64,000 bases of DNA from Clostridiales bacterium (GTDB lineage: Bacteria; Bacillota; Clostridia; Saccharofermentanales; Saccharofermentanaceae), in contig JAFWQF010000077.1 of the NCBI GenBank assembly GCA_017509205.1, positions 1 to 64,000 on the forward strand, read 5' to 3'. Shown in pieces: positions 1 to 64,000 of the stretch. Position numbers and translations under genes: made by a program. Below the pieces are notes generated by a model. It worked only from the letters and a program-made list of their open reading frames with translations. It did no database searches and had not been told where the DNA came from. Position 1 is the stretch's first letter; the number at the start of each line of letters is the position of its first letter.

Positions 1-1677
1 AATTACGGTGACCTCAAAGATATCTGGACAACCGCGGACTTTAAGGACGGCGGTGTTTCCGCATCGGTATGCACTCCGTACATGTGGAGTCTTTACGAAT
101 ACATTTGGGAATACAGTTTCAGGAAGTTCCTTCTTGATTCGAAGATCCTCACGCCGAAAGACGTAGACAAGAAACTCGGCGAAATGTATTACGGAAGACC
201 TTACTGGAACCTCTCAGTTGCAAAGCAGGCTTTGAGCGGAGTAGTCGGTTACCGTGAAAGGGAGTTCGATCAGGAGTACGGTATCAAGCCCACATATGAA
301 GGCGACGGCCACGTGACCAAAGCCACACCCGGTGCGCTCGTTCACATCGCGCGCATGGCTCTTGCACAGAAGAAGATCCTCAAGGAAAGAAACGAGAATG
401 CTGAAACGCTTAAGAGTGATCTTCTGAAGACTTACGAAGAGTACAGGAAGAATTACGACAACAATACTATCGATGACATCAAGGCGCGTTTTAAGAGCCT
501 GACCCACGACATATATCTGCACAGCGAGACGACTTATTTCTGGCAGATATTCATCAACACGATACATCAGTCGCTCTACAAGGACGGACTTCTCAAGTAC
601 GTATCTGAGAGCGAATACCTCACACTGCTCGGAAGCATCGAAAACATCTCGCATCTTCTTCCGTTCTATGCGATGTGGGATCTTTCAAGAAAGATAATCG
701 CTGATGAACAGTCGCTTTCATACTGGAAGGAAACATCAGCTGAGGAGATAGCGAAAAACATAGACAACGGTCTATATATGATCCCCGGCATGAAGGAGAT
801 AATAGACAAGTTCGGTTATCACTCTGATAAGGAGCTTGATGTTACATATCCATGCTACTATGAAGATCCGGTTCCGCTCATCGTATCCGTCAAGGACATG
901 CTCCCGCTCACTGGTGATTTCGGTCCTGAGAAGGACAAGAAGGAAGGACGCCTTAAGAGTGAAGCGATAATGCATGCACTTGAAGGAAAGCTTTCCGCTT
1001 CAAAATACAAAAAGGTTAAGAACAAGGTTGATGAGATGCGCCGCATGCTCTGGTGGCGTGAGGAATTCAGAGACGTTTCAACGAGGTTCTATTATCTGAT
1101 CCGCGTATACACAGTTGAGCTTTCCAAGACTTTGGCAGCAGAGGGTGTTCTTGATAAGCCGGAAGACATATGGATGCTCAAGGTCTCTAATGTCTGGGAT
1201 TATCTTGACGGAAAGCTCACTAAAGATGACCTGCATGAGATCATCGGCAAGAACAGAAGATACTACGATTCGTTCCGCAATTACATGAGCGAGAACGAGC
1301 TCGGTGTAGTGCTTAGCGGCAATGACAACGGCAGCGCAAAAACATCCGGAAACACGCTTAAGGGAATAGGCGCCAACAACGGCAAGATCACCGGAACCGC
1401 ACGTGTCATCTATGATTTCAGTGAGATCGACAGACTTCAGCAGAACGACATTCTCGTAACGAGATTCACCGATACCGGATGGACACCGAAGTTTGCGATC
1501 CTTTCAGGCATCGTCACCGAATACGGCGGAATACTCTGTCATGCGGCGATCGTATCGAGGGAATACGGAATCCCTGCGATCGTTAACTGCCATGACGCTC
1601 TTACTAAGATAAAAGACGGACAGACCATCACCATTGACGGCGCTACCGGTGTCGTTACGACAGGCGGGGAGAATTAA
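1..1677 (+). CDS. Rifampin-phosphotransferase/PEP-synthase-like dikinase, C-terminal part (5' truncated)
   Basis: The reading frame is open from base 1, so the gene starts upstream of the window; an ATG at 82 is internal. The last ~90 residues form the swivelling phosphohistidine domain of the PEP synthase/PPDK/rifampin phosphotransferase family. It has the motif ILCHAAIVSREYGIPA, in which the His at visible residue 514 is the expected phosphate carrier. No PEP/pyruvate-binding TIM barrel follows: the protein ends right after the His domain, as in rifampin phosphotransferases, which move the ATP beta-phosphate to a hydroxyl of a small molecule. The ~450 residues before it are a helical middle region that would bind the acceptor. 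The ATP-grasp half must lie off the left edge. The next gene starts 1 base after the stop. The substrate is unknown; the lipid genes downstream suggest a lipid or lipid precursor. Confidence 0.8.
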   Translation, partial: NYGDLKDIWTTADFKDGGVSASVCTPYMWSLYEYIWEYSFRKFLLDSKILTPKDVDKKLGEMYYGRPYWNLSVAKQALSGVVGYREREFDQEYGIKPTYEGDGHVTKATPGALVHIARMALAQKKILKERNENAETLKSDLLKTYEEYRKNYDNNTIDDIKARFKSLTHDIYLHSETTYFWQIFINTIHQSLYKDGLLKYVSESEYLTLLGSIENISHLLPFYAMWDLSRKIIADEQSLSYWKETSAEEIAKNIDNGLYMIPGMKEIIDKFGYHSDKELDVTYPCYYEDPVPLIVSVKDMLPLTGDFGPEKDKKEGRLKSEAIMHALEGKLSASKYKKVKNKVDEMRRMLWWREEFRDVSTRFYYLIRVYTVELSKTLAAEGVLDKPEDIWMLKVSNVWDYLDGKLTKDDLHEIIGKNRRYYDSFRNYMSENELGVVLSGNDNGSAKTSGNTLKGIGANNGKITGTARVIYDFSEIDRLQQNDILVTRFTDTGWTPKFAILSGIVTEYGGILCHAAIVSREYGIPAIVNCHDALTKIKDGQTITIDGATGVVTTGGEN

Positions 1678-1678
1678 C

Positions 1679-2296
1679 ATGATCGGAAAGTGGAACAAGT
1701 CTGTTATCGCCACATATGTCGGAATGCTTTTCGCGGTTGCTGCGGTATTCCTGATAATGAACGGCATTTTCGGATACGCGATGATGTGCTTCATGGCAGC
1801 AGGCATTTGCGACCTCTTTGACGGTACGATAGCAAGGATGTGCAAGAGAACCGAAGAGGAAAAGAATTTCGGCATTCAGCTTGATTCACTCGTTGATGTT
1901 GTAAGCTTTATTGCCGTTCCTCTCGTATTGATAATCAAGCTCTGCGGGATTACATGGTATTCGGTCACCGCATGTGTCATGTATGCGGTCTTCGGTGTTG
2001 CGAGACTTGCATATTTCAATGTGTGCCAGGAAGAAAACGAGGACAAGGATTCACCGATCAAATACTACACCGGAATGCCCGTCACTTATGCGGCGCTCAT
2101 CTTCCCGGTGATATATCTTCTGCATGTCTGGATGGGCAATGATGTCACTTCTTATCTGCTGTGTGCATGCATGGCCGTTATGGCTGTATTCTATATACTC
2201 AGGATAAAGTTCATCAAGCCGGGGAAGAAGGGATATATCTTCCTCATGCTTCTCGCGATCGCACTGTTTGTTCTTTACATCATATTCGGAAGATGA
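1679..2296 (+). CDS. pssA: CDP-alcohol phosphatidyltransferase, PssA-like
   Basis: Membrane enzyme of about 205 residues that swaps CMP of a CDP-alcohol lipid for a head-group alcohol; serine is the likely acceptor because a phosphatidylserine decarboxylase gene follows. The family signature is visible as DLFDGTIAR, then GIQLDSLVDVV, which supplies the metal-binding Asp residues. The gap between AR and G is 11 residues where 8 is usual. Several hydrophobic segments follow, consistent with about six membrane helices. The ATG at 1679 lies one base after the preceding stop and follows a GGGGAGAA ribosome site; it is preferred to more upstream in-frame starts that would overlap the previous gene. 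The stop overlaps the next start. PssA is the best call; another CDP-alcohol acceptor is possible. Confidence 0.85.
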   Translation: MIGKWNKSVIATYVGMLFAVAAVFLIMNGIFGYAMMCFMAAGICDLFDGTIARMCKRTEEEKNFGIQLDSLVDVVSFIAVPLVLIIKLCGITWYSVTACVMYAVFGVARLAYFNVCQEENEDKDSPIKYYTGMPVTYAALIFPVIYLLHVWMGNDVTSYLLCACMAVMAVFYILRIKFIKPGKKGYIFLMLLAIALFVLYIIFGR

Positions 2297-3159
2297 AGAT
2301 CTACGTAAGACAGGATAAGAGCTTTATCGAGGATCGCCAATATGGCGGGAAATCTTTGGAGCGCCTTTACAATACCTGGTACGGCAGAGCCCTTTCGAAG
2401 TTTATTCTCCTGCCTGTGTTTTCGACGATGGCAACTTCAAAGGACAGGAAGAGATCCAGTGTCAAAAAGATCGCTCCGTTCATTGAAGAATACAAGATAG
2501 ACATGAGTGATTTCGAGGAAAGAGACTACAGCTCGTTTGCTGATTTCTTTACGAGAAACATCAAGCCCGGAAAACGGCCTGCAGATTCCGATCCGTCAGT
2601 TGTCATCGCGCCCGCTGATTCAAAGTTGCTCTGCTATGACATAGGAAATGATCTAAAGTTTACCGTTAAGGGCAGCGTTTACACTCCGGATGAGATTGTG
2701 GGCAACATGATCGGCCTCGGCGGTTTTGCGGGCGGAAAAGCACTCGTGTTCAGGCTCTCGATGGATGACTATCATCACTACTGCCACATTGATTCCGGAA
2801 AGGTTTTTGATTCATTTGAGATCAAAGGAAAACTCCATACGGTGAGTTCGATCTCATCGAAGTACAAGATTTACAAAGAGAATCACCGCATCGTAAACAT
2901 CCTTGATACCGATCACTTCGGAAGAGTCATCTACATCGAAGTCGGCGCACTCCTTGTCGGAAGGATAAAGAACAACGGCAGGACCGTTTTCGAAAAGGGA
3001 CAGGAGAAAGGGTATTTCGAGCAGGGCGGATCCACGATCGTTCTGTTCTTCGAAAAGGACAGGATCAACATTGATCCTGATATCCTTGAAATGAGTGGAA
3101 ACGGGATAGAGACAAAGGTTAAAATGGGAGAACGTATCGGAGTTGCTTCAAATGTTTAA
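2293..3159 (+). CDS. psd: Phosphatidylserine decarboxylase proenzyme
   Basis: Converts phosphatidylserine to phosphatidylethanolamine at the membrane, using a pyruvoyl group made by self-cleavage. The 288-residue product carries the cleavage motif GGST near the C-terminus (EQGGSTIVLFF). Cutting before Ser247 would give a 42-residue alpha chain. The Asp/His-rich stretch RLSMDDYHHYCH and the later HTVSS are the family's conserved Asp and His sites. The ATG at 2293 overlaps the stop of the upstream pssA-like gene (ATGA), so the two are translationally coupled, which supports a serine-to-ethanolamine lipid route. The 3' end overlaps the following UbiA-type gene by 8 bases. No missing active-site residues were seen. 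Confidence 0.93.
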   Translation: MKIYVRQDKSFIEDRQYGGKSLERLYNTWYGRALSKFILLPVFSTMATSKDRKRSSVKKIAPFIEEYKIDMSDFEERDYSSFADFFTRNIKPGKRPADSDPSVVIAPADSKLLCYDIGNDLKFTVKGSVYTPDEIVGNMIGLGGFAGGKALVFRLSMDDYHHYCHIDSGKVFDSFEIKGKLHTVSSISSKYKIYKENHRIVNILDTDHFGRVIYIEVGALLVGRIKNNGRTVFEKGQEKGYFEQGGSTIVLFFEKDRINIDPDILEMSGNGIETKVKMGERIGVASNV

Positions 3160-4060
3160 GAGACTGTACATCTACTACAAAGAGAGATATCCGCTTCTTG
3201 CGAGACTCCTTCTCGGCGTAATCGTTTTCGGCGAGATCTATTTCATCATCCTGCTGAATTACGGCGTGCTCGATTTCAGGCTCGGCATGCAGGAAGTGAC
3301 AGGCGCATATACCGTTTTCGCCTTTCTCCTGTGGCTTCGTGTTGCAGATGATCTCAAGGATTATGAGACGGATAAGAAACTGTTCCCCGACAGACCTCTT
3401 GCGTCGGGCCGCGTCTACAAGAAAGACATCATAATCTCATGCATCTTCTTCCAGGCAATAGCGATCGCACTGAACATAATCTTCATGAATAACCTTCTGT
3501 TCTGCGCGATACTTTACGCATACGGATTCCTGATGAGAAACTGGTTCTTCCAGAAGGCTAAGATCCAGCCGAATCTTTTCGCGGCGCTCATTACGCACAA
3601 CCCCGTGCAGATGATAATCAACCTTTACATCATCTCTTTCACGGTCATCAAGTATCAGCTTAATCCGTTTTCCATCACTACTCTCATGACGCTCTGGACA
3701 CTGTATTTCCCGGCACTCATCTGGGAGGTATCAAGAAAGATCAGGGCGCCTAAGGACGAGACGGAATACGTCACTTATTCCAAGCTTTGGGGATACAAAA
3801 AAGCTGTATGGTTCGTGCTCGTTTTAACGATCGTCGATATCCTTACAAACATCGTTCTCGTATGGAATCTCAGTAAGCCGACTGTTGTGTTCTTCTGCGG
3901 CCTTACCACATGGATGACCATCAAGTTCCTGCAGTTTAAAAAGGATCCCGAGAGATTTGTTCTCGTTGAAAAAGTCGAACTCTACACATACATTCAGGAA
4001 AGCACGATGCTGCTTACGGTGGCAGGTTACATCTTCTGCAAGTGGAGAGGACTGATCTGA
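3152..4060 (+). CDS. UbiA-family prenyltransferase
   Basis: Integral membrane protein of about 302 residues with eight or nine hydrophobic segments. The first Asp-rich motif of UbiA enzymes is clear: RVADDLKDYETDKKLFPDRP, where the acidic residues hold Mg2+ and the prenyl diphosphate. A second acidic patch, PKDETEYVTYSKLWG, sits where the second Asp motif is expected. Family members move isoprenyl chains onto quinone precursors, heme, sugar phosphates or glycerol phosphates; the acceptor cannot be told here. No quinone or heme genes are nearby, only lipid genes and dikinases, so a lipid or phospho-lipid acceptor is inferred. The ATG at 3152 lies inside the end of psd. The stop overlaps the next start, so the operon is tightly coupled. 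Confidence 0.82.
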   Translation: MFKRLYIYYKERYPLLARLLLGVIVFGEIYFIILLNYGVLDFRLGMQEVTGAYTVFAFLLWLRVADDLKDYETDKKLFPDRPLASGRVYKKDIIISCIFFQAIAIALNIIFMNNLLFCAILYAYGFLMRNWFFQKAKIQPNLFAALITHNPVQMIINLYIISFTVIKYQLNPFSITTLMTLWTLYFPALIWEVSRKIRAPKDETEYVTYSKLWGYKKAVWFVLVLTIVDILTNIVLVWNLSKPTVVFFCGLTTWMTIKFLQFKKDPERFVLVEKVELYTYIQESTMLLTVAGYIFCKWRGLI

Positions 4061-6315
4061 TGTTCGGAGGCAAAGCCGACAATCTGATACTGATGAGAAA
4101 TGCCGGAATACCAGTTCCGGAGTTTGTCGTCGTAACTGACGGAAAGGCTCCTGAGATAACTTGGGAGATGAGTTCTGTCAGATCTTCGGCAGATGTTGAG
4201 GACGGCGCTTCCGACAGCTTCGCAGGCCAGTTTGATACTTTCCTCGGTGTTGCGAAAAACGAACTTCAGGAAAAGATAGATCTCTGCATGAAGTCTGCTT
4301 CAAATGAGGGTGCCGCAGAATACATTAAGCAGCGTGACATCGGCAGAGACGTTAAGATGAGTGTCATCGTCCAGAGGATGATAGATGCCGACGTATCAGG
4401 TGTAATGTTCACTTCCAATCCGCAGGGCATAATGAACGAATGCGTGATAACCGTCGGAAAGGGAACGGGCGACAACGTCGTTTCGGACAGGACGGATACG
4501 ACGAGTTACTATTTCAACACCAATGACGGCCTTTACTACTACGAAGGTGAAAAGGACCGCCTTACGTCTTCACAGATACACGAACTGATCAGGATCTCAG
4601 AAAAGATAAAAGAACTAATCGGCGATTATCTCGACATTGAATTCTCCGTAAAAGACGGGAAGATATACATCCTTCAGGCAAGAAAGATCACCACGTTTGC
4701 GGACAGCGATCCGTCTAAGTTCCTGATACTTGATAACAGCAACATAGTCGAGAGCTATCCGAATCTGAGTCTGCCTCTGACATGCGGTTTCGTCGGCTTT
4801 GTTTACAGCGGTGTCTTTGAAGGACTCTGCAGAAGGATCATAGGCGAAGGGAAATACTTAGATGCGTTAAAACCCGTTTTCGGTAACATGGTCGGAAACG
4901 TGAACGGACGCATGTACTACAAGATCTCCAACTGGTACACGCTCATCAAGTTCCTGCCGTTCAAGAAAAAGATCATCCCCGTATGGCAGGAGATGCTCGG
5001 CGTTAAGAACAAGACTTACGACAAAAAGCAGGACATGAAAGTATCCCTTGCAGAGCGCATGAGGATCAACCACCGCATCATTTCTTCGTTCCGGAATTCG
5101 CCGAAAGAGATGGAAAAGCTCAACGAAACGTTCATCAGGATCAACGAAGATTTCTATAAGTCCTATCACGACGGAATGAGCAACGAAGAACTCATTTCTC
5201 AGTTCCGCATAATCGAAAAGAAGCTTTTCGCGTGCTGGGACATAACGCTGATAAATGACCTTTACACTTTCGTGCACACCGGTCTTCTGAAGCACTTCCT
5301 CGCAAAGAAATACGATGATGCCGATGACAAGACGAATGAATTCCTGTCGGGCATCACGAACATCGAAAGCTTAAAGCCGGTTCGCGCAATGATCGATCTT
5401 GCGTATTCGAAAAAAGATCTTTCTGAAGAAGAGTACAATGTCAGGATGAACGAATACATTAAGCTCTATGGCGACAGAAACCTCGAGGAATTAAAACTCG
5501 AGAGCCCTACGTTCAGGACCAACCCCGAGCTGCTTGCCAAGAAGATCAGTGAGTATTGCGAGGACAGCGCGAAACTTGAAGAGATCCATAAGAGCATAAT
5601 GAGCGATGAAAAGCGCGACATGAAAGGCGAGAGCAGGGTTGTCAGAAAGCTTGCGGCAAAGTGTGCCACGGGCATCGCAAACAGGGAGATCTCGCGTCTT
5701 AACAGAAGCCGCATCTTCGGCATGGTCAGAGAGATCGTCAGAAGCCTCGGAAAGAACTTCTGCAGAGACGGATATATCGAAAATGAGAAGGACATCTTTT
5801 ATCTGACTTACGATGAGATGTTTAAGATGGTGAATGAACCGTTTGATGCAAGAGAGCGCATTTCTCAGCGCAGGAACGAATACCGCATGTATAAGTGCCT
5901 GCCGGCGTTCACGAGACTTGTTTTCGAGAAGGAGGAATTCTCCAAGCATCATGTGAACGTGAACTCTCACAAGATGATCTCAGAAAGCGGAGTTATGCAG
6001 GGCGTGCCTTGTTCGGGCGGAGTATCGGAAGGCGAAGCGCTCGTCATAGAAGACATTTCGATGCTGGAAAATTCGAAAGACAGGATACTTGTAACCAAGA
6101 TGACCGATCCGGGATGGGTGTTCTATCTTGCTTCGGCAAAAGGCGTAATATCACAGAAGGGTTCCATCCTTTCGCATACTGCTATAATATCGCGTGAGAT
6201 AGGCATACCGTCGATAGTCGGCGTGGCAGATGTCATGACGAGGATCAATACCGGAGACATCGTCAGGATGGACGGTTCTTCCGGCAGGGTAGAGATAGTC
6301 AGAAGGAAATCATAA
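4060..6315 (+). CDS. Rifampin-phosphotransferase-like dikinase (ATP-grasp plus phosphohistidine domain)
   Basis: About 751 residues. The N-terminal ATP-grasp part shows MFGGKADNLILM, then SSVRSSADVEDGASDSFAGQ, DADVSGVMFTSNP and DIEFSVKDGKIYILQAR, all typical of PEP synthase and rifampin phosphotransferase. A long helical middle region follows, and the C-terminal domain has the phosphate-carrier motif GSILSHTAIISREIGIP (His706). There is no PEP-binding barrel, so the architecture matches rifampin phosphotransferase rather than true PEP synthase. The segment between GGKADNL and VRSS is only about 40 residues, far shorter than usual. A GTG at 4042 is in frame, but the ATG at 4060 overlaps the previous stop, follows a GGAGAGGA ribosome site and begins at the usual family start, so it is chosen. 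It resembles the first gene of the operon; the acceptor is unknown. Confidence 0.83.
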   Translation: MFGGKADNLILMRNAGIPVPEFVVVTDGKAPEITWEMSSVRSSADVEDGASDSFAGQFDTFLGVAKNELQEKIDLCMKSASNEGAAEYIKQRDIGRDVKMSVIVQRMIDADVSGVMFTSNPQGIMNECVITVGKGTGDNVVSDRTDTTSYYFNTNDGLYYYEGEKDRLTSSQIHELIRISEKIKELIGDYLDIEFSVKDGKIYILQARKITTFADSDPSKFLILDNSNIVESYPNLSLPLTCGFVGFVYSGVFEGLCRRIIGEGKYLDALKPVFGNMVGNVNGRMYYKISNWYTLIKFLPFKKKIIPVWQEMLGVKNKTYDKKQDMKVSLAERMRINHRIISSFRNSPKEMEKLNETFIRINEDFYKSYHDGMSNEELISQFRIIEKKLFACWDITLINDLYTFVHTGLLKHFLAKKYDDADDKTNEFLSGITNIESLKPVRAMIDLAYSKKDLSEEEYNVRMNEYIKLYGDRNLEELKLESPTFRTNPELLAKKISEYCEDSAKLEEIHKSIMSDEKRDMKGESRVVRKLAAKCATGIANREISRLNRSRIFGMVREIVRSLGKNFCRDGYIENEKDIFYLTYDEMFKMVNEPFDARERISQRRNEYRMYKCLPAFTRLVFEKEEFSKHHVNVNSHKMISESGVMQGVPCSGGVSEGEALVIEDISMLENSKDRILVTKMTDPGWVFYLASAKGVISQKGSILSHTAIISREIGIPSIVGVADVMTRINTGDIVRMDGSSGRVEIVRRKS

Positions 6316-6317
6316 AA

Positions 6318-7391
6318 GTGTTCGAGATAGTCAGATTTGATACGGAAGAAAAATACATTAAGGACTTCATAGCCCTTAAGAAGAAGCTCTACACGAGAAT
6401 GAACAATACCGAGAGCGTGTCTGACATCACGCGCATCCTTACGGGTACCCATCCGCTTTCACATTATTTCGAACTGGATAAATTCCTGATCTATGAGGAC
6501 GGGAAGGTCTGCGGAAGATTCTGCTTTACGAGATATCCGGATGATCCGGTTTTGTACATCGGTTTCTATGAATGCGTTAACCGCGACGATGCCGCGAAGT
6601 TTCTTTTCGATAATGCTGCAAGGATAGCAGGAGAGATGGGGTATAAGACCATCACGGGCCCGGTCGACTGTTCATTCTGGATCAAGTACAGACTCAAGAT
6701 AAACCTTTTCGAAAAGCTCCCTTACACGGGAGAGCCGTACAACCTGGATTACTATCTCAAGCAGTTCACGGACAACGGATATGAGGTTTGTGAACACTAC
6801 ATTTCCAACTATTTCACGAAGATCGTCGAGCCTGATCCGAAGTATGTTAAGAGGCTTAATGAATTCAGGGCTAAGGGATATGAGATAAGAAGTCCGCTGC
6901 CTGAAGAGTTTGACAAGGTCATCGGCGAGATCTATGTGCTGATAACCAGGCTTTACAGCAACTTCCCGATATACCGAGGCCTGACCGAGGAAGAATTCAG
7001 ACGTGTCTTCAATGATTACAGGCTGATCCTTGACATGCGTTACGTGAAGATGGCTTATTACAAAGGTGAGCCCGTTGCGTTCTTCATAGGTGTTCCGGAT
7101 TACGGCGCAAGGGTTTATAACACGAAGAATCTTATCAATCTTCTTGGCGTACTGAAGAGGAAAAAGAAGGCGGAGGCATATGTCCTGCCTTATCTCGGAG
7201 CTCTTCCCGAACATGCTGGCTTAGGCGCTGCGCTTACGGGTGCGATGATGGTACAGCTCAAGGAAACGGGCGGTGAGAGCATAGGGGCTCTGTGCAGGGA
7301 CGGAAAGATCTCAGGTCACTATGCAAAGGTATTTTTCGACAACGAGTACGAGTACGTTCTGCTCTCGAGAGAAATCCCCCAAAACGCCTGA
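6318..7391 (+). CDS. GNAT-like acyltransferase, last gene of the lipid/dikinase operon
   Basis: A 357-residue soluble protein with GTG start 2 bases after the preceding stop and an AGAAGG ribosome site inside the upstream gene. The N-terminal half has an acetyltransferase-like pattern: VCGRFCFTRYPDD, then YIGFYECVNRDDAAKFLF and GYKTITGPVDCSFW. The G-x-x-GP step resembles YghO-type GNAT proteins. The second half (MAYYKGEPVAFFIGVPD, then LGAALTGAMMVQLKE) looks like another GNAT-type core. I recognise the fold type only by pattern. The context of a PssA-like enzyme, Psd, UbiA and two dikinases suggests acylation of an amine on a lipid or conjugate, but this is inference. No membrane segments or signal peptide are visible. 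Confidence 0.55.
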   Translation: MFEIVRFDTEEKYIKDFIALKKKLYTRMNNTESVSDITRILTGTHPLSHYFELDKFLIYEDGKVCGRFCFTRYPDDPVLYIGFYECVNRDDAAKFLFDNAARIAGEMGYKTITGPVDCSFWIKYRLKINLFEKLPYTGEPYNLDYYLKQFTDNGYEVCEHYISNYFTKIVEPDPKYVKRLNEFRAKGYEIRSPLPEEFDKVIGEIYVLITRLYSNFPIYRGLTEEEFRRVFNDYRLILDMRYVKMAYYKGEPVAFFIGVPDYGARVYNTKNLINLLGVLKRKKKAEAYVLPYLGALPEHAGLGAALTGAMMVQLKETGGESIGALCRDGKISGHYAKVFFDNEYEYVLLSREIPQNA

Positions 7392-7433
7392 TTTTTGTCA
7401 CATTTCCGCCTTATTTTATTTATTTAAAAAATT

Positions 7434-7461
7434 TTGCACCTTGCCGTTTTTATATTATAAT
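7434..7461 (+). promoter_or_regulatory. Probable promoter of the GH3-GH94 cluster
   Basis: TTGCAC at 7434-7439 and a perfect TATAAT at 7456-7461 are separated by 16 bases, in an AT-rich gap just downstream of the lipid operon. The GH3 start lies 43 bases past the -10 box and is preceded by AAGGAGG at 7489-7495. Confidence 0.65.
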
Positions 7462-7504
7462 CAGACTATCGGCCTGAAGCCGATTCTTAAGGAGGGTGTG
7501 CCAT

Positions 7505-10075
7505 ATGGAATTCCGAGCGAGACTTTCTGACGAGATGACGGATAGTGAGATCCTTCACATGAACCTTGTCCGTGAACTTGGAGGCGAATGCCTTGTTCTT
7601 CTTGAGAACAGAGGCGCATTGCCCATAAGGCAGCCGGGAAAAGTTGCGCTCTACGGAAGCGGTGCCAGACACACCGTTAAGGGCGGATCCGGCAGCGGTG
7701 AAGTAAATACCAGATTCAACGTTAATGTTGAAGAAGGCCTTAAGGAAGCCGGCTTTGAGATCACGACCGGCGAATGGCTCGCCGAATACGACGAAGCCTT
7801 TGATCAGAACCTCGCAAATTACAAGCAGACGGTTGCTGCATATGCTGAGGCTCAGGGATGCGCACTCGCTAATGCATATTTCGAAGTCGCGGAACCCATG
7901 CCCGCGGAACCCCTCATCAATGAGCAGGATTATCTCGATTCAGGATGCGATACAGCGATCTATGTAATCGCACGCGGATCCGGCGAAGGCCGCGACAGGA
8001 CCGCTGAGAAGGGTGACTATTACCTGACCGATGAAGAAGAGGCAAACATCGACTTCATCATTTCCCATTACACGAATTCGATCGTTGTTCTTAACGTAGG
8101 CGGTGTCATCGACGCATCCGACCTCAAGAGCGACCCGAGGCTCGGCGCGCTCCTTCTCGCCGGACAGACCGGTAACCAGGGCGGACTTTTCATAGCAGAC
8201 GTCATTACCGGCAAGGTCAATCCTTCCGGAAAACTTACAGATACATGGGCTAAATCCTATGACGATTATCCGGGAGCTGCCGAGTTCGGTTCCAACAACG
8301 GAAATACTGACGACGAATTTTACCGTGAAGGCATCTATGTCGGATACAGATATTTCGATTCATTCGGGATCACTCCGCTCTATCCTTTCGGTTTCGGACG
8401 CTCATATACGACATTCTCAGTTGAGGTTGAATCGGTAGAGGCTGATTCAACGATCATCACGGTTAATGCCCTCGTTACGAATACCGGTGATGAGTTTGCA
8501 GGCAAGCAGATAGTCCAGGTATATTTCTCTGCTCCTCAGGACAGGATCGACAAGCCTTATCAGGAACTTGTCGCTTTCGGCAAGACGGATCTTCTGCAGC
8601 CCGGTGAATCGCAGGAACTCCAGATAAGATTTGACGCGCAGGATTTCGCTTCATATGACGATGATATCTGTGCGAAAGTAATAGACATGGGTGACTATCT
8701 GATCCGTGTCGGAACGAGTTCACGCGACACGAAGATCGAAGCGGTAATCAACATTCCCGAGCAGATCATTGCAGAGAAGTATCACCGCTTCCTGATCGAT
8801 GAACCCCAATATTCATTTGACGAACTCCAGAATCCCGGCACAGGCAAGAAGCTGCGTGCTCATCTCGATGAAGCACAGCTTGAGAATGCGCCCAGGATCA
8901 TACTCGATACATTCCGCATCAGAAGGAGCATTATTAGATACAGAGGCGTCAACGAGGCGCATCTCAACGACCGTACTGATGAGACGATCACACTCGGTTC
9001 TGTCATCGGACGCAATGCGGGCGTATCACAGCTTGTTGCACAGTTTTCGGTAGAACAGCTCGCAGAACTCTGTGTCGGTAATTACGACAGGGGAGATCTT
9101 GAAGACGGAATGGTCTTCTCGGCATCAGGCGCGGTTCCCGGAGCAGCAGCAGAGACGATCGATAAATATGTCGCTTCACGCAAGATCCCGCCCATCGTCA
9201 TGGCTGACGGCCCTGCAGGCTTAAGACTGCAGCCTCATTTCAAGGCAACGAAGAAGGGCGATCTTCTGCCCGGCGGCGGAGTGTTCGGTTATGTCGATTA
9301 TCCTTTCCCGGATGATCTTCCCGAAGACGCTGTTGATTACTATCAGTACTGCACAATGATCCCCACGGCTACGGCACTTGCACAGTCATGGAACTTAGAT
9401 CTCATCTGGCAGCTCGGCCGCATGGTCGGTGAAGAGATGGAGGAGTACGGTGTAAACCTCTGGCTCGCACCCGGAATGAATATCCACAGGAATCCTCTCT
9501 GCGGCAGAAACTTCGAGTATTTCTCTGAAGACCCTGTTCTTTCAGGTCTTTGCGCTATGGCTGACACCAAGGGCGTTCAGTCCATCGACGGAAGGGGAAC
9601 CACCATCAAACATTTCTGCGCGAACAACCAGGAAGATAACCGTATGTTCACCAACGCTCATATCTCACCGCGTGCTCTGAGAGAACTCTATCTCAGGGGC
9701 TTTGAGATCTGCGTAAAGCAGGCGCAGCCCTTCGCGGTCATGGCTTCTTATAACCTCGTAAACGGTATCCATACCTGCAACAACTACGAGCTTATCCAGA
9801 ATATTCTCCGTGACGAATGGGGCTTCGAAGGCATCGTCATGACAGACTGGTTCTCTTCATATCAGGATGTTGCCTTCCTGGGTTACAACAAGACATACAA
9901 GTATCCGGCAGGAAGTCCGAGAGAATGTGTCTATGCAGGCTGCGACCTCCAGATGCCCGGCTGTCAGCAGAATGTTGATGACATTGTCGAAGCAGTATAC
10001 AACAATAAGCTTTCCAGAGCCGATCTGCAGGAATGCGTGATGAATCTCATCAGACTCTGCATCAAGTGCGTCTAA
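7505..10075 (+). CDS. GH3 beta-glucosidase-type glycosidase with swapped domain order
   Basis: Hydrolyses beta-linked sugars from the non-reducing end; about 856 residues, no signal peptide, so cytosolic. In most GH3 enzymes the TIM barrel comes first. Here the alpha/beta sandwich comes first (LLENRGALPI, KVALYGSGARHTVKGGSGSG near residues 30-60), followed by the fibronectin-III-like domain around residues 290-400. The barrel lies in the second half: VMADGPAGLRLQ, NIHRNPLCGRNFEYFSED, TIKHFCANNQ and GFEGIVMTDWFSS, with the Asp of TDW as the expected nucleophile. The same swapped order is known from some rumen Butyrivibrio and Ruminococcus beta-glucosidases. The ATG at 7505 is preferred to the in-frame GTG at 7496 because it is 9 bases from AAGGAGG. 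A GH94 phosphorylase gene two positions on suggests uptake and use of short beta-glucans. Confidence 0.9.
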   Translation: MEFRARLSDEMTDSEILHMNLVRELGGECLVLLENRGALPIRQPGKVALYGSGARHTVKGGSGSGEVNTRFNVNVEEGLKEAGFEITTGEWLAEYDEAFDQNLANYKQTVAAYAEAQGCALANAYFEVAEPMPAEPLINEQDYLDSGCDTAIYVIARGSGEGRDRTAEKGDYYLTDEEEANIDFIISHYTNSIVVLNVGGVIDASDLKSDPRLGALLLAGQTGNQGGLFIADVITGKVNPSGKLTDTWAKSYDDYPGAAEFGSNNGNTDDEFYREGIYVGYRYFDSFGITPLYPFGFGRSYTTFSVEVESVEADSTIITVNALVTNTGDEFAGKQIVQVYFSAPQDRIDKPYQELVAFGKTDLLQPGESQELQIRFDAQDFASYDDDICAKVIDMGDYLIRVGTSSRDTKIEAVINIPEQIIAEKYHRFLIDEPQYSFDELQNPGTGKKLRAHLDEAQLENAPRIILDTFRIRRSIIRYRGVNEAHLNDRTDETITLGSVIGRNAGVSQLVAQFSVEQLAELCVGNYDRGDLEDGMVFSASGAVPGAAAETIDKYVASRKIPPIVMADGPAGLRLQPHFKATKKGDLLPGGGVFGYVDYPFPDDLPEDAVDYYQYCTMIPTATALAQSWNLDLIWQLGRMVGEEMEEYGVNLWLAPGMNIHRNPLCGRNFEYFSEDPVLSGLCAMADTKGVQSIDGRGTTIKHFCANNQEDNRMFTNAHISPRALRELYLRGFEICVKQAQPFAVMASYNLVNGIHTCNNYELIQNILRDEWGFEGIVMTDWFSSYQDVAFLGYNKTYKYPAGSPRECVYAGCDLQMPGCQQNVDDIVEAVYNNKLSRADLQECVMNLIRLCIKCV

Positions 10076-10085
10076 GGAGCATTGG

Positions 10086-11204
10086 ATGGCGGAAAGCATC
10101 AGTTTTGAGTATAGAGAAGACAACGATGTTGTCCTGGTAACTGTCGGCAGTTCTATATCCGGAAGCGAATTACGCAACCCCCTCATGGCTTCGTGCAATC
10201 TTCTGCGCGAGAAGTCAGGTGCTTCATACCTGATCGACATTTCTGAAGAGAACACTCTTAATGAAGAAGACACTGAATGGGTCATCCAGCACTTCATTCC
10301 TCTCGTAAAGAGAAGCTGCGCGGGAAGGATAGTCCTCATTCTTCCGTTTAACGATCCGAGAAAAGAAACGATCGACGAGAAGTTTTCTGAACTTATCGGT
10401 TATTTCTATGCTGAAGATTACGAAGGCGCGATCAAAGTCTTAGACGATGAGGACATCAAGGAACAGGAGGAAAAAGCTCCAAAGTTCGCAGGCAAGACGA
10501 AGAAGCAGTGGAGAGATCATTTCTCGTATGTTTGGTTCAAGTATTCTATCTTCCCGCTGGCGATAGCGATAATCGTTTTGCTGGTACTGGGAATTTTCGG
10601 CAAGTCCAGGAACGACGTTGTCATCTATTCATTCGGTTACTTCGAAGTTGACGATACATATATGGTCGAAGTCATGAAAAATGAGGGCTACCAGATCCCT
10701 TATTTCCCTGCGGCAGTTGTTGTTGCTCCAAATCAGGAAGGCAAGAAAGCCACAGGTTACGATCAGGAGAATGCATCGGCGTTTTTCATGACCAATCCTG
10801 ATGTAATCGTTTCCGACGGCGTCACTTACAGTTATTACTATTCGAGCTTCGGAGTTTATCCGGAGGCATATCAGAGGATCCTCGACGGATTGAATGCGGA
10901 AGCCAAAAAGCATGTTGAACCTGTTTACATGTCGGCTGCCGATGCGCAGGAAGCTGTCAGGAAATTAAATGCCTGGACCGGCAAGGGTGATCCGGATATC
11001 GAAAATAACGATGTTACAAATGATGATTCGACAAAGGTGATCATAGGACTCAGGCTCAACGACACCGAAGCCTGCAAGAAGTTAGGCTACAGCTCAGGCT
11101 GGGAGAAATCTGATTCCAGACTGATCTTTTCCATGTACGCAAAATGCACTGACCGCGAGAAGGCCGAGAAGGCCTTGGGTGCGCTGCTCAACAGCGCTTA
11201 CTGA
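10086..11204 (+). CDS. Unknown membrane protein with STAS-like N-terminal domain
   Basis: I do not recognise this gene. The 372-residue product starts with a ~120-residue domain whose pattern (FEYREDNDVVLVTVGS, then SYLIDISEE and RIVLILPF) resembles SpoIIAA-like/STAS folds. A linker and one clear membrane helix at about residues 153-172 (YSIFPLAIAIIVLLVLGIFG) follow, then ~200 residues probably outside the cell. The outer part is rich in Tyr and acidic residues and has no motif I know. The gene lies 10 bases after the GH3 stop with an AAGGAG ribosome site and just before a GH94 gene, so it is probably co-transcribed with both. A role linked to sugar sensing or the envelope would be a guess. 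The ATG at 10086 is chosen over a TTG four bases earlier. Confidence 0.6.
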   Translation: MAESISFEYREDNDVVLVTVGSSISGSELRNPLMASCNLLREKSGASYLIDISEENTLNEEDTEWVIQHFIPLVKRSCAGRIVLILPFNDPRKETIDEKFSELIGYFYAEDYEGAIKVLDDEDIKEQEEKAPKFAGKTKKQWRDHFSYVWFKYSIFPLAIAIIVLLVLGIFGKSRNDVVIYSFGYFEVDDTYMVEVMKNEGYQIPYFPAAVVVAPNQEGKKATGYDQENASAFFMTNPDVIVSDGVTYSYYYSSFGVYPEAYQRILDGLNAEAKKHVEPVYMSAADAQEAVRKLNAWTGKGDPDIENNDVTNDDSTKVIIGLRLNDTEACKKLGYSSGWEKSDSRLIFSMYAKCTDREKAEKALGALLNSAY

Positions 11205-11240
11205 TCAATTGCCGCGGAAGGCGGCGGTTCGGAGGGGTAT

Positions 11241-13862
11241 ATGAACATTGAATTCACCGGCAAAAACGGCACTTTCAGAACAACTGATGCTGAAAAGAAC
11301 AGTTATCTTTACCTTCCCGTAGGAAGTCCTTCCGGAGTCATGGGATCCGTCACCCCAAGGGGAGGCGGTGACACCAAGCTCACGCAGGACCGCTTCTTCC
11401 TTCATCCGGTAGTTGTTGAAGATCTTCAGGAGTCCATGTATTCAAGGAACTTCTGGCTTTATATCGACGGTGTTGGCCTTAAGTCCGCGACGGGTTTTTC
11501 TTTGAGCCAGCTGGGAGACAAAGACGGCTGCGTACTTGAAGCAGGCTTCCTTTGGCAGAAGACAACGAGAAAGATCGCTGACGGCATAAAGGCTGAAGTC
11601 TTGTTCTTCGCGCCAGCCGGAAAAGACAGGGCAGAAGTCATGCAGGTTAAGATCACCAATGAGGGAAGCGGCGACGTTTCATTCATTCCTTCAGCTGCGA
11701 TACCTGTTTTCGCGCGCGGTGCCGATCACATAAGAGATCACAGACACGTCACTTCACTCCTGAACGTTATCGAAGTATTAGAGGACGGGATCGAAGTAAA
11801 GCCCACAATGGCTTTCGATGAAAGAGGCCACCACAGGACATCTGACACTTACGTTGTACGTGCGCGTGACGGCGAGGGAAACCTTCCTGAAGGCATCGAT
11901 CCCACGGTTCTTGATTTTACCGGTGACGGCGGAAATCTTCTCGACCCCGAAGGCGCAAAGATATGCCAGGGAATGGTTCCGGGTTCAGTCGTTAACGGAC
12001 AGGAGGCTTTTGCGGGGATCAAGTTTGCGAAAAAGACCCTGGCTCCCGGAGCATCTGCTGTATATAACGTGGTCCTTGGTTTTGACGGCGAAGGAAGTCA
12101 GTACCTTGAAAGTGCAAAGATCGATTCCGCACTTGAAGAAGTCAAGGCTCACTGGGAGAGCGAAAAGATAATCCATACCAAGACGGGCGATCCGCTCTTT
12201 GACGGATGGATGGAATGGGTAAGCGTTCAGCCTGCTTTGAGAAAACTCTACGGCTGTTCGTTCCTGCCTTATCACGATTACGGCAGAGGCGGAAGAGGAT
12301 GGCGTGACCTCTGGCAGGATTCGCTCGCACTTCTCTTAAGGAATCCCGCTGATGCAAGAGATGACCTTGCAGGTTATTTTGCAGGCGTCCGCATGGACGG
12401 TTCCAACGCAACCATCATCGGATCTAAGAGAGGCGAATTCATCGCTGACCGTAACGGCATTCCGAGAGTCTGGATGGACCACGGTTTCTGGCCGATGTTC
12501 ACCGTTGATCTTTATATCAGCAGAACGGGTGATTACGATTTCCTTTTCGAGAAGCAGCCCTATTTCAAGGACCGCATGATCTTAAGGGGCGAAGGCAGAG
12601 ACGAAGACTTCGATCCCGATTCTGAACCCAAGGAACTCACGACTGACGGAATCATTTATCAGGGTACCGTTCTCGAGCACATCCTGACAGAGCAGGTTAC
12701 GCAGTTCTTTGACTGCGGAAAGCACGGCAACATGAGACTTCGTGGAGCTGACTGGAATGATGCTCTGGACATGGCATCCGTAAAGGGAGAGAGCGTTGCT
12801 TTTACCGCTGCCTATGCAGGATCGCTTTCAATGCTTTCATCAATGATCCGCGCATGCGGAAGAGATAAGATCACTGTTTTCGAAGAACTCGGAATACTTC
12901 TTTATGCAGAGGATTACGATGACATCGATTACCGTAAGAGAATGCTCGTTGATTATGAGAACTGCGTTGCAAAGAACGTTACCGGTTCGGTGCTTGAGCT
13001 TGATGCAGAGGACGTTGCAAAGCGTCTTGACCGCATGTCTGAATGGATAAAGAAACACATCCGTGAAAACGAGATGGCAGAAGACGGCAAGGGCAACAGA
13101 TGGTTCAACGGCTATTACGACAATGACGGCGAAAAGGTCGAAGGTGTCGTTAACGGTGATGTCCGCATGATGCTCACGTCACAGGTGTTCACCGTAATGT
13201 TCGGCACTGCTGACAACGATACCGTAAAGGAAGTCATCAAGGCTGCAGACGAATACCTTTATGCGCCTGCGCTCGGAGGTTACAGGCTCAACACAGATTT
13301 CCATGAGGTTAAGATGAACATGGGAAGAGCGTTCGGTTTTGCTTTCGGAGAGAAGGAGAACGGCGCGGTATTCTGCCACATGGCGGTCATGTATGCGTTC
13401 GCACTCTATACACGCGGATTCGTGAAAGAAGGATACAAGGTATTCAATAATCTCTTCACTCAGAGCATGAGCGAAGACGGAAGGATGTATCCGGGAATCC
13501 CCGAATACTTTAACGGCATGGGCAGGGGAATGTATCCGTATCTGACAGGTGCTGCAAGCTGGGCAGTCCTTCTTGTTCTCACAAAGATGTTCGGCGTATC
13601 TTCCGTTGACGGTAAGATAAAGCTTGAGCCCGCGCTTCTTTCTTCACAGTTCGATAATGACGGCCGCGCATCCGTTGTTGCATACAGAAAAGGAAAACCG
13701 TTCACGCTTACTTATGTAAATCCCGGTAAGCTTGAAGCAGGTTCTTACAAGATCGTATCTATCAGCTCAGGTGATAAGAAGTTTGTTCCCGAAGAAGGCG
13801 GCATTATCCCTGAAGAGGCATTCGGCGGAGAGTGCCCGGAGATCGTCTGCGAACTGGGATAG
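11241..13862 (+). CDS. GH94-family beta-glycoside phosphorylase (cellobiose/laminaribiose phosphorylase-like)
   Basis: Splits a beta-linked disaccharide with phosphate to give a sugar 1-phosphate plus a sugar, saving ATP in the cytosol. The 873-residue protein has the GH94 layout: an N-terminal beta-sandwich (SYLYLPVGSPSGVMGS), a linker, then an (alpha/alpha)6 barrel with GGRGWRDLWQDSLAL at about residue 352 and the catalytic segment RGADWNDALDMA near residue 503. The Asp of DWND is the general acid. There is no signal peptide. The sequence does not tell which disaccharide is used; cellobiose, laminaribiose, sophorose or chitobiose are all possible in this family. A GGAGGGG ribosome site at 11231-11237 precedes the ATG. 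A small GC-rich hairpin lies in the gap before it (around 11210-11227). Confidence 0.85.
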   Translation: MNIEFTGKNGTFRTTDAEKNSYLYLPVGSPSGVMGSVTPRGGGDTKLTQDRFFLHPVVVEDLQESMYSRNFWLYIDGVGLKSATGFSLSQLGDKDGCVLEAGFLWQKTTRKIADGIKAEVLFFAPAGKDRAEVMQVKITNEGSGDVSFIPSAAIPVFARGADHIRDHRHVTSLLNVIEVLEDGIEVKPTMAFDERGHHRTSDTYVVRARDGEGNLPEGIDPTVLDFTGDGGNLLDPEGAKICQGMVPGSVVNGQEAFAGIKFAKKTLAPGASAVYNVVLGFDGEGSQYLESAKIDSALEEVKAHWESEKIIHTKTGDPLFDGWMEWVSVQPALRKLYGCSFLPYHDYGRGGRGWRDLWQDSLALLLRNPADARDDLAGYFAGVRMDGSNATIIGSKRGEFIADRNGIPRVWMDHGFWPMFTVDLYISRTGDYDFLFEKQPYFKDRMILRGEGRDEDFDPDSEPKELTTDGIIYQGTVLEHILTEQVTQFFDCGKHGNMRLRGADWNDALDMASVKGESVAFTAAYAGSLSMLSSMIRACGRDKITVFEELGILLYAEDYDDIDYRKRMLVDYENCVAKNVTGSVLELDAEDVAKRLDRMSEWIKKHIRENEMAEDGKGNRWFNGYYDNDGEKVEGVVNGDVRMMLTSQVFTVMFGTADNDTVKEVIKAADEYLYAPALGGYRLNTDFHEVKMNMGRAFGFAFGEKENGAVFCHMAVMYAFALYTRGFVKEGYKVFNNLFTQSMSEDGRMYPGIPEYFNGMGRGMYPYLTGAASWAVLLVLTKMFGVSSVDGKIKLEPALLSSQFDNDGRASVVAYRKGKPFTLTYVNPGKLEAGSYKIVSISSGDKKFVPEEGGIIPEEAFGGECPEIVCELG

Positions 13863-13878
13863 CGGGAGGTTTTTGTCT

Positions 13879-14048
13879 AGCGAAGTGTCTCGACATACGA
13901 GACGTTCCGCGGGAAAAACAGCGTGAATTTGTATGAATCTCCAGCGAAGTGTCTCGAAATACGAGATAGTTTGCGGGAATAACGGCCTGAATTGACGCAA
14001 ATCTCCAGTAAAGTGTCTCGACATACGAGATGATCTGCGGGAAAATCA
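13879..14048. repeat. Three tandem 64-bp repeat units, each with a short hairpin
   Basis: Units begin at 13879, 13943 and 14007, exactly 64 bases apart; the third is cut short at about 14048. The shared core is AGYRAAGTGTCTCG, then AMATA, CGAGA, six variable bases and GCGGGAA. In unit 1 GTCTCG (13887-13892) and CGAGAC (13898-13903) form a perfect 6-bp stem with a 5-base loop; units 2 and 3 end CGAGAT, so a G-U pair closes the stem. The array fills the gap between the converging GH94 gene and the minus-strand gene at 14046-14858. Minus-strand reading frames across it repeat the same peptide words and are not taken as genes. Confidence 0.85.
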
Positions 14049-14858
14049 CGAGTTTACTTTTCTAATGCATGGCGGCAAGCAATTGTTCCAATCAAGAGCA
14101 CTGTCAGGTATCAAGGTTTCGAATGCTCCAAGGACCTGTGCGACAAAATAATCTTCGTCGAAATTATACTTGTCATACATAAAGCAATAAATTATCTCGC
14201 GACCTGGACGATAATGATTTGAAGAGTAGAAGTTGATTTTCTGAGCAGTTGTTCTTGAATACTCATACTTGTCAGTCATGCCACAGATCTCAGCAAATAT
14301 GCAGCGGTCGATCTCAAAAAAGGAAAGCAAATAATCGGGAACATACCCGTCAGGATTATCAATGTCGAGTGCGGCCTCGTATTTATATGGTATACCCAAG
14401 GCTTTAAACATGCTCTTGCCCATTTGTTCATTCTTTGATTTGAGGATTTCATCACCGCTGTATACCGGGTGTTCAGCAGGTATATTATTTGATTTGGCTG
14501 TAGCGTTATCAAAAAAGCGGTTGTCCATGTGATGTGGATCGTAGGTGTTGGATATGGGAAAGCTGACCATGGGAGGTTCAAATACATAGGTCGATCTCCA
14601 ATCGGTTAGGAGCTTTTCGTATTCTGCATTTAGGATCAGAAAACGCTCTATCAGAGGTGTGTAGTGTCTACCTTGCTTGCTTTCTATACTGTACCGTTTC
14701 TGATTCTTTTGGGAGACAGAATCGTTATTCGGATCATAGAATATAAATACGCATCTGCAGCCGTGATGTGTTCCAAAACGGCCGTGCACCATCTGTTTTA
14801 ACATCTGTTCACGGTAACGAATCTTAACTGCGTGTGTTTTTATCGGTAAATGCAGCAT
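14046..14858 (-). CDS. Orphan PD-(D/E)XK nuclease-like protein
   Basis: The 270-residue product is not a family I can name. Its second half resembles the PD-(D/E)XK nuclease-like module seen in many mobile-element and helicase-associated proteins: KNEQMGKSMFKALGIPYKYE, then GYVPDYLL and IFAEICGMTDKYEY, followed by KINFY. These match the pattern E..., PDF, WEHFGM, KIxxY, but the usual Trp/His are replaced (AEICGM). The first ~120 residues are polar and unassigned. A good ribosome site (CCAAGGAGG on the minus strand) lies just upstream of the start at 14858. The gene is lower in G+C and uses more A/T-ending codons than its neighbours, and it is flanked by the 64-bp repeat array, so it looks acquired. 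It could be a defence or mobile-element remnant. Confidence 0.55.
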   Translation of the reverse strand: MLHLPIKTHAVKIRYREQMLKQMVHGRFGTHHGCRCVFIFYDPNNDSVSQKNQKRYSIESKQGRHYTPLIERFLILNAEYEKLLTDWRSTYVFEPPMVSFPISNTYDPHHMDNRFFDNATAKSNNIPAEHPVYSGDEILKSKNEQMGKSMFKALGIPYKYEAALDIDNPDGYVPDYLLSFFEIDRCIFAEICGMTDKYEYSRTTAQKINFYSSNHYRPGREIIYCFMYDKYNFDEDYFVAQVLGAFETLIPDSALDWNNCLPPCIRKVNS

Positions 14859-14911
14859 ACAAAAGCCTCCTTGGTAGAGCTATTGTATGCTTGAAAACGT
14901 TTTGGATGACT

Positions 14912-14937
14912 CGACAAAAACCGACAAAAACCGACAA
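14912..14937. repeat. Short 10-bp tandem repeat upstream of the nuclease-like gene
   Basis: CGACAAAAAC occurs at 14912-14921 and 14922-14931 and begins a third time (CGACAA at 14932-14937). It lies about 54 bases upstream of the minus-strand start at 14858 and may be a binding site or only a slipped repeat. Confidence 0.6.
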
Positions 14938-14954
14938 GGCTTCAGGTGTCCAAA

Positions 14955-15419
14955 TTATTTCTTTAACCTATTTAATGCATCCTGCATCTTCTTGTTTTCT
15001 GCGTTCTCTTCAAGACGCATGATGACAGAACTGATTACGGAGCAGAATGCGAATGAAACGATGAAGCCGATCCATGCCGCGACGTTGTTAAGCGGGAACC
15101 AGCCGAATACGACTGCAAAGACGGTGATTGCTGCCATGATGGTTGCGAAGAACAGGATGTTGCGCACTACGAGTGCCATGTTCTTGATTACAAGGTCTGA
15201 CAGGAATATGTTCTGAGCCACTGTGATTATCAGAACTAGGAAAAGGAGCTGAAGGAGCGTTGCCGTTGAAAGTCCCTTTGCGCCGAGTGCAAACAGGCTT
15301 GATACGCTGCTTGCCTCATTTCCGATGATAATGTTTATCGCGATGAATAACAGCACCACTATTCCGAAACTCGTGAATAACTGCTTTATATAATCGAATA
15401 TGTTCTTGTTGTCGTCCAT
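14955..15419 (-). CDS. DUF3021-like four-helix membrane protein
   Basis: A 154-residue membrane protein with four predicted helices and a short charged tail (RLEENAENKKMQDALNRLKK). The pattern FGWFPLNNVAAWIGF and the position directly after a LytTR regulator gene match the DUF3021 family, whose members sit beside LytTR regulators and are thought to restrain or tune them. The start codon overlaps the stop of the LytTR gene (TAATG), so the two are translationally coupled. It is the last gene of a four-gene unit: ABC ATPase, permease, LytTR regulator and this protein. I infer a role as membrane partner of the regulator; nothing in the sequence shows a catalytic activity. Confidence 0.65.
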   Translation of the reverse strand: MDDNKNIFDYIKQLFTSFGIVVLLFIAINIIIGNEASSVSSLFALGAKGLSTATLLQLLFLVLIITVAQNIFLSDLVIKNMALVVRNILFFATIMAAITVFAVVFGWFPLNNVAAWIGFIVSFAFCSVISSVIMRLEENAENKKMQDALNRLKK

Positions 15420-15859
15420 TATCTTAACCCCAGCTTTCTTCTCAATTCGTCGGAGTACATGCGTGATACGACGATCTGTTCGCCGTTCTGAAGTGTGATC
15501 CTTATCTTGCGGTTGACGTCTGCCTTAAGGCTCTTGATCTTCCTCAGGTTCACGATGCTCTGCTTGCTTATGCGCAGGAAATCACGCGCAACGAGGTCCT
15601 GCTCAAGCTCATAGAGCTTAAGCTCGGACTCGTAACTTTCTGATGCGGTGTAAACGAAAGTCTTTCTGTCGACGGCTTCGATGTATAAGATCTTATCCGT
15701 TTCGATCAGGTATGTTTCATTGTCTTTGCGCACGGCGATCTGCATGTCGATCATGCGCATCATAGCGACGATCCTTTCGATGTCATTGTTCAGATGAGGA
15801 GCGCGTATGATGACTTCGGTATCGTCGTATCTGCCGTCTATGTCCAGATTGATCTTCAT
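15419..15859 (-). CDS. LytTR-type DNA-binding regulator
   Basis: A 146-residue protein without a receiver domain. The C-terminal ~100 residues are a LytTR DNA-binding domain: KILYIEAVDRKTFVYT, FLRISKQSIVNLRKI and IVVSRMYSDELRRKLG. The N-terminal ~45 residues are short and of unknown role. The ATG at 15859 overlaps the permease stop (TGATG); a GTG one codon earlier is also in frame. In similar Firmicutes modules the LytTR protein controls its own ABC operon by binding paired direct repeats about 21 bp apart. Such repeats are present upstream of the ATPase gene, at 17449-17501, so autoregulation is likely. Confidence 0.85.
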   Translation of the reverse strand: MKINLDIDGRYDDTEVIIRAPHLNNDIERIVAMMRMIDMQIAVRKDNETYLIETDKILYIEAVDRKTFVYTASESYESELKLYELEQDLVARDFLRISKQSIVNLRKIKSLKADVNRKIRITLQNGEQIVVSRMYSDELRRKLGLR

Positions 15860-16545
15860 CACTCAAGTCCTTTTTTCCTGAAGGCTGCGAAGAAGAGCAG
15901 AAGGGCAAGTGCCGCGTTGACTGCTACCGTCAGGACAGCCGAAGGTTTGATTCCGTCAAAAGACATTTGGTTAATGAGGATCTTAAGCTGCTGTGTGTAA
16001 AAGATCCCTGCAACCTTTTCTATTTTATCATTGAACATTGCGAGCATGGGTGCAAATGAGAATACCATCATGACCGGCATGAAGAGTGATGTGGCAACCA
16101 TCTGGTTGGGCGAGAACACTCCGATGCACGCGCCCATTGCAACTGATATCGCAATACCGACTGCCATGACACCGAGGTAGAAAGGAATGACTGAAGCAGG
16201 AAGGCCGGTAGCCATTATTCCTGCACCCGCCATGCAGAGCATCCAGACATATATGCCGACACCTGCGAGGTATTCCCAAGGCTTAACGTTTGCCATCATG
16301 AGAACTCTGAGCGTGTTCTTTTCCTTTTCTTCGGAAATGATCGATGCGACGGATGTGAGCGGCGCCATTCCCATGTACATCACGGAGAAGAGCTTCGTGA
16401 AGAAGAGCTCCGGCATGTCAGGCACGCTGATGGCGTTTTCCATTATCAACGTCATGACAGGGAACATGATGAACTGTATGAGGACTGTCTTGTTCTTTAA
16501 TGTGTCTTTTAACTGTTTCCTGATGATAACTGCAACGTTACGCAT
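15859..16545 (-). CDS. ABC-2 type transporter permease
   Basis: A ~228-residue membrane protein with six predicted helices, of the ABC-2 exporter class. The segment SIISEEKEKNTLRVLMMAN between the second and third helices is typical of these permeases. A longer upstream frame exists, but the start at 16545 has a GGAGG ribosome site, begins MRNVAVIIRKQLKD as family members do, and overlaps the ATPase gene by 8 bases. With the ATPase it should form a homodimeric exporter or membrane-remodelling complex. The substrate is unknown; LytTR-linked exporters of this kind often deal with peptides or antibiotics. Confidence 0.82.
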   Translation of the reverse strand: MRNVAVIIRKQLKDTLKNKTVLIQFIMFPVMTLIMENAISVPDMPELFFTKLFSVMYMGMAPLTSVASIISEEKEKNTLRVLMMANVKPWEYLAGVGIYVWMLCMAGAGIMATGLPASVIPFYLGVMAVGIAISVAMGACIGVFSPNQMVATSLFMPVMMVFSFAPMLAMFNDKIEKVAGIFYTQQLKILINQMSFDGIKPSAVLTVAVNAALALLLFFAAFRKKGLE

Positions 16546-17401
16546 ATCTGGCCTCCGCGTCGTTTTCAAGCTTTCTTCCGGTAAGTTCGATGAAAACTGT
16601 TTCCAGGGTCGGCTCGGAAGAATGGATCGTTTCAACTTTTCCCTGCTTCAGGAGTGAACTTATTTTATCTGCAGATTCAATGCCGTCAGGCAGTCTGATG
16701 TCTTCGCCTGTTTTGAGGTGTATGCTGATAGCTTTCCGGTGGTTATATCTTCTGCAGATCTCAGAAGGATTGCCTCTGTCTACGATCTTTCCGTCGTTTA
16801 ACAGTGCCACCTCATCGCAAAGTTCGGTTGCTTCTTCCATGTTGTGCGTCGTTAGGAATATGGTGCAACCTGCAGCTTTCCTGTTTTGAATGAGCTTATG
16901 TATATATTTCATCGTCATCGGATCAAGGCCGCTCGTAGGTTCATCAAGGAAAAGTATCTTAGGCGATACCATGAATACTCTCGCGAGCTGAAGTCTTGCG
17001 CGCATTCCTTTGGAAAGCTTCATGGCAGGTTTCTTTGCTGCATCTTTGAGACCGACTTCTTCGAGCGCGGATATTATCTTTGAGTGAGGGATTCCGTAGA
17101 TGTCCGCGAAGATCTTAAGGTTATCCGTGCATGACAGCCTGTCATAGACTCCGTGATCGTCCATCATGATGCCGATCTGCTTTTTGTCTGTGCCTGTAAG
17201 ATCTGAAACGTTCTTTCCGAAAACCGTGACATCGCCGCTGTCAAATCCGAGCTGGCCGGTGATTATCTTTATAAGTGTGGTCTTGCCTGCGCCTGAGGGT
17301 CCTAAAAGACCGAAGATCATGCCGGGCTTTATATCTAGATCGATACCTGAGAGGACCTGCTTACCGGCAAAACTCTTGCAGATTGCGTTAGCTCTTATCA
17401 T
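16538..17401 (-). CDS. ABC transporter ATP-binding protein
   Basis: A 287-residue nucleotide-binding subunit. Walker A is GPSGAGKTTL near residue 34, the signature is LSKGMRARLQLARVF, Walker B is KILFLDEPTSGLDP, and the switch His is in LTTHNMEEA. The signature has SKG where SGG or SKG are both common. The last ~60 residues form the small C-terminal domain of DrrA-type ATPases. It is the first gene of the minus-strand operon and drives the permease encoded next. The 110-base gap upstream carries three AGTTGC repeats that look like LytTR boxes. Confidence 0.92.
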   Translation of the reverse strand: MIRANAICKSFAGKQVLSGIDLDIKPGMIFGLLGPSGAGKTTLIKIITGQLGFDSGDVTVFGKNVSDLTGTDKKQIGIMMDDHGVYDRLSCTDNLKIFADIYGIPHSKIISALEEVGLKDAAKKPAMKLSKGMRARLQLARVFMVSPKILFLDEPTSGLDPMTMKYIHKLIQNRKAAGCTIFLTTHNMEEATELCDEVALLNDGKIVDRGNPSEICRRYNHRKAISIHLKTGEDIRLPDGIESADKISSLLKQGKVETIHSSEPTLETVFIELTGRKLENDAEARYA

Positions 17402-17448
17402 GTGAAATCTCCTTTGTTCTTTGCTGGCTCAAAACTAACAAAGACCAA

Positions 17449-17501
17449 AGTTGCATTCAACGGCTCGTGACATGAGTTGCCGCCAGGGGAACGTAAGTTG
17501 C
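17449..17501 (-). promoter_or_regulatory. Candidate LytTR operator upstream of the ABC operon
   Basis: AGTTGC (GCAACT on the coding strand) occurs at 17449-17454, 17475-17480 and 17496-17501. The last two, in the contexts ATGAGTTGCCG and GTAAGTTGCCA, start exactly 21 bases apart, two helical turns, which is the spacing known for LytTR-bound repeat pairs. They lie about 75-100 bases upstream of the ATPase start at 17401. A weak minus-strand -35 (TTGAAT, 17455-17460) and -10 (TTAGTT, 17433-17438) sit between them and the gene. Confidence 0.5.
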
Positions 17502-17512
17502 CAAAAACGTGA

Positions 17513-18043
17513 TTACAGATAATCCCTTATGACGTCATCGGTCCATATGTGGACTTCGATGTAACGTTCGGGCCCGTGACTGCCGTCATCATTCCAGTCC
17601 TGGGGAAGACCGTACTTTTTGATCATCTCAAGAATGCCGTCATATGTGTAGACTTTTTCCCTGTATTCCTTGCCGTCTTTGTAATTGAATGTCGGCATGG
17701 AATCGCCGTAGGTGAAGGAGAGTTTCCGCTTATCGAACTTTTCGGCGGGTATCATGACATAGTCGCTCTGCTCATACCAGGTGGAAAGCCAGGGAGAAAA
17801 GCCTACGGTCATGTAGTGCGGTGAATCGATGTCCATGATGCCGCCCAAAGCTTTGAATTCTTTTCGAAGGATCGCTTCACAGCTGCGCCTTTTGGCATCG
17901 TAGGTATCGTTTCTTTGCGCGCAGAATGAATCAGGACGTTCAGTCTTGATCTTTTCGAGGATATCTCGTGCCTCTTCGGGCGATACGGCTGTCAGACTCT
18001 TAAAAGGTCCGGTGCGTTTATCGAAAAAGTGATACAGATCCAT
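17513..18043 (-). CDS. Hypothetical protein, translationally coupled to a GGDEF gene
   Basis: The 176-residue soluble protein matches no family I can name. It is rich in aromatic and charged residues (HYMTVGFSPWLSTWYEQ, LPQDWNDDGSHGPERYIEVH) and has no signal peptide, membrane segment or obvious metal site beyond scattered His, Asp and Glu. The start codon overlaps the stop of the membrane GGDEF gene (TAATG on the minus strand), so the two should be translated together. That pairing makes an effector or accessory role in c-di-GMP signalling possible, but there is no direct evidence. It ends 112 bases before the LytTR-controlled ABC operon on the same strand. Confidence 0.6.
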   Translation of the reverse strand: MDLYHFFDKRTGPFKSLTAVSPEEARDILEKIKTERPDSFCAQRNDTYDAKRRSCEAILRKEFKALGGIMDIDSPHYMTVGFSPWLSTWYEQSDYVMIPAEKFDKRKLSFTYGDSMPTFNYKDGKEYREKVYTYDGILEMIKKYGLPQDWNDDGSHGPERYIEVHIWTDDVIRDYL

Positions 18044-19236
18044 TATGCTCTTGATGCGCCTGCGCTGGAGTACTTCTTTGCTTTCAGTTCTTTCTTGCGG
18101 TCGTACATCAGAACGTCTGCACGGGCAAAGACCTCGTCGTAGCCTGAATCCTTTTCCGCGTCATATACGCTGATGCCGGCGGAAACGACAGCCCCGCCGT
18201 TTGTGAGATTGTCTTCGACCTGAGAGTTGAATTCATATATGAGCTCGTCTCTGTTGTTGTAATCTTCATTTGTCAGGAAAGCGGCAAACTCATCACCGCC
18301 GATCCTGAAGACGGGGCTGTGGGTGAACGTCTTGCAGATAAGAGTACAGCCGTCCTTGATGTATTTGTCACCGGCTTCATGACCGAGATTGTCGTTAACG
18401 TATTTGAGGTCATTGAGGTCAAATACCACCACGGCAAACTCGCGGATCTTTCCGTTTCTGATATTGACTTCAATGTTTTCCTTGAATTCCGTGTAGGAGT
18501 TGACGTTCCTGACGCTGGTAAGAGGATCCTTGTAAGCTACGGTCATGACCATGCCGAGCTGGCGGCTGCCCTCGATCCTGGCTTCGATGACTACGAATGT
18601 ATGAATGATGCTTGTTGCCAAAAGACAGCCGACCGCGTAGAAAGGCATAAGCGGGAATTGTGCCTGGAGGACAATGAATACCGCCATGATGGCACCGGAT
18701 ATGCCGATCGCATTATGATGGCTCTTTTCCGGACCATTAAGTCTCTTGGCCTTGATAAGCGTATCAAATGCTATGCACGTGAACAGGACGACCTGGACAT
18801 AGAGAATGACATATCTGGCTGAATTGGCTTTGTATTCTCCTTCGGGAGTAAACCAGAACATGATCGGAACGAAGAAGTTTATGATGAGAGCCAGGGCTTC
18901 GGAACCGAAGATAACCCAGCCGACACCCTTGAGAATGCTGCCCCATTTCTTATCAAGCTCAAGGGTCAGAGCAATGTAGCTTACCCACAAGAGAACGGTA
19001 AGGCCCATTGAAAGGAAGTAAATGACCGTATCCGCATAGACCAGAGGGATGATGCCCAGATCGAGCAGAACACCCCAACAAGCATCGCTTAAATAATAGA
19101 GAAGGACTGACAAAAGGAAATAACGGTAAGCTGCCGCGACTTTTACGCGCCTGACATTCGGCCTGCTGAATACATGATCAATATTTATGATCAGGTGAAG
19201 TATTATAGCGAGCATGCCGATGCTTGAATAATACAT
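18043..19236 (-). CDS. Membrane-bound GGDEF protein (diguanylate cyclase)
   Basis: The 397-residue product has about seven membrane helices in its first ~225 residues and a C-terminal GGDEF domain. The active-site loop is intact (RIGGDEFAAF near residue 327), and the Mg2+/GTP segment FDLNDLKYVNDNLGHEAGD is present, so it should make c-di-GMP from two GTP. No RxxD inhibitory site is found at the usual distance before GGDEF, so product inhibition may be weak. The membrane part could sense a small ligand or membrane state. A minus-strand TATAAT at 19276-19281 lies 40 bases upstream, and the divergent aldo-keto reductase gene begins at 19347. The stop overlaps the start of the hypothetical gene. 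Confidence 0.88.
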   Translation of the reverse strand: MYYSSIGMLAIILHLIINIDHVFSRPNVRRVKVAAAYRYFLLSVLLYYLSDACWGVLLDLGIIPLVYADTVIYFLSMGLTVLLWVSYIALTLELDKKWGSILKGVGWVIFGSEALALIINFFVPIMFWFTPEGEYKANSARYVILYVQVVLFTCIAFDTLIKAKRLNGPEKSHHNAIGISGAIMAVFIVLQAQFPLMPFYAVGCLLATSIIHTFVVIEARIEGSRQLGMVMTVAYKDPLTSVRNVNSYTEFKENIEVNIRNGKIREFAVVVFDLNDLKYVNDNLGHEAGDKYIKDGCTLICKTFTHSPVFRIGGDEFAAFLTNEDYNNRDELIYEFNSQVEDNLTNGGAVVSAGISVYDAEKDSGYDEVFARADVLMYDRKKELKAKKYSSAGASRA

Positions 19237-19346
19237 ACGCCGGAAGCCGTTCCTTTCTAATTCTCTAATATTTTTATTATATTCCCATTTCTTTAATCGG
19301 TGTGTGTTATATTTTGAACATACAGTAAATAAGGGGGACCTTAAAT

Positions 19347-20360
19347 ATGAGAACCATTCGACTCGGAAAGACCGGCATAACAGTCCCCCAGAACGCCTTC
19401 GGCGCGCTCCCGATACAGAGGGTCAGTGAGGAAGAAGCTGTCAGCCTGCTGCGCAATGCTTATGATGGCGGCATGAGGTTCTTCGATACCGCCAGGGCAT
19501 ATTCCGACAGTGAAATAAAGGTCGGCAAAGCTTTCGAGGGAATGCGCGAAAAGGTCTTCATCTCATCAAATACACAGGCGACAACAAGAGAGAAGTTCGA
19601 AGAAGACCTGAATACGACACTTACTAATCTTAAAACGGATTACCTTGATATCTATCAGCTTCACTGCGTCGCAAGGTGTTATACAGAAGAGGATGACATT
19701 TTTCAGTGCCTTGTTGATGCTAAGCAGCAGGGAAAGATCAGGCACATCGGAATAACCGCGCACAAGATCGGCGTGGCTGAAGACATTGTTAAGAGCGGCC
19801 TTTATGAGACGCTTCAGTTTCCTTTTTCGTATCTGGCTTCAGAGCGTGACATAGCACTCGTAAACAGCTGCAAAGAAGCGGATATGGGCTTTATTGCCAT
19901 GAAGGGCCTTTCAGGCGGACTGCTTACTGATTCCAAGGCATGCATGGCCTTCATGAGCCAGTATGATGCGCTGCCGATCTGGGGCATACAGCGACAGAGC
20001 GAGCTCGATGAGTGGCTCAGTTTCTTCGAAAACGAAGTTACCATGACGGATGATATGAAAGCCGTCATAGAAAAAGACAGAGAAGAGCTCCTCGGTGAGT
20101 TCTGCAGAGGCTGCGGATACTGCATGCCCTGTACTGCGGACATCATGATCAACCAGTGTGCGAGGATGAGCCAGATGATAAGGCGTGCGCCTTCGCAGAA
20201 CTGGCTTACCGACTTCTGGCAGAAGGAAATGCTCAAGATTGATTCCTGCGTTGAGTGCGGCATCTGCAGGACCAGATGCCCGTATGAACTGGACATCCCC
20301 AACCTGCTTAAGAAGAATCTCAAGGATTACAAGGAGATCCTTGCAGGCAAGAGCGTCTGA
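19347..20360 (+). CDS. Aldo-keto reductase with C-terminal iron-sulfur domain
   Basis: The first ~230 residues form an aldo-keto reductase barrel (RLGKTGITVPQNAFGALPIQ, FFDTARAYSDSE, DYLDIYQLH). The C-terminal ~100 residues carry two Cys clusters: CRGCGYCMPC (residues ~252-261) and CVECGICRTRCP (~299-310), enough for one or two 4Fe-4S centres as in ferredoxin-like members of the family. Of the usual Asp-Tyr-Lys-His tetrad, Asp47, Tyr52 and His106 are present, but the Lys position in VFISSNTQA is Asn75. The substrate is unknown. The gene is monocistronic, with a possible TATATT -10 at 19308-19313 and an AAGGGGG ribosome site before the ATG. Confidence 0.85.
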   Translation: MRTIRLGKTGITVPQNAFGALPIQRVSEEEAVSLLRNAYDGGMRFFDTARAYSDSEIKVGKAFEGMREKVFISSNTQATTREKFEEDLNTTLTNLKTDYLDIYQLHCVARCYTEEDDIFQCLVDAKQQGKIRHIGITAHKIGVAEDIVKSGLYETLQFPFSYLASERDIALVNSCKEADMGFIAMKGLSGGLLTDSKACMAFMSQYDALPIWGIQRQSELDEWLSFFENEVTMTDDMKAVIEKDREELLGEFCRGCGYCMPCTADIMINQCARMSQMIRRAPSQNWLTDFWQKEMLKIDSCVECGICRTRCPYELDIPNLLKKNLKDYKEILAGKSV

Positions 20361-20512
20361 TCCACTTTATTGCATTCCGTCCTCTGTTACGTCCTCTCTT
20401 TTGATCAAAATGGAGGACCAAACAGGGGCTGAAAAGACCTGCTCGTGAAACTGTGGCAATTTTTAAGAAAAGCGTCAGGTTTCTTCCTGAAAACTGATTT
20501 TATGATCTGAAC
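20361..20512 (+). other. Gene-free stretch upstream of the mra cluster
   Basis: The gap from 20361 to 20729 has no convincing protein gene. This first part contains a weak hairpin (TCAGG/CCTGA around 20475-20490) and runs into the strong terminator at 20513-20539. The terminator lies about 150 bases after the reductase stop, so this stretch is either a long 3' untranslated region or a small RNA; no promoter is clear within it. The rest of the gap holds the mraZ promoter and MraZ boxes, listed separately. Confidence 0.4.
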
Positions 20513-20539
20513 ACCGGCAACAGATGCCGGTTATTTTTT
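20513..20539 (+). terminator. Rho-independent terminator after the aldo-keto reductase
   Basis: ACCGGCA (20513-20519), loop ACAGA, TGCCGGT (20525-20531) followed by TTATTTTTT. A 7-bp perfect stem and U-rich tail. Confidence 0.88.
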
Positions 20540-20597
20540 GCCCGGAATCGAACAACAAAAAACTTTAATAAATTTCTAAAAAATTACAGATTTTGTA

Positions 20598-20626
20598 TTG
20601 CGTTAAAGAAACATTACATATAGAAT
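20598..20626 (+). promoter_or_regulatory. Promoter of the mraZ division and cell-wall cluster
   Basis: TTGCGT at 20598-20603 and TAGAAT at 20621-20626 are separated by 17 bases, placed before the MraZ boxes and about 105 bases before the mraZ start. Confidence 0.72.
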
Positions 20627-20632
20627 ACAGTT

Positions 20633-20683
20633 GTGGTGATTTGGGGAGGAAATTCCCATTCGAGTGGAGGAAAGTGGAAGAAA
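20633..20683 (+). promoter_or_regulatory. Four MraZ boxes (autoregulatory operator)
   Basis: Four 10-bp units start with G(T/G)GG or GTGG: 20633-20642, 20643-20652, 20664-20673 and 20674-20683. They form two adjacent pairs separated by 11 bases. MraZ is known to bind direct repeats of a TGGGN-like core with 10-bp period upstream of its own gene; here they lie just downstream of the predicted transcription start, where bound MraZ would block transcription. Confidence 0.7.
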
Positions 20684-20729
20684 TTCCGAAAATACTCCGC
20701 TTTTCACATAAATCAACAGGGGCGGCAAA

Positions 20730-21161
20730 GTGGCTAGAGACATCAAGAAAATCGATGCAAAGGGAAGATTCTTCATCCCGGCAAAGCAGAGAGAACAGCT
20801 CGGTGACGAGGTTGTTGTAACAAACAGCCTTGATAAGGGCTATCTTTGTGTCTATTCAAAAGAGCACTTTAACCGCATCGCTGAGCAGATCGGCAAGCTC
20901 AACACCATGGACTCCAAGGTCCGTAAGATCAAGAGAGCCATCATCGGCGAGGCGTGTGAAGTAACTGTTGATTCGCAGGGAAGGATCGCTGTAAGCACCG
21001 AGCTTTGGGAAAGAGCTTTCGCAAAACCCGGTGATGAGATCTGTGTCTTTAACGACGACGGCAAGCTCGACATCTGCACGAAGAGCTTCTACGACGATGA
21101 AGATCATGATCTGAGCAATATTGAAGGACTGGAGACCGATTACTATGTCGCAGGACTCTAA
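20730..21161 (+). CDS. mraZ: Transcriptional regulator MraZ
   Basis: The 143-residue product has two AbrB-like swapped-hairpin domains. The first begins IKKIDAKGRFFIPAKQREQL; the second contains CEVTVDSQGRIAVSTELWE. It binds the repeats at 20633-20683 and is the first gene of the division and cell-wall (dcw) cluster, whose expression it is known to tune. The start is a GTG with AGGGG seven bases before it, which fixes the N-terminus at the usual ARDIKK. It overlaps rsmH by 17 bases. Length and order match other Firmicutes. Confidence 0.95.
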   Translation: MARDIKKIDAKGRFFIPAKQREQLGDEVVVTNSLDKGYLCVYSKEHFNRIAEQIGKLNTMDSKVRKIKRAIIGEACEVTVDSQGRIAVSTELWERAFAKPGDEICVFNDDGKLDICTKSFYDDEDHDLSNIEGLETDYYVAGL

Positions 21162-22116
21162 TTTCGAACATAAATCAGTACTGCTCAGAGAAGCGGTAGA
21201 CGGCCTCTGCGTTAAGGGCAACGGCATCTATGTCGACTGCACGGCAGGCGGCGGCGGACACAGTGCTGAGATAGCATCAAGACTTGGTTCTTCCGGAACC
21301 CTGATCTCCGTTGATAAGGACGTTGATGCTCTACGTGCATGCATGGCACGCAGCAAGGATTTCGCTCATACCAACTGGATGCCTGTTAAATGCGATTACG
21401 GTGATATCGACAACATGCTCGACAGCATGAAGATAAAGAAGGTTGACGGTATTTTGGCTGATCTCGGTGTTTCGTCACATCAGCTCGACGAGGCAAGCCG
21501 CGGTTTCTCATACATGAACAAGGGACCTCTCGACATGAGAATGGATACCAGCGATGAGACGCTTACGGCTGAATACATTGTAAACAAGTATTCAAGAGAC
21601 GAGCTCGAAAGGATCTTCAGAGAGTATGGCGAGGAGCGTCATGCCGGCAGGATCGCAGACGGAATCGTTCAGAGAAGGCAGAGAGTACCGTTCAAGCTTA
21701 CGACTGATCTGGCAGAAGTCATCAAGGAATGCATGCCCGGTCACGGAAGATTTGAGGATCAGCACCCTGCAAAGAGGTGCTTCCAGGCAATAAGGATAGA
21801 AGTCAATCACGAGCTTTCCGGTCTTGAAAGTCTTATGAGGGATTGCTTCAAGCATCTTAATCCTGGCGGAAGGGTAAGCATTATCACTTTCCATTCGCTT
21901 GAGGACAGGATCGTGAAGGAAGCATTCCGCAAGGCCGAGAATCCCTGCACATGTCCCAGAGAATTCCCGATGTGCGTGTGCGGAAAGAAACCGCTGGGCA
22001 CGGTTATCACAAAAAAGCCCATCGAACCGTCGGAGGAGGAGAAGGAGGAGAACCCCAGAGCACGAAGTGCAAAACTCAGGGTTTTCGAGAGGAACGGAAA
22101 CGAACAGTATAACTAA
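21145..22116 (+). CDS. rsmH: 16S rRNA m4C1402 methyltransferase RsmH
   Basis: Methylates N4 of C1402 in 16S rRNA using SAM. The 323-residue protein shows HKSVLLREAVDGL at the N-terminus, the SAM-binding segment YVDCTAGGGGHSAEIAS, GILADLGVSSHQLDEASRGF, and the C-terminal RVSIITFHSLEDRIVK, all standard. A longer frame reaches 21121, but the ATG at 21145 gives the normal N-terminus and has GGAG ten bases before it; it overlaps the end of mraZ. It stands in the usual second place of the cluster. Confidence 0.95.
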   Translation: MSQDSNFEHKSVLLREAVDGLCVKGNGIYVDCTAGGGGHSAEIASRLGSSGTLISVDKDVDALRACMARSKDFAHTNWMPVKCDYGDIDNMLDSMKIKKVDGILADLGVSSHQLDEASRGFSYMNKGPLDMRMDTSDETLTAEYIVNKYSRDELERIFREYGEERHAGRIADGIVQRRQRVPFKLTTDLAEVIKECMPGHGRFEDQHPAKRCFQAIRIEVNHELSGLESLMRDCFKHLNPGGRVSIITFHSLEDRIVKEAFRKAENPCTCPREFPMCVCGKKPLGTVITKKPIEPSEEEKEENPRARSAKLRVFERNGNEQYN

Positions 22117-22130
22117 GGGTGGTTGACGTT

Positions 22131-22844
22131 ATGGCTATCAGTGTGCGCAAGACAAAAGAATTAAAGAATAAGAAGCCTGCGATGCGTTTCGAGGACAGGG
22201 ATCTTATGGATGCGCTCAATGCAGGCAAGCGCGGCTCAAAGAGGAATTTTACCTACAGACAGGGTAAGTCCATCATTCCCGTTATCGAACCTCTGATCAT
22301 CGAGAAGAAGCCGAAGGCAGAAGTTAAGAAGCCTGCAGCTTCCAAGAACAAGCTCTCTTTCGAAGAAATCAATGAGATCAGCAGAGATTACGCTAAAGAA
22401 CATATGGATCCCGAGCTCGCAAAAGAACAGAAGGAAAAAGCCAAGAAGCTTACCACGAGAAAGTTCGTTCAGACTGCTCTTACGATCGCTGTCGTTCTTT
22501 TTACGGGTGCTTTCGTCATGATGCTCCTGTTCCCTCAGACTGAACTTTCGGAGCTTTCAAGAGACAATTCCAACCTCAAGGACAAGATTAACACTGTTAA
22601 AAGACAGATATTAGACGCGGAAGAAAACGCAAACGGAATTACCGACATGGACGCTGTCAGGGCACAGGCTCTTCAGCTCGGCATGCAGGATCCTAACCAG
22701 AATCAGGTCGTAAATCTTCCAATTCCCAATAACGATTCCTTGAAGACAGTGGTACCATATGATTCATATGGAGTAAACGATGACGTCCTCAGGGTAAATG
22801 AGGATGCTCTAGAGGAGTACTATGCCTCTCATCCCGGGCGCTGA
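22131..22844 (+). CDS. ftsL: FtsL-like division protein
   Basis: The 237-residue product has a long basic cytosolic part (residues 1-110), one membrane helix at about 112-134 (QTALTIAVVLFTGAFVMMLL) and an outer leucine-zipper-like segment (ELSELSRDNSNLKDKINTVKR). That is the layout of FtsL, which helps recruit and activate the septal synthase. The position between rsmH and the division PBP supports it. The cytosolic part is much longer than in FtsL of Bacillus. An in-frame GTG at 22119 is possible, but AAGGGTGG lies 11 bases before the ATG at 22131. The 3' end overlaps the next gene by 23 bases. Confidence 0.8.
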   Translation: MAISVRKTKELKNKKPAMRFEDRDLMDALNAGKRGSKRNFTYRQGKSIIPVIEPLIIEKKPKAEVKKPAASKNKLSFEEINEISRDYAKEHMDPELAKEQKEKAKKLTTRKFVQTALTIAVVLFTGAFVMMLLFPQTELSELSRDNSNLKDKINTVKRQILDAEENANGITDMDAVRAQALQLGMQDPNQNQVVNLPIPNNDSLKTVVPYDSYGVNDDVLRVNEDALEEYYASHPGR

Positions 22845-25218
22845 AGCCGTAAAGAGAAGACAACCTGAAGAAAACGTTAAAGATAATACCTACGCTCTTA
22901 CGAGCGGAGGCAGAGAGTTTGCTTCGCGTCAGATAGTGACCGTCATGGCGGCACTTATGATCGCGTATGCCGTTTATCTTGTATACGGCCTTTATAAGAC
23001 CACGGTAAAGGATTACGACAAGTATGCCAGGGCTGCTGCCAATGAGCAGTGGACGCTGATGACATATTCCGCGAACAGGGGAATGATCTACGATGCCAAC
23101 ATGAACGCTCTGGCATCCAATACTTACGACTATACGGTAGTATGTTCGCCTTCACAGGTAACTTCGCCGACTCTTTCCAGAGCCCAGATCATGCAGAGCA
23201 TAGTCTCGATCCTCGGCGTAAAGTACGAGAAGATCGATTCCATTCTTCCTGACGATCCTACGGACAAGAACGATAAGCGTAATGCTGTCCAGGGTTGTGA
23301 CGTTATCAGGAACATCCCTTCAGAAAAGAAGGACGAATTCCAGAAATTTCTCAAGGAAAACAAAGTAAAGGGCTTCGGTTTTGTCGCGGTGCCCCAGAGA
23401 TACTATAACTACGGAAGTCTCGCAGCACAGGTCATCGGTTATGCGAGAAATAACGGTGAGACCTTAAACGGCCTTTACGGACTCGAAGCATACTACGATA
23501 AGACACTTTCAGGAAGTGACGGTTACCGCTATTCCGAGACTGACTCCATTACGGGCGGCGTCCTTCCTTATTCCGATGCGACCGAGGAAAAGGCTGCAAA
23601 CGGTAAGAACATCGTAACCAACATCGACCTCAGCATTCAGCGTATCGTTGAGGAGGCATGCAAGGACGCGTACGACAAGTACAAGCCGCTCGACGGATGC
23701 ACGGCGATAGTAATGAACCCTTATACCGGTGCCATCCTTGCCATGTGCTCGCTTCCGGATTACGACCTCAACAATCCTTACGGAGTTCCGTACGGACTGG
23801 ATGAATACGATTTCAACCTGATGGACAAGAACAAGCAGGTTGAGTACATAATGTCCAATGCATGGCGTAACCGCTGCGTATCAGATACATACGAGCCTGG
23901 TTCAACCTTCAAGTCACTTACGACATGCATGGCTTTCGAAGAGAACCTCACAAATGAAAATGAAGTTTTCGACGATGCTCCGATCAAGCTCTCCGAGCAG
24001 CATACGATCTCCTGCTGGATGCAGAAGACCAATCATTTCAACCACGGCAAAGAGACGCTTAAAAAGGGATTTGAGAACTCCTGCAACCCTGTATTCGCAC
24101 AGCTCGCGTTCAGGATCGGAATCAAGAAGTACTACAAGTACGTAAGAATGCTCGGTTTCTATGATCAGACCGGAATCGACCTTCCCGCTGAAGGAAAGGG
24201 CATCTTCCATAAAGACCCGAGCCGAGTCGACATGGCGGTACTCTCATACGGAGAGTCTTCAACGGTCACACCTATCCAGCTGATCACTTCTTACTGCGCG
24301 ATCATAAACGGCGGAAACCTCATGGTTCCGCACATCGTTAAGTACATTACTGACGAGAACGGCAACATCGTTGACCAGATCGAACCGGAAGTCGTAAGGA
24401 CCGTGTTCTCCGAGAACACCTGCAAGCGAGTCAGGGCTCTGATGGAAGGCGTTGTCTCCGACGGTACAGGTTCCGCTGGTAAGGTTGCAGGATACAATGT
24501 CGCAGGTAAGACCTCAACGTCAACGGTCGACGTCGGTGAGCTCAAGGGCATGCACGTGCTCTCTTTCTCATGCTATGCACCCGCAAACGATCCCCAGATC
24601 GCGGTCCTCTTCGTCCTCAACAAGCCTGAGGATAAGGAAGTAGGTTCATCTGCCGCGGCTTCAACTGCTGCACGGATCGTAGAAGGAACCCTGACATATA
24701 TGGGTATCGAGAGAATCTTCACGGAAGACGAGTACGATCAGCTCACGAAGGAATACTACGTTATGAAGGTCGAAGGCATGGCCGCTTCCAAGGCTGCTTC
24801 CACCATCGCGGTCAACGGTCTGTCCACTCTCTACGGAACAGTCGACATGACGCCTGAAACGAAGATCGCTAAGACATATCCGAGCTATACACAGAAGCTT
24901 TACAGGACCGGTATCGTCATCATGTATCCTGAAGATGTCACTGAGGATCAGATGCTTACTTCGAGAGTACCCAATATGGTTGGCATGAACGCCGTTGAGT
25001 GTATCGAGGCCTGCCGCAAGGTCAATCTGAACTGCAAGATCAAGGGTGACGTAACGGGCATCTGCACATCGCAGAACCAGAACGCCGGTTCCACAGTGCT
25101 TTCAGGTGAGGTTATTACCGTTACCCTGAGCAATGACGGCGCAAGCCAGCTCGGAATCAGCAGAAAGACGCCCACGGCGGCTCCTAAAAAGAAGACCGGG
25201 GATACCGGCGTAGGCTGA
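22822..25218 (+). CDS. Class B penicillin-binding protein (FtsI/SpoVD type) with PASTA region
   Basis: Septal peptidoglycan transpeptidase. A membrane anchor lies at residues ~38-58, then a pedestal domain (YSANRGMIYDANMNALA) and the transpeptidase domain. Its motifs are STFK with Ser361, SCN in FENSCNPVF, and KTS in VAGKTSTSTV. Near the C-terminus one clear PASTA domain is visible (VPNMVGMNAVECIEACRKVN) with a weaker one before it. The tail is Lys/Thr/Pro-rich. The place in the cluster after ftsL points to the division PBP; a sporulation paralogue (SpoVD) is the alternative. The ATG at 22822 has AGAGGAG before it and overlaps ftsL. A 137-base gap with a possible TATAAG box (25328-25333) separates it from murE-murF. 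Confidence 0.92.
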   Translation: MPLIPGAEAVKRRQPEENVKDNTYALTSGGREFASRQIVTVMAALMIAYAVYLVYGLYKTTVKDYDKYARAAANEQWTLMTYSANRGMIYDANMNALASNTYDYTVVCSPSQVTSPTLSRAQIMQSIVSILGVKYEKIDSILPDDPTDKNDKRNAVQGCDVIRNIPSEKKDEFQKFLKENKVKGFGFVAVPQRYYNYGSLAAQVIGYARNNGETLNGLYGLEAYYDKTLSGSDGYRYSETDSITGGVLPYSDATEEKAANGKNIVTNIDLSIQRIVEEACKDAYDKYKPLDGCTAIVMNPYTGAILAMCSLPDYDLNNPYGVPYGLDEYDFNLMDKNKQVEYIMSNAWRNRCVSDTYEPGSTFKSLTTCMAFEENLTNENEVFDDAPIKLSEQHTISCWMQKTNHFNHGKETLKKGFENSCNPVFAQLAFRIGIKKYYKYVRMLGFYDQTGIDLPAEGKGIFHKDPSRVDMAVLSYGESSTVTPIQLITSYCAIINGGNLMVPHIVKYITDENGNIVDQIEPEVVRTVFSENTCKRVRALMEGVVSDGTGSAGKVAGYNVAGKTSTSTVDVGELKGMHVLSFSCYAPANDPQIAVLFVLNKPEDKEVGSSAAASTAARIVEGTLTYMGIERIFTEDEYDQLTKEYYVMKVEGMAASKAASTIAVNGLSTLYGTVDMTPETKIAKTYPSYTQKLYRTGIVIMYPEDVTEDQMLTSRVPNMVGMNAVECIEACRKVNLNCKIKGDVTGICTSQNQNAGSTVLSGEVITVTLSNDGASQLGISRKTPTAAPKKKTGDTGVG

Positions 25219-25355
25219 TCTTTTTCTCCCGTTATCCTGCCTTGATGGTTTAACGCACAAACAGATAGTGCTCGCGGACACAAATTTCTTCTAATTGCCA
25301 CACTTATTTTTCTTTTATTTGTTTTAATATAAGTACGGAGAATTGAAAGGAATTA

Positions 25356-28328
25356 TTGACCGTGCTTCTGTCCGATATTTTGAAAGAACTTGATTCGCGT
25401 GTAATAACAGGTGATCCTGCCTGTGATGTTACATCGGTTGAATTTGACTCGCGCCGTGTTAAGGCCGGCTCCGTTTTTGTCTGCATAAAGGGTTTTACCG
25501 TTGACGGACATTCTTTTGCAGGCAGTGCCGCTGCCTCTGGAGCTTCATGCATTATCGTAGATGCCTCACGTGAAGGCTATGACGATAATACCCTCATTGA
25601 GGCCGTAAAGGGAACGGACTGTGTCGTAGTCGAGACTAAGGACACAAAGAAGGCTCTGGCTGTCACCGCAGCCGCACTTGACGGTCATCCCGAGAAAGAA
25701 CTTGAGATCTTCGGCATAACCGGCACAAAGGGCAAGACTACTTCCACTTTCATGCTCCGCGCGATCTTTGAGGCGGCCGGCAGGAATTCCGGTCTCATCG
25801 GTACGGTCTGCAATCTCATCGGCGATGAGAAGATAAAGGCAAAGCACACCACTCCCGAATCATCCGAGATCTTCGGCATGATGCGCTCTTTAAAGGAAAA
25901 GGGCGGAGACAGCCTCGTCATGGAGGTTTCCTCACAGGGCTTAAAGCTCGACAGAGTCTACGGCATCAAGTATCGTGCGGCTGCGTTCACCAACCTCTAT
26001 GAGGATCATATCGCTCCTGAAGAACACCCTGACATGGAGGATTATTTCAACTGCAAGCTCAGACTCTTCGACAACTGTGAGACAGCTGTCGTCAACGCTG
26101 ACTGTGAGCAGGCTCAAAAGGTCTGCGAATATGCATCTTCAAGATGCGAGGTCCTTACATACGGCATCGACAGCGACGCTGATTTCAAAGCCGAGGACCT
26201 TCAGCTCGAGAGAAGAGACCACGTTACCGGAACAAAGTTCACGCTTAAGAGCAAGATGCTTTCCGGAGAGTTTTTCGTGGCACTTCCCGGAAGGTTCAAT
26301 GTTTCAAATGCGCTCTGCGCCATCGCAATGGCATGCTGCGCAGGCATCGATGAAGGCAGCATAAGAGGTGCTCTTGCTTCGGTAAGCGTTCCCGGCCGTC
26401 TCCAGCCCATAGAAAACCAGTTGGGACTCAATATCCTGGTTGATTACGCGCATAACGCGGCGGCTTTGGAGAACGTCCTTCTGGATCTTAAGAAGTACAC
26501 GGAAGGCAAGGTCATCACGGTTTTCGGATGCGGCGGCGACAGGTCGACGACGAGAAGATTCGAGATGGGTGAAGTGTCCGGAAGGCTTTCAGACAAGACC
26601 ATCATCACGTCAGACAATCCGAGGTCCGAAGATCCGATGGCTGTCATTGCACACATCATCAATGGTATCGGCAAGACGGATGGAAGATTTGAAGTCTATG
26701 CTGACAGGGCGAGCGCCATCAGACACGCGATCTCGATCGCAAAGCCCGGTGACACGGTGCTCATCGCAGGCAAGGGACATGAGGATTATCAGATCTTCAA
26801 AGATCAGACAATACATTTTGATGATGCCGAGCAGGCTGCAAAAGCAGTAGCCGAGCTAGAGAACGGTTCCAAACCGATGTTCTCGCTCGAAGAGATCAAG
26901 CGTGCAGTCGGCGGCAGGACCGTCTATAAGACCTCAGAGCCTGTTTACGCGGCTTTCGTTCAGGTTCACGGCGTTTCTTCGAATTCAAAGGAAATAAAGA
27001 AAGGCGACATCTTTATCGCACTGCGCGGCGAACGCTTTAACGGCGGTGAGTACACGGAAGAGGCGATCAGTGGCGGCGCGTGTGCCGTTTTGGTCGACAA
27101 TGCCGAATACGTTCCCGAAGGAGCTGTCGGTATCGTTGTCGAAGATACCACAAAGGCGCTTTGCGACCTCGCTGCATATTACAGGTTCAAACTCGATGCA
27201 AAGGTCGTCGCCGTTACGGGATCAGTCGGTAAGACTTCCACCAGAAACATAATCGCAGAAGTGCTTTCACTTGGCTTCCGCGTTCATTCGACAAAGGCAA
27301 ACAATAATAATGAGATCGGCATGAGCAGGACGATCCTTTCCGCACCTCTTGATACGCAGATACTTGTCGTTGAGATGGGTATGAGAGGCCTTGAGGAAAT
27401 ATCCAAGCTTACAAAGATAGCAAGGCCTGACATTGCGGTCATAACCAATGTCGGCTATTCACATATCGGCAGACTCGGAAGCCGCGACAACATCATGCGC
27501 GCGAAGATGGAGATCACCGAAGGACTTACCGACGGAGGCATCCTGATCGTAAACGGCGATGATCCCAAGCTTTTCGAATATGCAAGAAAAGTCATGTCGT
27601 TCAACAACCTCATCGCTGCGGTATCTTCTGCGGAAAAACCGGTTGATATGTGCCCTGAATGCATCAACTGCTATGACGTGACAGAGAACGATGACGGAAG
27701 CGTTTTCCGCGCACGCATCACAAGGCTCGGAGAAGCTATCGAGTTCGGCGATGAGTTCCGCATAAAGTTGTTCGGAAATGCAGGCATCAGAAATGCTCTG
27801 TTCGCACTTCTTTGCGCGCATATCTGCGAGATCGGAATGACTGACGGCATGATCAGCGCAATCAGGGAAACTCTGTTTGCCACCAAGGCCATGGACGGAC
27901 GCGGTGCAATAAAAGAGACAAAAAAGTATATGATAGTAAATGATGCGTATAACGCAGCGCCCGAATCCATGGAGAACGCTTTCATCAACTTCTCCAAGAG
28001 GGCGAAGGGCAGGAGAAAGGTCTTGGCTCTCGGCAACATGATGGAACTCGGAGATTTTGCTCCCCAGCTCCATGAAATGACCGGTAAGGCCTGCGCGAAA
28101 TACGGATTTGACAAGGTCTTCATAACGGGAGACAACGCTGAGGACTTTATCAGGGGAGCTCACATGATCGACATGGGCCTTGAGATCTCCAGATGCCGCG
28201 ATACTGAAGACGTTTCGTCCAGGCTCTCTGATTATCTTAGAGACGGTGACGCGATACTCTTCAAGGCTTCTCACAGCTTCGGCTTTGAAGACCTGGCAAA
28301 AGAATTCATAGAGAAAGGCGATTCTTGA
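25356..28328 (+). CDS. murE-murF: MurE-MurF fusion protein (two successive muropeptide ligases)
   Basis: One 990-residue frame holds two complete Mur ligases. Residues 1 to ~505 are MurE, which adds the third amino acid to UDP-MurNAc-dipeptide: GITGTKGKTTSTF binds ATP, NCKLRLFDN holds the carbamylated Lys, and TSDNPRSEDP has the DNPR motif for meso-diaminopimelate. Residues ~510-990 are MurF, which adds D-Ala-D-Ala: AVTGSVGKTSTRNI and STKANNNNEIGMSRT. No stop or frameshift occurs at the junction (near 26870), and the linker is short (LENGSKPMFSLEEIKRA). The start is TTG at 25356 or GTG at 25362; AAAGGA at 25346-25351 fits the GTG slightly better. mraY and murD, normally next, are absent, and ftsW follows after 3 bases. 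Cytosolic. Confidence 0.95.
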   Translation: MTVLLSDILKELDSRVITGDPACDVTSVEFDSRRVKAGSVFVCIKGFTVDGHSFAGSAAASGASCIIVDASREGYDDNTLIEAVKGTDCVVVETKDTKKALAVTAAALDGHPEKELEIFGITGTKGKTTSTFMLRAIFEAAGRNSGLIGTVCNLIGDEKIKAKHTTPESSEIFGMMRSLKEKGGDSLVMEVSSQGLKLDRVYGIKYRAAAFTNLYEDHIAPEEHPDMEDYFNCKLRLFDNCETAVVNADCEQAQKVCEYASSRCEVLTYGIDSDADFKAEDLQLERRDHVTGTKFTLKSKMLSGEFFVALPGRFNVSNALCAIAMACCAGIDEGSIRGALASVSVPGRLQPIENQLGLNILVDYAHNAAALENVLLDLKKYTEGKVITVFGCGGDRSTTRRFEMGEVSGRLSDKTIITSDNPRSEDPMAVIAHIINGIGKTDGRFEVYADRASAIRHAISIAKPGDTVLIAGKGHEDYQIFKDQTIHFDDAEQAAKAVAELENGSKPMFSLEEIKRAVGGRTVYKTSEPVYAAFVQVHGVSSNSKEIKKGDIFIALRGERFNGGEYTEEAISGGACAVLVDNAEYVPEGAVGIVVEDTTKALCDLAAYYRFKLDAKVVAVTGSVGKTSTRNIIAEVLSLGFRVHSTKANNNNEIGMSRTILSAPLDTQILVVEMGMRGLEEISKLTKIARPDIAVITNVGYSHIGRLGSRDNIMRAKMEITEGLTDGGILIVNGDDPKLFEYARKVMSFNNLIAAVSSAEKPVDMCPECINCYDVTENDDGSVFRARITRLGEAIEFGDEFRIKLFGNAGIRNALFALLCAHICEIGMTDGMISAIRETLFATKAMDGRGAIKETKKYMIVNDAYNAAPESMENAFINFSKRAKGRRKVLALGNMMELGDFAPQLHEMTGKACAKYGFDKVFITGDNAEDFIRGAHMIDMGLEISRCRDTEDVSSRLSDYLRDGDAILFKASHSFGFEDLAKEFIEKGDS

Positions 28329-28331
28329 CGG

Positions 28332-29690
28332 ATGGCGCAGGATAAGGGCGTTAAAGATTATAAGATAACCGACATCGACCAGCTCCTTGAGCCTGGTGTG
28401 TCAGCTATCCCGGAAAGAGCCAAGATACACACGGACTTAAATCCCCAGAACGTAAACATTCCGATGCTTCTCATGGTATTCGGACTTCTTGTTTTCGGCC
28501 TCGTTGTACTTTATTCCGTTTCCGGACCTGACGCTTACGGTCTTTACCATGACTCCGCTCACTTCCTCAAAAGACAGATAATCCAGACGCTAATCGGACT
28601 CGCTGCCATGATCGCGATCATGTTCATTCCGATCAAGGTCTTCCAGATGCGCTGGGTTATGTTCGCCGCATACGGACTCAGTCTTCTTCTTGCGATATGG
28701 ACACTCGCCGTGGGCGTAGGTTCCGAGCACGGCGCCACAAGATGGGTAAACATCGGACCCATCCAGTTCCAGAGTTCCGAGGTTATCAAGGTTGCGTTGA
28801 TCGTTGCTTTCGCAAACTACAGGTCAAGGATCGACAAGCTCCGCCGTGAGGGAAGGATCCCGTTGCCCAAGAACAAGACGAGAAGAGCCATCGCAAGCGC
28901 AGCAGTCGACCTTGTTTTCCCTGCAGCAATGGTTATCGTCGTCGACATGGTCATCATCATGCAGCCGCACGTTTCGTGCTTCCTTATCATCGGTATCGTC
29001 ATAGTCCTCAGTGCATTGGTTTCTGAGATCCCGCTCAAGTCTTGGATAACAGGAATCCTCATCATGGTGGGTTTTGTCGTTGTGGTAGGAGGCGCTGTCA
29101 TAGCTGTCATGCCTACTGATACGCGTGACAGGATCCTCAAGAACTATTCGCACGTTTTCAAGCGTATCGCGATCTTCAATCAGGGTGATGAAGAAGATGA
29201 AGACACCACTCTTACAAAGGATGACACGAGACAGATCGACAACGCTCATAACGCTCTCGGTTCGGGCGGAATGTGGGGCGTTGGTCTCGGAAATTCCCGT
29301 TCAAAATACAATTACGTCGCAGAGGCGCAGAATGACTATATTTTCTCAATCTACATAGAGGAGACGGGCTTCGTCGGCGGAGTAATACTGATGTCGCTTT
29401 ACATGATAATGTTCGTGATGTGCGTCAAAGTAATACTCAGGTCGGACGGTGTGTTTACGCGCACTGTCGCGACAGGCTGTACTGCGCTTATCTTCGTTGA
29501 AGTTCTGATGAACATTTCGGTCGAGCTTCAGGTCATGCCTGCCACCGGCGTTACGCTTCCTTTCATGAGCTACGGCGGTACAGCGCAGATCATGCTCCTT
29601 GTTGCTTACGGTCTGATCCTTTCAGTTTCCAAATACGGTAAGAAGGCTCAGGAGGCTAATCCCAAGCGTTTACCCAAAAAGGCGGCATAA
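28332..29690 (+). CDS. ftsW: SEDS peptidoglycan polymerase FtsW
   Basis: Polytopic membrane glycan polymerase that works with the class B PBP at the septum. The 452-residue protein has a ~45-residue cytosolic N-terminal extension, then about ten helices. Family motifs are VLYSVSGPDAYGL near the first helix, GATRWVNIGPIQFQSSEVIK, AEAQNDYIFSIYIEETGFVG and TGVTLPFMSYGGTAQIML. FtsW rather than RodA is chosen from its place between murF and murG. The gene starts 3 bases after the murE-murF stop. A ~150-residue central segment with an acidic loop (EEDEDTTLTKDDT) is longer than usual. Confidence 0.92.
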   Translation: MAQDKGVKDYKITDIDQLLEPGVSAIPERAKIHTDLNPQNVNIPMLLMVFGLLVFGLVVLYSVSGPDAYGLYHDSAHFLKRQIIQTLIGLAAMIAIMFIPIKVFQMRWVMFAAYGLSLLLAIWTLAVGVGSEHGATRWVNIGPIQFQSSEVIKVALIVAFANYRSRIDKLRREGRIPLPKNKTRRAIASAAVDLVFPAAMVIVVDMVIIMQPHVSCFLIIGIVIVLSALVSEIPLKSWITGILIMVGFVVVVGGAVIAVMPTDTRDRILKNYSHVFKRIAIFNQGDEEDEDTTLTKDDTRQIDNAHNALGSGGMWGVGLGNSRSKYNYVAEAQNDYIFSIYIEETGFVGGVILMSLYMIMFVMCVKVILRSDGVFTRTVATGCTALIFVEVLMNISVELQVMPATGVTLPFMSYGGTAQIMLLVAYGLILSVSKYGKKAQEANPKRLPKKAA

Positions 29691-29696
29691 CCTTAT

Positions 29697-30809
29697 ATGG
29701 AGCACCGTTTCGCGATAATCGGCGGAGGAACTTCCGGTCACATAAATCCAGCGCTCGCAATAGCGTCAATACTTGATGAAGGTTTCTCCAAAAAGGGAGA
29801 TACCTGCAGGTTCATCTTCGCGGGAAGAAAAGACGGTCTTGAAGGCGAGCTCGTTCCCAAAGCGGGTTATGAATTCGTTGACATCGAGGCAAAGCCTTTT
29901 CCGACAAGACCTTCAGTCAAGGCAGTTAAGGCGCTGAAGTCGCTTAGGAAGGGCAGAAAGCAGTGCCTTGATTTCCTTAAAGAGTATCAGCCCGAAGGCG
30001 TCATCAGTACCGGCGGTTACGTCAGTGCTCCTTTGATCTCAGCTGCAAAAGGACTCGGCATTCCTGTCATGATTCACGAGGCAAATGCTTTCCCGGGACG
30101 CGCAAACAGGGTGCTTTCAAAGGGCGCAGAGCTCGTGATGACGGGCTTTCCCGACCAGGAAAAAGTCTTTTCTGAAGCAAAGAGCATTGTCTATACAGGC
30201 AACCCAGTAAGGAAGATGATGTTCGGCAATACATATGAGGCATCAAGAGCAAAGCTCGGTATTCCCGAAGGCAGGAAAATGGTTTTTGCAATGGGCGGCT
30301 CACTTGGCGCTGCGACGATCACGGGATTCATCCTTTCGTGTGCTGCAATGCCTGAATTTGCAGACGTTCATTTTGTCTTAAGCTGCGGCAAGAAGAATGC
30401 CGTAAACATTACGGATGAGGACCGCAGCCGTCCGAATCTCGAGATTATGGAATACATCACTGAGCCCAATCTTTATCTTTCCGGAAGTGATGTTTGCATA
30501 CTCCGTGCGGGTGCGGTTACCTGCGCCGAGATCACAGCAACGGGAGCCTGCGCGATCATGGTGCCTTATCCTTATGCTGCACATGATCACCAGACTTATA
30601 ACGCAAGATCGATCGCCGAAAGAGGCGGCGGAATCGTCATATCAGACGAAGACTGTGCGTCAGGAAAGATCCTGCCCGTTCTGACGGAGCTTCTCGAAAA
30701 TGAGGAAAAACGCCAAGAGATAAGAAAGTGCGCAGCCGAACAGGCTGTTACGGACACGGATGAAAGGATTTTCCGTGCGATCACTGACGCGCTCGCGAAA
30801 CAAGATTGA
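29697..30809 (+). CDS. murG: Lipid II synthase MurG
   Basis: Membrane-associated transferase that adds GlcNAc to lipid I. The 370-residue product has the GT28 N-terminal motif IIGGGTSGHINPALAIAS, then MIHEANAFPGRANR and the UDP-sugar site region AGAVTCAEITATGACAIMVP with AHDHQTYNARSI. It starts 6 bases after ftsW. The ribosome site is weak, so translation probably depends on coupling. The length is normal for the family. Confidence 0.95.
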   Translation: MEHRFAIIGGGTSGHINPALAIASILDEGFSKKGDTCRFIFAGRKDGLEGELVPKAGYEFVDIEAKPFPTRPSVKAVKALKSLRKGRKQCLDFLKEYQPEGVISTGGYVSAPLISAAKGLGIPVMIHEANAFPGRANRVLSKGAELVMTGFPDQEKVFSEAKSIVYTGNPVRKMMFGNTYEASRAKLGIPEGRKMVFAMGGSLGAATITGFILSCAAMPEFADVHFVLSCGKKNAVNITDEDRSRPNLEIMEYITEPNLYLSGSDVCILRAGAVTCAEITATGACAIMVPYPYAAHDHQTYNARSIAERGGGIVISDEDCASGKILPVLTELLENEEKRQEIRKCAAEQAVTDTDERIFRAITDALAKQD

Positions 30810-30821
30810 TAGAATAAACCT

Positions 30822-32015
30822 ATGGATGATAACGAACTCGACAAACTGTTTGGAATTGGCGGCGGGGATGAAGGCTCCGGCGCGGACGACTCTGAACATT
30901 TGCAGATAGTCGATTCCAAGGATAAGACGCCGTCTGAAGAAGCAAAAGACGAAGAAAAAGGCGCGGAAGAGACGGCTGAGGAAGAAGCGGAATCCACAGA
31001 AGAAGATTCTGAAACTCCGGAAGAAGAAACGGAAGCTTCCGAAGAAGAATCCGAAGAAGCCGGAGAAAAAGAAGAGTCAGAAACCGAAGGCGAAGAAGAA
31101 CAGCCTTCCGAAAAAGCGGAAGGTGATGAAGCTGAAGCCGGAGAGTCTGAAGAAAAGCCTTCTGAAGAGCAGCCCAAGGAAAAGAAAAAGAAGAGAAAAG
31201 CCAAAGTCAGGCTTAACGGATTCGGCATTTCCGTCATCGTTCTATTTGTTCTTGTCGTCACACTGATACTTTTGTTCCTGTTCCTGCCGATCTTCAGAGT
31301 CCGCGAGGTTACTGTCGACGGCAACGTTGAAATGACCGACGAGGAAGTTCTCAAGGAGGTCGGACTCGAATACAACGCGCATCTCATGAGGGGCGTAAGC
31401 GGCAATCTCTGGGATATCGTAAGGTTCAATTACGGTAAGACCGAAGAGAGGATTAGACGTGAAAACCCTTATATAGCTGACATCACGATATCTGTAAGGA
31501 TCCCTTCCGAAGTCAGGATCACCGTCAAGGAGAGAAGGAAGATAGCTTATGTGAGCACTCCGGACGGATATATTGCGCTTGACCGTTACGGTACGGTCCT
31601 TGAGATCAATTCCGGCAAGATCAAACAGGATGTCAGACCGATCGTTTACGGCATAAGCGTCGAATCCGCTAAGTTAGGCGAGAAGGTAAAGGTAAGGGAC
31701 GAGAACTCTTACAAGAAGGCCATTGTCGTGCTTGGATCCATTCTTTCTGCTGACAATGCGACCATCAACGACAAGTTCAACATGTTTGAACACACGACTG
31801 AAGTAAGGATACTTCCGAGCGGATACATATTCCTGACGATCTATACCGACAGCGGCAAGCCCGTTCAGGTAAAACTCAACATGACAGACAAGATAAACGA
31901 GAAGATGTCATGGCTGCTCTATGCCTTTAATTCCAACGCTTTTGACCAGGTTACCATCAAGGGTACGCTCGACATGACGGGCGATGAATACATCTTCAGT
32001 TCCACAACTAGATAA
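30822..32015 (+). CDS. ftsQ: FtsQ/DivIB-type division protein with long acidic N-terminus
   Basis: The 397-residue protein has one membrane helix at about 134-156, then a POTRA domain (IFRVREVTVDGNVEMTDEEV) and the FtsQ beta domain (YIALDRYGTVLEI). It belongs to the FtsQ-FtsL complex that activates septal synthesis. Residues ~35-118 are a highly acidic Glu/Ser/Ala tract followed by a Lys-rich patch (KEKKKKRKAKVR) at the membrane. This long cytosolic tail is unusual for FtsQ but seen in DivIB proteins of some Gram-positives. It is the last gene before the ftsZ promoter region. The ribosome site is weak. The minus-strand Ser-rich frame over the acidic tract is a shadow of it. Confidence 0.88.
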   Translation: MDDNELDKLFGIGGGDEGSGADDSEHLQIVDSKDKTPSEEAKDEEKGAEETAEEEAESTEEDSETPEEETEASEEESEEAGEKEESETEGEEEQPSEKAEGDEAEAGESEEKPSEEQPKEKKKKRKAKVRLNGFGISVIVLFVLVVTLILLFLFLPIFRVREVTVDGNVEMTDEEVLKEVGLEYNAHLMRGVSGNLWDIVRFNYGKTEERIRRENPYIADITISVRIPSEVRITVKERRKIAYVSTPDGYIALDRYGTVLEINSGKIKQDVRPIVYGISVESAKLGEKVKVRDENSYKKAIVVLGSILSADNATINDKFNMFEHTTEVRILPSGYIFLTIYTDSGKPVQVKLNMTDKINEKMSWLLYAFNSNAFDQVTIKGTLDMTGDEYIFSSTTR

Positions 32016-32200
32016 AAAATTTGATATTTTTTTTAAAGTTTACAATTTAATGATAAAATGTACTAGGATTCTTACAATACGGAGTTAAATCCCGCTTACT
32101 GTATTGCCTGAACTTTGTGTTTGGGTTAGAATTCACAATGATATATTGTCTAAACTTTTAATTATTTATAGAGACGGGACAAAATACAGGTTTAACGGAG
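32016..32200 (+). promoter_or_regulatory. Leader and promoter region of ftsZ
   Basis: An AT-rich 194-base gap. The best promoter is an extended -10, TGATAAAAT at 32051-32059, with only a poor -35 (TTTTAA, 32031-32036). A second TATATT lies at 32142-32147. CAATAC (32075-32080) and GTATTG (32101-32106) can pair in the leader. A strong GGAGGA ribosome site precedes ftsZ. The gap suggests that ftsZ has its own promoter besides read-through from the cluster. Confidence 0.4.
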
Positions 32201-32209
32201 GAAATTAGG

Positions 32210-33637
32210 ATGTCTGAGAGCAAGCACAGCTATTCAATGGACGAATCGAATGTTGCCAGCATTAAGGTAATCGGCGTAGGCGGAGGCGGAAGCAATGCTG
32301 TTAACCGCATGGTCGAGAGCGGCGTCCAGGGTGTTACATTTATCGCTATCAATACCGATAATCAGGCGCTTGCCCGCAACAAGGCAGAAATAAAGATCCA
32401 GATCGGCGAGAAGGTCACAAGAGGCCTCGGCTGCGGAGCTGACCCCAGTGTCGGTGAGAAGGCTGCTGAAGAGTCACGTGACGAGATCGCTGAAGCAATC
32501 AGCAACACAGACATGCTCTTCATCACAGCAGGCATGGGCGGCGGTACCGGTACAGGTGCTGCTCCTGTAGTAGCTCAGATCGCAAGAGATCTCGGAATCC
32601 TCACAGTTGCAGTTGTTACAACACCTTTCACATTCGAAGGCGGAAAGAGAGCTGCAAACGCTGAGCGCGGTATCCGTGAACTCCAGAAATCAGTAGACTC
32701 CCTCATCTGTGTTTCCAACGATAAGCTTCTTGACGTAGTAGATGAAAGCACTTCCTTCGAGGAAGCATTCAATATGGCAGACCAGGTTCTCAAGTTCGGT
32801 GTCGCAGGTATTTCCGACCTCGTTGCAATCCCCGGACTCATCAACCTCGACCTTGCAGACGTTACACGTGTCATGAAGGACGCAGGTATCTGCCATATGG
32901 GTATCGGCCGCGCTTCCGGCGAGGACCGTGCTCAGGTCGCTATCAAGCAGGCTATCAACTCACCTCTGCTTGATACAAACATCGAAGGTGCTACAGGCGT
33001 AATCCTCAACTTCACAGGCGGACGCGGAATGAGACTCTCCGAGATCGACGCTGCTTCCTCCATCGTTCGTAACGAGGCTTCGCCTGAGGCTGAGATCATC
33101 GTCGGTGCAGTCGTTGACGATTCACTCGAAGATGAGCTCATGATCACAGTCATCGCTTCCGGATTCGATAACACGGTCAATGCAAGCGCAGGCCACAGAG
33201 CAAGCACTTCCGTACTTTCTAGAGAGAATCCCACGATCATCACATCAAGAGGCGCTTCCACATCATCCAGAACTGAATACATTCCGAGACAGCAGACACA
33301 GCAGCCTGCACCCGAGCCGGCACCGGCACCCGTTCAGCGTTCAGCTCCGGGCTTCAGATTCGGTGATGATTCCGTAAATGTTGCTCCGGCACCTGCAGCT
33401 CAGCCTGCTCCTGCGCAGCAGATTCCTATGCAGCAGCCCGCTCAGCAGCCTGCACCTGCTCCCGTTCAGCAGATCCCGATTCAGCAGCCTCAGCAGCCGG
33501 CTCCTGCTCCCGTTCAGCCTCAGGCTCCCGTTCAGATGGGCGGCAGACCGCAGGCAAACGTAGCACCTCAGCCTGAAGCAAAGCCTGCTCAGAAGTCTGC
33601 TAAGCCTTGGTTCATGTTCGGCAAAGACGGTCAGTAA
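32210..33637 (+). CDS. ftsZ: Cell division GTPase FtsZ
   Basis: Tubulin-like GTPase that forms the division ring. The 475-residue product has the tubulin signature [16 protein letters not shown] (residues ~103-118), [17 protein letters not shown] at the start and [11 protein letters not shown] as the synergy-loop region. The globular part ends near residue 340. The tail (residues ~350-470) is long and rich in Pro, Gln and Ala, with repeated PAPAPVQ and QQPAQQP words. The last residues, [11 protein letters not shown], differ from the usual DIPxFLR-type peptide that binds FtsA and SepF. It starts the next unit with nrdR, 7 bases downstream. Confidence 0.97.
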
Positions 33638-33643
33638 GAGCAA

Positions 33644-34120
33644 ATGATCTGCATAAAGTGCGGCAAGAATAACGATAAGGTCCTGGATTCCAGGCCCACT
33701 GAAGACGGTTATTCCATCAGACGCCGCCGTGAGTGCATAGAATGCGGGTACAGGTTTTCGACCGTAGAGAGGATAGAAGACCTGAATCCGACGGTCATAA
33801 AGAAGAACGGAACGAGAGAACCGTACATGGCCGAGAAGATCATGGCAAGCCTGAACATTGCGTGCTCCAAGCGAGGAGTATCGCCTCAGGACAAGGAAAA
33901 GATCGTTGCTGAGATAACCGATAAGGTCAACAACAGATACAACCGAGAGATAACGAGCTCTGAGATCGGTGAGTTCATAATGAACCGTCTGAGGAATATG
34001 GACAAAGTCGCATATGTTCGCTTTGCTTCCGTTTACAAGGACTTTACCGATCCTCAGTCCTTCGCAGATGAGGTAAGCAGGATCTCCGATGAGGATCCGC
34101 TGGCCGCAGAACGTAAATAA
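33644..34120 (+). CDS. nrdR: Ribonucleotide reductase repressor NrdR
   Basis: Represses ribonucleotide reductase genes in response to dATP/ATP. The 158-residue protein begins with the zinc ribbon (CIKCGKNNDKVLDSRP, then RRRRECIECGYRF: four Cys), followed by an ATP-cone domain (PTVIKKNGTREPYMAEKI). Length and layout match NrdR. No reductase gene is in the window. It follows ftsZ after 6 bases, an order seen in other Clostridia. A small hairpin (GCCGC/GCGGC, 34121-34133) without a T-tract follows the stop. Confidence 0.95.
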   Translation: MICIKCGKNNDKVLDSRPTEDGYSIRRRRECIECGYRFSTVERIEDLNPTVIKKNGTREPYMAEKIMASLNIACSKRGVSPQDKEKIVAEITDKVNNRYNREITSSEIGEFIMNRLRNMDKVAYVRFASVYKDFTDPQSFADEVSRISDEDPLAAERK

Positions 34121-34165
34121 GCCGCAAAGCGGCAAAAACAAAATAGAAGTTACAGGGGTGATCTA

Positions 34166-34885
34166 ATGGCAGTAAACAAAGTTTTGCTCGTAGACGACGA
34201 TCCGGGCATTATCGAAGTACTCAAGCTCTATTTTGAGAAGGAAGGCTATCAGGTTTCAACCTGCATGCAGGGCGACAGGGCTATCGGCGTGTTTACGCAG
34301 TTCAAGCCTGATATCGTTCTCTTAGACCTTATGCTTCCCGGTATGGACGGCAATGACATCTGCCGTGAGATCAGAAAGACTTCCGACACCCCAATCATCA
34401 TGCTTACAGCACGTACGGATACCCTTGATAAGATCATCGGTCTCGAGCTTGGTGCAGATGACTATATCCCGAAGCCGTTTGAGCCTAAGGAAGTCCTTGC
34501 AAGAGTCAAGGCTGTCTTAAGACGTACAGAGAAGAGGGACAACGGTGCAGCTGCAGAGGCTGAGACCGGCAAGCCCGATGACATAATCACATATCCCGGC
34601 TTCTCGGTAGACAAGATCCGCTATGTCGTTACAGTAGACGGCAATGAGATCTACATGCCTCCGAAGGAGCTTGAACTCCTTTTCTTCCTCGCTTCGAATC
34701 CTAACCGCGTTTTCACCCGTGAGCAGCTCCTTGAGAACGTCTGGGGATACGATTTCTACGGAGAGTCACGTACTGTTGACGTCCACATCAAGAGGATCAG
34801 AGAAAAGATCGAGAATCCCGACAGGGAACAGAACTGGTGCATTAAGACTGTTTGGAGCAAGGGTTATAAGTTCGAGACGAGGTAA
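34166..34885 (+). CDS. OmpR/PhoB-family response regulator
   Basis: The 239-residue regulator has a receiver domain with the phosphate acceptor Asp54 (IVLLDLMLPGMDG), the acidic pocket LLVDDDPG and conserved Lys in YIPKPFEP. A winged-helix DNA-binding domain follows (MPPKELELLFFLASNPNRVF, SRTVDVHIKRIREKIE). The histidine kinase gene starts 3 bases after its stop, so they form one two-component system. It resembles the WalR/PhoP group of cell-envelope regulators, but this sub-class is not proven. An AGGGGTG ribosome site precedes the ATG. Confidence 0.93.
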   Translation: MAVNKVLLVDDDPGIIEVLKLYFEKEGYQVSTCMQGDRAIGVFTQFKPDIVLLDLMLPGMDGNDICREIRKTSDTPIIMLTARTDTLDKIIGLELGADDYIPKPFEPKEVLARVKAVLRRTEKRDNGAAAEAETGKPDDIITYPGFSVDKIRYVVTVDGNEIYMPPKELELLFFLASNPNRVFTREQLLENVWGYDFYGESRTVDVHIKRIREKIENPDREQNWCIKTVWSKGYKFETR

Positions 34886-34888
34886 CTC

Positions 34889-36451
34889 ATGGCTCCCAAG
34901 TCTGACGGCGGCAGAAAGATCTCGGCCAATTTCGCCGTTTTCATTATTACATTTCTTGTCTTTACCACTCTCGTGGTATTTGCCGTCCTGCTGTTTCTCT
35001 CCTATGAGAACATGTACAACAGCCTTATCGTCAATGTCGTTGACGGTACGGATTCCGTTGCGCGGAATCTGTCTTCTGACATCACTTCGCTTACTACAAT
35101 GCAGACGGGTGAGTTCAGATATACGATGGACAATGACGGTACCGATAATTTCAAGAATTCACGCATAATCGACCGCTTTGTCAATTCTGAGATCTACAGA
35201 AACAGCGGTTCCATATATTTGGTCGATGCCGAAGGACGCATCTTAAGCCGTAATTCCAGAGAATTCGAAGCAGCTGACGGCGTTCCCGTAAAGCAGGGGA
35301 ACGGCGGAAGCATGTACCTTTCCGATGAAACCGTCATGGATCTCATATTGATCGCAGACAGGGATGGCAGAGCCGGTGACAGTAATAAGACAGCGCGCAA
35401 TGTCACATCAACCAGCTGTATGAAGATCAAGGGCACGCCTTATTTCTGTGTCGTCAGGAATCACGAGACTACTGATGCGACGTTCACCGAATACATTAAT
35501 GTCATATTTATTCCTGCAATGATCGCCATGATCATCGCGATCATCCTTTATGCGGTATTCGTATATTTGAGCCTTATGCCGATCAAGGATATCTCAAGAG
35601 CGATCGCAAGCGTTGCCGAAGGTGATTTCTCAGTAAGAGTAAGCCCCAGGTTCTCAGAGCCTGAAGACTATTCAAGTTTTTCAGTTTCATCCGAGTTTAC
35701 CGAGATGGGAATGACGGTCAACAACATGATCGAGTCTCTTGAAAACGCGGAGCGCGACAGGGAGATGTTCATATCATCGATCGCGCATGACATCAGGACA
35801 CCGCTCACTTCGATCAACGGTTTCGTAACGGCAATGACTGACGGTACGATCCCGCCCGAAAAACATGATCATTATCTGAACCTGATCAAGCAGCAGTCTG
35901 ACAGGATCAGGACTCTCGTTACTCAGATGACCGAAGCGTCATCGCTCTCGCATGTTGATCCGAAGATGATGGAGGAATTCAACATCAGCGACATGATCAA
36001 CGACATCATCGACAACCTTGAAGCACAGCTTTCAAACAAGGACATTTCTATCATCAAGTCGCTCGATCCGGGCCCGGGAATCACTGCATACGGCGAGGCT
36101 CAGCAGCTGTGCAGAGTCATCATCAACATCATCACTAATGCAATTAAGTTCACGCCTCAGGGCGGTTCGATAAAAGTCACGACAACATCCGAACCCAGAA
36201 ACAGAAGGATTATGATCCAGGTCGAGGATTCGGGTGCAGGCGTTGAGGAATCAAAGAGAAAGAGGATCTTCGAAAGTTTCTATAAGGCTGATCCGTCCCG
36301 TAAGGTTGAGGGATTCGGCTTAGGACTTTATATCTGCAAGCAGATCCTTGCGGCACACGGACAGACCATTTCCTGTGAGGATGGTACTGAACTGGGCGGT
36401 GCAAGATTCGTTTTCTATTTCCCGTTCCCGCCTGAGAACAGGCAGGAATGA
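34889..36451 (+). CDS. Membrane sensor histidine kinase
   Basis: The 520-residue kinase pairs with the response regulator upstream. Helix 1 is at ~13-35, an outer sensor domain of ~170 residues follows, and helix 2 is at ~208-232, then HAMP (SLMPIKDISRAIASVAEGDF). The dimerisation domain has the phospho-acceptor His300 (SSIAHDIRTPLTSI). The ATPase domain shows N-box INIITNAIKFTPQG, G1 VEDSGAGVEE, F-box ESFYKADP and G2 GFGLGLYICKQ. All catalytic boxes are intact. The outer domain is not assigned to a known sensor fold from sequence alone. nth follows after 3 bases. Confidence 0.92.
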   Translation: MAPKSDGGRKISANFAVFIITFLVFTTLVVFAVLLFLSYENMYNSLIVNVVDGTDSVARNLSSDITSLTTMQTGEFRYTMDNDGTDNFKNSRIIDRFVNSEIYRNSGSIYLVDAEGRILSRNSREFEAADGVPVKQGNGGSMYLSDETVMDLILIADRDGRAGDSNKTARNVTSTSCMKIKGTPYFCVVRNHETTDATFTEYINVIFIPAMIAMIIAIILYAVFVYLSLMPIKDISRAIASVAEGDFSVRVSPRFSEPEDYSSFSVSSEFTEMGMTVNNMIESLENAERDREMFISSIAHDIRTPLTSINGFVTAMTDGTIPPEKHDHYLNLIKQQSDRIRTLVTQMTEASSLSHVDPKMMEEFNISDMINDIIDNLEAQLSNKDISIIKSLDPGPGITAYGEAQQLCRVIINIITNAIKFTPQGGSIKVTTTSEPRNRRIMIQVEDSGAGVEESKRKRIFESFYKADPSRKVEGFGLGLYICKQILAAHGQTISCEDGTELGGARFVFYFPFPPENRQE

Positions 36452-36454
36452 TTC

Positions 36455-37090
36455 ATGACGAAAATATCCCGTTCAAAACTTGCTCTTCAGACCTGGAATG
36501 CTCTGAAAGAGGCATTTCCCGATTCAGCATGCTCACTTGATTTCGATCTTCCCGAGAGGCTTGCGATACGAGGAATATTGTCCGCGCAATGCACTGACAA
36601 AAGGGTTAATCTTACTTCAAAGGAACTCTTTGAGAAATATCCTGACATGAGAGCTATTGCTGATGCATCCGCAGAAGAGATCTCAGCCGTCATCAAGCCG
36701 TGCGGACTCACAGCGTCCAAGACTGCTTCCGTAAAGGATTTCGCAGGCAGGATGGTCGGTGAGTGGGGCGGAGTGATCCCCAATGACGTTGATGCGCTCA
36801 TGAAGGTAAAGGGCATAGGCAGAAAGATCGCAAACCTCATCGTCGGAGAGATCTACGGCACTCCCGCGATCGTTGTCGACACGCACTGCAAGAGAGTTAT
36901 GAAACGTGTCGGTATCACGGATTCTGAAGATCCTGCCCGCGTTGAAAAGGACATGATGAAAGTATTTGAAGAAGATAAGTGGATAGCCATCGGACATCTG
37001 TCCGTGGACCTCGGAAGGACGTTCTGCAAAGCTCAGACGCCCGACTGTGAAGGCTGCCCGCTCTCCGGTTTTTGCAGGAGGCACATCTGA
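36455..37090 (+). CDS. nth: Endonuclease III (DNA glycosylase/AP lyase)
   Basis: Removes oxidised pyrimidines from DNA and nicks the site. The 211-residue protein carries the helix-hairpin-helix MKVKGIGRKIANLIVG with the catalytic Lys, then IVVDTHCKRVMKRVG with the catalytic Asp, and a C-terminal C-x6-C-x2-C-x5-C 4Fe-4S cluster (CKAQTPDCEGCPLSGFC). All key residues are present. Its stop overlaps the recG start (TGATG), so the two repair genes are coupled. Confidence 0.95.
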   Translation: MTKISRSKLALQTWNALKEAFPDSACSLDFDLPERLAIRGILSAQCTDKRVNLTSKELFEKYPDMRAIADASAEEISAVIKPCGLTASKTASVKDFAGRMVGEWGGVIPNDVDALMKVKGIGRKIANLIVGEIYGTPAIVVDTHCKRVMKRVGITDSEDPARVEKDMMKVFEEDKWIAIGHLSVDLGRTFCKAQTPDCEGCPLSGFCRRHI

Positions 37091-39240
37091 TGGGCAAGGT
37101 CAGTCTTTCAAGTCCCGTATCAGTTCTTTACGGCATAGGTCCCGCTGCCGCCGACAATCTTGCAAAGCTTGAGATAAACACGGTATACGACCTTATCGCG
37201 TTCCTTCCGTGGAGATATAACGACTGGACTTCGGTCACACGCGTTTCCACATGCGAAGGCGGCAACGAGGCTTCGCTGTTTCTTACCATACTCAATAATC
37301 CTTCAGTCAATCTCCGGAGCCGCACCAAGTCTGTAAGTTTCATGGCAGGTGATGACACCGGCAGGATCAAGCTGATGTTCTTCAACTCGCCTTATCTGAT
37401 AAATAAGTTCGCCGCGGGAGACAGGTGTTTTGTTCATGGCGAACTTACCTATTACGCGGGCACGCCTCAGATGGTTAATCCTTATATCGAGAAGGCTGAC
37501 AAGGTCAGCACTTCCGAGCTCGTAAGGCCCGTATACCATATGACTGCGGGTGTCACGTCGAGGCAGCTTTCCAGATGGATTAAGACGGCACTCGATCTTT
37601 GCGGCGAGGAGCTTAAATGCTGCATACCCGAAGAGATAATGAAAAAGGAAAACTTCGTTCCGATGCATGAGGCATACAGGCGTGTGCATTTCCCGGAAAC
37701 TCTCGATGACGCAGCCAATGCAAGACGTCAGATCGCATATGAGGAGCTTATCCTTCTTGGTGTCGGAATGAAGCTCTACAACCGCGGAACAAGCGTTAAG
37801 GAGATCGCCGAAAAGGTCGTTCCCGAGAGCGGAAGCGAGCTTGCGGCAGATGTTGCAAAGCGCTGGAAGAAGATCGTTGAAGGATTAGGTTTTGCGCTTA
37901 CCGGTGACCAGAGAAAAGCGATAATAGACATCCAGAAAGACATGATGACAGACATTCCGATGAACCGTCTCGTACAGGGAGACGTAGGTTCCGGAAAGAC
38001 GGCAGTTGCCATTCTCGCGATGGCCATGACGGCTCTCATGGGAAAGCAGTCTGTAATGCTCGCACCGACATCGGTCCTTGCAAAGCAGCACTATGACAAT
38101 GCGAAGAGGATCCTTGAGGGAAGCGGAATAAACGTTGTTCTTCTGCTCGGAAAGACAAAGGCTTCCGTAAAGAAGGAGATAAAAGAACAGCTTAAGGACG
38201 GTGAAGCTTCCGTCATTATAGGAACGCACGCGTTACTTACCGATGATATAGAATTTGCCGATCTCGCACTCGTCATTGCAGATGAGCAGCACAGGTTCGG
38301 CGTCAAGCAGAGGGAAAAGCTCCTGATAAAGAAGGACCTTGCAACAGGCGTAAACAGCGTGCATAACCTCGTCATGACCGCAACGCCCATCCCGAGGACT
38401 CTTGCGATGGTGCTCTACGGTGACATGAAGACTTCGGTCATCAGGGAAAAGCCTGCCGGAAGACAGGCCATTACAACTTGGTTTGCGGCATCCAAAGACA
38501 GTCCTGACACTAAGGCCGCGCTTACTTCAATGCTTGAAAACGGACAACAGGCATACATAGTCTGCGCAAGGATAGACGAGAATGAGGATGAGCTTCTGGA
38601 TGATTCCATCATCGGCCGCGAAGAGTCTGATGAGAAGTCCATAACTTCAGTTGTCGAGATGAAGCAGAAGCTCGATGAATCAGGCATTTCCGCAAGATTC
38701 CCTTCGGCAGTGCTTTACGGTTCGATGCCCGAGCAGGCAAAGCTCGATACCATTGAAAGGTTCATCAAAGGGGAGATAAAGATACTCATTTCGACGACGG
38801 TTATCGAAGTCGGAGTCGATAACCCGAGAGCGAACATAATGGTCATCATGGATGCCGACAGGTTCGGTCTTTCAACGCTTCACCAGTTAAGGGGACGCGT
38901 CGGAAGAGGCAAAGAGAAATCTTATTGTATACTTGTTTCTGAATCGAGATCGGAACTTGCACTCACCCGAATGAGGATGATGTGCGAGTCACAGGACGGA
39001 TTCGAGCTTGCCCAGAAAGACCTTGAGATAAGGGGCCCCGGAGACTTCTTCGGAACGAGGCAGCACGGTATCCCGACACTCAGGGCCGCAAACCTCTATA
39101 CCGATCTCACTCTTGCTTCCGAGGCGTGTGACGCAGTAAACGCACTGCTCGACAGGGGCGGCAGCGAAGCTGACCTGCTCAGGAAAAACATAGAAGAGAT
39201 GTTCGAACTCAGATTCGGATCGAAGATGGGAGTTTTGTGA
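37090..39240 (+). CDS. recG: ATP-dependent DNA helicase RecG
   Basis: Remodels stalled replication forks and branched DNA. The ~716-residue protein has the N-terminal wedge/OB domain (residues ~1-190) and helicase motifs GDVGSGKTAVA (Walker A), IADEQHRFGVKQREKLL (DEQH box), MTATPIPRTLAM and LRGRVGRGKEKSYCIL (motif VI). A frame continues upstream to 37072, but the ATG at 37090 overlaps the nth stop and gives the usual N-terminus. rsmD follows after 1 base. Confidence 0.96.
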   Translation: MGKVSLSSPVSVLYGIGPAAADNLAKLEINTVYDLIAFLPWRYNDWTSVTRVSTCEGGNEASLFLTILNNPSVNLRSRTKSVSFMAGDDTGRIKLMFFNSPYLINKFAAGDRCFVHGELTYYAGTPQMVNPYIEKADKVSTSELVRPVYHMTAGVTSRQLSRWIKTALDLCGEELKCCIPEEIMKKENFVPMHEAYRRVHFPETLDDAANARRQIAYEELILLGVGMKLYNRGTSVKEIAEKVVPESGSELAADVAKRWKKIVEGLGFALTGDQRKAIIDIQKDMMTDIPMNRLVQGDVGSGKTAVAILAMAMTALMGKQSVMLAPTSVLAKQHYDNAKRILEGSGINVVLLLGKTKASVKKEIKEQLKDGEASVIIGTHALLTDDIEFADLALVIADEQHRFGVKQREKLLIKKDLATGVNSVHNLVMTATPIPRTLAMVLYGDMKTSVIREKPAGRQAITTWFAASKDSPDTKAALTSMLENGQQAYIVCARIDENEDELLDDSIIGREESDEKSITSVVEMKQKLDESGISARFPSAVLYGSMPEQAKLDTIERFIKGEIKILISTTVIEVGVDNPRANIMVIMDADRFGLSTLHQLRGRVGRGKEKSYCILVSESRSELALTRMRMMCESQDGFELAQKDLEIRGPGDFFGTRQHGIPTLRAANLYTDLTLASEACDAVNALLDRGGSEADLLRKNIEEMFELRFGSKMGVL

Positions 39241-39241
39241 T

Positions 39242-39820
39242 ATGCCGAGAGTCATTACCGGAAGATTCAGGGGCACGGTGCTTTTCGCGCCTGAAGGAGA
39301 TAAGACGAGGCCCACGACCGACAAGGTCAAGGAGGCCCTGTTCTCGATAATCCAGAATGATGTTCCGGGAAGCGAGTTCCTTGACCTTTTCGCAGGCTCG
39401 GGGCAGATAGGAATCGAAGCCGTAAGCCGCGGTGCAGAACGCGCCACGCTGGTCGACAAGGGCGGAGATCCGGCAAGGATAATCTCGCGTAATCTCGAGA
39501 AGATCCGCATGAAGGATTCTCCCGAGATAAGGTTTATCAAGGCAGGCTTTACTCAGGCTCTTGAGAAACTCGGGTCAAGCGGGGAGAAATTTGATATTAT
39601 ATTCATGGACCCTCCGTACAAGATGGTGCCTGAGGCGGTGCTTGCTGCGGGGGAGATCATCAGCCGTCTGGGAATGCTTAAAGACGGAGGCATGCTCATA
39701 GTCGAGCACGCGTCCGACAATCCCCCGGCGCAAAGCGTAGCAGAATTGAAAAGTGTTCGTTCTTGTAGTTATGGGACTACCGTGATAACATTTTTTAAGA
39801 ATTGCTCGGAGGAGAGATAA
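39242..39820 (+). CDS. rsmD: 16S rRNA m2G966 methyltransferase RsmD
   Basis: Methylates G966 of 16S rRNA with SAM. The 192-residue product has MPRVITGRFRG, TRPTTDKVKEALF, the SAM motif FLDLFAGSGQIGIEA and the catalytic DPPY in IIFMDPPYKM. It lies 1 base after recG and 1 base before coaD, the common recG-rsmD-coaD order of Firmicutes. Confidence 0.95.
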   Translation: MPRVITGRFRGTVLFAPEGDKTRPTTDKVKEALFSIIQNDVPGSEFLDLFAGSGQIGIEAVSRGAERATLVDKGGDPARIISRNLEKIRMKDSPEIRFIKAGFTQALEKLGSSGEKFDIIFMDPPYKMVPEAVLAAGEIISRLGMLKDGGMLIVEHASDNPPAQSVAELKSVRSCSYGTTVITFFKNCSEER

Positions 39821-39821
39821 A

Positions 39822-40319
39822 GTGAAGGTCATGCTTTTCCCGGGGACGTTCGATCCCTTCACGAGAGGTCACAGGGATATTGCCAGACGTGCGGCAAAGC
39901 TCTGCGACGTACTTTACGTGGCCGTCATGGAAAACTCCGCCAAGACTCCGCTGTTCACTCTGGACGAACGTGAGGACCTCATCAGGAAGTCACTCGCAGG
40001 CGACGGTCTGGACAACATTAAAGTGATGAAGTGGGACGGACTCATGGTCGATCTTTACACCAAGCTCGACTGCTGTGCTGTCGTAAGAGGCATCAGGTCA
40101 GAGTCTGATTTCCGTTACGAGGCTGAAATGGCACTCGCAAACAGACTTCTTCATCCGGGATATGACGCGGTTCTTCTGCCCTGCAGGGATGACCTCTCGC
40201 TCATATCATCTACTATAGTTAAAGAGGTTGGTTTCTATGGCGGAGATATCTCCAAGATGGTGCCTGCCGAGATCATAGACGTGGTAAAGGACAAATTCAA
40301 GAAAGGAAGGAAACAGTAA
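39822..40319 (+). CDS. coaD: Pantetheine-phosphate adenylyltransferase
   Basis: Joins 4'-phosphopantetheine and ATP to dephospho-CoA, the fourth step of CoA synthesis. The 165-residue enzyme shows FPGTFDPFTRGHRDIARRA (nucleotide-binding motif with the GH pair), VRGIRSESDFRYEAEMALAN and the C-terminal ISSTIVKEV. The start is GTG at 39822, fixed by a strong GGAGGAGA ribosome site. The stop overlaps the start of the coiled-coil gene. Confidence 0.96.
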   Translation: MKVMLFPGTFDPFTRGHRDIARRAAKLCDVLYVAVMENSAKTPLFTLDEREDLIRKSLAGDGLDNIKVMKWDGLMVDLYTKLDCCAVVRGIRSESDFRYEAEMALANRLLHPGYDAVLLPCRDDLSLISSTIVKEVGFYGGDISKMVPAEIIDVVKDKFKKGRKQ

Positions 40320-40813
40320 TGGAGAACAGCAATTTCAATCAGGGAGGCCAGCGCTACGACGCGATCAAGCACATTGATTACTTGATTGATATGATCAAGG
40401 ATGCTTCGAGCGTACCTTTTTCGGACAAGTGCTCTATCGAGAGGACTGAAACAGTCAACTCGCTCCAGATCTTGAAGAACAACCTGCCTGGAGCTGTAGC
40501 CCAGTCAAACGATATCGTATCCCGTGCACAGGACATCATCAGCACTGCACGTGAGAAGAACAAGAAGATCATCGACGATGCAAACAGAATGTATGCAATG
40601 AAGGTCAATGATCATGAGATCACAAAGGGCGCAAGGGAAGAGGCTGCCAAGATCATCGCCAACGCTGAGGCACAGGCTGAGGATCTCCGCAAGAACGCTC
40701 ACCTTTATGTAAAGCAGCTCTTAGAGAACGTTAACGGAACACTTGGCGAGAACATGTCCAAGATCCAGGCAAACCTCGCAGAGATCGAATCGGCTCTCAC
40801 AGACAGCCAGTAA
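40319..40813 (+). CDS. Coiled-coil protein of unknown function
   Basis: The 164-residue soluble protein is almost entirely helical, with long heptad-like runs between residues ~65 and 160 (IISTAREKNKKIIDDANRMY, EEAAKIIANAEAQAEDLRKN). The pattern recalls the C-terminal coiled coils of DivIVA/SepIVA-like proteins and of the ATP synthase b subunit, but there is no DivIVA N-terminal motif and no membrane helix. Similar small coiled-coil proteins after coaD occur in other Clostridia; their role is unknown to me. The ATG overlaps the coaD stop. A hairpin that may terminate transcription follows at 40841-40870. Confidence 0.7.
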   Translation: MENSNFNQGGQRYDAIKHIDYLIDMIKDASSVPFSDKCSIERTETVNSLQILKNNLPGAVAQSNDIVSRAQDIISTAREKNKKIIDDANRMYAMKVNDHEITKGAREEAAKIIANAEAQAEDLRKNAHLYVKQLLENVNGTLGENMSKIQANLAEIESALTDSQ

Positions 40814-40840
40814 GATCTTAAGACTTAACTGACCACTACT

Positions 40841-40870
40841 GACGGCCGCAAATACTGCGACCGTCTGTTT
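40841..40870 (+). terminator. Probable terminator after the coaD operon
   Basis: GACGG (40841-40845) and CCGTC (40861-40865) pair, with inner CGCA/TGCG, and TGTTT follows. The tail is short, so termination may be partial. Confidence 0.5.
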
Positions 40871-40890
40871 ATAAGAACAGGGGGTGCAAC

Positions 40891-42105
40891 ATGATCCTCG
40901 GTGTTGAGATAGAAAACTTTGACGTATTTGACAGGGACCGTGCAGGAATCCTTATCGACGAGAGCATAGCGATCGCGAAGGAAAAAGCCGCAGGCAATAA
41001 TGAAACCGTGCATAACAGGCTTCGCAACCTTAATGCTCTTGTCGGACGCAACAGTACCGGCAAGACCAGTTTCATGGGATGCCTTTCGTTCCTTCAGGAT
41101 GTCATAACAGACGGCTGTGCCGAAGCTTCCATCACAAAGGGAAGACCGGGCTTTGCAAACATGTCACCTGATATTTCCAAACCTTCCTTTTTCAGGGTGT
41201 TTTTCAAGCTCGAAGACAATGGTACCGGCAAGCCCAAGTATGTTCAGTATGAGATCGGAATAAGCACCAGCATTTACAAGAGCCCCTACATCAGTTCCGA
41301 AAAAGCGTTTACCACCGTTATATCCGGTGATGAGATAAAGACCGTTAAGCTTCTGGACATCGAAGAGGGGAGGGGCACGATTTCTTTCCCCGGAGCCGGT
41401 GAAGGCGAGATGGGTGAAGTCGTGGTGGATGACGAACATCTTCCCGCACTCAGCATCTACGGAAAGCTTTCCAAATATACTGATTTCGTTGCTCTTTTCA
41501 GAGAGATAAGAAACTGGTTTTTCTGCAGTTTCTCTTCTGACGAGCAGAGTTCATATTTCAATGAAGGCGGTGCACCCGGCGGACATAAGCATTTAAACAG
41601 CCTCGGTTCAAATGTCGGCAACGTTCTCGAATACATGAAGATGAGCGATGAGACCGAATATGAGAGGATAATTTCAGAGATAAAATCCAAGATACCCACG
41701 ATGAAGCACAGGAAGAATCTTCCCGAGGTTCTGAAGGAAAGCCCGGATAAGCTCTTCTTGTATCTGCTGCTTCTGCATGACGGTGCTCCGAGATCTACGA
41801 TCTTCATCGAGACACCCGACAAGGATCTGTACCATGACATGGTCGATGTTTTAGCTGACGAGATGAGGGCATATACGCTCAGAAACGGATACTGCCAGAT
41901 AATCTTTTCAACGCATAATCCTTATATCATCGAAACCCTTTCACCGAAGGAAGTCTGGATCTTTGAGAGGACTTTCGAAAAGGATTCCGGCGACGTCACC
42001 ATAAGGTGCGCCGGCAACGATCCGCTTGTCTGCGAGATGTTCAGACAGGGCGTGGGAATGGGAGCAATATGGTACGCAGGTCATCTGGATTCAGAACCTG
42101 ACTGA
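40891..42105 (+). CDS. AAA/ABC-type ATPase of the OLD/RecF-like group
   Basis: The 404-residue ATPase has Walker A VGRNSTGKTSF at residues ~51-61, a Walker B-like STIFIETPD near residue 303, and FSTHNPYIIETLS near residue 339, typical of AAA_15/AAA_21 ATPases in OLD- and PARIS-like systems. The signature region is degenerate (VLKESPDKLFLYLLLLHDG lacks the usual SxG). There is no nuclease domain in the same chain; the next gene, 13 bases on, supplies a TOPRIM-like protein. Together they look like a two-gene anti-phage or DNA-processing module set in a housekeeping region. An AGGGGG ribosome site precedes the ATG, and a weak terminator separates it from coaD. I infer defence from the pairing; it is not shown. 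Confidence 0.75.
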   Translation: MILGVEIENFDVFDRDRAGILIDESIAIAKEKAAGNNETVHNRLRNLNALVGRNSTGKTSFMGCLSFLQDVITDGCAEASITKGRPGFANMSPDISKPSFFRVFFKLEDNGTGKPKYVQYEIGISTSIYKSPYISSEKAFTTVISGDEIKTVKLLDIEEGRGTISFPGAGEGEMGEVVVDDEHLPALSIYGKLSKYTDFVALFREIRNWFFCSFSSDEQSSYFNEGGAPGGHKHLNSLGSNVGNVLEYMKMSDETEYERIISEIKSKIPTMKHRKNLPEVLKESPDKLFLYLLLLHDGAPRSTIFIETPDKDLYHDMVDVLADEMRAYTLRNGYCQIIFSTHNPYIIETLSPKEVWIFERTFEKDSGDVTIRCAGNDPLVCEMFRQGVGMGAIWYAGHLDSEPD

Positions 42106-42118
42106 CGGGAAGTAAAAG

Positions 42119-42799
42119 ATGCTGATAGAGATACTTTCAGAAGATAAATCGGGAGCAGTGGTCGTTGAACGTTCCGTGGAACGTATCTGCGACGCAGAAG
42201 GCACAAGAGCACAGATCAACGTCAGGCCGCACCGCGGCTGCGGAAGCCTGCCCAAGGATCAGAATGCAAAGCCTCCCAAGTTCGCAAGTTCGCTTTTGGA
42301 TCTTCTTCCGGCGAAGCTCCGCGCATATAACAGTGTTTACAAAGGAAAAGATCTCATCCTGATAATCGCGCTGGATACGGACAACAACGATCCCGAGCCG
42401 ATGAGGAAGGAGATCTACGAGGCTGCAAGGACATATGCGCCTGACATCAGGAGCGTTGTTGGCCTCAGCACCGAAGAGATTGAAGCGTGGATGCTTGGTG
42501 ACAGGGCTGCCGTTATCGAAGCATATCCTGACTGCGACAAAAAGGTTCTTGATTCATATGAACAGGATTCTGTTTGCGGAACATGGGAAGTGCTCTGCCG
42601 CGCGATAAGCGACAACGCTGAGAAACTGATTGAGATAGGGTATCCCGCGATCGGTCATTACAAGGCAAGATGGGCTGAAGACATATCGCAGTACATGATG
42701 CCGCAGCGCAATGTTTCACCGAGTTTCAACACGTTCAGGATGGCGCTTGTCACGGCACTCAAGAATCCCGTACCGATCTACAGAAAGCGCTCGTTCTGA
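42119..42799 (+). CDS. TOPRIM-like (DUF4276/OLD-type) protein paired with the ATPase
   Basis: The 226-residue protein has the layout of a small TOPRIM nuclease: an early acidic residue in MLIEILSEDKSG (Glu8), the DxD strand LILIIALDTDNND (Asp86, Asp88, Asp91) and the later TEEIEAWMLGD (Glu120, Glu122, Trp124), which recalls the EAWLLAD motif of DUF4276 and related OLD-type proteins. It lies 13 bases after the AAA ATPase gene, so both should act as one ATPase-nuclease complex, comparable in layout to AriA/AriB of PARIS. The stop overlaps the hemW start (TGATG), an odd link between a probable defence gene and a housekeeping gene. Confidence 0.7.
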   Translation: MLIEILSEDKSGAVVVERSVERICDAEGTRAQINVRPHRGCGSLPKDQNAKPPKFASSLLDLLPAKLRAYNSVYKGKDLILIIALDTDNNDPEPMRKEIYEAARTYAPDIRSVVGLSTEEIEAWMLGDRAAVIEAYPDCDKKVLDSYEQDSVCGTWEVLCRAISDNAEKLIEIGYPAIGHYKARWAEDISQYMMPQRNVSPSFNTFRMALVTALKNPVPIYRKRSF

Positions 42800-44001
42800 T
42801 GGGCAGGCATATCTATGTCCACAATCCTTTCTGTGTCCGCAAGTGTCCCTACTGCGGATTCTTTTCGGTGACTGACAGATCACTTGCTGATAAGTACTAT
42901 GAGGCTGCAATTGCAGAGGCACGCTTCTGGGCGGATTTCGATAAAGGATACAAATCATCTGAAATAAGCGGCCCCGATACGGTCTATTTCGGAGGCGGCA
43001 CTCCGTCTTGTGTTCCGGAAGATCTTATATGCGGACTTCTTGAAGAGATTACCGGTTCTTTCGGTATCGGTAAAGATGCCGAGATAACGCTTGAAGTAAA
43101 CCCAGCTTCGTTTACTCTTGAAAAGGGAAGAGCCTACATTAATAGCGGATTTAACCGTCTATCGATGGGCATACAGTCTCTAGACGACGAAATATTGAAG
43201 ACTTTGGGAAGGCTTCACGATTCAAAGGGCGCTCTTAAGGCTTTGGACAATGCTTTTGAAGCAGGGTTTACCAACATTTCTGCAGACTTCATCACGGGCG
43301 TTCCCGGACAGAGTGTTGAAGTAGTTTTAAAAGATCTTCAGACTGTCATTGATAAAGGCGTCAGGCATATCAGCACATATTCGCTCATGATCGAGGAGGA
43401 CACTCCCTTTTACGACAGATACAGCGAAACGATAGAAGATCTTGTGTCTCCTGAAGCTGAACGCGAGATGTACCACGAAGTTCGCCGCTTCCTTAACGAA
43501 AAGGGGATTGTGCCTTACGAGATCTCGAATGCCGCACTTCCCGGCTTTGAGAGCAGTCACAACTCATCTTACTGGGACGGCTGTGATTACTATGCCATTG
43601 GCGCGGGTGCCCACGGATTTCTGAATTCCGTCAGGTTCGGTCATTATGAGGATATCGATTCTTATATTTCTTCAGCTTTGAATATTAATAGAGACCAGGT
43701 TGATTCGCTCCTTGGATCAGAAGAAAAGAAGATGGAGCAGATTGAAGGTTTCATCTATTTCGAGGAAAGGCTTACAAAAAACGACAGGATGAGGGAATAT
43801 CCATTTTTAAAGCTTCGGACAACGAAGGGAATAGACAAAGCTGAGTTTAAGGAAAGGTTTGGAAAAGACTTTGAGGATGTCTACGGCGAAGAGCTGCGCT
43901 CAAATGTCGAAAAAGGATATCTAAAGTCAGAAGGTCAGATGGTTTCTTTGACCAAAACCGGCCTGGATTTTGCCAATCTCGTAATGGAAGATTTCCTCTG
44001 A
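42799..44001 (+). CDS. hemW: Radical SAM heme chaperone HemW
   Basis: The 400-residue protein belongs to the HemN-like radical SAM group and is thought to insert heme. It has the cluster motif CVRKCPYCGF (C-x3-C-x2-C), IYVHNPFC before it, TVYFGGGTPS for SAM binding, and IGAGAHGF near residue 272. Its place just before hrcA is the order found across Firmicutes and separates it from true coproporphyrinogen oxidase. The ATG overlaps the TOPRIM stop; the ribosome site is weak, so translation is probably coupled to the upstream gene. A small hairpin at 44003-44020 follows. Confidence 0.9.
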   Translation: MGRHIYVHNPFCVRKCPYCGFFSVTDRSLADKYYEAAIAEARFWADFDKGYKSSEISGPDTVYFGGGTPSCVPEDLICGLLEEITGSFGIGKDAEITLEVNPASFTLEKGRAYINSGFNRLSMGIQSLDDEILKTLGRLHDSKGALKALDNAFEAGFTNISADFITGVPGQSVEVVLKDLQTVIDKGVRHISTYSLMIEEDTPFYDRYSETIEDLVSPEAEREMYHEVRRFLNEKGIVPYEISNAALPGFESSHNSSYWDGCDYYAIGAGAHGFLNSVRFGHYEDIDSYISSALNINRDQVDSLLGSEEKKMEQIEGFIYFEERLTKNDRMREYPFLKLRTTKGIDKAEFKERFGKDFEDVYGEELRSNVEKGYLKSEGQMVSLTKTGLDFANLVMEDFL

Positions 44002-44002
44002 T

Positions 44003-44020
44003 GCCTTGAAATAAGGCGTT
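44003..44020 (+). terminator. Weak terminator after hemW
   Basis: GCCTT (44003-44007), loop GAAAT, AAGGC (44013-44017), then GTTTTGC. The stem is short and the tail poor, so read-through into the hrcA operon is possible. Confidence 0.4.
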
Positions 44021-44054
44021 TTGCGATTCACTACATTCTGCCTCACATTTCCAT

Positions 44055-44083
44055 TTGACTATTTTTGACTTTGATAGTATATT
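44055..44083 (+). promoter_or_regulatory. Heat-shock operon promoter
   Basis: TTGACT (44055-44060), 17-base spacer, TATATT (44078-44083): a good sigma-A-type promoter directly before the CIRCE element. A second TTGACT at 44065-44070 is not at the right distance. Confidence 0.78.
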
Positions 44084-44087
44084 GATG

Positions 44088-44114
44088 TTGGCACTCAGGT
44101 GAGCCGAGTGCTAA
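44088..44114 (+). promoter_or_regulatory. CIRCE operator (HrcA-binding site)
   Basis: TTGGCACTC (44088-44096), 9-base spacer, GAGTGCTAA (44106-44114): the HrcA operator with one change from TTAGCACTC. It overlaps the predicted transcription start and lies 25 bases before hrcA. Confidence 0.95.
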
Positions 44115-44138
44115 TCTTGCGGAAAGGGAGCAGATCAA

Positions 44139-45191
44139 ATGGAACTTGATGACCGCAAAAAGAGAGTCCTTCAGGCAATAGTAGACGATTATGTCGCAAC
44201 CAATGAGCCCGTTGGTTCAAAGTCGCTTATCGAGCGCCATAACTTCCAGGTCAGCTCCGCAACGCTGAGGAATGACATGGCCGAACTCGAGAGGCTCGGC
44301 TTCATCGAAAAGCCTCACACTTCCGCAGGACGCATTCCTTCCGACCGCGGCTACCGCGAATATGTCGATTCTCTCATGAAGATCGACACTCTTTCGCAGA
44401 AAGAGCAGCAGGAGATCGAATCCCGCATAGCAGGAACGGTCGATGAGGCCACGGAGCTTATCAAGAATGCGGCACATACGCTTTCTGAAGCAACCGGATT
44501 CATTTCTCTTTCAATGAGCCCGAGGCTCAGAAAGAGCTTTCTCAAGCAGATAAAGCTTCTCATGATCGAGCCCGGCAAAGCTCTTGTCGTACTCGTTCTT
44601 TCAGCAGGCGTCGTAAAGGATAAGATCGTAAGGATCCCCAACTTCATCACTGATGAACAGATGATGCAGATCTCCGGAGCCATCGAGAAGAACCTCACGG
44701 GCAAGCCCCTTGATGAGATCACTCTCGTAACCGTTGAGACTGCGGCTAAGGATACCGAGATCCCGTCAGCTCTCTTAAGGCAGGTCCTTTACGAGGCATA
44801 TACCGCGATCAAGCAGGCTGACCAGCTTTCGATCTATCTTGAAGGTGAGCACAAGATGCTCGCATTCCCCGATTTCAGTTCGATGGGAAGAGCAAGGGAT
44901 CTTCTTGGAACGCTTTCTGATTCCGGCATGGTCGCAGGCTATGTAAATGAGATGGAGAACCAGGCTGCGGTAAGCGGCAAGAAGGATTCCTACATGATAA
45001 GGATCGGTCAGGAGATCGCACTCGAAGGCCTCGATGACTGCAGTTTCATTACCGCCACTTACGACATGGGTGATACGGTCTTTGGAAACATAGGAGTCAT
45101 AGGACCCAAGAGAATGGACTATTCAAGCGTCATCTCCAAGATGGATTTCGTAAAGAAGAAACTCAACGAAGAGCTCAAGAAGCTCACTTGA
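44139..45191 (+). CDS. hrcA: Heat-shock repressor HrcA
   Basis: The 350-residue repressor has the N-terminal winged helix (KKRVLQAIVDDYVATNEPVG, SSATLRNDMAELERLGFI, KPHTSAGRIPSDRGYREYVD) and a GAF-like C-terminal domain. It binds the CIRCE element upstream and so controls its own operon; folding by GroE normally keeps it active. It is the first gene of hrcA-grpE-clpP-dnaK-dnaJ-prmA. Length and motifs are standard. Confidence 0.97.
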   Translation: MELDDRKKRVLQAIVDDYVATNEPVGSKSLIERHNFQVSSATLRNDMAELERLGFIEKPHTSAGRIPSDRGYREYVDSLMKIDTLSQKEQQEIESRIAGTVDEATELIKNAAHTLSEATGFISLSMSPRLRKSFLKQIKLLMIEPGKALVVLVLSAGVVKDKIVRIPNFITDEQMMQISGAIEKNLTGKPLDEITLVTVETAAKDTEIPSALLRQVLYEAYTAIKQADQLSIYLEGEHKMLAFPDFSSMGRARDLLGTLSDSGMVAGYVNEMENQAAVSGKKDSYMIRIGQEIALEGLDDCSFITATYDMGDTVFGNIGVIGPKRMDYSSVISKMDFVKKKLNEELKKLT

Positions 45192-45225
45192 TGAAATAGA
45201 AACTAAAACGAAAGGATATTAAAGG

Positions 45226-45816
45226 ATGGAAGAAAACAAGGACGAAGAGATCTTAAACGCTCAGGAGGAAGAAACTTCCGAAGAAGCTGAAGCAGAAGAG
45301 ACTGTTGCTGCCGAAGAAACCGAGGAGGCTGCTGAGACAGAAGAGAGTGCTGAAGCCGAAGAAGCTGCTGAAGATTCAGACGACAAGAGCGCAGAACTCG
45401 AGAAGCGTTACATGAGCCTGTATGCCGAATACGACAACTACAGGAAGCGCACACAGAAAGAAAAGGAAAACCTTTACGCTGATGCAGTTGCGGATGTTGC
45501 CAAGGAATTCCTCGCAGTAATAGACAATATCGACCGTGCAGTTGCAACCGCAAAAGACGCTGATGAGAATTCAGTTGCCAAGGTCATCGAAGGCATAGAA
45601 CTTTTGGGCAAGCAGGCAGGCGATATCCTCACAAAGATCGGCGTTGAGGAGATCAAGGCCGACAGAGGCGAGAAGTTCGATCCCAATCTTCACGAGGCAG
45701 TCATGCACGTCGAGGATGACGATCTGGGCGAGCAGGAGATAGCAATGGTATTCACCAAGGGCTATATGTACAAGGGAAAAGTGATCAGGCACGTTGTAGT
45801 GCAGGTTGCGAACTAA
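45226..45816 (+). CDS. grpE: Nucleotide exchange factor GrpE
   Basis: Releases ADP from DnaK. The 196-residue protein has a very acidic first ~65 residues (repeated EEAEAEE-like words), a long dimer helix (AELEKRYMSLYAEYDNYRKR) and the C-terminal beta domain (GEKFDPNLHEAVMHVEDDD, YKGKVIRHVVVQV). An AAAGG ribosome site precedes the ATG. It stands between hrcA and clpP. Confidence 0.95.
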   Translation: MEENKDEEILNAQEEETSEEAEAEETVAAEETEEAAETEESAEAEEAAEDSDDKSAELEKRYMSLYAEYDNYRKRTQKEKENLYADAVADVAKEFLAVIDNIDRAVATAKDADENSVAKVIEGIELLGKQAGDILTKIGVEEIKADRGEKFDPNLHEAVMHVEDDDLGEQEIAMVFTKGYMYKGKVIRHVVVQVAN

Positions 45817-45846
45817 TCAGTTAATTATTGCAAAGGAGAAATAAAA

Positions 45847-46449
45847 ATGGATTTAATCAGATCAAGTCTAGTCCCTACAGTTATTGAGACTACCGGCCGC
45901 GGAGAGCGTGCTTACGACATCTATTCAAGACTCCTCAAGGAGAGGATCGTAATCCTTTCCGAAGAAGTCAATTCAGTAACGGCAAGCCTCATTACGGCAC
46001 AGCTCCTCTTCCTTGAGGCAGAGGATCCCGAGAAGGACATTCAGTTCTACATCAACAGCCCCGGAGGATCCGTATCTGACGGTCTGATGATCTACGATAC
46101 CATGAGGCTCATCAAGCCTGACGTGCAGACGATCTGCATGGGCATGGCAGCTTCAATGGGTTCAGTTCTCCTTTCAGCAGGTACAAAGGGCAAGAGATGC
46201 ATCCTTCCCAACGCGGAAGTTATGATCCACCAGCCTCTTGGCGGAGCTCAGGGTCAGGCTACAGAGATTCTCATCGCTGCAGACCACATCAAGGACACCA
46301 GGATCCGCCTCAACCAGATCCTCGCAGACAACTGCGGCAAGGGCCTCGAAACATTGATGAAAGATACCGACAGAGACCACTGGATGACAGCTCAGGAAGC
46401 TCTTGAATACGGTATCGTTGATAAGATTCTCGACAGTAAGAAAGCATGA
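45847..46449 (+). CDS. clpP: ATP-dependent Clp protease proteolytic subunit
   Basis: Serine protease ring that degrades proteins fed by Clp ATPases. The 200-residue product has the catalytic Ser in [11 protein letters not shown], His in [12 protein letters not shown] and Asp in [14 protein letters not shown]; the front part [15 protein letters not shown] is standard. It lies 30 bases after grpE and 20 before dnaK with an AAAGGAG ribosome site, so it is placed inside the CIRCE-controlled chaperone operon. clpP is usually next to tig/clpX or alone. No Clp ATPase gene is in the window. Confidence 0.95.
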
Positions 46450-46469
46450 TTTAAGGGAGGATTAATCAT

Positions 46470-48317
46470 ATGGCAAAAGTAATCGGTATTGACCTTGGTA
46501 CGACGAATTCGTGCGTAGCGGTTATGGAAGGATCGGAGACAGTAGTCATCCCGAATCCGGAAGGAAACAGGACCACTCCTTCAGTAGTCGGTTTCACAAA
46601 GACAGGCGAGCGTCTGATCGGCCAGGTCGCAAAGAGACAGGCAGTCACAAACCCTGAGAGAACTATCTCATCCATCAAGCGTGAGATGGGTTCTGACTAC
46701 AAGGTTGTAGTTGACGGCAAGCAGTACACACCTCAGGAAATTTCCGCAATGATCTTAAGCAAGCTCAAGAGCGATGCTGAGGCTTATCTCGGAACAACCG
46801 TCACACAGGCAGTCATCACAGTTCCTGCATACTTCACGGACTCACAGCGTCAGGCTACAAAGGACGCAGGCCGTATCGCAGGACTTGAGGTTCTTAGAAT
46901 CATCAACGAGCCTACGGCAGCTTCACTTGCTTACGGTCTCGACAAGGAAACAGATCAGAAGATCCTCGTATTCGACCTTGGCGGCGGTACGTTCGACGTT
47001 TCCATCCTCGACATCAGCGACGGAGTCTTCGAAGTTCTTGCTACTGCAGGTAACAACAGACTCGGCGGCGATGACTTCGACAACAAGGTCGTTGACTTCC
47101 TCGTAGAGTCATTCAAGACATCTGACGGCGTTGACCTCAGAAACGACCGTATGGCAATGCAGAGATTGAGAGAAGCAGCTGAGAAGGCAAAGATCGAGCT
47201 CTCCGGCGTAGCTTCTTCCAACATCAATCTGCCTTACATCACAGCAGACGCAACAGGTCCTAAGCACCTCGACATCACTCTTACAAGAGCTAAGTTCGAT
47301 GAGCTTACCGCTGACCTCGTTCAGAAGACAATGGATCCTGTTAAGCGCGCAATGAGCGATGCAGGCGTTACACCTTCAGACATCGACAAGATCCTCCTCG
47401 TAGGCGGTTCCACAAGAATCCCTGCAGTTCAGGATGCAGTTAAGAACTACTTCGGCAAGGATCCTTTCAAGGGCATCAACCCTGACGAGTGCGTTGCCAT
47501 CGGCGCTGCAATCCAGGCAGCAGTTCTCACAGGTGACGTTAAGGGCCTCCTGCTCCTCGACGTTACACCTCTTTCACTCGGTATCGAGACAATGGGCGGT
47601 GTCTGCACAAAGATGATCGAGCGCAACACCACGATCCCTACAAAGAAGAGCCAGATCTTCTCAACTGCAGCTGACGGCCAGACACAGGTTGAGGTACACG
47701 TACTCCAGGGTGAGCGTGAGATGGCTGCTTACAACAAGACTCTCGGTAACTTCATCCTCGACGGTATCGCACCTGCACCCCGCGGAGTTCCGCAGATCGA
47801 AGTTACATTCGATATCGACGCAAACGGTATCGTTAACGTAAGTGCTAAGGATAAGGGCACAGGCCGTGAGCAGAAGATCACGATCCAGTCTTCTTCCAAC
47901 ATGAGCGAAGAGGATATCCAGAAGGCAGTCAAGGAAGCTGAGATGCACGCAGCTGAAGACAAGGCCAATAAGGAGAAGATCGAAGTCAAGAACCAGGCTG
48001 AGTCCGCTGTATATCAGGCAGAGAAGACAATGAAGGATGCAGGCGACAAGCTCTCTGATGCCGACAAGCAGCCCGTAAACGATGCTATCGCAAAGCTCAA
48101 GGATTCCATTGCAAAGGATGACACCGAGGCAATGAAGGCTGACACAGAAGGCCTCACACAGGCTATCTACAAGCTTTCCGAGAAGCTCTACCAGGCAGCA
48201 GGCGGTGCAGCAGGTGCTGCAGGCGGCCCTCAGGGACAGCCCGGTCCTCAGGACTACGCAGGCTACGGTGATGCAGGAGCATCCGAAGGTCCCAAGAACG
48301 CAGGCGGAGACTTCTGA
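46470..48317 (+). CDS. dnaK: Molecular chaperone DnaK (Hsp70)
   Basis: The 615-residue Hsp70 has the ATPase signatures [28 protein letters not shown] and [14 protein letters not shown], a substrate-binding domain from about residue 360, and a Gly/Ala/Pro-rich C-terminal tail ([20 protein letters not shown]). It refolds or unfolds client proteins with DnaJ and GrpE. The ribosome site is GGGAGG. A strong stem-loop follows the stop at 48332-48378. Confidence 0.98.
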
Positions 48318-48331
48318 TAAAACAAAAAACT

Positions 48332-48378
48332 GATACAATGGTCCGGCACTACCGTTTTTCGGAGTGCCGGATGTATCT
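48332..48378 (+). other. Large stem-loop between dnaK and dnaJ
   Basis: TCCGGCACT (48342-48350) and AGTGCCGGA (48363-48371) form a perfect 9-bp stem, with CCG/CGG extending into the loop. An outer GATACA/TGTATC pair (48332-48337 with 48373-48378) closes it across a 4-base bulge. No T-tract follows. It could trim or partly stop the transcript so that dnaK is made in excess over dnaJ. Confidence 0.75.
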
Positions 48379-48417
48379 GTATTGAGAACGTGAAAACAAG
48401 AACGGAGGGGTTCCTCT

Positions 48418-49551
48418 TTGGCTAGAGATTACTATGAAGTCCTGGGAGTAGATAAAGGTGCTTCCGATGACGAGATAAAAAAGGCTTTCAGACAGCAGGC
48501 CAAGAAATATCACCCGGACTTACACCCGGGCGACAAAGAGGCTGAAGCCAAATTCAAGGAGATCAACGAAGCATATTCGATCCTGTCTGATCCTGATAAG
48601 AAATCCAAGTACGACAGGTTCGGTCATGCAGGCGTGGATCCTAACGGATTCGGCGGTGGCGGCGGATACGGCGGCGCTTATGACGTCGATCTTGGCGACC
48701 TTTTCAGCAGCATTTTCGGCGGCGGTTTCGGCGGCGGATCTTCCCGCAGGAGAAACGGCCCTTCAAAGGGTTCCGACCTCAAGTACAACATGTCGCTTGA
48801 GTTCATGGAAGCTGCTTTCGGCCTTGAAAGAGACATCCAGATAACCAAAGAAGACCTCTGCAAGGCGTGCAACGGTTCAGGCGCACAGCCCGGCACAACG
48901 CCCGAGACATGTCCCACATGCCGCGGCGCAGGCAGAGTACAGCAGCAGACGCAGACGCTTTTCGGCATGACAATGGTCACAAAGACATGTCCGACCTGCA
49001 GCGGCAGGGGAACGGTCATCAAGACACCCTGCACACAGTGCCGCGGAAGAGGAAGGCTCAAGACTTCAAAGACGCTCCACATCAAGATCCCCGCAGGCGT
49101 TGATACGGGCGACATGCTTCCCATCAAGGGAGAGGGCGAGCCCGGAACAAACGGCGGTCCCTACGGTGATCTCTACATCGAGTTCCGCGTTAAGAGCCAC
49201 GACGTGTTTAAGCGTGAGGGCATCAACACATTCTGTGACGTGCCGATCACTTATGCTCAGGCTGCGCTCGGCGGCGAGATCGAGGTTCCCACCATATACG
49301 GCAAGGAGAAGTTCGTTCTTAAGGAAGGTACCCAGCCGGGTGACATCAGCATCTTAAGAGGCCGCGGAATAGCCAACAAGACTAACCCGAACATGAAGGG
49401 CGATCACACGCTCAAGTTCTATGTCGAGGTTCCGACGGGCCTTACACGCGAGCAGAAACAGCTCCTTACGCAGTTCAACAATACTCTGACGGACCGCAAC
49501 TACACCAAGAGGTCGCAGTTCTTCCAGAAGTTCAAGAATCTATTTAAGTAA
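48418..49551 (+). CDS. dnaJ: Co-chaperone DnaJ (Hsp40)
   Basis: The 377-residue protein begins with the J domain ([20 protein letters not shown], with HPD), then a Gly/Phe-rich stretch, four zinc-binding CxxCxGxG repeats ([32 protein letters not shown]) and the C-terminal client domain. It stimulates the DnaK ATPase. The start is a TTG at 48418, fixed by GGAGGGG at 48404-48410 and the normal N-terminus [10 protein letters not shown]. The rare start may also lower its yield relative to dnaK. Confidence 0.97.
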
Positions 49552-49556
49552 CGATT

Positions 49557-50579
49557 ATGAGATGGGCAGAAATTACAATCAGAACGACAGAGGAAGCATC
49601 TGAAGCTATCAGCGAGATGCTTGCCCAGGCAGGCTGTGACGGCATAGCGGTAACGGATCCTTACGAATTCAGGAATACCGTTGAGAACGATCCGCTGAGC
49701 TATGCTGACGACGGTACATATAATTCCTACGGAACCGATGTTGTCATCAAGTCTTATTTCGCTGAGCTTGACGACGGGTTTGTCAGGATGGGAGCCAAGA
49801 ACGAAGAGTTCTTGAATCCTGAAGGGATCGGAACCATCTACGGCAACATCTCCGGCAAGACGATGAAGACCGAGGATGCCGTCGAGTTCATTAAAGCAAG
49901 GCTTGCCGACATCGGCGAGTTCCTGCCCGTTGGTCAGGGCTTTGAGGGCCTGAAATACGTCAAGGACGAGGACTGGGCCAACAACTGGAAGAAGTACTAC
50001 AAGGAATTCAAGATCTCTGACCGTGTGGCAGTATGCCCTTCATGGCTCGATCCTGATTCGATAGAAGCTGAGCATAAGATAATCCTTGATCCGGGTTCTG
50101 CTTTCGGAACCGGAACTCATGAGACAACATCGATGTGCGCAAAGCTTATCGACAAATATCTCAAAAAAGACGGAACAGTTCTTGATCTCGGTACAGGATC
50201 AGGAATCCTTGCGATAATCGCAAAGAAACTAGGCAGCGGAATCACAGAGGCGATCGACATCGACAAGCTTGCCGTTGACGTTGCGCAGGAGAACTGCGGA
50301 ATAAACGGCTGCGGCGACATTGAATGCCATACCGGTGAGCTTAAGGACGCAAAGCGCAATGATTACGATGTGATAGTCGCAAACATAATCGCCGACATAA
50401 TTGCCGCGATAGCAAAGGACATCCCTGAAAGACTTGCCGACGGCGGACTGTTCATCTGTTCCGGAATCATAAACACCAAAAAGGACAAAGTTGAGAAAGC
50501 AATTTTTGATGCAGGCATGACGATCATCGAGTCAAAGACCGATAATGACTGGATGGCATACGTATGCCGAATTGGTTGA
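49557..50579 (+). CDS. prmA: Ribosomal protein L11 methyltransferase PrmA
   Basis: Trimethylates L11 using SAM. The 340-residue enzyme has an N-terminal recruiting domain and a C-terminal methyltransferase with PGSAFGTGTHETT, VLDLGTGSGILAI and DVIVANIIADII. It follows dnaJ after 5 bases with a poor ribosome site, in the conserved dnaK-dnaJ-prmA order. Its N-terminal domain carries a few extra loops, making it longer than the ~310 residues common in the family. Confidence 0.94.
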   Translation: MRWAEITIRTTEEASEAISEMLAQAGCDGIAVTDPYEFRNTVENDPLSYADDGTYNSYGTDVVIKSYFAELDDGFVRMGAKNEEFLNPEGIGTIYGNISGKTMKTEDAVEFIKARLADIGEFLPVGQGFEGLKYVKDEDWANNWKKYYKEFKISDRVAVCPSWLDPDSIEAEHKIILDPGSAFGTGTHETTSMCAKLIDKYLKKDGTVLDLGTGSGILAIIAKKLGSGITEAIDIDKLAVDVAQENCGINGCGDIECHTGELKDAKRNDYDVIVANIIADIIAAIAKDIPERLADGGLFICSGIINTKKDKVEKAIFDAGMTIIESKTDNDWMAYVCRIG

Positions 50580-50588
50580 GTCTGTCAC

Positions 50589-50641
50589 TTGCCATTTTCA
50601 ACAAATAAATTATGCATATTGTGCCCTTTTGGAAATGGCAA
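50589..50641. repeat. Widely spaced inverted repeat upstream of the ThiD-like gene
   Basis: TTGCCATTT (50589-50597) and AAATGGCAA (50633-50641) are perfect 9-bp inverted copies 35 bases apart, in the intergenic gap before 50723. The left arm carries a possible -35 (TTGCCA) with TATGCA 16 bases downstream, so the pair may be an operator. Confidence 0.55.
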
Positions 50642-50722
50642 AGGTTATCACCGCGTGTCACAATTTAATTGCCGGGTGCGAGGCGTCCGGTTAGAGGTTA
50701 GTTGTGGGAGATTGGGTGATAA

Positions 50723-51796
50723 ATGAAGCGCATCCTGTCGGTTGCAGATTCCATTGAGAATACGAGATACAGCGTACAGCGCTGTGTCAACACTTATAAT
50801 GATTACAACGTCGAGTCGATGATCGCCGTACCTCAGTTTACGGGCGAAGATGCCGATGAGCAGACTGACATCGGTGAAGTCCTCGATTTCTGTTTTACCC
50901 AGGAAAAGTTCGATGCCATCTTCATCGGAATGATCAGAGAAGCATCCGCGGTCAATACCGTTTCTTCCAAGCTCATGAAGTACGATCACCAGGCAGTGGT
51001 CGCAGAACTTTCCATAATCTCACCTGAAGGCAAGATACTTATTTCCCGCGATACTTACGATGCCGTAGTAAATTCGCTCATGCAGAATGTTCATTTCCTT
51101 GCGATCAACATTTACGAAGCCGAGCTTCTTTCCGGCATTGAATGCCACGGCCCGGCAGATGCAAGGCAGGCAGCAGAGGCGATCTGCGAGAAGTTCCACT
51201 GCGTAGTTTTCATCGAAGGCTGCAGGAAGACCGGAGGAAGGGATCTTTTCGTGCTCGGCACAAAGGTCAAGTGGTTTGACGGTTCTGCTTCCAACTCTCC
51301 TTCGAGCAAGAAGAATTTCACCGCAGCAGTTGCATGTGAACTTGCTGGCGGCAAGGCTATTTATGAGGCCGTTACTGCGGCAAGACTTTACTGCGGAATT
51401 GCTACGGGAGTTGAAGACGTTACTGACAACACCGTTCAGTATGTTCCCGCAAGCAGCACGCCCGCTGAAAGCAAGATCATTCCCGATGAGCCTTCCGCAA
51501 AGGTTCCGGAAGAGACAGAACCCATCATTGCTCCCGTCAGCTCACTCGTTTCACCTGCGAAGAGCATCCGTGACGCCGCAAGGAACCTTGAGCCCAGCCG
51601 CATCAAGTTTGAAAGCGGCCTGAGCATTCCTAGCAACGGAATCCTCGCCAGGGAACTTGCAAAATCAAGCTCTCTGACAGCAGTCACAAGCAATATCGAG
51701 ACACCTGAACCCGAACCGGCACCCGAGGAGCCGGCAAAGTCGGGCACATCGCTCGATGACATGTTCGCAAGACTGCGCAGGCTTTCCGAGATGTAA
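50723..51796 (+). CDS. ThiD/ribokinase-like protein with lost catalytic motif (probable pseudoenzyme)
   Basis: The first ~230 residues follow the fold pattern of ThiD/PdxK-type kinases: RILSVADSIENTRYSVQRCV aligns with the usual GSDxSGGAGIQAD start, FDAIFIGMI with the nucleotide strand, and LMQNVHFLAINIYEAELLSG with the TPNxxEAExL segment. The GTGD anion-hole and catalytic-Asp motif expected near residue 200 is replaced by SPSSKKNFTAAV, and the N-terminal substrate motif is also gone. A ~130-residue Pro/Glu/Ser-rich tail follows and ends in a conserved-looking SLDDMFARLRRLSEM. No thiamine genes are near. The gene stands alone between an inverted repeat and a strong terminator. I infer a regulatory or scaffold role; activity is unlikely. 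Confidence 0.6.
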   Translation: MKRILSVADSIENTRYSVQRCVNTYNDYNVESMIAVPQFTGEDADEQTDIGEVLDFCFTQEKFDAIFIGMIREASAVNTVSSKLMKYDHQAVVAELSIISPEGKILISRDTYDAVVNSLMQNVHFLAINIYEAELLSGIECHGPADARQAAEAICEKFHCVVFIEGCRKTGGRDLFVLGTKVKWFDGSASNSPSSKKNFTAAVACELAGGKAIYEAVTAARLYCGIATGVEDVTDNTVQYVPASSTPAESKIIPDEPSAKVPEETEPIIAPVSSLVSPAKSIRDAARNLEPSRIKFESGLSIPSNGILARELAKSSSLTAVTSNIETPEPEPAPEEPAKSGTSLDDMFARLRRLSEM

Positions 51797-51821
51797 GCTC
51801 CGGAATCAGACAGAAAGTCAG

Positions 51822-51861
51822 AAATCTCCCGCATTTTTCCCAAATCCGCGGGAGATTTTTT
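51822..51861 (+). terminator. Strong rho-independent terminator
   Basis: AAATCTCCCGC (51822-51832) pairs perfectly with GCGGGAGATTT (51848-51858) across a 15-base loop and runs into a T-tract. It ends the ThiD-like transcript. Confidence 0.92.
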
Positions 51862-51900
51862 CATTTATGTGGTCATTCTACGGCAAATTCGCGGCCTAAC

Positions 51901-51929
51901 TTGTTTAGCCGTGACATTAGTTTTATAAT
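51901..51929 (+). promoter_or_regulatory. Promoter of the hisS-aspS-lepB-lepA operon
   Basis: TTGTTT (51901-51906), 17-base spacer, TATAAT (51924-51929). The leader before hisS is only about 25-30 bases, leaving no room for a T-box. Confidence 0.72.
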
Positions 51930-51966
51930 TACGCGTGTTTTATTAATATAAAGGGAGATTATGCCG

Positions 51967-53229
51967 ATGAAATTCAGCGCTCAGAAGGGAACGAAGGATA
52001 TCCTGCCTTCGGAAATCTACAGATGGCAGACAGCAGAGAAGACTTTTGCTTCGGTATGCCATTCCTTCGGCTATGAGGAAATAAGGATCCCCACTTTCGA
52101 GCAGACAGATCTGTTCGCAAGAGGCGTCGGCGACACTACAGACGTCGTTACCAAGGAAATGTACACCTTTGAGGACAAGGGCGGCAGGAGCATCACCCTG
52201 AGACCTGAGGGAACAGCAGGCGTTGTGCGCAGTTTCATCGAGAACGGCATGACTTCTCTTCCCACACCTGTCAGGATGTTCTACAACATCACCGCTTTCC
52301 GTTACGAGAAGATGCAGAAGGGAAGATACAGGGAATTCCACCAGTTCGGTCTTGAGGCTTTCGGTGCGGAAGGTCCGTCCATCGATGCGGAGATCATCTC
52401 CGTAGTCGATGTCTTCTTCAAGAAGATGGGACTTGAGAACATCGCTTTGCGCATCAATTCGATCGGATGCCCCAAGTGCCGCGCGGCTTACAACACGATC
52501 CTCAAGGATTATTTCAGACCTCACATCGCTGAGATGTGTGAAGACTGCAGAGAAAGGTTCGAGAGAAACCCTCTGCGTATGATCGACTGCAAGATCGACG
52601 GTTCCAAGGATGTCGTTAAGAACGCACCCAGGCTCATCGATTATCTCTGCGATGACTGCAAGGCTCATTTTGACGGCCTCAGGAGTGAACTCGATTCGCT
52701 CGGTATCAAGTATGAGATCGATCCCAACATCGTAAGAGGTCTGGATTACTACACAAGAACGGTCTTCGAGTTCGTATCCGAGAACGTCGGCACGCAGGGA
52801 ACGATCTGCGGCGGCGGACGCTACGACGGACTCGTAGGCATGATGGACGGTCCCGCCACACCCGGCATCGGATTTGCAATGGGTGTTGAAAGACTTCTTA
52901 TCGAAGCCGAGGCACAGGGCAAGCTCCCCGAGAAGCCTTCGCACGTTAAGCTCTACATCGCTGCGATGTCTGACGATTCAAAGAAAGCTGCTTCAAAGCT
53001 CTGCTATGAGTTAAGGCTCGAAGGCATCGGCTGTGAGACCGATCTCGCTGGAAGGTCTTTCCGCGCGCAGATGAAGTACGCAGGCAAGCAGGAGATACCT
53101 TATCTCACAGTTATCGGTGACGATGAGCTCGCAAGCGGAGAGGTCAAGATCAAGAACATGGCTGACGGATCAGAGACACCCGTTAAGCTTGATGAATTTG
53201 TTAAATACTGCCGTGACAACATTGTCTGA
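51967..53229 (+). CDS. hisS: Histidyl-tRNA synthetase
   Basis: Charges tRNA-His. The ~420-residue class II synthetase has SAQKGTKDILPSE, motif 2 FRYEKMQKGRYREFHQF, the His-binding GLDYYTRTVFEF, and motif 3 GIGFAMGVERLL, with a C-terminal anticodon-binding domain. An in-frame ATG at 51961 lies too close to AAGGGAGA (51951-51958); the ATG at 51967 is better spaced and starts MKFSAQKG as relatives do. Its transcript continues into aspS, 24 bases on. Confidence 0.96.
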   Translation: MKFSAQKGTKDILPSEIYRWQTAEKTFASVCHSFGYEEIRIPTFEQTDLFARGVGDTTDVVTKEMYTFEDKGGRSITLRPEGTAGVVRSFIENGMTSLPTPVRMFYNITAFRYEKMQKGRYREFHQFGLEAFGAEGPSIDAEIISVVDVFFKKMGLENIALRINSIGCPKCRAAYNTILKDYFRPHIAEMCEDCRERFERNPLRMIDCKIDGSKDVVKNAPRLIDYLCDDCKAHFDGLRSELDSLGIKYEIDPNIVRGLDYYTRTVFEFVSENVGTQGTICGGGRYDGLVGMMDGPATPGIGFAMGVERLLIEAEAQGKLPEKPSHVKLYIAAMSDDSKKAASKLCYELRLEGIGCETDLAGRSFRAQMKYAGKQEIPYLTVIGDDELASGEVKIKNMADGSETPVKLDEFVKYCRDNIV

Positions 53230-53253
53230 GGCAAAGGAATATTTCGGAGGTAA

Positions 53254-55053
53254 ATGATGCAGTCCCGCACACATACATGTGGAGAATTGAGAATAGCTGA
53301 TTGCGGCAAGCAGGTAATGCTCGCAGGCTGGCTTGAGAATTTCCGTGAAGTAGGAGCAGAGCTTGGCTTTGTCGTAATCCGTGACTTCTACGGCACAACA
53401 CAGCTGGTCATCGAGACAGCTGACATGATGAAGACATTCAAGGCCATAACCAAGGAATCAACAATCCAGGTTACAGGCACCGTAAGGGAGAGAAGCTCCA
53501 AGAACCCAAAGCAGGATACAGGTGACATCGAGGTCGTTCCCGAGAAGGTAACCGTACTCGGACGCTGCCGCTACAATGAGCTTCCTTTCGAGATCAATCA
53601 CAGCCGTGATGTTGATGAGGCTGTAAGACTCAAGTACAGATATCTCGATATCAGAAACCCTGAGGTCAAGAAGAACCTTATCCTCAGGAGCAACGTTATC
53701 GCAGCTCTCAGGAACTCCATGATCGAGCACGGATTCATGGAGATCACGACACCGATCCTTACTGTTTCTTCACCTGAAGGCGCAAGAGACTACCTTGTAC
53801 CCGCACGTAAGCATCCGGGCAAGTTCTATGCGCTTCCTCAGGCACCCCAGCAGTTCAAGCAGCTCCTGATGGTATCCGGCATCGACAGATACTTCCAGAT
53901 CGCTCCCTGCTTCAGAGACGAGGACGCAAGAGGCGACAGATGCCCGGGTGAGTTCTACCAGCTCGACATGGAAATGTCTTTCGCAAGTCAGGACGATGTT
54001 TTCGAGGTGATCGAGGACGTTCTTCCTCCTGTCTTCGCAAAGTACGGCAAATATGACAGGGCATCAGGATCTCCTTTCGTAAGGATCCCGTTCCGTGAGG
54101 CAATGGAGAAGTACGGTTCAGACAAGCCTGACCTCCGTATCGACCTTACAGTTACCGATGCTACGGAGCTTCTGAGAACTGAAGAGTTTGCACCTTTCGC
54201 AGACGGTGTCATCAAGGCAGTCGTTATCTCCGACTTCCACGAGAGCCGCAAGTTCATCGACAAGCTCATGGCTGACGTTGAGATCCAGTCCGGCAACAAG
54301 GGTTACTGGTTCAGGATGGATGAGAACTCCGAGATCGTCGGAGGCATCTCCAAGTTCGTAGTTCCCAAGAAGGACGAAGTCATAAACGCATTAGGCCTCA
54401 AGCCCAACACACTCGTAGTTCTTTCCGCAGGCGCAAAGACGGCTGCTCAGAAGACCGCAGGCGTTCTCGTAAAGACATTCGGTGCTGCAGTTCCCGGTCA
54501 TATGGACAAAGAGCAGTACGCATTCTGCTGGATCGTTGATTTCCCGATGTATGAGATCGGCGAGGAGTCAGGCGAGCTCGAGTTCTGCCATAACCCGTTC
54601 TCAATGCCCTCCGGCGGACTTGATGTCCTTCTCAAGGCAGAAAAAGGCGAGATCGATCCGCTGTCGATCATGGCTGACCAGTATGACCTCGTAGTCAACG
54701 GAATCGAGCTTTCTTCCGGTGCCGTACGTAACCATGATCCTGAGATCATGATCAAGGCTTTCGAGCTCGTAAGACTCGGAGAAGAGGACGTTAAGGCTAA
54801 GTTCCCCGCAATGTACAACGCATTCTGCTACGGCGCTCCGCCGCACGCAGGAATCGCTCCCGGCGTTGACCGTATGGTCATGCTCCTTTCGGGTGAGGAG
54901 ACGATCCGTGAGGTCATTCCTTTCCCGATGAACAAGAATGCCCAGGACGTCATGATGGACGCTCCGGGATATGTTACCGAAAAGCAGCTCAAAGAGCTTT
55001 CGATCAAGATAGACGAAGAGGCAATCGCAGCCGCAAAGAACGAAGAATCCTGA
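53254..55053 (+). CDS. aspS: Aspartyl-tRNA synthetase (bacterial type)
   Basis: Charges tRNA-Asp. The 599-residue protein has the N-terminal OB anticodon-binding domain (HTCGELRIADCGKQVMLAGW), class II motif 2 FRDEDARGDRCPGEFYQLD, the bacterial GAD insertion (residues ~300-410) and motif 3 GIAPGVDRMVML. Two ATG codons in a row (53254, 53257) follow GGAGG; either may be used. It lies in the common hisS-aspS pair. Confidence 0.97.
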   Translation: MMQSRTHTCGELRIADCGKQVMLAGWLENFREVGAELGFVVIRDFYGTTQLVIETADMMKTFKAITKESTIQVTGTVRERSSKNPKQDTGDIEVVPEKVTVLGRCRYNELPFEINHSRDVDEAVRLKYRYLDIRNPEVKKNLILRSNVIAALRNSMIEHGFMEITTPILTVSSPEGARDYLVPARKHPGKFYALPQAPQQFKQLLMVSGIDRYFQIAPCFRDEDARGDRCPGEFYQLDMEMSFASQDDVFEVIEDVLPPVFAKYGKYDRASGSPFVRIPFREAMEKYGSDKPDLRIDLTVTDATELLRTEEFAPFADGVIKAVVISDFHESRKFIDKLMADVEIQSGNKGYWFRMDENSEIVGGISKFVVPKKDEVINALGLKPNTLVVLSAGAKTAAQKTAGVLVKTFGAAVPGHMDKEQYAFCWIVDFPMYEIGEESGELEFCHNPFSMPSGGLDVLLKAEKGEIDPLSIMADQYDLVVNGIELSSGAVRNHDPEIMIKAFELVRLGEEDVKAKFPAMYNAFCYGAPPHAGIAPGVDRMVMLLSGEETIREVIPFPMNKNAQDVMMDAPGYVTEKQLKELSIKIDEEAIAAAKNEES

Positions 55054-55063
55054 TAGGTGGCAA

Positions 55064-55879
55064 ATGAAAAAAGTAGATGAAAACAACCTGTCCGTAAAAG
55101 AGACGGAAAACACAGAGACAAAGGAACTTGCCGAAGTTTCCGAAGAAAAGGAAGTTGCTGAAACAGCTGAAAAGACAGCTGACGACAAGGAACTTTCCGT
55201 TACAGAAGAAAAGCCTGTGGAGATCGCTGAGGCTGATTCCGTATCTGATGAAAAGTCTGAGGAAAAGACGGAGAAAGAACCGGAGAATCCCAAGGCAAAG
55301 GCCATTAGAAGGAAGACTGTTGCTTCCGAAGCAATGGACTGGCTCAGGACCATCTGCATCGGCATCATCGCAGGTGTCCTGCTTGTCGTATTCGTTATCC
55401 AGAGGGATAACGTTTACGGTGATTCCATGAGCCCGACGCTCGAGTCAGGCGACGTTCTTTTCACGCAGAAGATCTCCACGTACATCAAGAAGTACGACAG
55501 AGGCGACATCGTTGTTCTCAATGGCCAGAACATGGAAGGCTACAACAAGAGCGAGTATCTGATCAAGCGTATCATCGGTCTTCCCGGAGAGACAGTCAAG
55601 ATCGCAGACGGCAACGTTTACATCAAGCCGATGGGACACAGCGATTACTACATCCTTCAGGAGAACTATCTCCCTGAGGGCATTAAGACGACAATGATGG
55701 ATTACGGCACGGCTCACGGCTACAACGAGATCAAGCTCGGAGACAATGAGTACTTCTGCCTGGGTGACAACCGCCCCGTAAGTAACGATTCACGCAATCT
55801 GGGACCTTTTACCTCAGACAGGATAGTCGCTGTCGCGGTGATCAGGATCTTCCCGTTCAACATGATAAGGACATTCTGA
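55064..55879 (+). CDS. lepB: Signal peptidase I with acidic N-terminal extension
   Basis: Removes signal peptides outside the membrane. The 271-residue protein has one membrane helix at ~95-112 (TICIGIIAGVLLVVFVI), the catalytic Ser121 in YGDSMSPTLESGD, Lys168 in YLIKRIIGLPGE, and the C-terminal GDNRPVSNDSRNLG box. The first ~80 residues are an acidic, Glu/Lys-rich cytosolic tail ending in a basic patch (KAKAIRRK), not found in most signal peptidases. It lies 10 bases after aspS and 15 before lepA, the classic lepB-lepA neighbourhood. Confidence 0.94.
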   Translation: MKKVDENNLSVKETENTETKELAEVSEEKEVAETAEKTADDKELSVTEEKPVEIAEADSVSDEKSEEKTEKEPENPKAKAIRRKTVASEAMDWLRTICIGIIAGVLLVVFVIQRDNVYGDSMSPTLESGDVLFTQKISTYIKKYDRGDIVVLNGQNMEGYNKSEYLIKRIIGLPGETVKIADGNVYIKPMGHSDYYILQENYLPEGIKTTMMDYGTAHGYNEIKLGDNEYFCLGDNRPVSNDSRNLGPFTSDRIVAVAVIRIFPFNMIRTF

Positions 55880-55894
55880 GGAGACACGCGGTTT

Positions 55895-57709
55895 ATGCCC
55901 GACGAGAGCCAAAAGTATATTAGAAACTTCTGCATCATCGCCCATATCGACCACGGAAAATCCACTCTGGCTGACCGTCTTATCGAGCATACCCATGTTA
56001 GGGAAAAGCGCGAGATGACAGATCAGATCCTCGATAACATGGATATCGAGAGGGAGAGGGGAATAACCATTAAGTCACAGGCCGCAAGACTCCCTTACAA
56101 GGCGTCTGACGGTAATACATACCTCTTCAACCTGATAGACACTCCGGGCCACGTTGACTTCAATTATGAGGTCTCCAGGTCACTTGCAGCATGCGACGGA
56201 GCTATCCTCGTCGTAGACGCTTCACAGGGCGTTGAGGCGCAGACTCTGGCAAATGTTTATCTTGCAGTCGATGCCGACCTTGAAGTGCTTCCCGTAATCA
56301 ACAAGATCGATCTGCCTTCTGCAAGACCTGAAGAAGTAAGAGCAGAGATAGAGGACGACATCGGCATCGATGCTTCGTATGCCCCGCTGATCTCAGCCAA
56401 GAGCGACATCAACATCGACGAAGTGTTAGAGGGTGTCGTTAAGTATCTTCCCGCTCCTGAAGGCGACAGAAACGCTCCTTTCAGAGCTCTCGTATTCGAT
56501 TCCAAGTACGATCCCTACAAGGGCGTAATCGTAAGCGTACGCGTGCGTGAAGGCACGGTTAAGTCCGGCAGCAGGATAAAGATGATGCATACCGGAAAGG
56601 AATTCACGGTAACAGAGCTCGGATACTTCCATCCGGGTGAACTTGTACCCGCCGAAAAGCTCGAAGCGGGCGAAGTAGGATACATCTGCGCTTCGATCAA
56701 GAACGTTGCGGACACGGCTCCCGGTGATACGGTCACCACGGCCGAAAATCCTGCCACGGAGCCTCTCATCGGCTACAAGGGAATACAGCAGATGGTATTC
56801 TGCGGCATCTATCCCGTAGACGGTGCAAGATACGGCGATCTTAAGGATTCACTTGAAAAGTTAAGACTCAACGATGCAGCGCTTTCATTTGACGCTGAGA
56901 CTTCGGCAGCTCTTGGTTTCGGCTTCAGATGCGGATTCCTGGGACTCCTTCACTATGAGGTAATAGAGGAAAGACTTGAGCGCGAATTCGGACTTGATCT
57001 GATCAGCACCGCGCCTTCCGTTATCTATAAGATCCACATGATGGACGGATCGGTCATCGACTGTTCGAACCCTACGAACATGCCTGAACCCGAGAAGATC
57101 GACTATATGGAAGAACCTGTCGTCAAGGCGACGATAATGCTCCCCAAGGATTATGTCGGCAACATCATGGAGCTTTGCCAGGAGAGACGCGGCGAATACA
57201 CCGACATGAAATACCTCGATGAGAAGCGCGTAATGCTCCATTACACGATGCCGTTAAATGAGATAATCTACGACTTCTTCGATGCGCTCAAGAGCCGCAC
57301 GAGAGGCTATGCTTCATTGGATTATGAACCCTGCGGTTACCAGAGATCCAAGCTTGTTAAGCTCGACATCCTGCTCAACGGTGACGCCGTTGACGCGCTG
57401 TCTTTCATCGTACATGCGGACAAGGCTTACGCAAGGGGAAGAAGGATGTGCGAAAAGCTCAAGGAGAACATCCCGAGGCAGCAGTTCGAGATCCCCGTAC
57501 AGGCTGCGATCGGAGGCAAGATCATTGCTCGTGAGACAATAAAGGCATACCGCAAGGACGTTACTTCCAAGTGCTACGGCGGTGATATCTCACGTAAGAA
57601 GAAGCTCCTCGAAAAGCAGAAGGAAGGTAAGAAGCGAATGAGGCAGGTAGGATCCGTTGAGGTTCCTCAGGAGGCCTTCATGAGCGTTCTCAAGCTCGAT
57701 GATGAGTAA
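55895..57709 (+). CDS. lepA: Translation factor LepA (EF4)
   Basis: Ribosome-associated GTPase that can back-translocate or aid initiation. The 604-residue protein has [16 protein letters not shown] (G1), the GITIKSQA switch, [12 protein letters not shown] (G3), [13 protein letters not shown] (G4) and the LepA-specific C-terminal domain ([20 protein letters not shown]). A GAGGAGA ribosome site precedes the ATG. The operon ends at the terminator at 57716. Confidence 0.97.
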
Positions 57710-57715
57710 ATAAAC

Positions 57716-57742
57716 AAAGCCGGTGATCATCACCGGCTTTTT
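57716..57742. terminator. Bidirectional terminator between lepA and tRNA-Leu
   Basis: AAAGCCGGTGAT (57716-57727) and ATCACCGGCTTT (57729-57740) are perfect inverted copies around one base, followed by TTT on the plus strand and a T-rich run (TTTGTTTATTT) on the minus strand. It can end both the lepA transcript and the tRNA transcript. Confidence 0.9.
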
Positions 57743-57747
57743 CATTG

Positions 57748-57832
<85 letters not shown>

Positions 57833-57845
57833 GTTACGATTGACT

Positions 57846-57875
57846 ATTATAGCAAATCAAAAGCAAAAATGACGA
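57846..57875 (-). promoter_or_regulatory. Promoter of tRNA-Leu
   Basis: Minus-strand TATAAT (57846-57851) with a moderate -35, TCGTCA (57870-57875), 18 bases upstream; the tRNA 5' end lies 13 bases past the -10. Confidence 0.55.
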
Positions 57876-57906
57876 AAAACGGAATAAAAATCAAATGAAA
57901 GCAAAG

Positions 57907-57935
57907 TTGACAGAAGAATTTTCACTTGATAACAT
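57907..57935 (+). promoter_or_regulatory. Promoter overlapping the DeoR-type gene start
   Basis: Perfect TTGACA (57907-57912), 17-base spacer, TAACAT (57930-57935). Transcription should begin at about 57942-57943, on the ATG at 57943. Confidence 0.78.
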
Positions 57936-57942
57936 TTGATGT

Positions 57943-58719
57943 ATGAGTATCACAGACAGAAGAAAACAGATTCTTGACGTTCTTACGGCAGAAGGAGAGA
58001 TCAATACGACGGTCCTTTCGGAGCGTTTAGGTGTCACCGGTGCCACGCTTAGAACCGATATCAGGGCACTCGAGCGCGAAGGCGCGATCGTCAGATTCCA
58101 CGGCGGAATAAGGCTTCCGAGAAAAACTCTTTCCTACAGCGGCGAGAATTACATGGTCCGCGCAGTGACGCATGTCGAACTTAAGAACCAGATAGGAAAA
58201 GCTGCCGCGGATCTCGTTACTGACGGCTCCACGATCTTCATGGACGCCAGCTCGACGACTTTTCATATGATACCTTTCCTGCAGTCCAGAAAGAACGTTA
58301 CCGTCGTTACGAACGGCATTCATACCGCGATGGAACTTCAGCGCTGCAGCAACTTCAAGTCCGTCATTATCCTGGGCGGCATGTTAAGACCTCATTCAGG
58401 TGCGATCGAGGGCCTTTCGTGCAAGGAGATGATCGGCAGGCTTTCAGCTGACATCTATTTTGTTTCGGGCAACGGTTTTTCACCTGAGTCCGGACTTTCC
58501 GGTGATAATTTCTATGAGCTCGAATTAAAGCGTCTGTGCGCTGAAAGGGCCAAGAGGATCGCGGCTCTCATCGATTCTACAAAGCTCATGACCGATTCGG
58601 CATCGTCTTTCATCCCTGCCGAGAAGATCGACTATCTCATTACGGATTCGGGAGTTTCCGAGGAGAGCGTAAGGATCTGCAGGGAAAAGGGACTAAATGT
58701 CATAGTCGCTGAGGCCTGA
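57943..58719 (+). CDS. DeoR-family transcriptional regulator (likely leaderless mRNA)
   Basis: The 258-residue protein has the DeoR winged helix (DRRKQILDVLTAEGEINTTV, GVTGATLRTDIRALEREGAI, FHGGIRLPR) and the sugar-phosphate sensor domain (DLVTDGSTIFMDASSTTFH, VVTNGIHTAMEL, LIDSTKLM). Such regulators respond to a phosphorylated sugar and usually repress sugar genes. The start at 57943 cannot be moved inward without breaking the helix-turn-helix, yet it lies 7 bases after the -10 box with no ribosome site, so the message is probably leaderless. Targets are unknown; the esterase-like gene downstream is one possibility. Confidence 0.9.
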   Translation: MSITDRRKQILDVLTAEGEINTTVLSERLGVTGATLRTDIRALEREGAIVRFHGGIRLPRKTLSYSGENYMVRAVTHVELKNQIGKAAADLVTDGSTIFMDASSTTFHMIPFLQSRKNVTVVTNGIHTAMELQRCSNFKSVIILGGMLRPHSGAIEGLSCKEMIGRLSADIYFVSGNGFSPESGLSGDNFYELELKRLCAERAKRIAALIDSTKLMTDSASSFIPAEKIDYLITDSGVSEESVRICREKGLNVIVAEA

Positions 58720-58755
58720 ATTTCTCATATTTTTTTGTTTACAAGTCTTTTAATG

Positions 58756-58761
58756 TATAAT
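58756..58761 (+). promoter_or_regulatory. -10 box before the esterase-like gene
   Basis: A perfect TATAAT in a T-rich gap; the nearest -35 candidates (TTTACA 58738-58743, TTGTTT 58735-58740) are spaced too short, so a regulator may be needed. Confidence 0.5.
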
Positions 58762-58799
58762 AATCTGATGTAGTTAGTATTGTCTAAGAGGTCAGAATT

Positions 58800-61061
58800 A
58801 TGCAGAATAATCCAATTTCCGTTCCTTGCTGGCTGGGTAGCAAATGCGTTTTCCAGCAGGGAGTGCCGTTTAAGATAGAAGGTTTCGCGGCTCCTTCCGC
58901 AACCGTTACGCTTGAGATCACCAAGGATCCTACGGACGGCAGAAAGGTAAGTAAGCTCGATACCGATTACGGTGTCATCTTAAGCCGTGAGGTCACTACG
59001 TCTTCAAAGGGACGCTTCTCTTTTGAAGTTCCGGCGTACAAGGCTTCTTCTGACGCTTATTCTTTCACGTTCAAGTGCCTTTCAGACACGCTTACCATGA
59101 CGGACATCCGCTGCGGTGACGTCTGGGTATTCCTCGGTTCAGAGTTCCTTTCGGTTCCGATGAAGGATGCAAATGCCACGAAGACACCCATGAAGCGTAA
59201 GGTAATGAACTACCTGAGATTCTTCACGCCCGCAAGATCAGGTCTTGAAGGCGACGAGAAGATCTATCCCGCAACACCCAAGGACCGTTATGAAGAGGCT
59301 CACTGGATCAAGGTTACCGATACGCAGGAGCTTTCCGAAGTATCGTCTTCAGCTTTCTCTTTTGCATATACTCTGAGCGATCAGATCTCGTATCCCGTCG
59401 GAATCGTTGACCTTTCATGCGCTGATTCTACCATCATCAACTGGATCTGCCCTGAGGCATTGGGTTCCGTTGAAGCACTCAAGGACATGCTGATCACATT
59501 CGGTCTTTATCTTGACGATAAGGCTTATGCAAATCTTCTTGAGATCGACAAGCGCCGCGAGACCAAGGCTGAACTCAAGGAACAGCTCAAGAAGGTAACC
59601 GCACAGGGTGACATCGACATTGCTCTTTCAGATGCCATTAAGCGTCTCGAAGGCAAGGATCCCGATGACATAAAGCCTCTCGACATCGACTTCCCGACAT
59701 CCGGAGACAGTTCTCTCAATACCGCAAAGGGCCACAAGGAGAACATCACGACTGATACTGCCGAGACACTTGAATTCGATATGCTCCCTCAGTTTGAGGA
59801 ACGTGACGAGGAAAGGCTCAGGGCAGAGGATGAAAAGAACTACATCAAGCCCAAGTACCGTCTGGCTACTCTTTACAGACAGAAGCTCTATCCTTTGAGA
59901 GGCCTTCCCGTAAGAGGTTTCTGCTTCTCACCCGACAAGGGCGAGCTTCTTTTCGACAGATACGATCTTTTCCTTATGGGACTCATGGTCACTCTGTCCA
60001 ATACGTTTGAACCCAGACAGGTATTCGACGATGCAGTAATGCCTTCAGTCCTGTTCGTTTCAATGCATCCGAACGATGTTGATTTCAACAATCCTTACGG
60101 CGTTCTCGAATTCAACGAGAATTTCACCGCTTTCACGAAGCTCCTTACAATGCCCTCAGGCATCGTAAGCCTTCACGACATGCTGCTTCCCGACAAGACG
60201 ATAAGCTTCGTGCTCGGCACAAGGCTTGCGACAATCGCGCTCGGAACACACTTCTCACCCAAGATGAGCAAGTCTTCACCTGAGCCGAATGACATCGAGA
60301 TCGCAGGTGGCAAGAGGATAATCAAGTTCAGCAACCTGGGCTCGGGACTCCGCATTCCCGATACGGCAAGCGAGATCACGGGCTTTGCGATCGCAGGACC
60401 AGACAGGATCTTCTATCCGGCTCACGCAAAGAGCCTTTACGGCATGTGCGTAATGGTATGGCGCGACGATATCGAGAACCCCGAATCCATTACATACGGA
60501 TTCTCACCGTTCCCGCACGACGCGACTCTCAAGAACGGCGAAGGCCTGCCGATACTGCCTTTCAGGTTCGACAGGGATCCCGCATATTTCGCTCCGGACC
60601 TGAGCTTTACCCATTGCGACACACTTGAGTTCGTCGGCAAGCGCACTCCCGAATCCGATTTCGAGATGCTCGATATCTACCGCACGATCAAGGGCAAGGG
60701 CATTATCTCGGTCGATAACATTCACAAGCTTTCCGGCAACGGATCTCTGAGGATCAGATATGAGACTGAGAAGTCGCTCTACGGATTTGAACCGTGCCTT
60801 GAATATGCATCGCTCTTTGCTCCGATCGAGATCTACGGCAGAAAGAGGATCGCTCTTACGGTCTTCAATCCTGACCAGAAGAAGAAAAAACTCATAATCG
60901 AGGATTTCGGTGAGGCTGAGATCAGGCAGCAGCTCAATTGGCAGACAATAGTCCTGAACTATAACGATGAAGGTCCGATCAAGTTCTCGAAGCTTAAGAT
61001 CTATATCGAAGATAACGACCGCAACGGCGAGATCTACGTGGACAGCATCAATTTCATCTGA
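58800..61061 (+). CDS. Sialate O-acetylesterase-like protein lacking the catalytic motif
   Basis: The 753-residue protein follows the layout of SASA/GDSL-type sialate O-acetylesterases: an N-terminal beta domain (CVFQQGVPFKIEGFA, for the usual VLQRGxPxxVWG), CGDVWVFLGSEFLSVP where the family has GDVWxxSGQSNM, and PLRGLPVRGFCFSPD where it has the RGxxxYQGE block. The catalytic Ser and the oxyanion Gln/Asn are not conserved, and an extra ~100-residue charged insert (residues ~245-350) is present. A C-terminal beta-rich domain could bind sugar. There is no signal peptide. It is probably a non-catalytic binding or regulatory protein, paired with the AraC regulator 14 bases on. Confidence 0.5.
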   Translation: MQNNPISVPCWLGSKCVFQQGVPFKIEGFAAPSATVTLEITKDPTDGRKVSKLDTDYGVILSREVTTSSKGRFSFEVPAYKASSDAYSFTFKCLSDTLTMTDIRCGDVWVFLGSEFLSVPMKDANATKTPMKRKVMNYLRFFTPARSGLEGDEKIYPATPKDRYEEAHWIKVTDTQELSEVSSSAFSFAYTLSDQISYPVGIVDLSCADSTIINWICPEALGSVEALKDMLITFGLYLDDKAYANLLEIDKRRETKAELKEQLKKVTAQGDIDIALSDAIKRLEGKDPDDIKPLDIDFPTSGDSSLNTAKGHKENITTDTAETLEFDMLPQFEERDEERLRAEDEKNYIKPKYRLATLYRQKLYPLRGLPVRGFCFSPDKGELLFDRYDLFLMGLMVTLSNTFEPRQVFDDAVMPSVLFVSMHPNDVDFNNPYGVLEFNENFTAFTKLLTMPSGIVSLHDMLLPDKTISFVLGTRLATIALGTHFSPKMSKSSPEPNDIEIAGGKRIIKFSNLGSGLRIPDTASEITGFAIAGPDRIFYPAHAKSLYGMCVMVWRDDIENPESITYGFSPFPHDATLKNGEGLPILPFRFDRDPAYFAPDLSFTHCDTLEFVGKRTPESDFEMLDIYRTIKGKGIISVDNIHKLSGNGSLRIRYETEKSLYGFEPCLEYASLFAPIEIYGRKRIALTVFNPDQKKKKLIIEDFGEAEIRQQLNWQTIVLNYNDEGPIKFSKLKIYIEDNDRNGEIYVDSINFI

Positions 61062-61075
61062 CGGGGAGAATTAAG

Positions 61076-62080
61076 ATGGCGAACAAACTGCTTTCGGCGA
61101 TAGAAGACGAAGTCTTTATGTCAGCGGGCTCGGTGCCCGTTGTTATCGAGGGTATCGAACATCTTTACGACACCGGTGATTCACTGCCTTATGAAAGCTC
61201 ACACAATTCGCACGAACTCCTTTATCTGCGCGACGGCAAGGTTGAGGTTTCAGTTGAAGGCGGCGGTAAGATATCGCTCTCCAAGGGATCTACGATCGTC
61301 ATCAGACCTCTGGTAAAACACAGGCTGATAATCAAGTCCGGTAAGGCAGACATCCTGAATCTTTACTTCGGATTCATCCACGATTCAAAGGAACTTACGG
61401 CTGCGCGTGAGGGCAACAGGATTGCGTCTCCTGATAAGACTCATGACAAGAACAGCGCAGGTCCGTCTGTTACGATCCCGGGTTCGATGGCACAGATCTC
61501 TATCGAGAGCTTCCTCAAGTTCGCGGACCTTGGTCTTACCGAGGATAACGAGATGACGAGCCATCCGTGCTTCGTTCTTACCGGTGCGGAGAAGACCGAG
61601 ATCAGCCTTCTCGCTGAGCGCATCGTTTCCGAGATGAGCAGCGAAAGGTATTCCAAGGATCTCATGATCCAGACCCTCACGGTCGAGCTCATGATCATAC
61701 TCTCACGCGCAATGCGCAACGAATGGGAGGAGAACATCAGGGTCAAGACAGGTAAGGCGAAAGAGCTTGTTGCGATCGCCAAGCAGTATATGGACGATAA
61801 CTTTGACCAGGGCGTAACCGTTGCACAGGCAGCGCAGTACGTGTTCCTGAGCCAGGGTTATTTCACGAGGGCATTCGTTCACGAGACCGGAATGAGCCCG
61901 ATGAACTATCTCATGAAAAAGAGAATAGAACGCGCGTGCTCGCTTCTTGAGAACAATGAGATCAAGGTTTCCGCGATCTCTTTGCAGTCGGGATTCTCAT
62001 CGCCGCAGCGTTTCAATGTCGCTTTCAGAAAACTCATGGGAATGACTCCGATGGAATACAGAAAGCGTCACTTAAAGTAA
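61076..62080 (+). CDS. AraC-family transcriptional regulator with cupin domain
   Basis: The 334-residue protein has an N-terminal cupin-like sensor (SSHNSHELLYLRDGKVEVSV, STIVIRPLVKHRLII) and a C-terminal double helix-turn-helix (VTVAQAAQYVFLSQGYFTRA, NYLMKKRIERACSLL, VSAISLQSGFSSPQRFNVAF). Such regulators commonly control sugar-use genes. It lies 14 bases after the esterase-like gene with a GGGGAGAA ribosome site and 15 bases before folE, so transcription may run on into the folate genes. The inducer is unknown. Confidence 0.92.
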   Translation: MANKLLSAIEDEVFMSAGSVPVVIEGIEHLYDTGDSLPYESSHNSHELLYLRDGKVEVSVEGGGKISLSKGSTIVIRPLVKHRLIIKSGKADILNLYFGFIHDSKELTAAREGNRIASPDKTHDKNSAGPSVTIPGSMAQISIESFLKFADLGLTEDNEMTSHPCFVLTGAEKTEISLLAERIVSEMSSERYSKDLMIQTLTVELMIILSRAMRNEWEENIRVKTGKAKELVAIAKQYMDDNFDQGVTVAQAAQYVFLSQGYFTRAFVHETGMSPMNYLMKKRIERACSLLENNEIKVSAISLQSGFSSPQRFNVAFRKLMGMTPMEYRKRHLK

Positions 62081-62095
62081 GGAAGGTTTTGATAA

Positions 62096-62719
62096 ATGTA
62101 CGATTTCGAGAACGATAATTCGATACCCGAGGAAAGCAAAAAGAACATGGATCTCCCCAAGATCGAGAGTGCCGTAAGGGACATTCTCGAGGCTATTGGA
62201 GAGGATCCTGACAGAGAGGGCTTAAAGGACACACCGCAGCGCGTTGCAAGGATGTATGCAGAGGTCTTCGCAGGCCTTCACAGGGATATTTCAAAGGACA
62301 TCAAAGTCTTCCATGAGGAAGGCAACGATGAGATGATCCTTATCGGTGACATTCCGTTCTACTCGATGTGCGAGCATCATCTGCTGCCTTTCCACGGCAA
62401 GGCTCATGTTGTATATATTCCGCGCGACGGAAGGATCTTAGGCCTTTCAAAGGTCGCAAGGATCGTGGATACGCTTTCACGTAAGCCCCAGCTTCAGGAG
62501 CGTCTTACTTCGGAGATCGCTGACAAGATCATCGAGGCAGTCGATGCAAGATCTGTATGCGTCATCATTGAAGCAGAGCACCTCTGCATGACAATGCGCG
62601 GCATCAGAAAGCCGGGATCAAAGACCGTTACGTCAGCTATGCGCGGCGGATGCAGGACTGATCTGCGTACGAGAAACGAAGCACTCGCACTCATCAACAG
62701 GCAGCGTTCGGGGGTCTGA
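62096..62719 (+). CDS. folE: GTP cyclohydrolase I
   Basis: Converts GTP to dihydroneopterin triphosphate, the first step of folate synthesis. The 207-residue enzyme has the zinc site [18 protein letters not shown] and [17 protein letters not shown] with the second Cys, and [19 protein letters not shown]. The N-terminus has a short polar extension. It is the first of four folate genes; folP follows after 7 bases. Confidence 0.97.
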
Positions 62720-62726
62720 TCTTTTC

Positions 62727-63599
62727 GTGATCTGTAAGGATAAAAGATACACCGGCATTTACAGATGCCGTGACAAACAAATCAATATCGGCGGGAAGAC
62801 TCTTGTGATGGGCATACTTAACTGTACGCCCGATTCTTTTTCTGACGGCGGAAGATATACCGATGTTGAATCCTGCCTTAAGCAGGCAGAGTCTCTGATC
62901 AGTTCCGGATGTGACGTGATCGATATCGGAGGCGAGGCGACGAACCCAAAGGTTACGCCCATTTCCGCAGAAGAAGAGATACAAAGGGTCGTTCCCGTAA
63001 TCACCGCAATACGCGAAAGATACGATATCCCTTTGTCAGTTGACACTTACAAGTCTGAGACAGCAAAGGCTGCGCTTGAATGCGGCTGCGACATAATCAA
63101 CGACATCACCGGACTTCTGGGAGATCCTGAAATGGCTAAGACCGCAGCGTCGTACGGCGCAGGCGTGATAGTGATGTTCAATTCGCGCACTTATGGTGCA
63201 GCTCAGGAAGATCCTGAATGTGATATCGTTTCGCGCGCTGAAAAAGAACTGCTTAAAAGCATTGAGACCGCTCATGAAGCAGGCATCGCCGATGACTTCA
63301 TAATGACTGATCCCGGAATAGGGTTCGGTACTTCCAGAGAGCAGGACGGAATGTTAACAAAAGAACTGCTAAGGCTTGGCTTCGATGGAAGATATCCGGT
63401 CCTTTATGCGGCTTCGCGTAAGAGATATGTTAAGGCACTTTCGGGAAAAGAAAATGTATCGGAGGAAGAGCTTGACCGCATCACCGCGGGACTTTCCGTC
63501 ACTGCCGCAGCAACAGGTGCCGCAATGGTCAGGGTACATGACGCAGCTCTTTCGAGACAGGCGCTGAATGCCTTTGACAGTGTTTTCTACGGCAGGTAA
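62727..63599 (+). CDS. folP: Dihydropteroate synthase
   Basis: Joins p-aminobenzoate to the pterin diphosphate. The 290-residue protein has VMGILNCTPDSFSDGG, DVIDIGGEATNPK, IINDITGL, AASRKRYVKALSG and VRVHDA at the end. The family block GGESTRPG reads GGEATNPK here, and the usual MHM segment is MFNSRT, so it is a divergent member, though the Lys and Arg/His of the C-terminal sites remain. The start is GTG at 62727 with a weak ribosome site. folB follows after 10 bases with AAGGAGG. Confidence 0.93.
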   Translation: MICKDKRYTGIYRCRDKQINIGGKTLVMGILNCTPDSFSDGGRYTDVESCLKQAESLISSGCDVIDIGGEATNPKVTPISAEEEIQRVVPVITAIRERYDIPLSVDTYKSETAKAALECGCDIINDITGLLGDPEMAKTAASYGAGVIVMFNSRTYGAAQEDPECDIVSRAEKELLKSIETAHEAGIADDFIMTDPGIGFGTSREQDGMLTKELLRLGFDGRYPVLYAASRKRYVKALSGKENVSEEELDRITAGLSVTAAATGAAMVRVHDAALSRQALNAFDSVFYGR

Positions 63600-63609
63600 G
63601 GAGGCATAA

Positions 63610-63969
63610 ATGGATACGATCGTACTTAAGAACATGATCTTCTACGGACATACCGGAGTCTTTGAAGAAGAGAAGACAAAAGGCCAGAAGTTCGTCATTA
63701 CCATCGAGATCAGGTTCGACAGGATAAAGGGATGTGAAACGGATCAGCTCGCTGACACAGCGGATTATTCCGTCATATGCGATAAGGCAAAAGAGATAGT
63801 CGAAAACGATTACGGCAATCTCATCGAACATTTGGGACAGCTCATCGCTGACATGGTCCTTAAAGAAGTCCCGGAAGCTTCTTCCTGCGTTGTTACGGTA
63901 GGCAAGCCCGATGCACCTGTATTTGCGGTGTTCCAGACTATGGAGGTCAGGATTGAGCGGACAAGATGA
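63610..63969 (+). CDS. folB: Dihydroneopterin aldolase
   Basis: Cleaves dihydroneopterin to 6-hydroxymethyl-dihydropterin. The 119-residue enzyme has the N-terminal FYGHTGVFEEEKTKGQKF with catalytic Glu and VGKPDAPVFAVF with the conserved Lys. Length and motifs are typical. The folK start lies inside its last codons, so the two are coupled. Confidence 0.94.
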   Translation: MDTIVLKNMIFYGHTGVFEEEKTKGQKFVITIEIRFDRIKGCETDQLADTADYSVICDKAKEIVENDYGNLIEHLGQLIADMVLKEVPEASSCVVTVGKPDAPVFAVFQTMEVRIERTR

Positions 63970-64000
63970 GAAAGTGGTTCTGCTTTCTATCGGAAGCAAC
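63953..64000 (+). CDS. folK: HPPK (2-amino-4-hydroxy-6-hydroxymethyldihydropteridine diphosphokinase), start only
   Basis: Only 16 codons are inside the window. A TTG at 63953 with GGAGG six bases before it opens a frame reading SGQDEKVVLLSIGSN, the usual N-terminus of HPPK, which phosphorylates the pterin from folB for use by folP. It overlaps folB by 17 bases and continues past the right edge. Confidence 0.8.
   Translation, partial: MSGQDEKVVLLSIGSN

Follow-up and report, generated by a model that had tools for sequence, protein, structure and literature searches.

Phospholipids of archaea are made by a pathway comprising GGGPS, DGGGPS, CarS, Ass and Asd, and CarS and the bacterial CdsA discriminate between archaeal and bacterial substrates (PMC9385802). 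Archaeal-type lipid genes also occur in bacteria: the pathway predicted for FCB-group bacteria and Ca. Cloacimonetes includes GGGPS and a DGGGPS-like UbiA protein, with CarS undetected (PMC7852524). A further system of relevance is rifampin phosphotransferase (RPH), which combines an ATP-grasp domain, an acceptor domain, a C-terminal swivel His and a catalytic Arg-Glu without a PEP barrel; its catalytic residues have been described, and distant RPH clades have diverged substrates, the C. difficile homologue giving no rifampin resistance (PMC4844700). The locus described here, from a member of the Bacillota, resembles the archaeal pathway in having CarS, a DGGGPS-like UbiA protein, a CDP-alcohol serine transferase and a decarboxylase, all in one operon, but differs from it in that no GGGP synthase was detected in the genus. 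With respect to the FCB pathway the situation is reversed, as CarS is present here and GGGPS is absent; the genes are also grouped compactly in a single operon.

The window, that is, the whole 64,000-nucleotide stretch that was analysed, begins with six genes that a preliminary description had joined into an operon on account of their overlapping or abutting ends. This is borne out, as all six are present on the plus strand (Table 1); however, the unit is larger than had been reported. The start of the window is a contig edge, at which the 5' end of the first gene (the dikinase DK1) is cut, leaving that gene incomplete. The first 141 bases are identical to the end of contig C20 of the same genome, and joining the two contigs across this exact overlap restores DK1 as an open frame of 838 codons and adds a seventh, previously overlooked gene 11 bp upstream of it, a homologue of the CDP-archaeol synthase CarS (L090:9200-9802). 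At the junctions of the six genes in the window, neighbours share 4, about 8 or 19 bases, or gaps of 1-2 bases lie between them. The full unit consists of CarS, DK1, a phosphatidylserine-synthase-like gene (PSS), a phosphatidylserine-decarboxylase-like gene (PSD), a UbiA-like gene, a second dikinase (DK2) and a tandem GNAT; in many genomes it also includes an acyl-activating AMP ligase, which is common in relatives and had likewise been missed.

Table 1. Genes of the operon in the window and on the adjoining contig.
Feature	Position	Strand	Basis or remark
DK1, RPH-like dikinase, proposed lipid-alcohol kinase	1..1677	+	3' two thirds in window
DK1 front and CarS	contig C20 = L090:9200-10794		outside window
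PSS, CDP-alcohol phosphatidyltransferase, archaetidylserine/phosphatidylserine synthase type	1679..2296	+	PF01066
PSD, phosphatidylserine/archaetidylserine decarboxylase, GGST self-cleavage motif	2293..3159	+	PF02666 2e-46
UbiA-family prenyltransferase, nearest archaeal DGGGP synthase	about 3152..4060, alternative start 3143	+	NCBIfam, PDB, predicted fold
DK2, second RPH-like dikinase, shortened ATP-grasp front	4042..6315	+	PF01326, PF00391
Tandem GNAT acyltransferase, closing the unit in the window's clade	6318..7391	+	predicted fold

The complete order from CarS to GNAT was found in 26 other bacterial loci, mostly of gut Clostridia (27 loci showed it, from which one likely duplicate was removed). 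Because the whole order recurs in these 26 loci while the flanking genes differ and are unrelated between loci, the neighbourhood is a conserved unit beyond chance, which disposes of the concern raised in the preliminary description that the genes might rarely co-occur. Among 392 Clostridia genomes, CarS was detected at E<=1e-11 in nine, which cover all seven genomes with this UbiA, a co-occurrence with a hypergeometric probability of 1e-13 when relatedness is ignored. The unit is nevertheless rare, since a CarS search of 398 genomes of the phylum matched the own genome alone.

CarS is assigned on profile and motifs: homologues in the operons score above the Pfam cut-off for PF01864 (74.6 and 55 bits against 22), and the copy of the own genome (G000:C20) scores 70 bits. 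The protein has the characteristics of the CarS family, being a membrane protein of about 175-200 amino acids whose profile matches Aeropyrum CarS (5guf) at 2.5e-8 and which keeps the GDxKT and KRRLxIexG motifs. Many other PF01864 matches, of about 290 amino acids, were taken as CdsA and not CarS. The head-group genes are more ambiguous. PSS scores 75.6 bits with the NCBIfam model for archaetidylserine synthase and 71.3 bits with that for pssA, both below cut-off, the best PDB match of its profile is the CDP-DAG--serine phosphatidyltransferase 7pow, and for neither PSS nor PSD do the scores separate archaeal from bacterial types. All 15 operon genomes of the genus carry exactly one PSD, beside UbiA, which favours the archaeal-type pathway proposed below. 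On the other hand, the PSD of the operon being the single copy in its genome and the nearly equal score of PSS as bacterial pssA, together with loci L049, L050 and L056, in which PSS and PSD are separated from the other operon genes, would fit ordinary phosphatidylethanolamine synthesis, with PSS and PSD acting on diacylglycerol lipids, CarS substituting for CdsA and the remaining genes co-transcribed for unrelated reasons. We consider this improbable, however, as examination of the own genome family by family identified a separate CdsA-like match and a second CDP-alcohol transferase (PgsA-like) elsewhere, as CarS, UbiA and the dikinases travel as a group across distant Clostridia with unrelated flanks, and as an independent variant (L091) repeats the combination of UbiA, dikinase, CarS and PSS.

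The UbiA-like protein belongs to the UbiA superfamily, as it carries the Asp-rich motif DDLKDYETD, its key positions are invariant and its model (pLDDT 86) matches UbiA folds; its scores with PF01040 (29.5 bits against a cut-off of 34.2) and the NCBIfam model PRK13592 (9e-117) lie below the cut-offs. The top folds are 7bpu (Z 18.4) and 6m31 (Z 17.8), the next UbiA reaching 16.9, and 6m31 is also the closest PDB relative in sequence (profile match, E 0.003). By sequence and predicted fold, the nearest solved relative thus appears to be the archaeal DGGGP synthase, the likeness being weak (13% identity). The tandem GNAT, present in 30 related loci, matches no Pfam family above cut-off; its AlphaFold model (pLDDT 88) resembles the tandem GNAT folds 2wpw and 5kf2 (Z about 20), and we presume a resemblance to the bacterial GNAT of ceramide synthase type.

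RPH-like dikinases are widespread, mostly uncharacterised and usually mis-named PEP synthase. Both dikinases of the operon had been described beforehand as RPH-like proteins without a PEP barrel, and their domains and best PDB match agree. DK1 contains PF00391 in the window and PF01326 in relatives, and its best PDB match is the rifampin phosphotransferase 5fbs; DK2 contains PF01326 and PF00391, keeps the swivel His in the alignment with 5fbs and has the Arg-Glu motif; its ATP-grasp front is shortened, the Pfam PPDK_N match beginning at profile position 103. The architecture is therefore that of RPH-type dikinases, with an ATP-grasp domain in front, a catalytic Arg-Glu and a C-terminal swivel His. 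Both proteins end after PF00391 and no PEP/pyruvate-binding barrel family was found in either, so identity as PEP synthase or PPDK is ruled out by domain layout; on layout and best PDB match, the two do not group with true PEP synthases. Nor are they RPH proper, for which we required a score above the RPH model or >42% identity to RPH-Lm: truncated DK1 and DK2 reach 141.6 and 195 bits against a cut-off of 999 and, unlike RPH, they stand in a lipid and not a rifampin context. DK2 always adjoins UbiA.

The best clue to the role of DK1 is its exchange for other lipid kinases, a feature absent from the preliminary description. DK1 is missing from five loci (L040, L045, L053, L054 and L055), in which a DAG kinase (three loci) or a PF01148-like gene (two loci) stands directly before CarS; neither stands there in any of the 36 DK1-bearing loci, and the tree requires about three exchanges. 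The prokaryotic diacylglycerol/undecaprenol kinase (PF01219) thus apparently stands in for DK1 in the operon, although it is an unrelated small membrane protein with other chemistry. Both matches to PF01148 (the CTP-dependent lipid-kinase type, which includes phytol and dolichol kinases) are weak and below Pfam's cut-off, and NCBIfam was uninformative on the identity of the small replacement kinases. The replacement of DK1 before CarS by non-homologous kinases in five loci is good evidence for a lipid alcohol as the phosphate acceptor of DK1. The same exchange bears on the prodigiosin ligases PigC and RedH, which have the dikinase architecture in common with DK1 and DK2 but a bond-forming role, and against whose models both proteins score comparably to RPH. 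A dikinase acting as such a ligase might couple an amine with an acyl or prenyl moiety in a secreted or signalling natural product, for which the GNAT and AMP ligase would be typical tailoring enzymes and which would suit the scattered distribution. We regard such a conjugate as very improbable, since replacement by DAG-kinase-type genes suits a kinase and not a ligase, the context is phospholipid synthesis with prodigiosin-type partners absent, and the operon borders show no recurrent genes for export, resistance or carrier proteins.

The gene content, order and distribution of the unit, the exchange of its kinase and its active-site residues are observed directly; from them we infer every substrate of the following pathway, in which the chains and their stereochemistry, like the parts played by DK2, GNAT and the ligase, are putative. 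UbiA, with DK2, would attach a prenyl chain to a glycerol-based acceptor, and GNAT, together with the AMP ligase in genomes that encode one, would add an acyl group, the latter being the weakest step. DK1 would then use the RPH mechanism to phosphorylate the resulting lipid alcohol at its free hydroxyl, the phosphate passing from ATP via His to the lipid with release of AMP and Pi, to give a phosphatidate-like lipid; we propose this step because of the non-homologous replacement and the conservation of the active site. Judging from family membership, CarS would convert the product to a CDP-lipid, PSS would swap CMP for serine and PSD would decarboxylate the serine lipid to an ethanolamine lipid. 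To our knowledge, the lipid-alcohol kinase step, the second dikinase, the tandem GNAT and the AMP ligase have no archaeal counterpart. We therefore put forward tentatively, at somewhat under an even chance, that the operon makes a second phospholipid class beside the CdsA/PgsA lipids, with an ethanolamine head, one or more ether-linked and probably isoprenoid chains and archaeal-type finishing. The preliminary description, which had envisaged a phosphorylated, prenylated or acylated lipid, pointed in the right direction but missed the closeness to the archaeal pathway; its remark that no described pathway has this set stands, as none was found in the open-access literature.

The results on GGGP synthase, glycerol-1-phosphate dehydrogenase and prenyl-diphosphate synthases count against the proposed pathway, as do the limits noted above for PSS, PSD, UbiA and the PF01148-like genes. 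In 39 genomes of the genus, including the own genome, no PF01884 match exceeded the cut-off in a search that detected the B. subtilis and archaeal control sequences, and therefore the usual opening step of ether-lipid synthesis is missing; eight weak partial PcrB/GGGPS matches in the genus each lay below cut-off. Strong PF13685 genes (glycerol-1-phosphate-dehydrogenase-like) occur in 12 of 15 operon genomes versus 12 of 24 others, which is not a significant tie to the operon (p 0.09), and the gene of this type near the operon in genome G007 (L077:2682-3734) probably reflects local synteny. A motif search of the operon flanks for geranylgeranyl reductase revealed no flavoprotein. Most genomes have one PF00348 synthase, and no extra prenyl-diphosphate synthase tied to the operon was found in the genus. 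A genus without a dedicated prenyl synthase, many of the operon loci being from rumen or herbivore gut, and the breakdown of chlorophyll in ruminant guts (PMC2964658) could point to salvage, in which DK1 and DK2 would act successively on an isoprenoid alcohol from the diet, either chlorophyll-derived phytol or geranylgeraniol, yielding a prenyl phosphate and then a diphosphate for UbiA, with CarS, PSS and PSD completing the lipid. Two kinases and a prenyltransferase are indeed in the unit, and the families that replace DK1 (DAG/undecaprenol kinase type and PF01148 type) would suit a prenol as well. We nevertheless think salvage unlikely, as DK1 or its substitute always adjoins CarS and UbiA only sometimes, DK2 persists where DK1 has been swapped or lost (L032 and L051), and the PF00348 synthase of most genomes means that the cell need not import prenols.

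For the ether-lipid pathway proposed above, the distant variant L091 is informative: it contains a dikinase, UbiA, CarS, a fusion of HMG-CoA reductase with a kinase-like domain, and PSS, and the fusion points to isoprenoids. HMG-CoA reductase was found in only 6 of 392 Clostridia genomes; it is linked to the operon in L091 alone and in none of the window's group, which counts against the proposal, and the other HMG-CoA reductase loci of the class have no operon genes nearby. It is possible, though on balance doubtful, that gut-dwelling and plant-degrading Clostridia produce, in the absence of GGGP synthase, an ethanolamine phospholipid of archaeal type (isoprenoid-ether or mixed acyl/prenyl), their lipid kinases being dikinases of the RPH/PEP-synthase type. 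If so, bacteria of ordinary gut phyla would possess a compact membrane-lipid module of archaeal type, and the 'lipid divide' between bacteria and archaea would have been crossed a second time, here with a kinase chemistry new to lipids; this would bear on how ether lipids serve as archaeal biomarkers in gut and soil, and RPH-like dikinases would gain a native role as lipid kinases. Confirmation would establish an undescribed bacterial membrane lipid pathway in plant-digesting gut Clostridia. The operon is carried by Butyrivibrio sp. XPD2006 (locus L036), which makes the lipid question directly testable.

The preliminary description reported a six-gene operon joining two rifampin phosphotransferase (RPH)-like dikinases (DK1 and DK2) with phospholipid, prenyl and acyl transferases, and all six genes were found in the window as described. 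The first base of the window is also the first base of contig C78, so that DK1 is incomplete in it. A search of the same genome for CDP-archaeol synthase (CarS) gave a match at the end of contig C20, whose final 141 bases are identical to the initial 141 bases of the window; when the contigs are joined, DK1 becomes an uninterrupted frame of 838 codons, beginning 11 bp after the end of CarS on C20. Therefore, the complete operon in this genome is CarS-DK1-PSS-PSD-UbiA-DK2-GNAT, in which PSS and PSD are phosphatidylserine synthase-like and decarboxylase-like genes.

With the UbiA protein as query, 35 loci were found in public genomes, and gene order was read by tblastn in these and in stretches from related genomes. 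The seven-gene, co-directional order was counted in 27 loci, one pair of which has a common sequence and is probably one strain. Among the carriers are Saccharofermentans-like MAGs from the rumen, Butyrivibrio sp. XPD2006, gut Clostridia of rabbit, horse and deer, and one complete genome of 3.6 Mb (L070); a variant with a substituted kinase occurs in Family XIII MAGs. A GH3 glycosidase follows the operon in close relatives of the window, and an AMP-binding acyl ligase (present in 19 loci) follows GNAT in other lineages; as the flanking genes vary between lineages, the operon borders mark the limits of the unit itself. The operon is patchily distributed (15/35 genomes of the genus, 7/392 of the class), and the placement of Butyrivibrio inside other genera in the UbiA tree suggests horizontal transfer. 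UbiA and DK2 form a core, never apart wherever the contig permits a look, and the Eubacterium yurii locus, near which no other operon gene was seen, suggests that they are the smallest working pair. Locus L051 contains UbiA-DK2-ligase-GNAT; PSS-PSD lies 3' of the ligase in L049, L050 and L056 and was not seen in L041.

Features of the operon and of related loci
Feature	Location	Remark
DK1	window:1-1677 (+)	
PSS	window:1679-2296 (+)	
PSD	window:2293-3159 (+)	
UbiA-like	window:~3152-4060 (+)	
DK2	window:4042-6315 (+)	
GNAT	window:6318-7391 (+)	
DK2 ATP-grasp stretch	window:4042-4200	first Lys loop to VRSS unusually short in window's clade
GH3 glycosidase	window:7496-10075	3' of operon in window's clade; swapped order: GH3 C-domain, Fn3-like, N-domain
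Large membrane protein	L090:6337-9195 (C20 end)	~950 aa; ends ~5 bp before CarS; window's clade only; no Pfam family found for L024 homologue
UbiA-DK2 alone	L032:7992-11194	E. yurii isolate; adjoins DNA ligase gene
DK1-PSD junction	L072:5629-5911	no PSS between them; same-genus L070 has PSS
HMG-CoA reductase with C-terminal ecdysteroid-kinase/APH-like domain	L091:6130-8901 (-)	923 aa; between CarS and PSS
Decayed operon	L092:8875-11300	genome G121; shortened CarS; DK1 front fused in frame to PSD remnant

CarS matches the Pfam CDP-archaeol synthase family far over the cut-off, Aeropyrum CarS being the closest solved protein. PSS scores almost equally as archaetidylserine and phosphatidylserine synthase, and PSD carries the GGST processing motif. 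For UbiA, the sole match among PDB sequences was the DGGGP synthase (DGGGPS) of the archaeal lipid pathway, and the best fold matches of its AlphaFold model (pLDDT 86) were DGGGPS structures (7bpu, Z 18.4, 3.8 Å over 270; 6m31, Z 17.8), followed by ApUbiA (Z 16.9); given this small gap, the predicted closeness to DGGGPS is a lean rather than a proof. The GNAT model (pLDDT 88) is a tandem GNAT resembling 2wpw and 5kf2 (Z ~20), a predicted fold that gives no indication of substrate. Both dikinases align piecewise with RPH over most of their length, have no PEP barrel downstream of the swivel-His region, and in most copies retain the swivel His together with the Arg-Glu residues reported as catalytic (PMC4844700).

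The strongest functional evidence is an exchange of kinases beside CarS. DK1 is absent in five loci: L040, L045 and L053 have a prokaryotic DAG kinase gene (PF01219, over cut-off) whose end reaches the CarS start or lies immediately upstream of it, and in L054 and L055 the preceding gene encodes a small membrane protein with a below-threshold match to PF01148, a family that includes phytol, dolichol and CTP-dependent DAG kinases. Neither gene was found in the 36 DK1-bearing loci, some of which have a close upstream contig cut. The UbiA tree indicates approximately three exchanges, with full support not on every separating branch. Because unrelated kinases occupy one place, the most likely role of DK1 is to phosphorylate a lipid alcohol, yielding the CarS substrate.

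The operon would work similarly to the archaeal finishing pathway, but GGGP synthase (GGGPS), sought throughout the genus, was not found, and the operon is therefore not classed with that pathway. FCB-group bacteria show the reverse gap, having GGGPS and DGGGPS with no CarS detected (PMC7852524), whereas this operon has CarS without GGGPS. Most genomes have one ordinary prenyl-diphosphate synthase; the search of the window's own genome gave none, probably owing to an assembly gap. Many genomes carry glycerol-1-phosphate-dehydrogenase-like genes, with no significant association with the operon. Enzymes for ordinary phospholipids seem to be retained: a weak ~290-aa PF01864 match, separate from the operon CarS, is read as a putative CdsA, and a second CDP-alcohol transferase outside the operon as a putative PgsA. 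CarS and CdsA reportedly discriminate archaeal from bacterial substrates (PMC9385802). As CdsA is kept and CarS added with a DGGGPS-like UbiA and serine/ethanolamine head-group enzymes, the operon would most simply make a second phospholipid of ether or prenyl type. In the genus, each of the 15 genomes with the operon contains a single PSD, that of the operon (6/20 without the operon have another); the operon is therefore likely the sole ethanolamine-phospholipid route of its carriers. With the GGGPS step missing and a neutral-lipid kinase present, the backbone would probably be built unphosphorylated and phosphorylated late; alternatively, the kinases may serve prenol salvage, and the data accommodate both. 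Roles for DK2, GNAT and the ligase are suggested by position only. No published description of this operon was found in the open-access literature searched.

Beyond the operon genomes, true CarS occurred in only two genomes of the class sample, G121 and G223. In G223, an independent cluster (L091) comprises a dikinase, a very divergent UbiA, CarS, an HMG-CoA reductase fusion and PSS. As HMG-CoA reductase is rare (6/392 genomes of the class; absent from the window's own group), its place here links operons of this kind to isoprenoids. In G121, the DK1-PSD fusion arose by deletion, with loss of the intervening genes.
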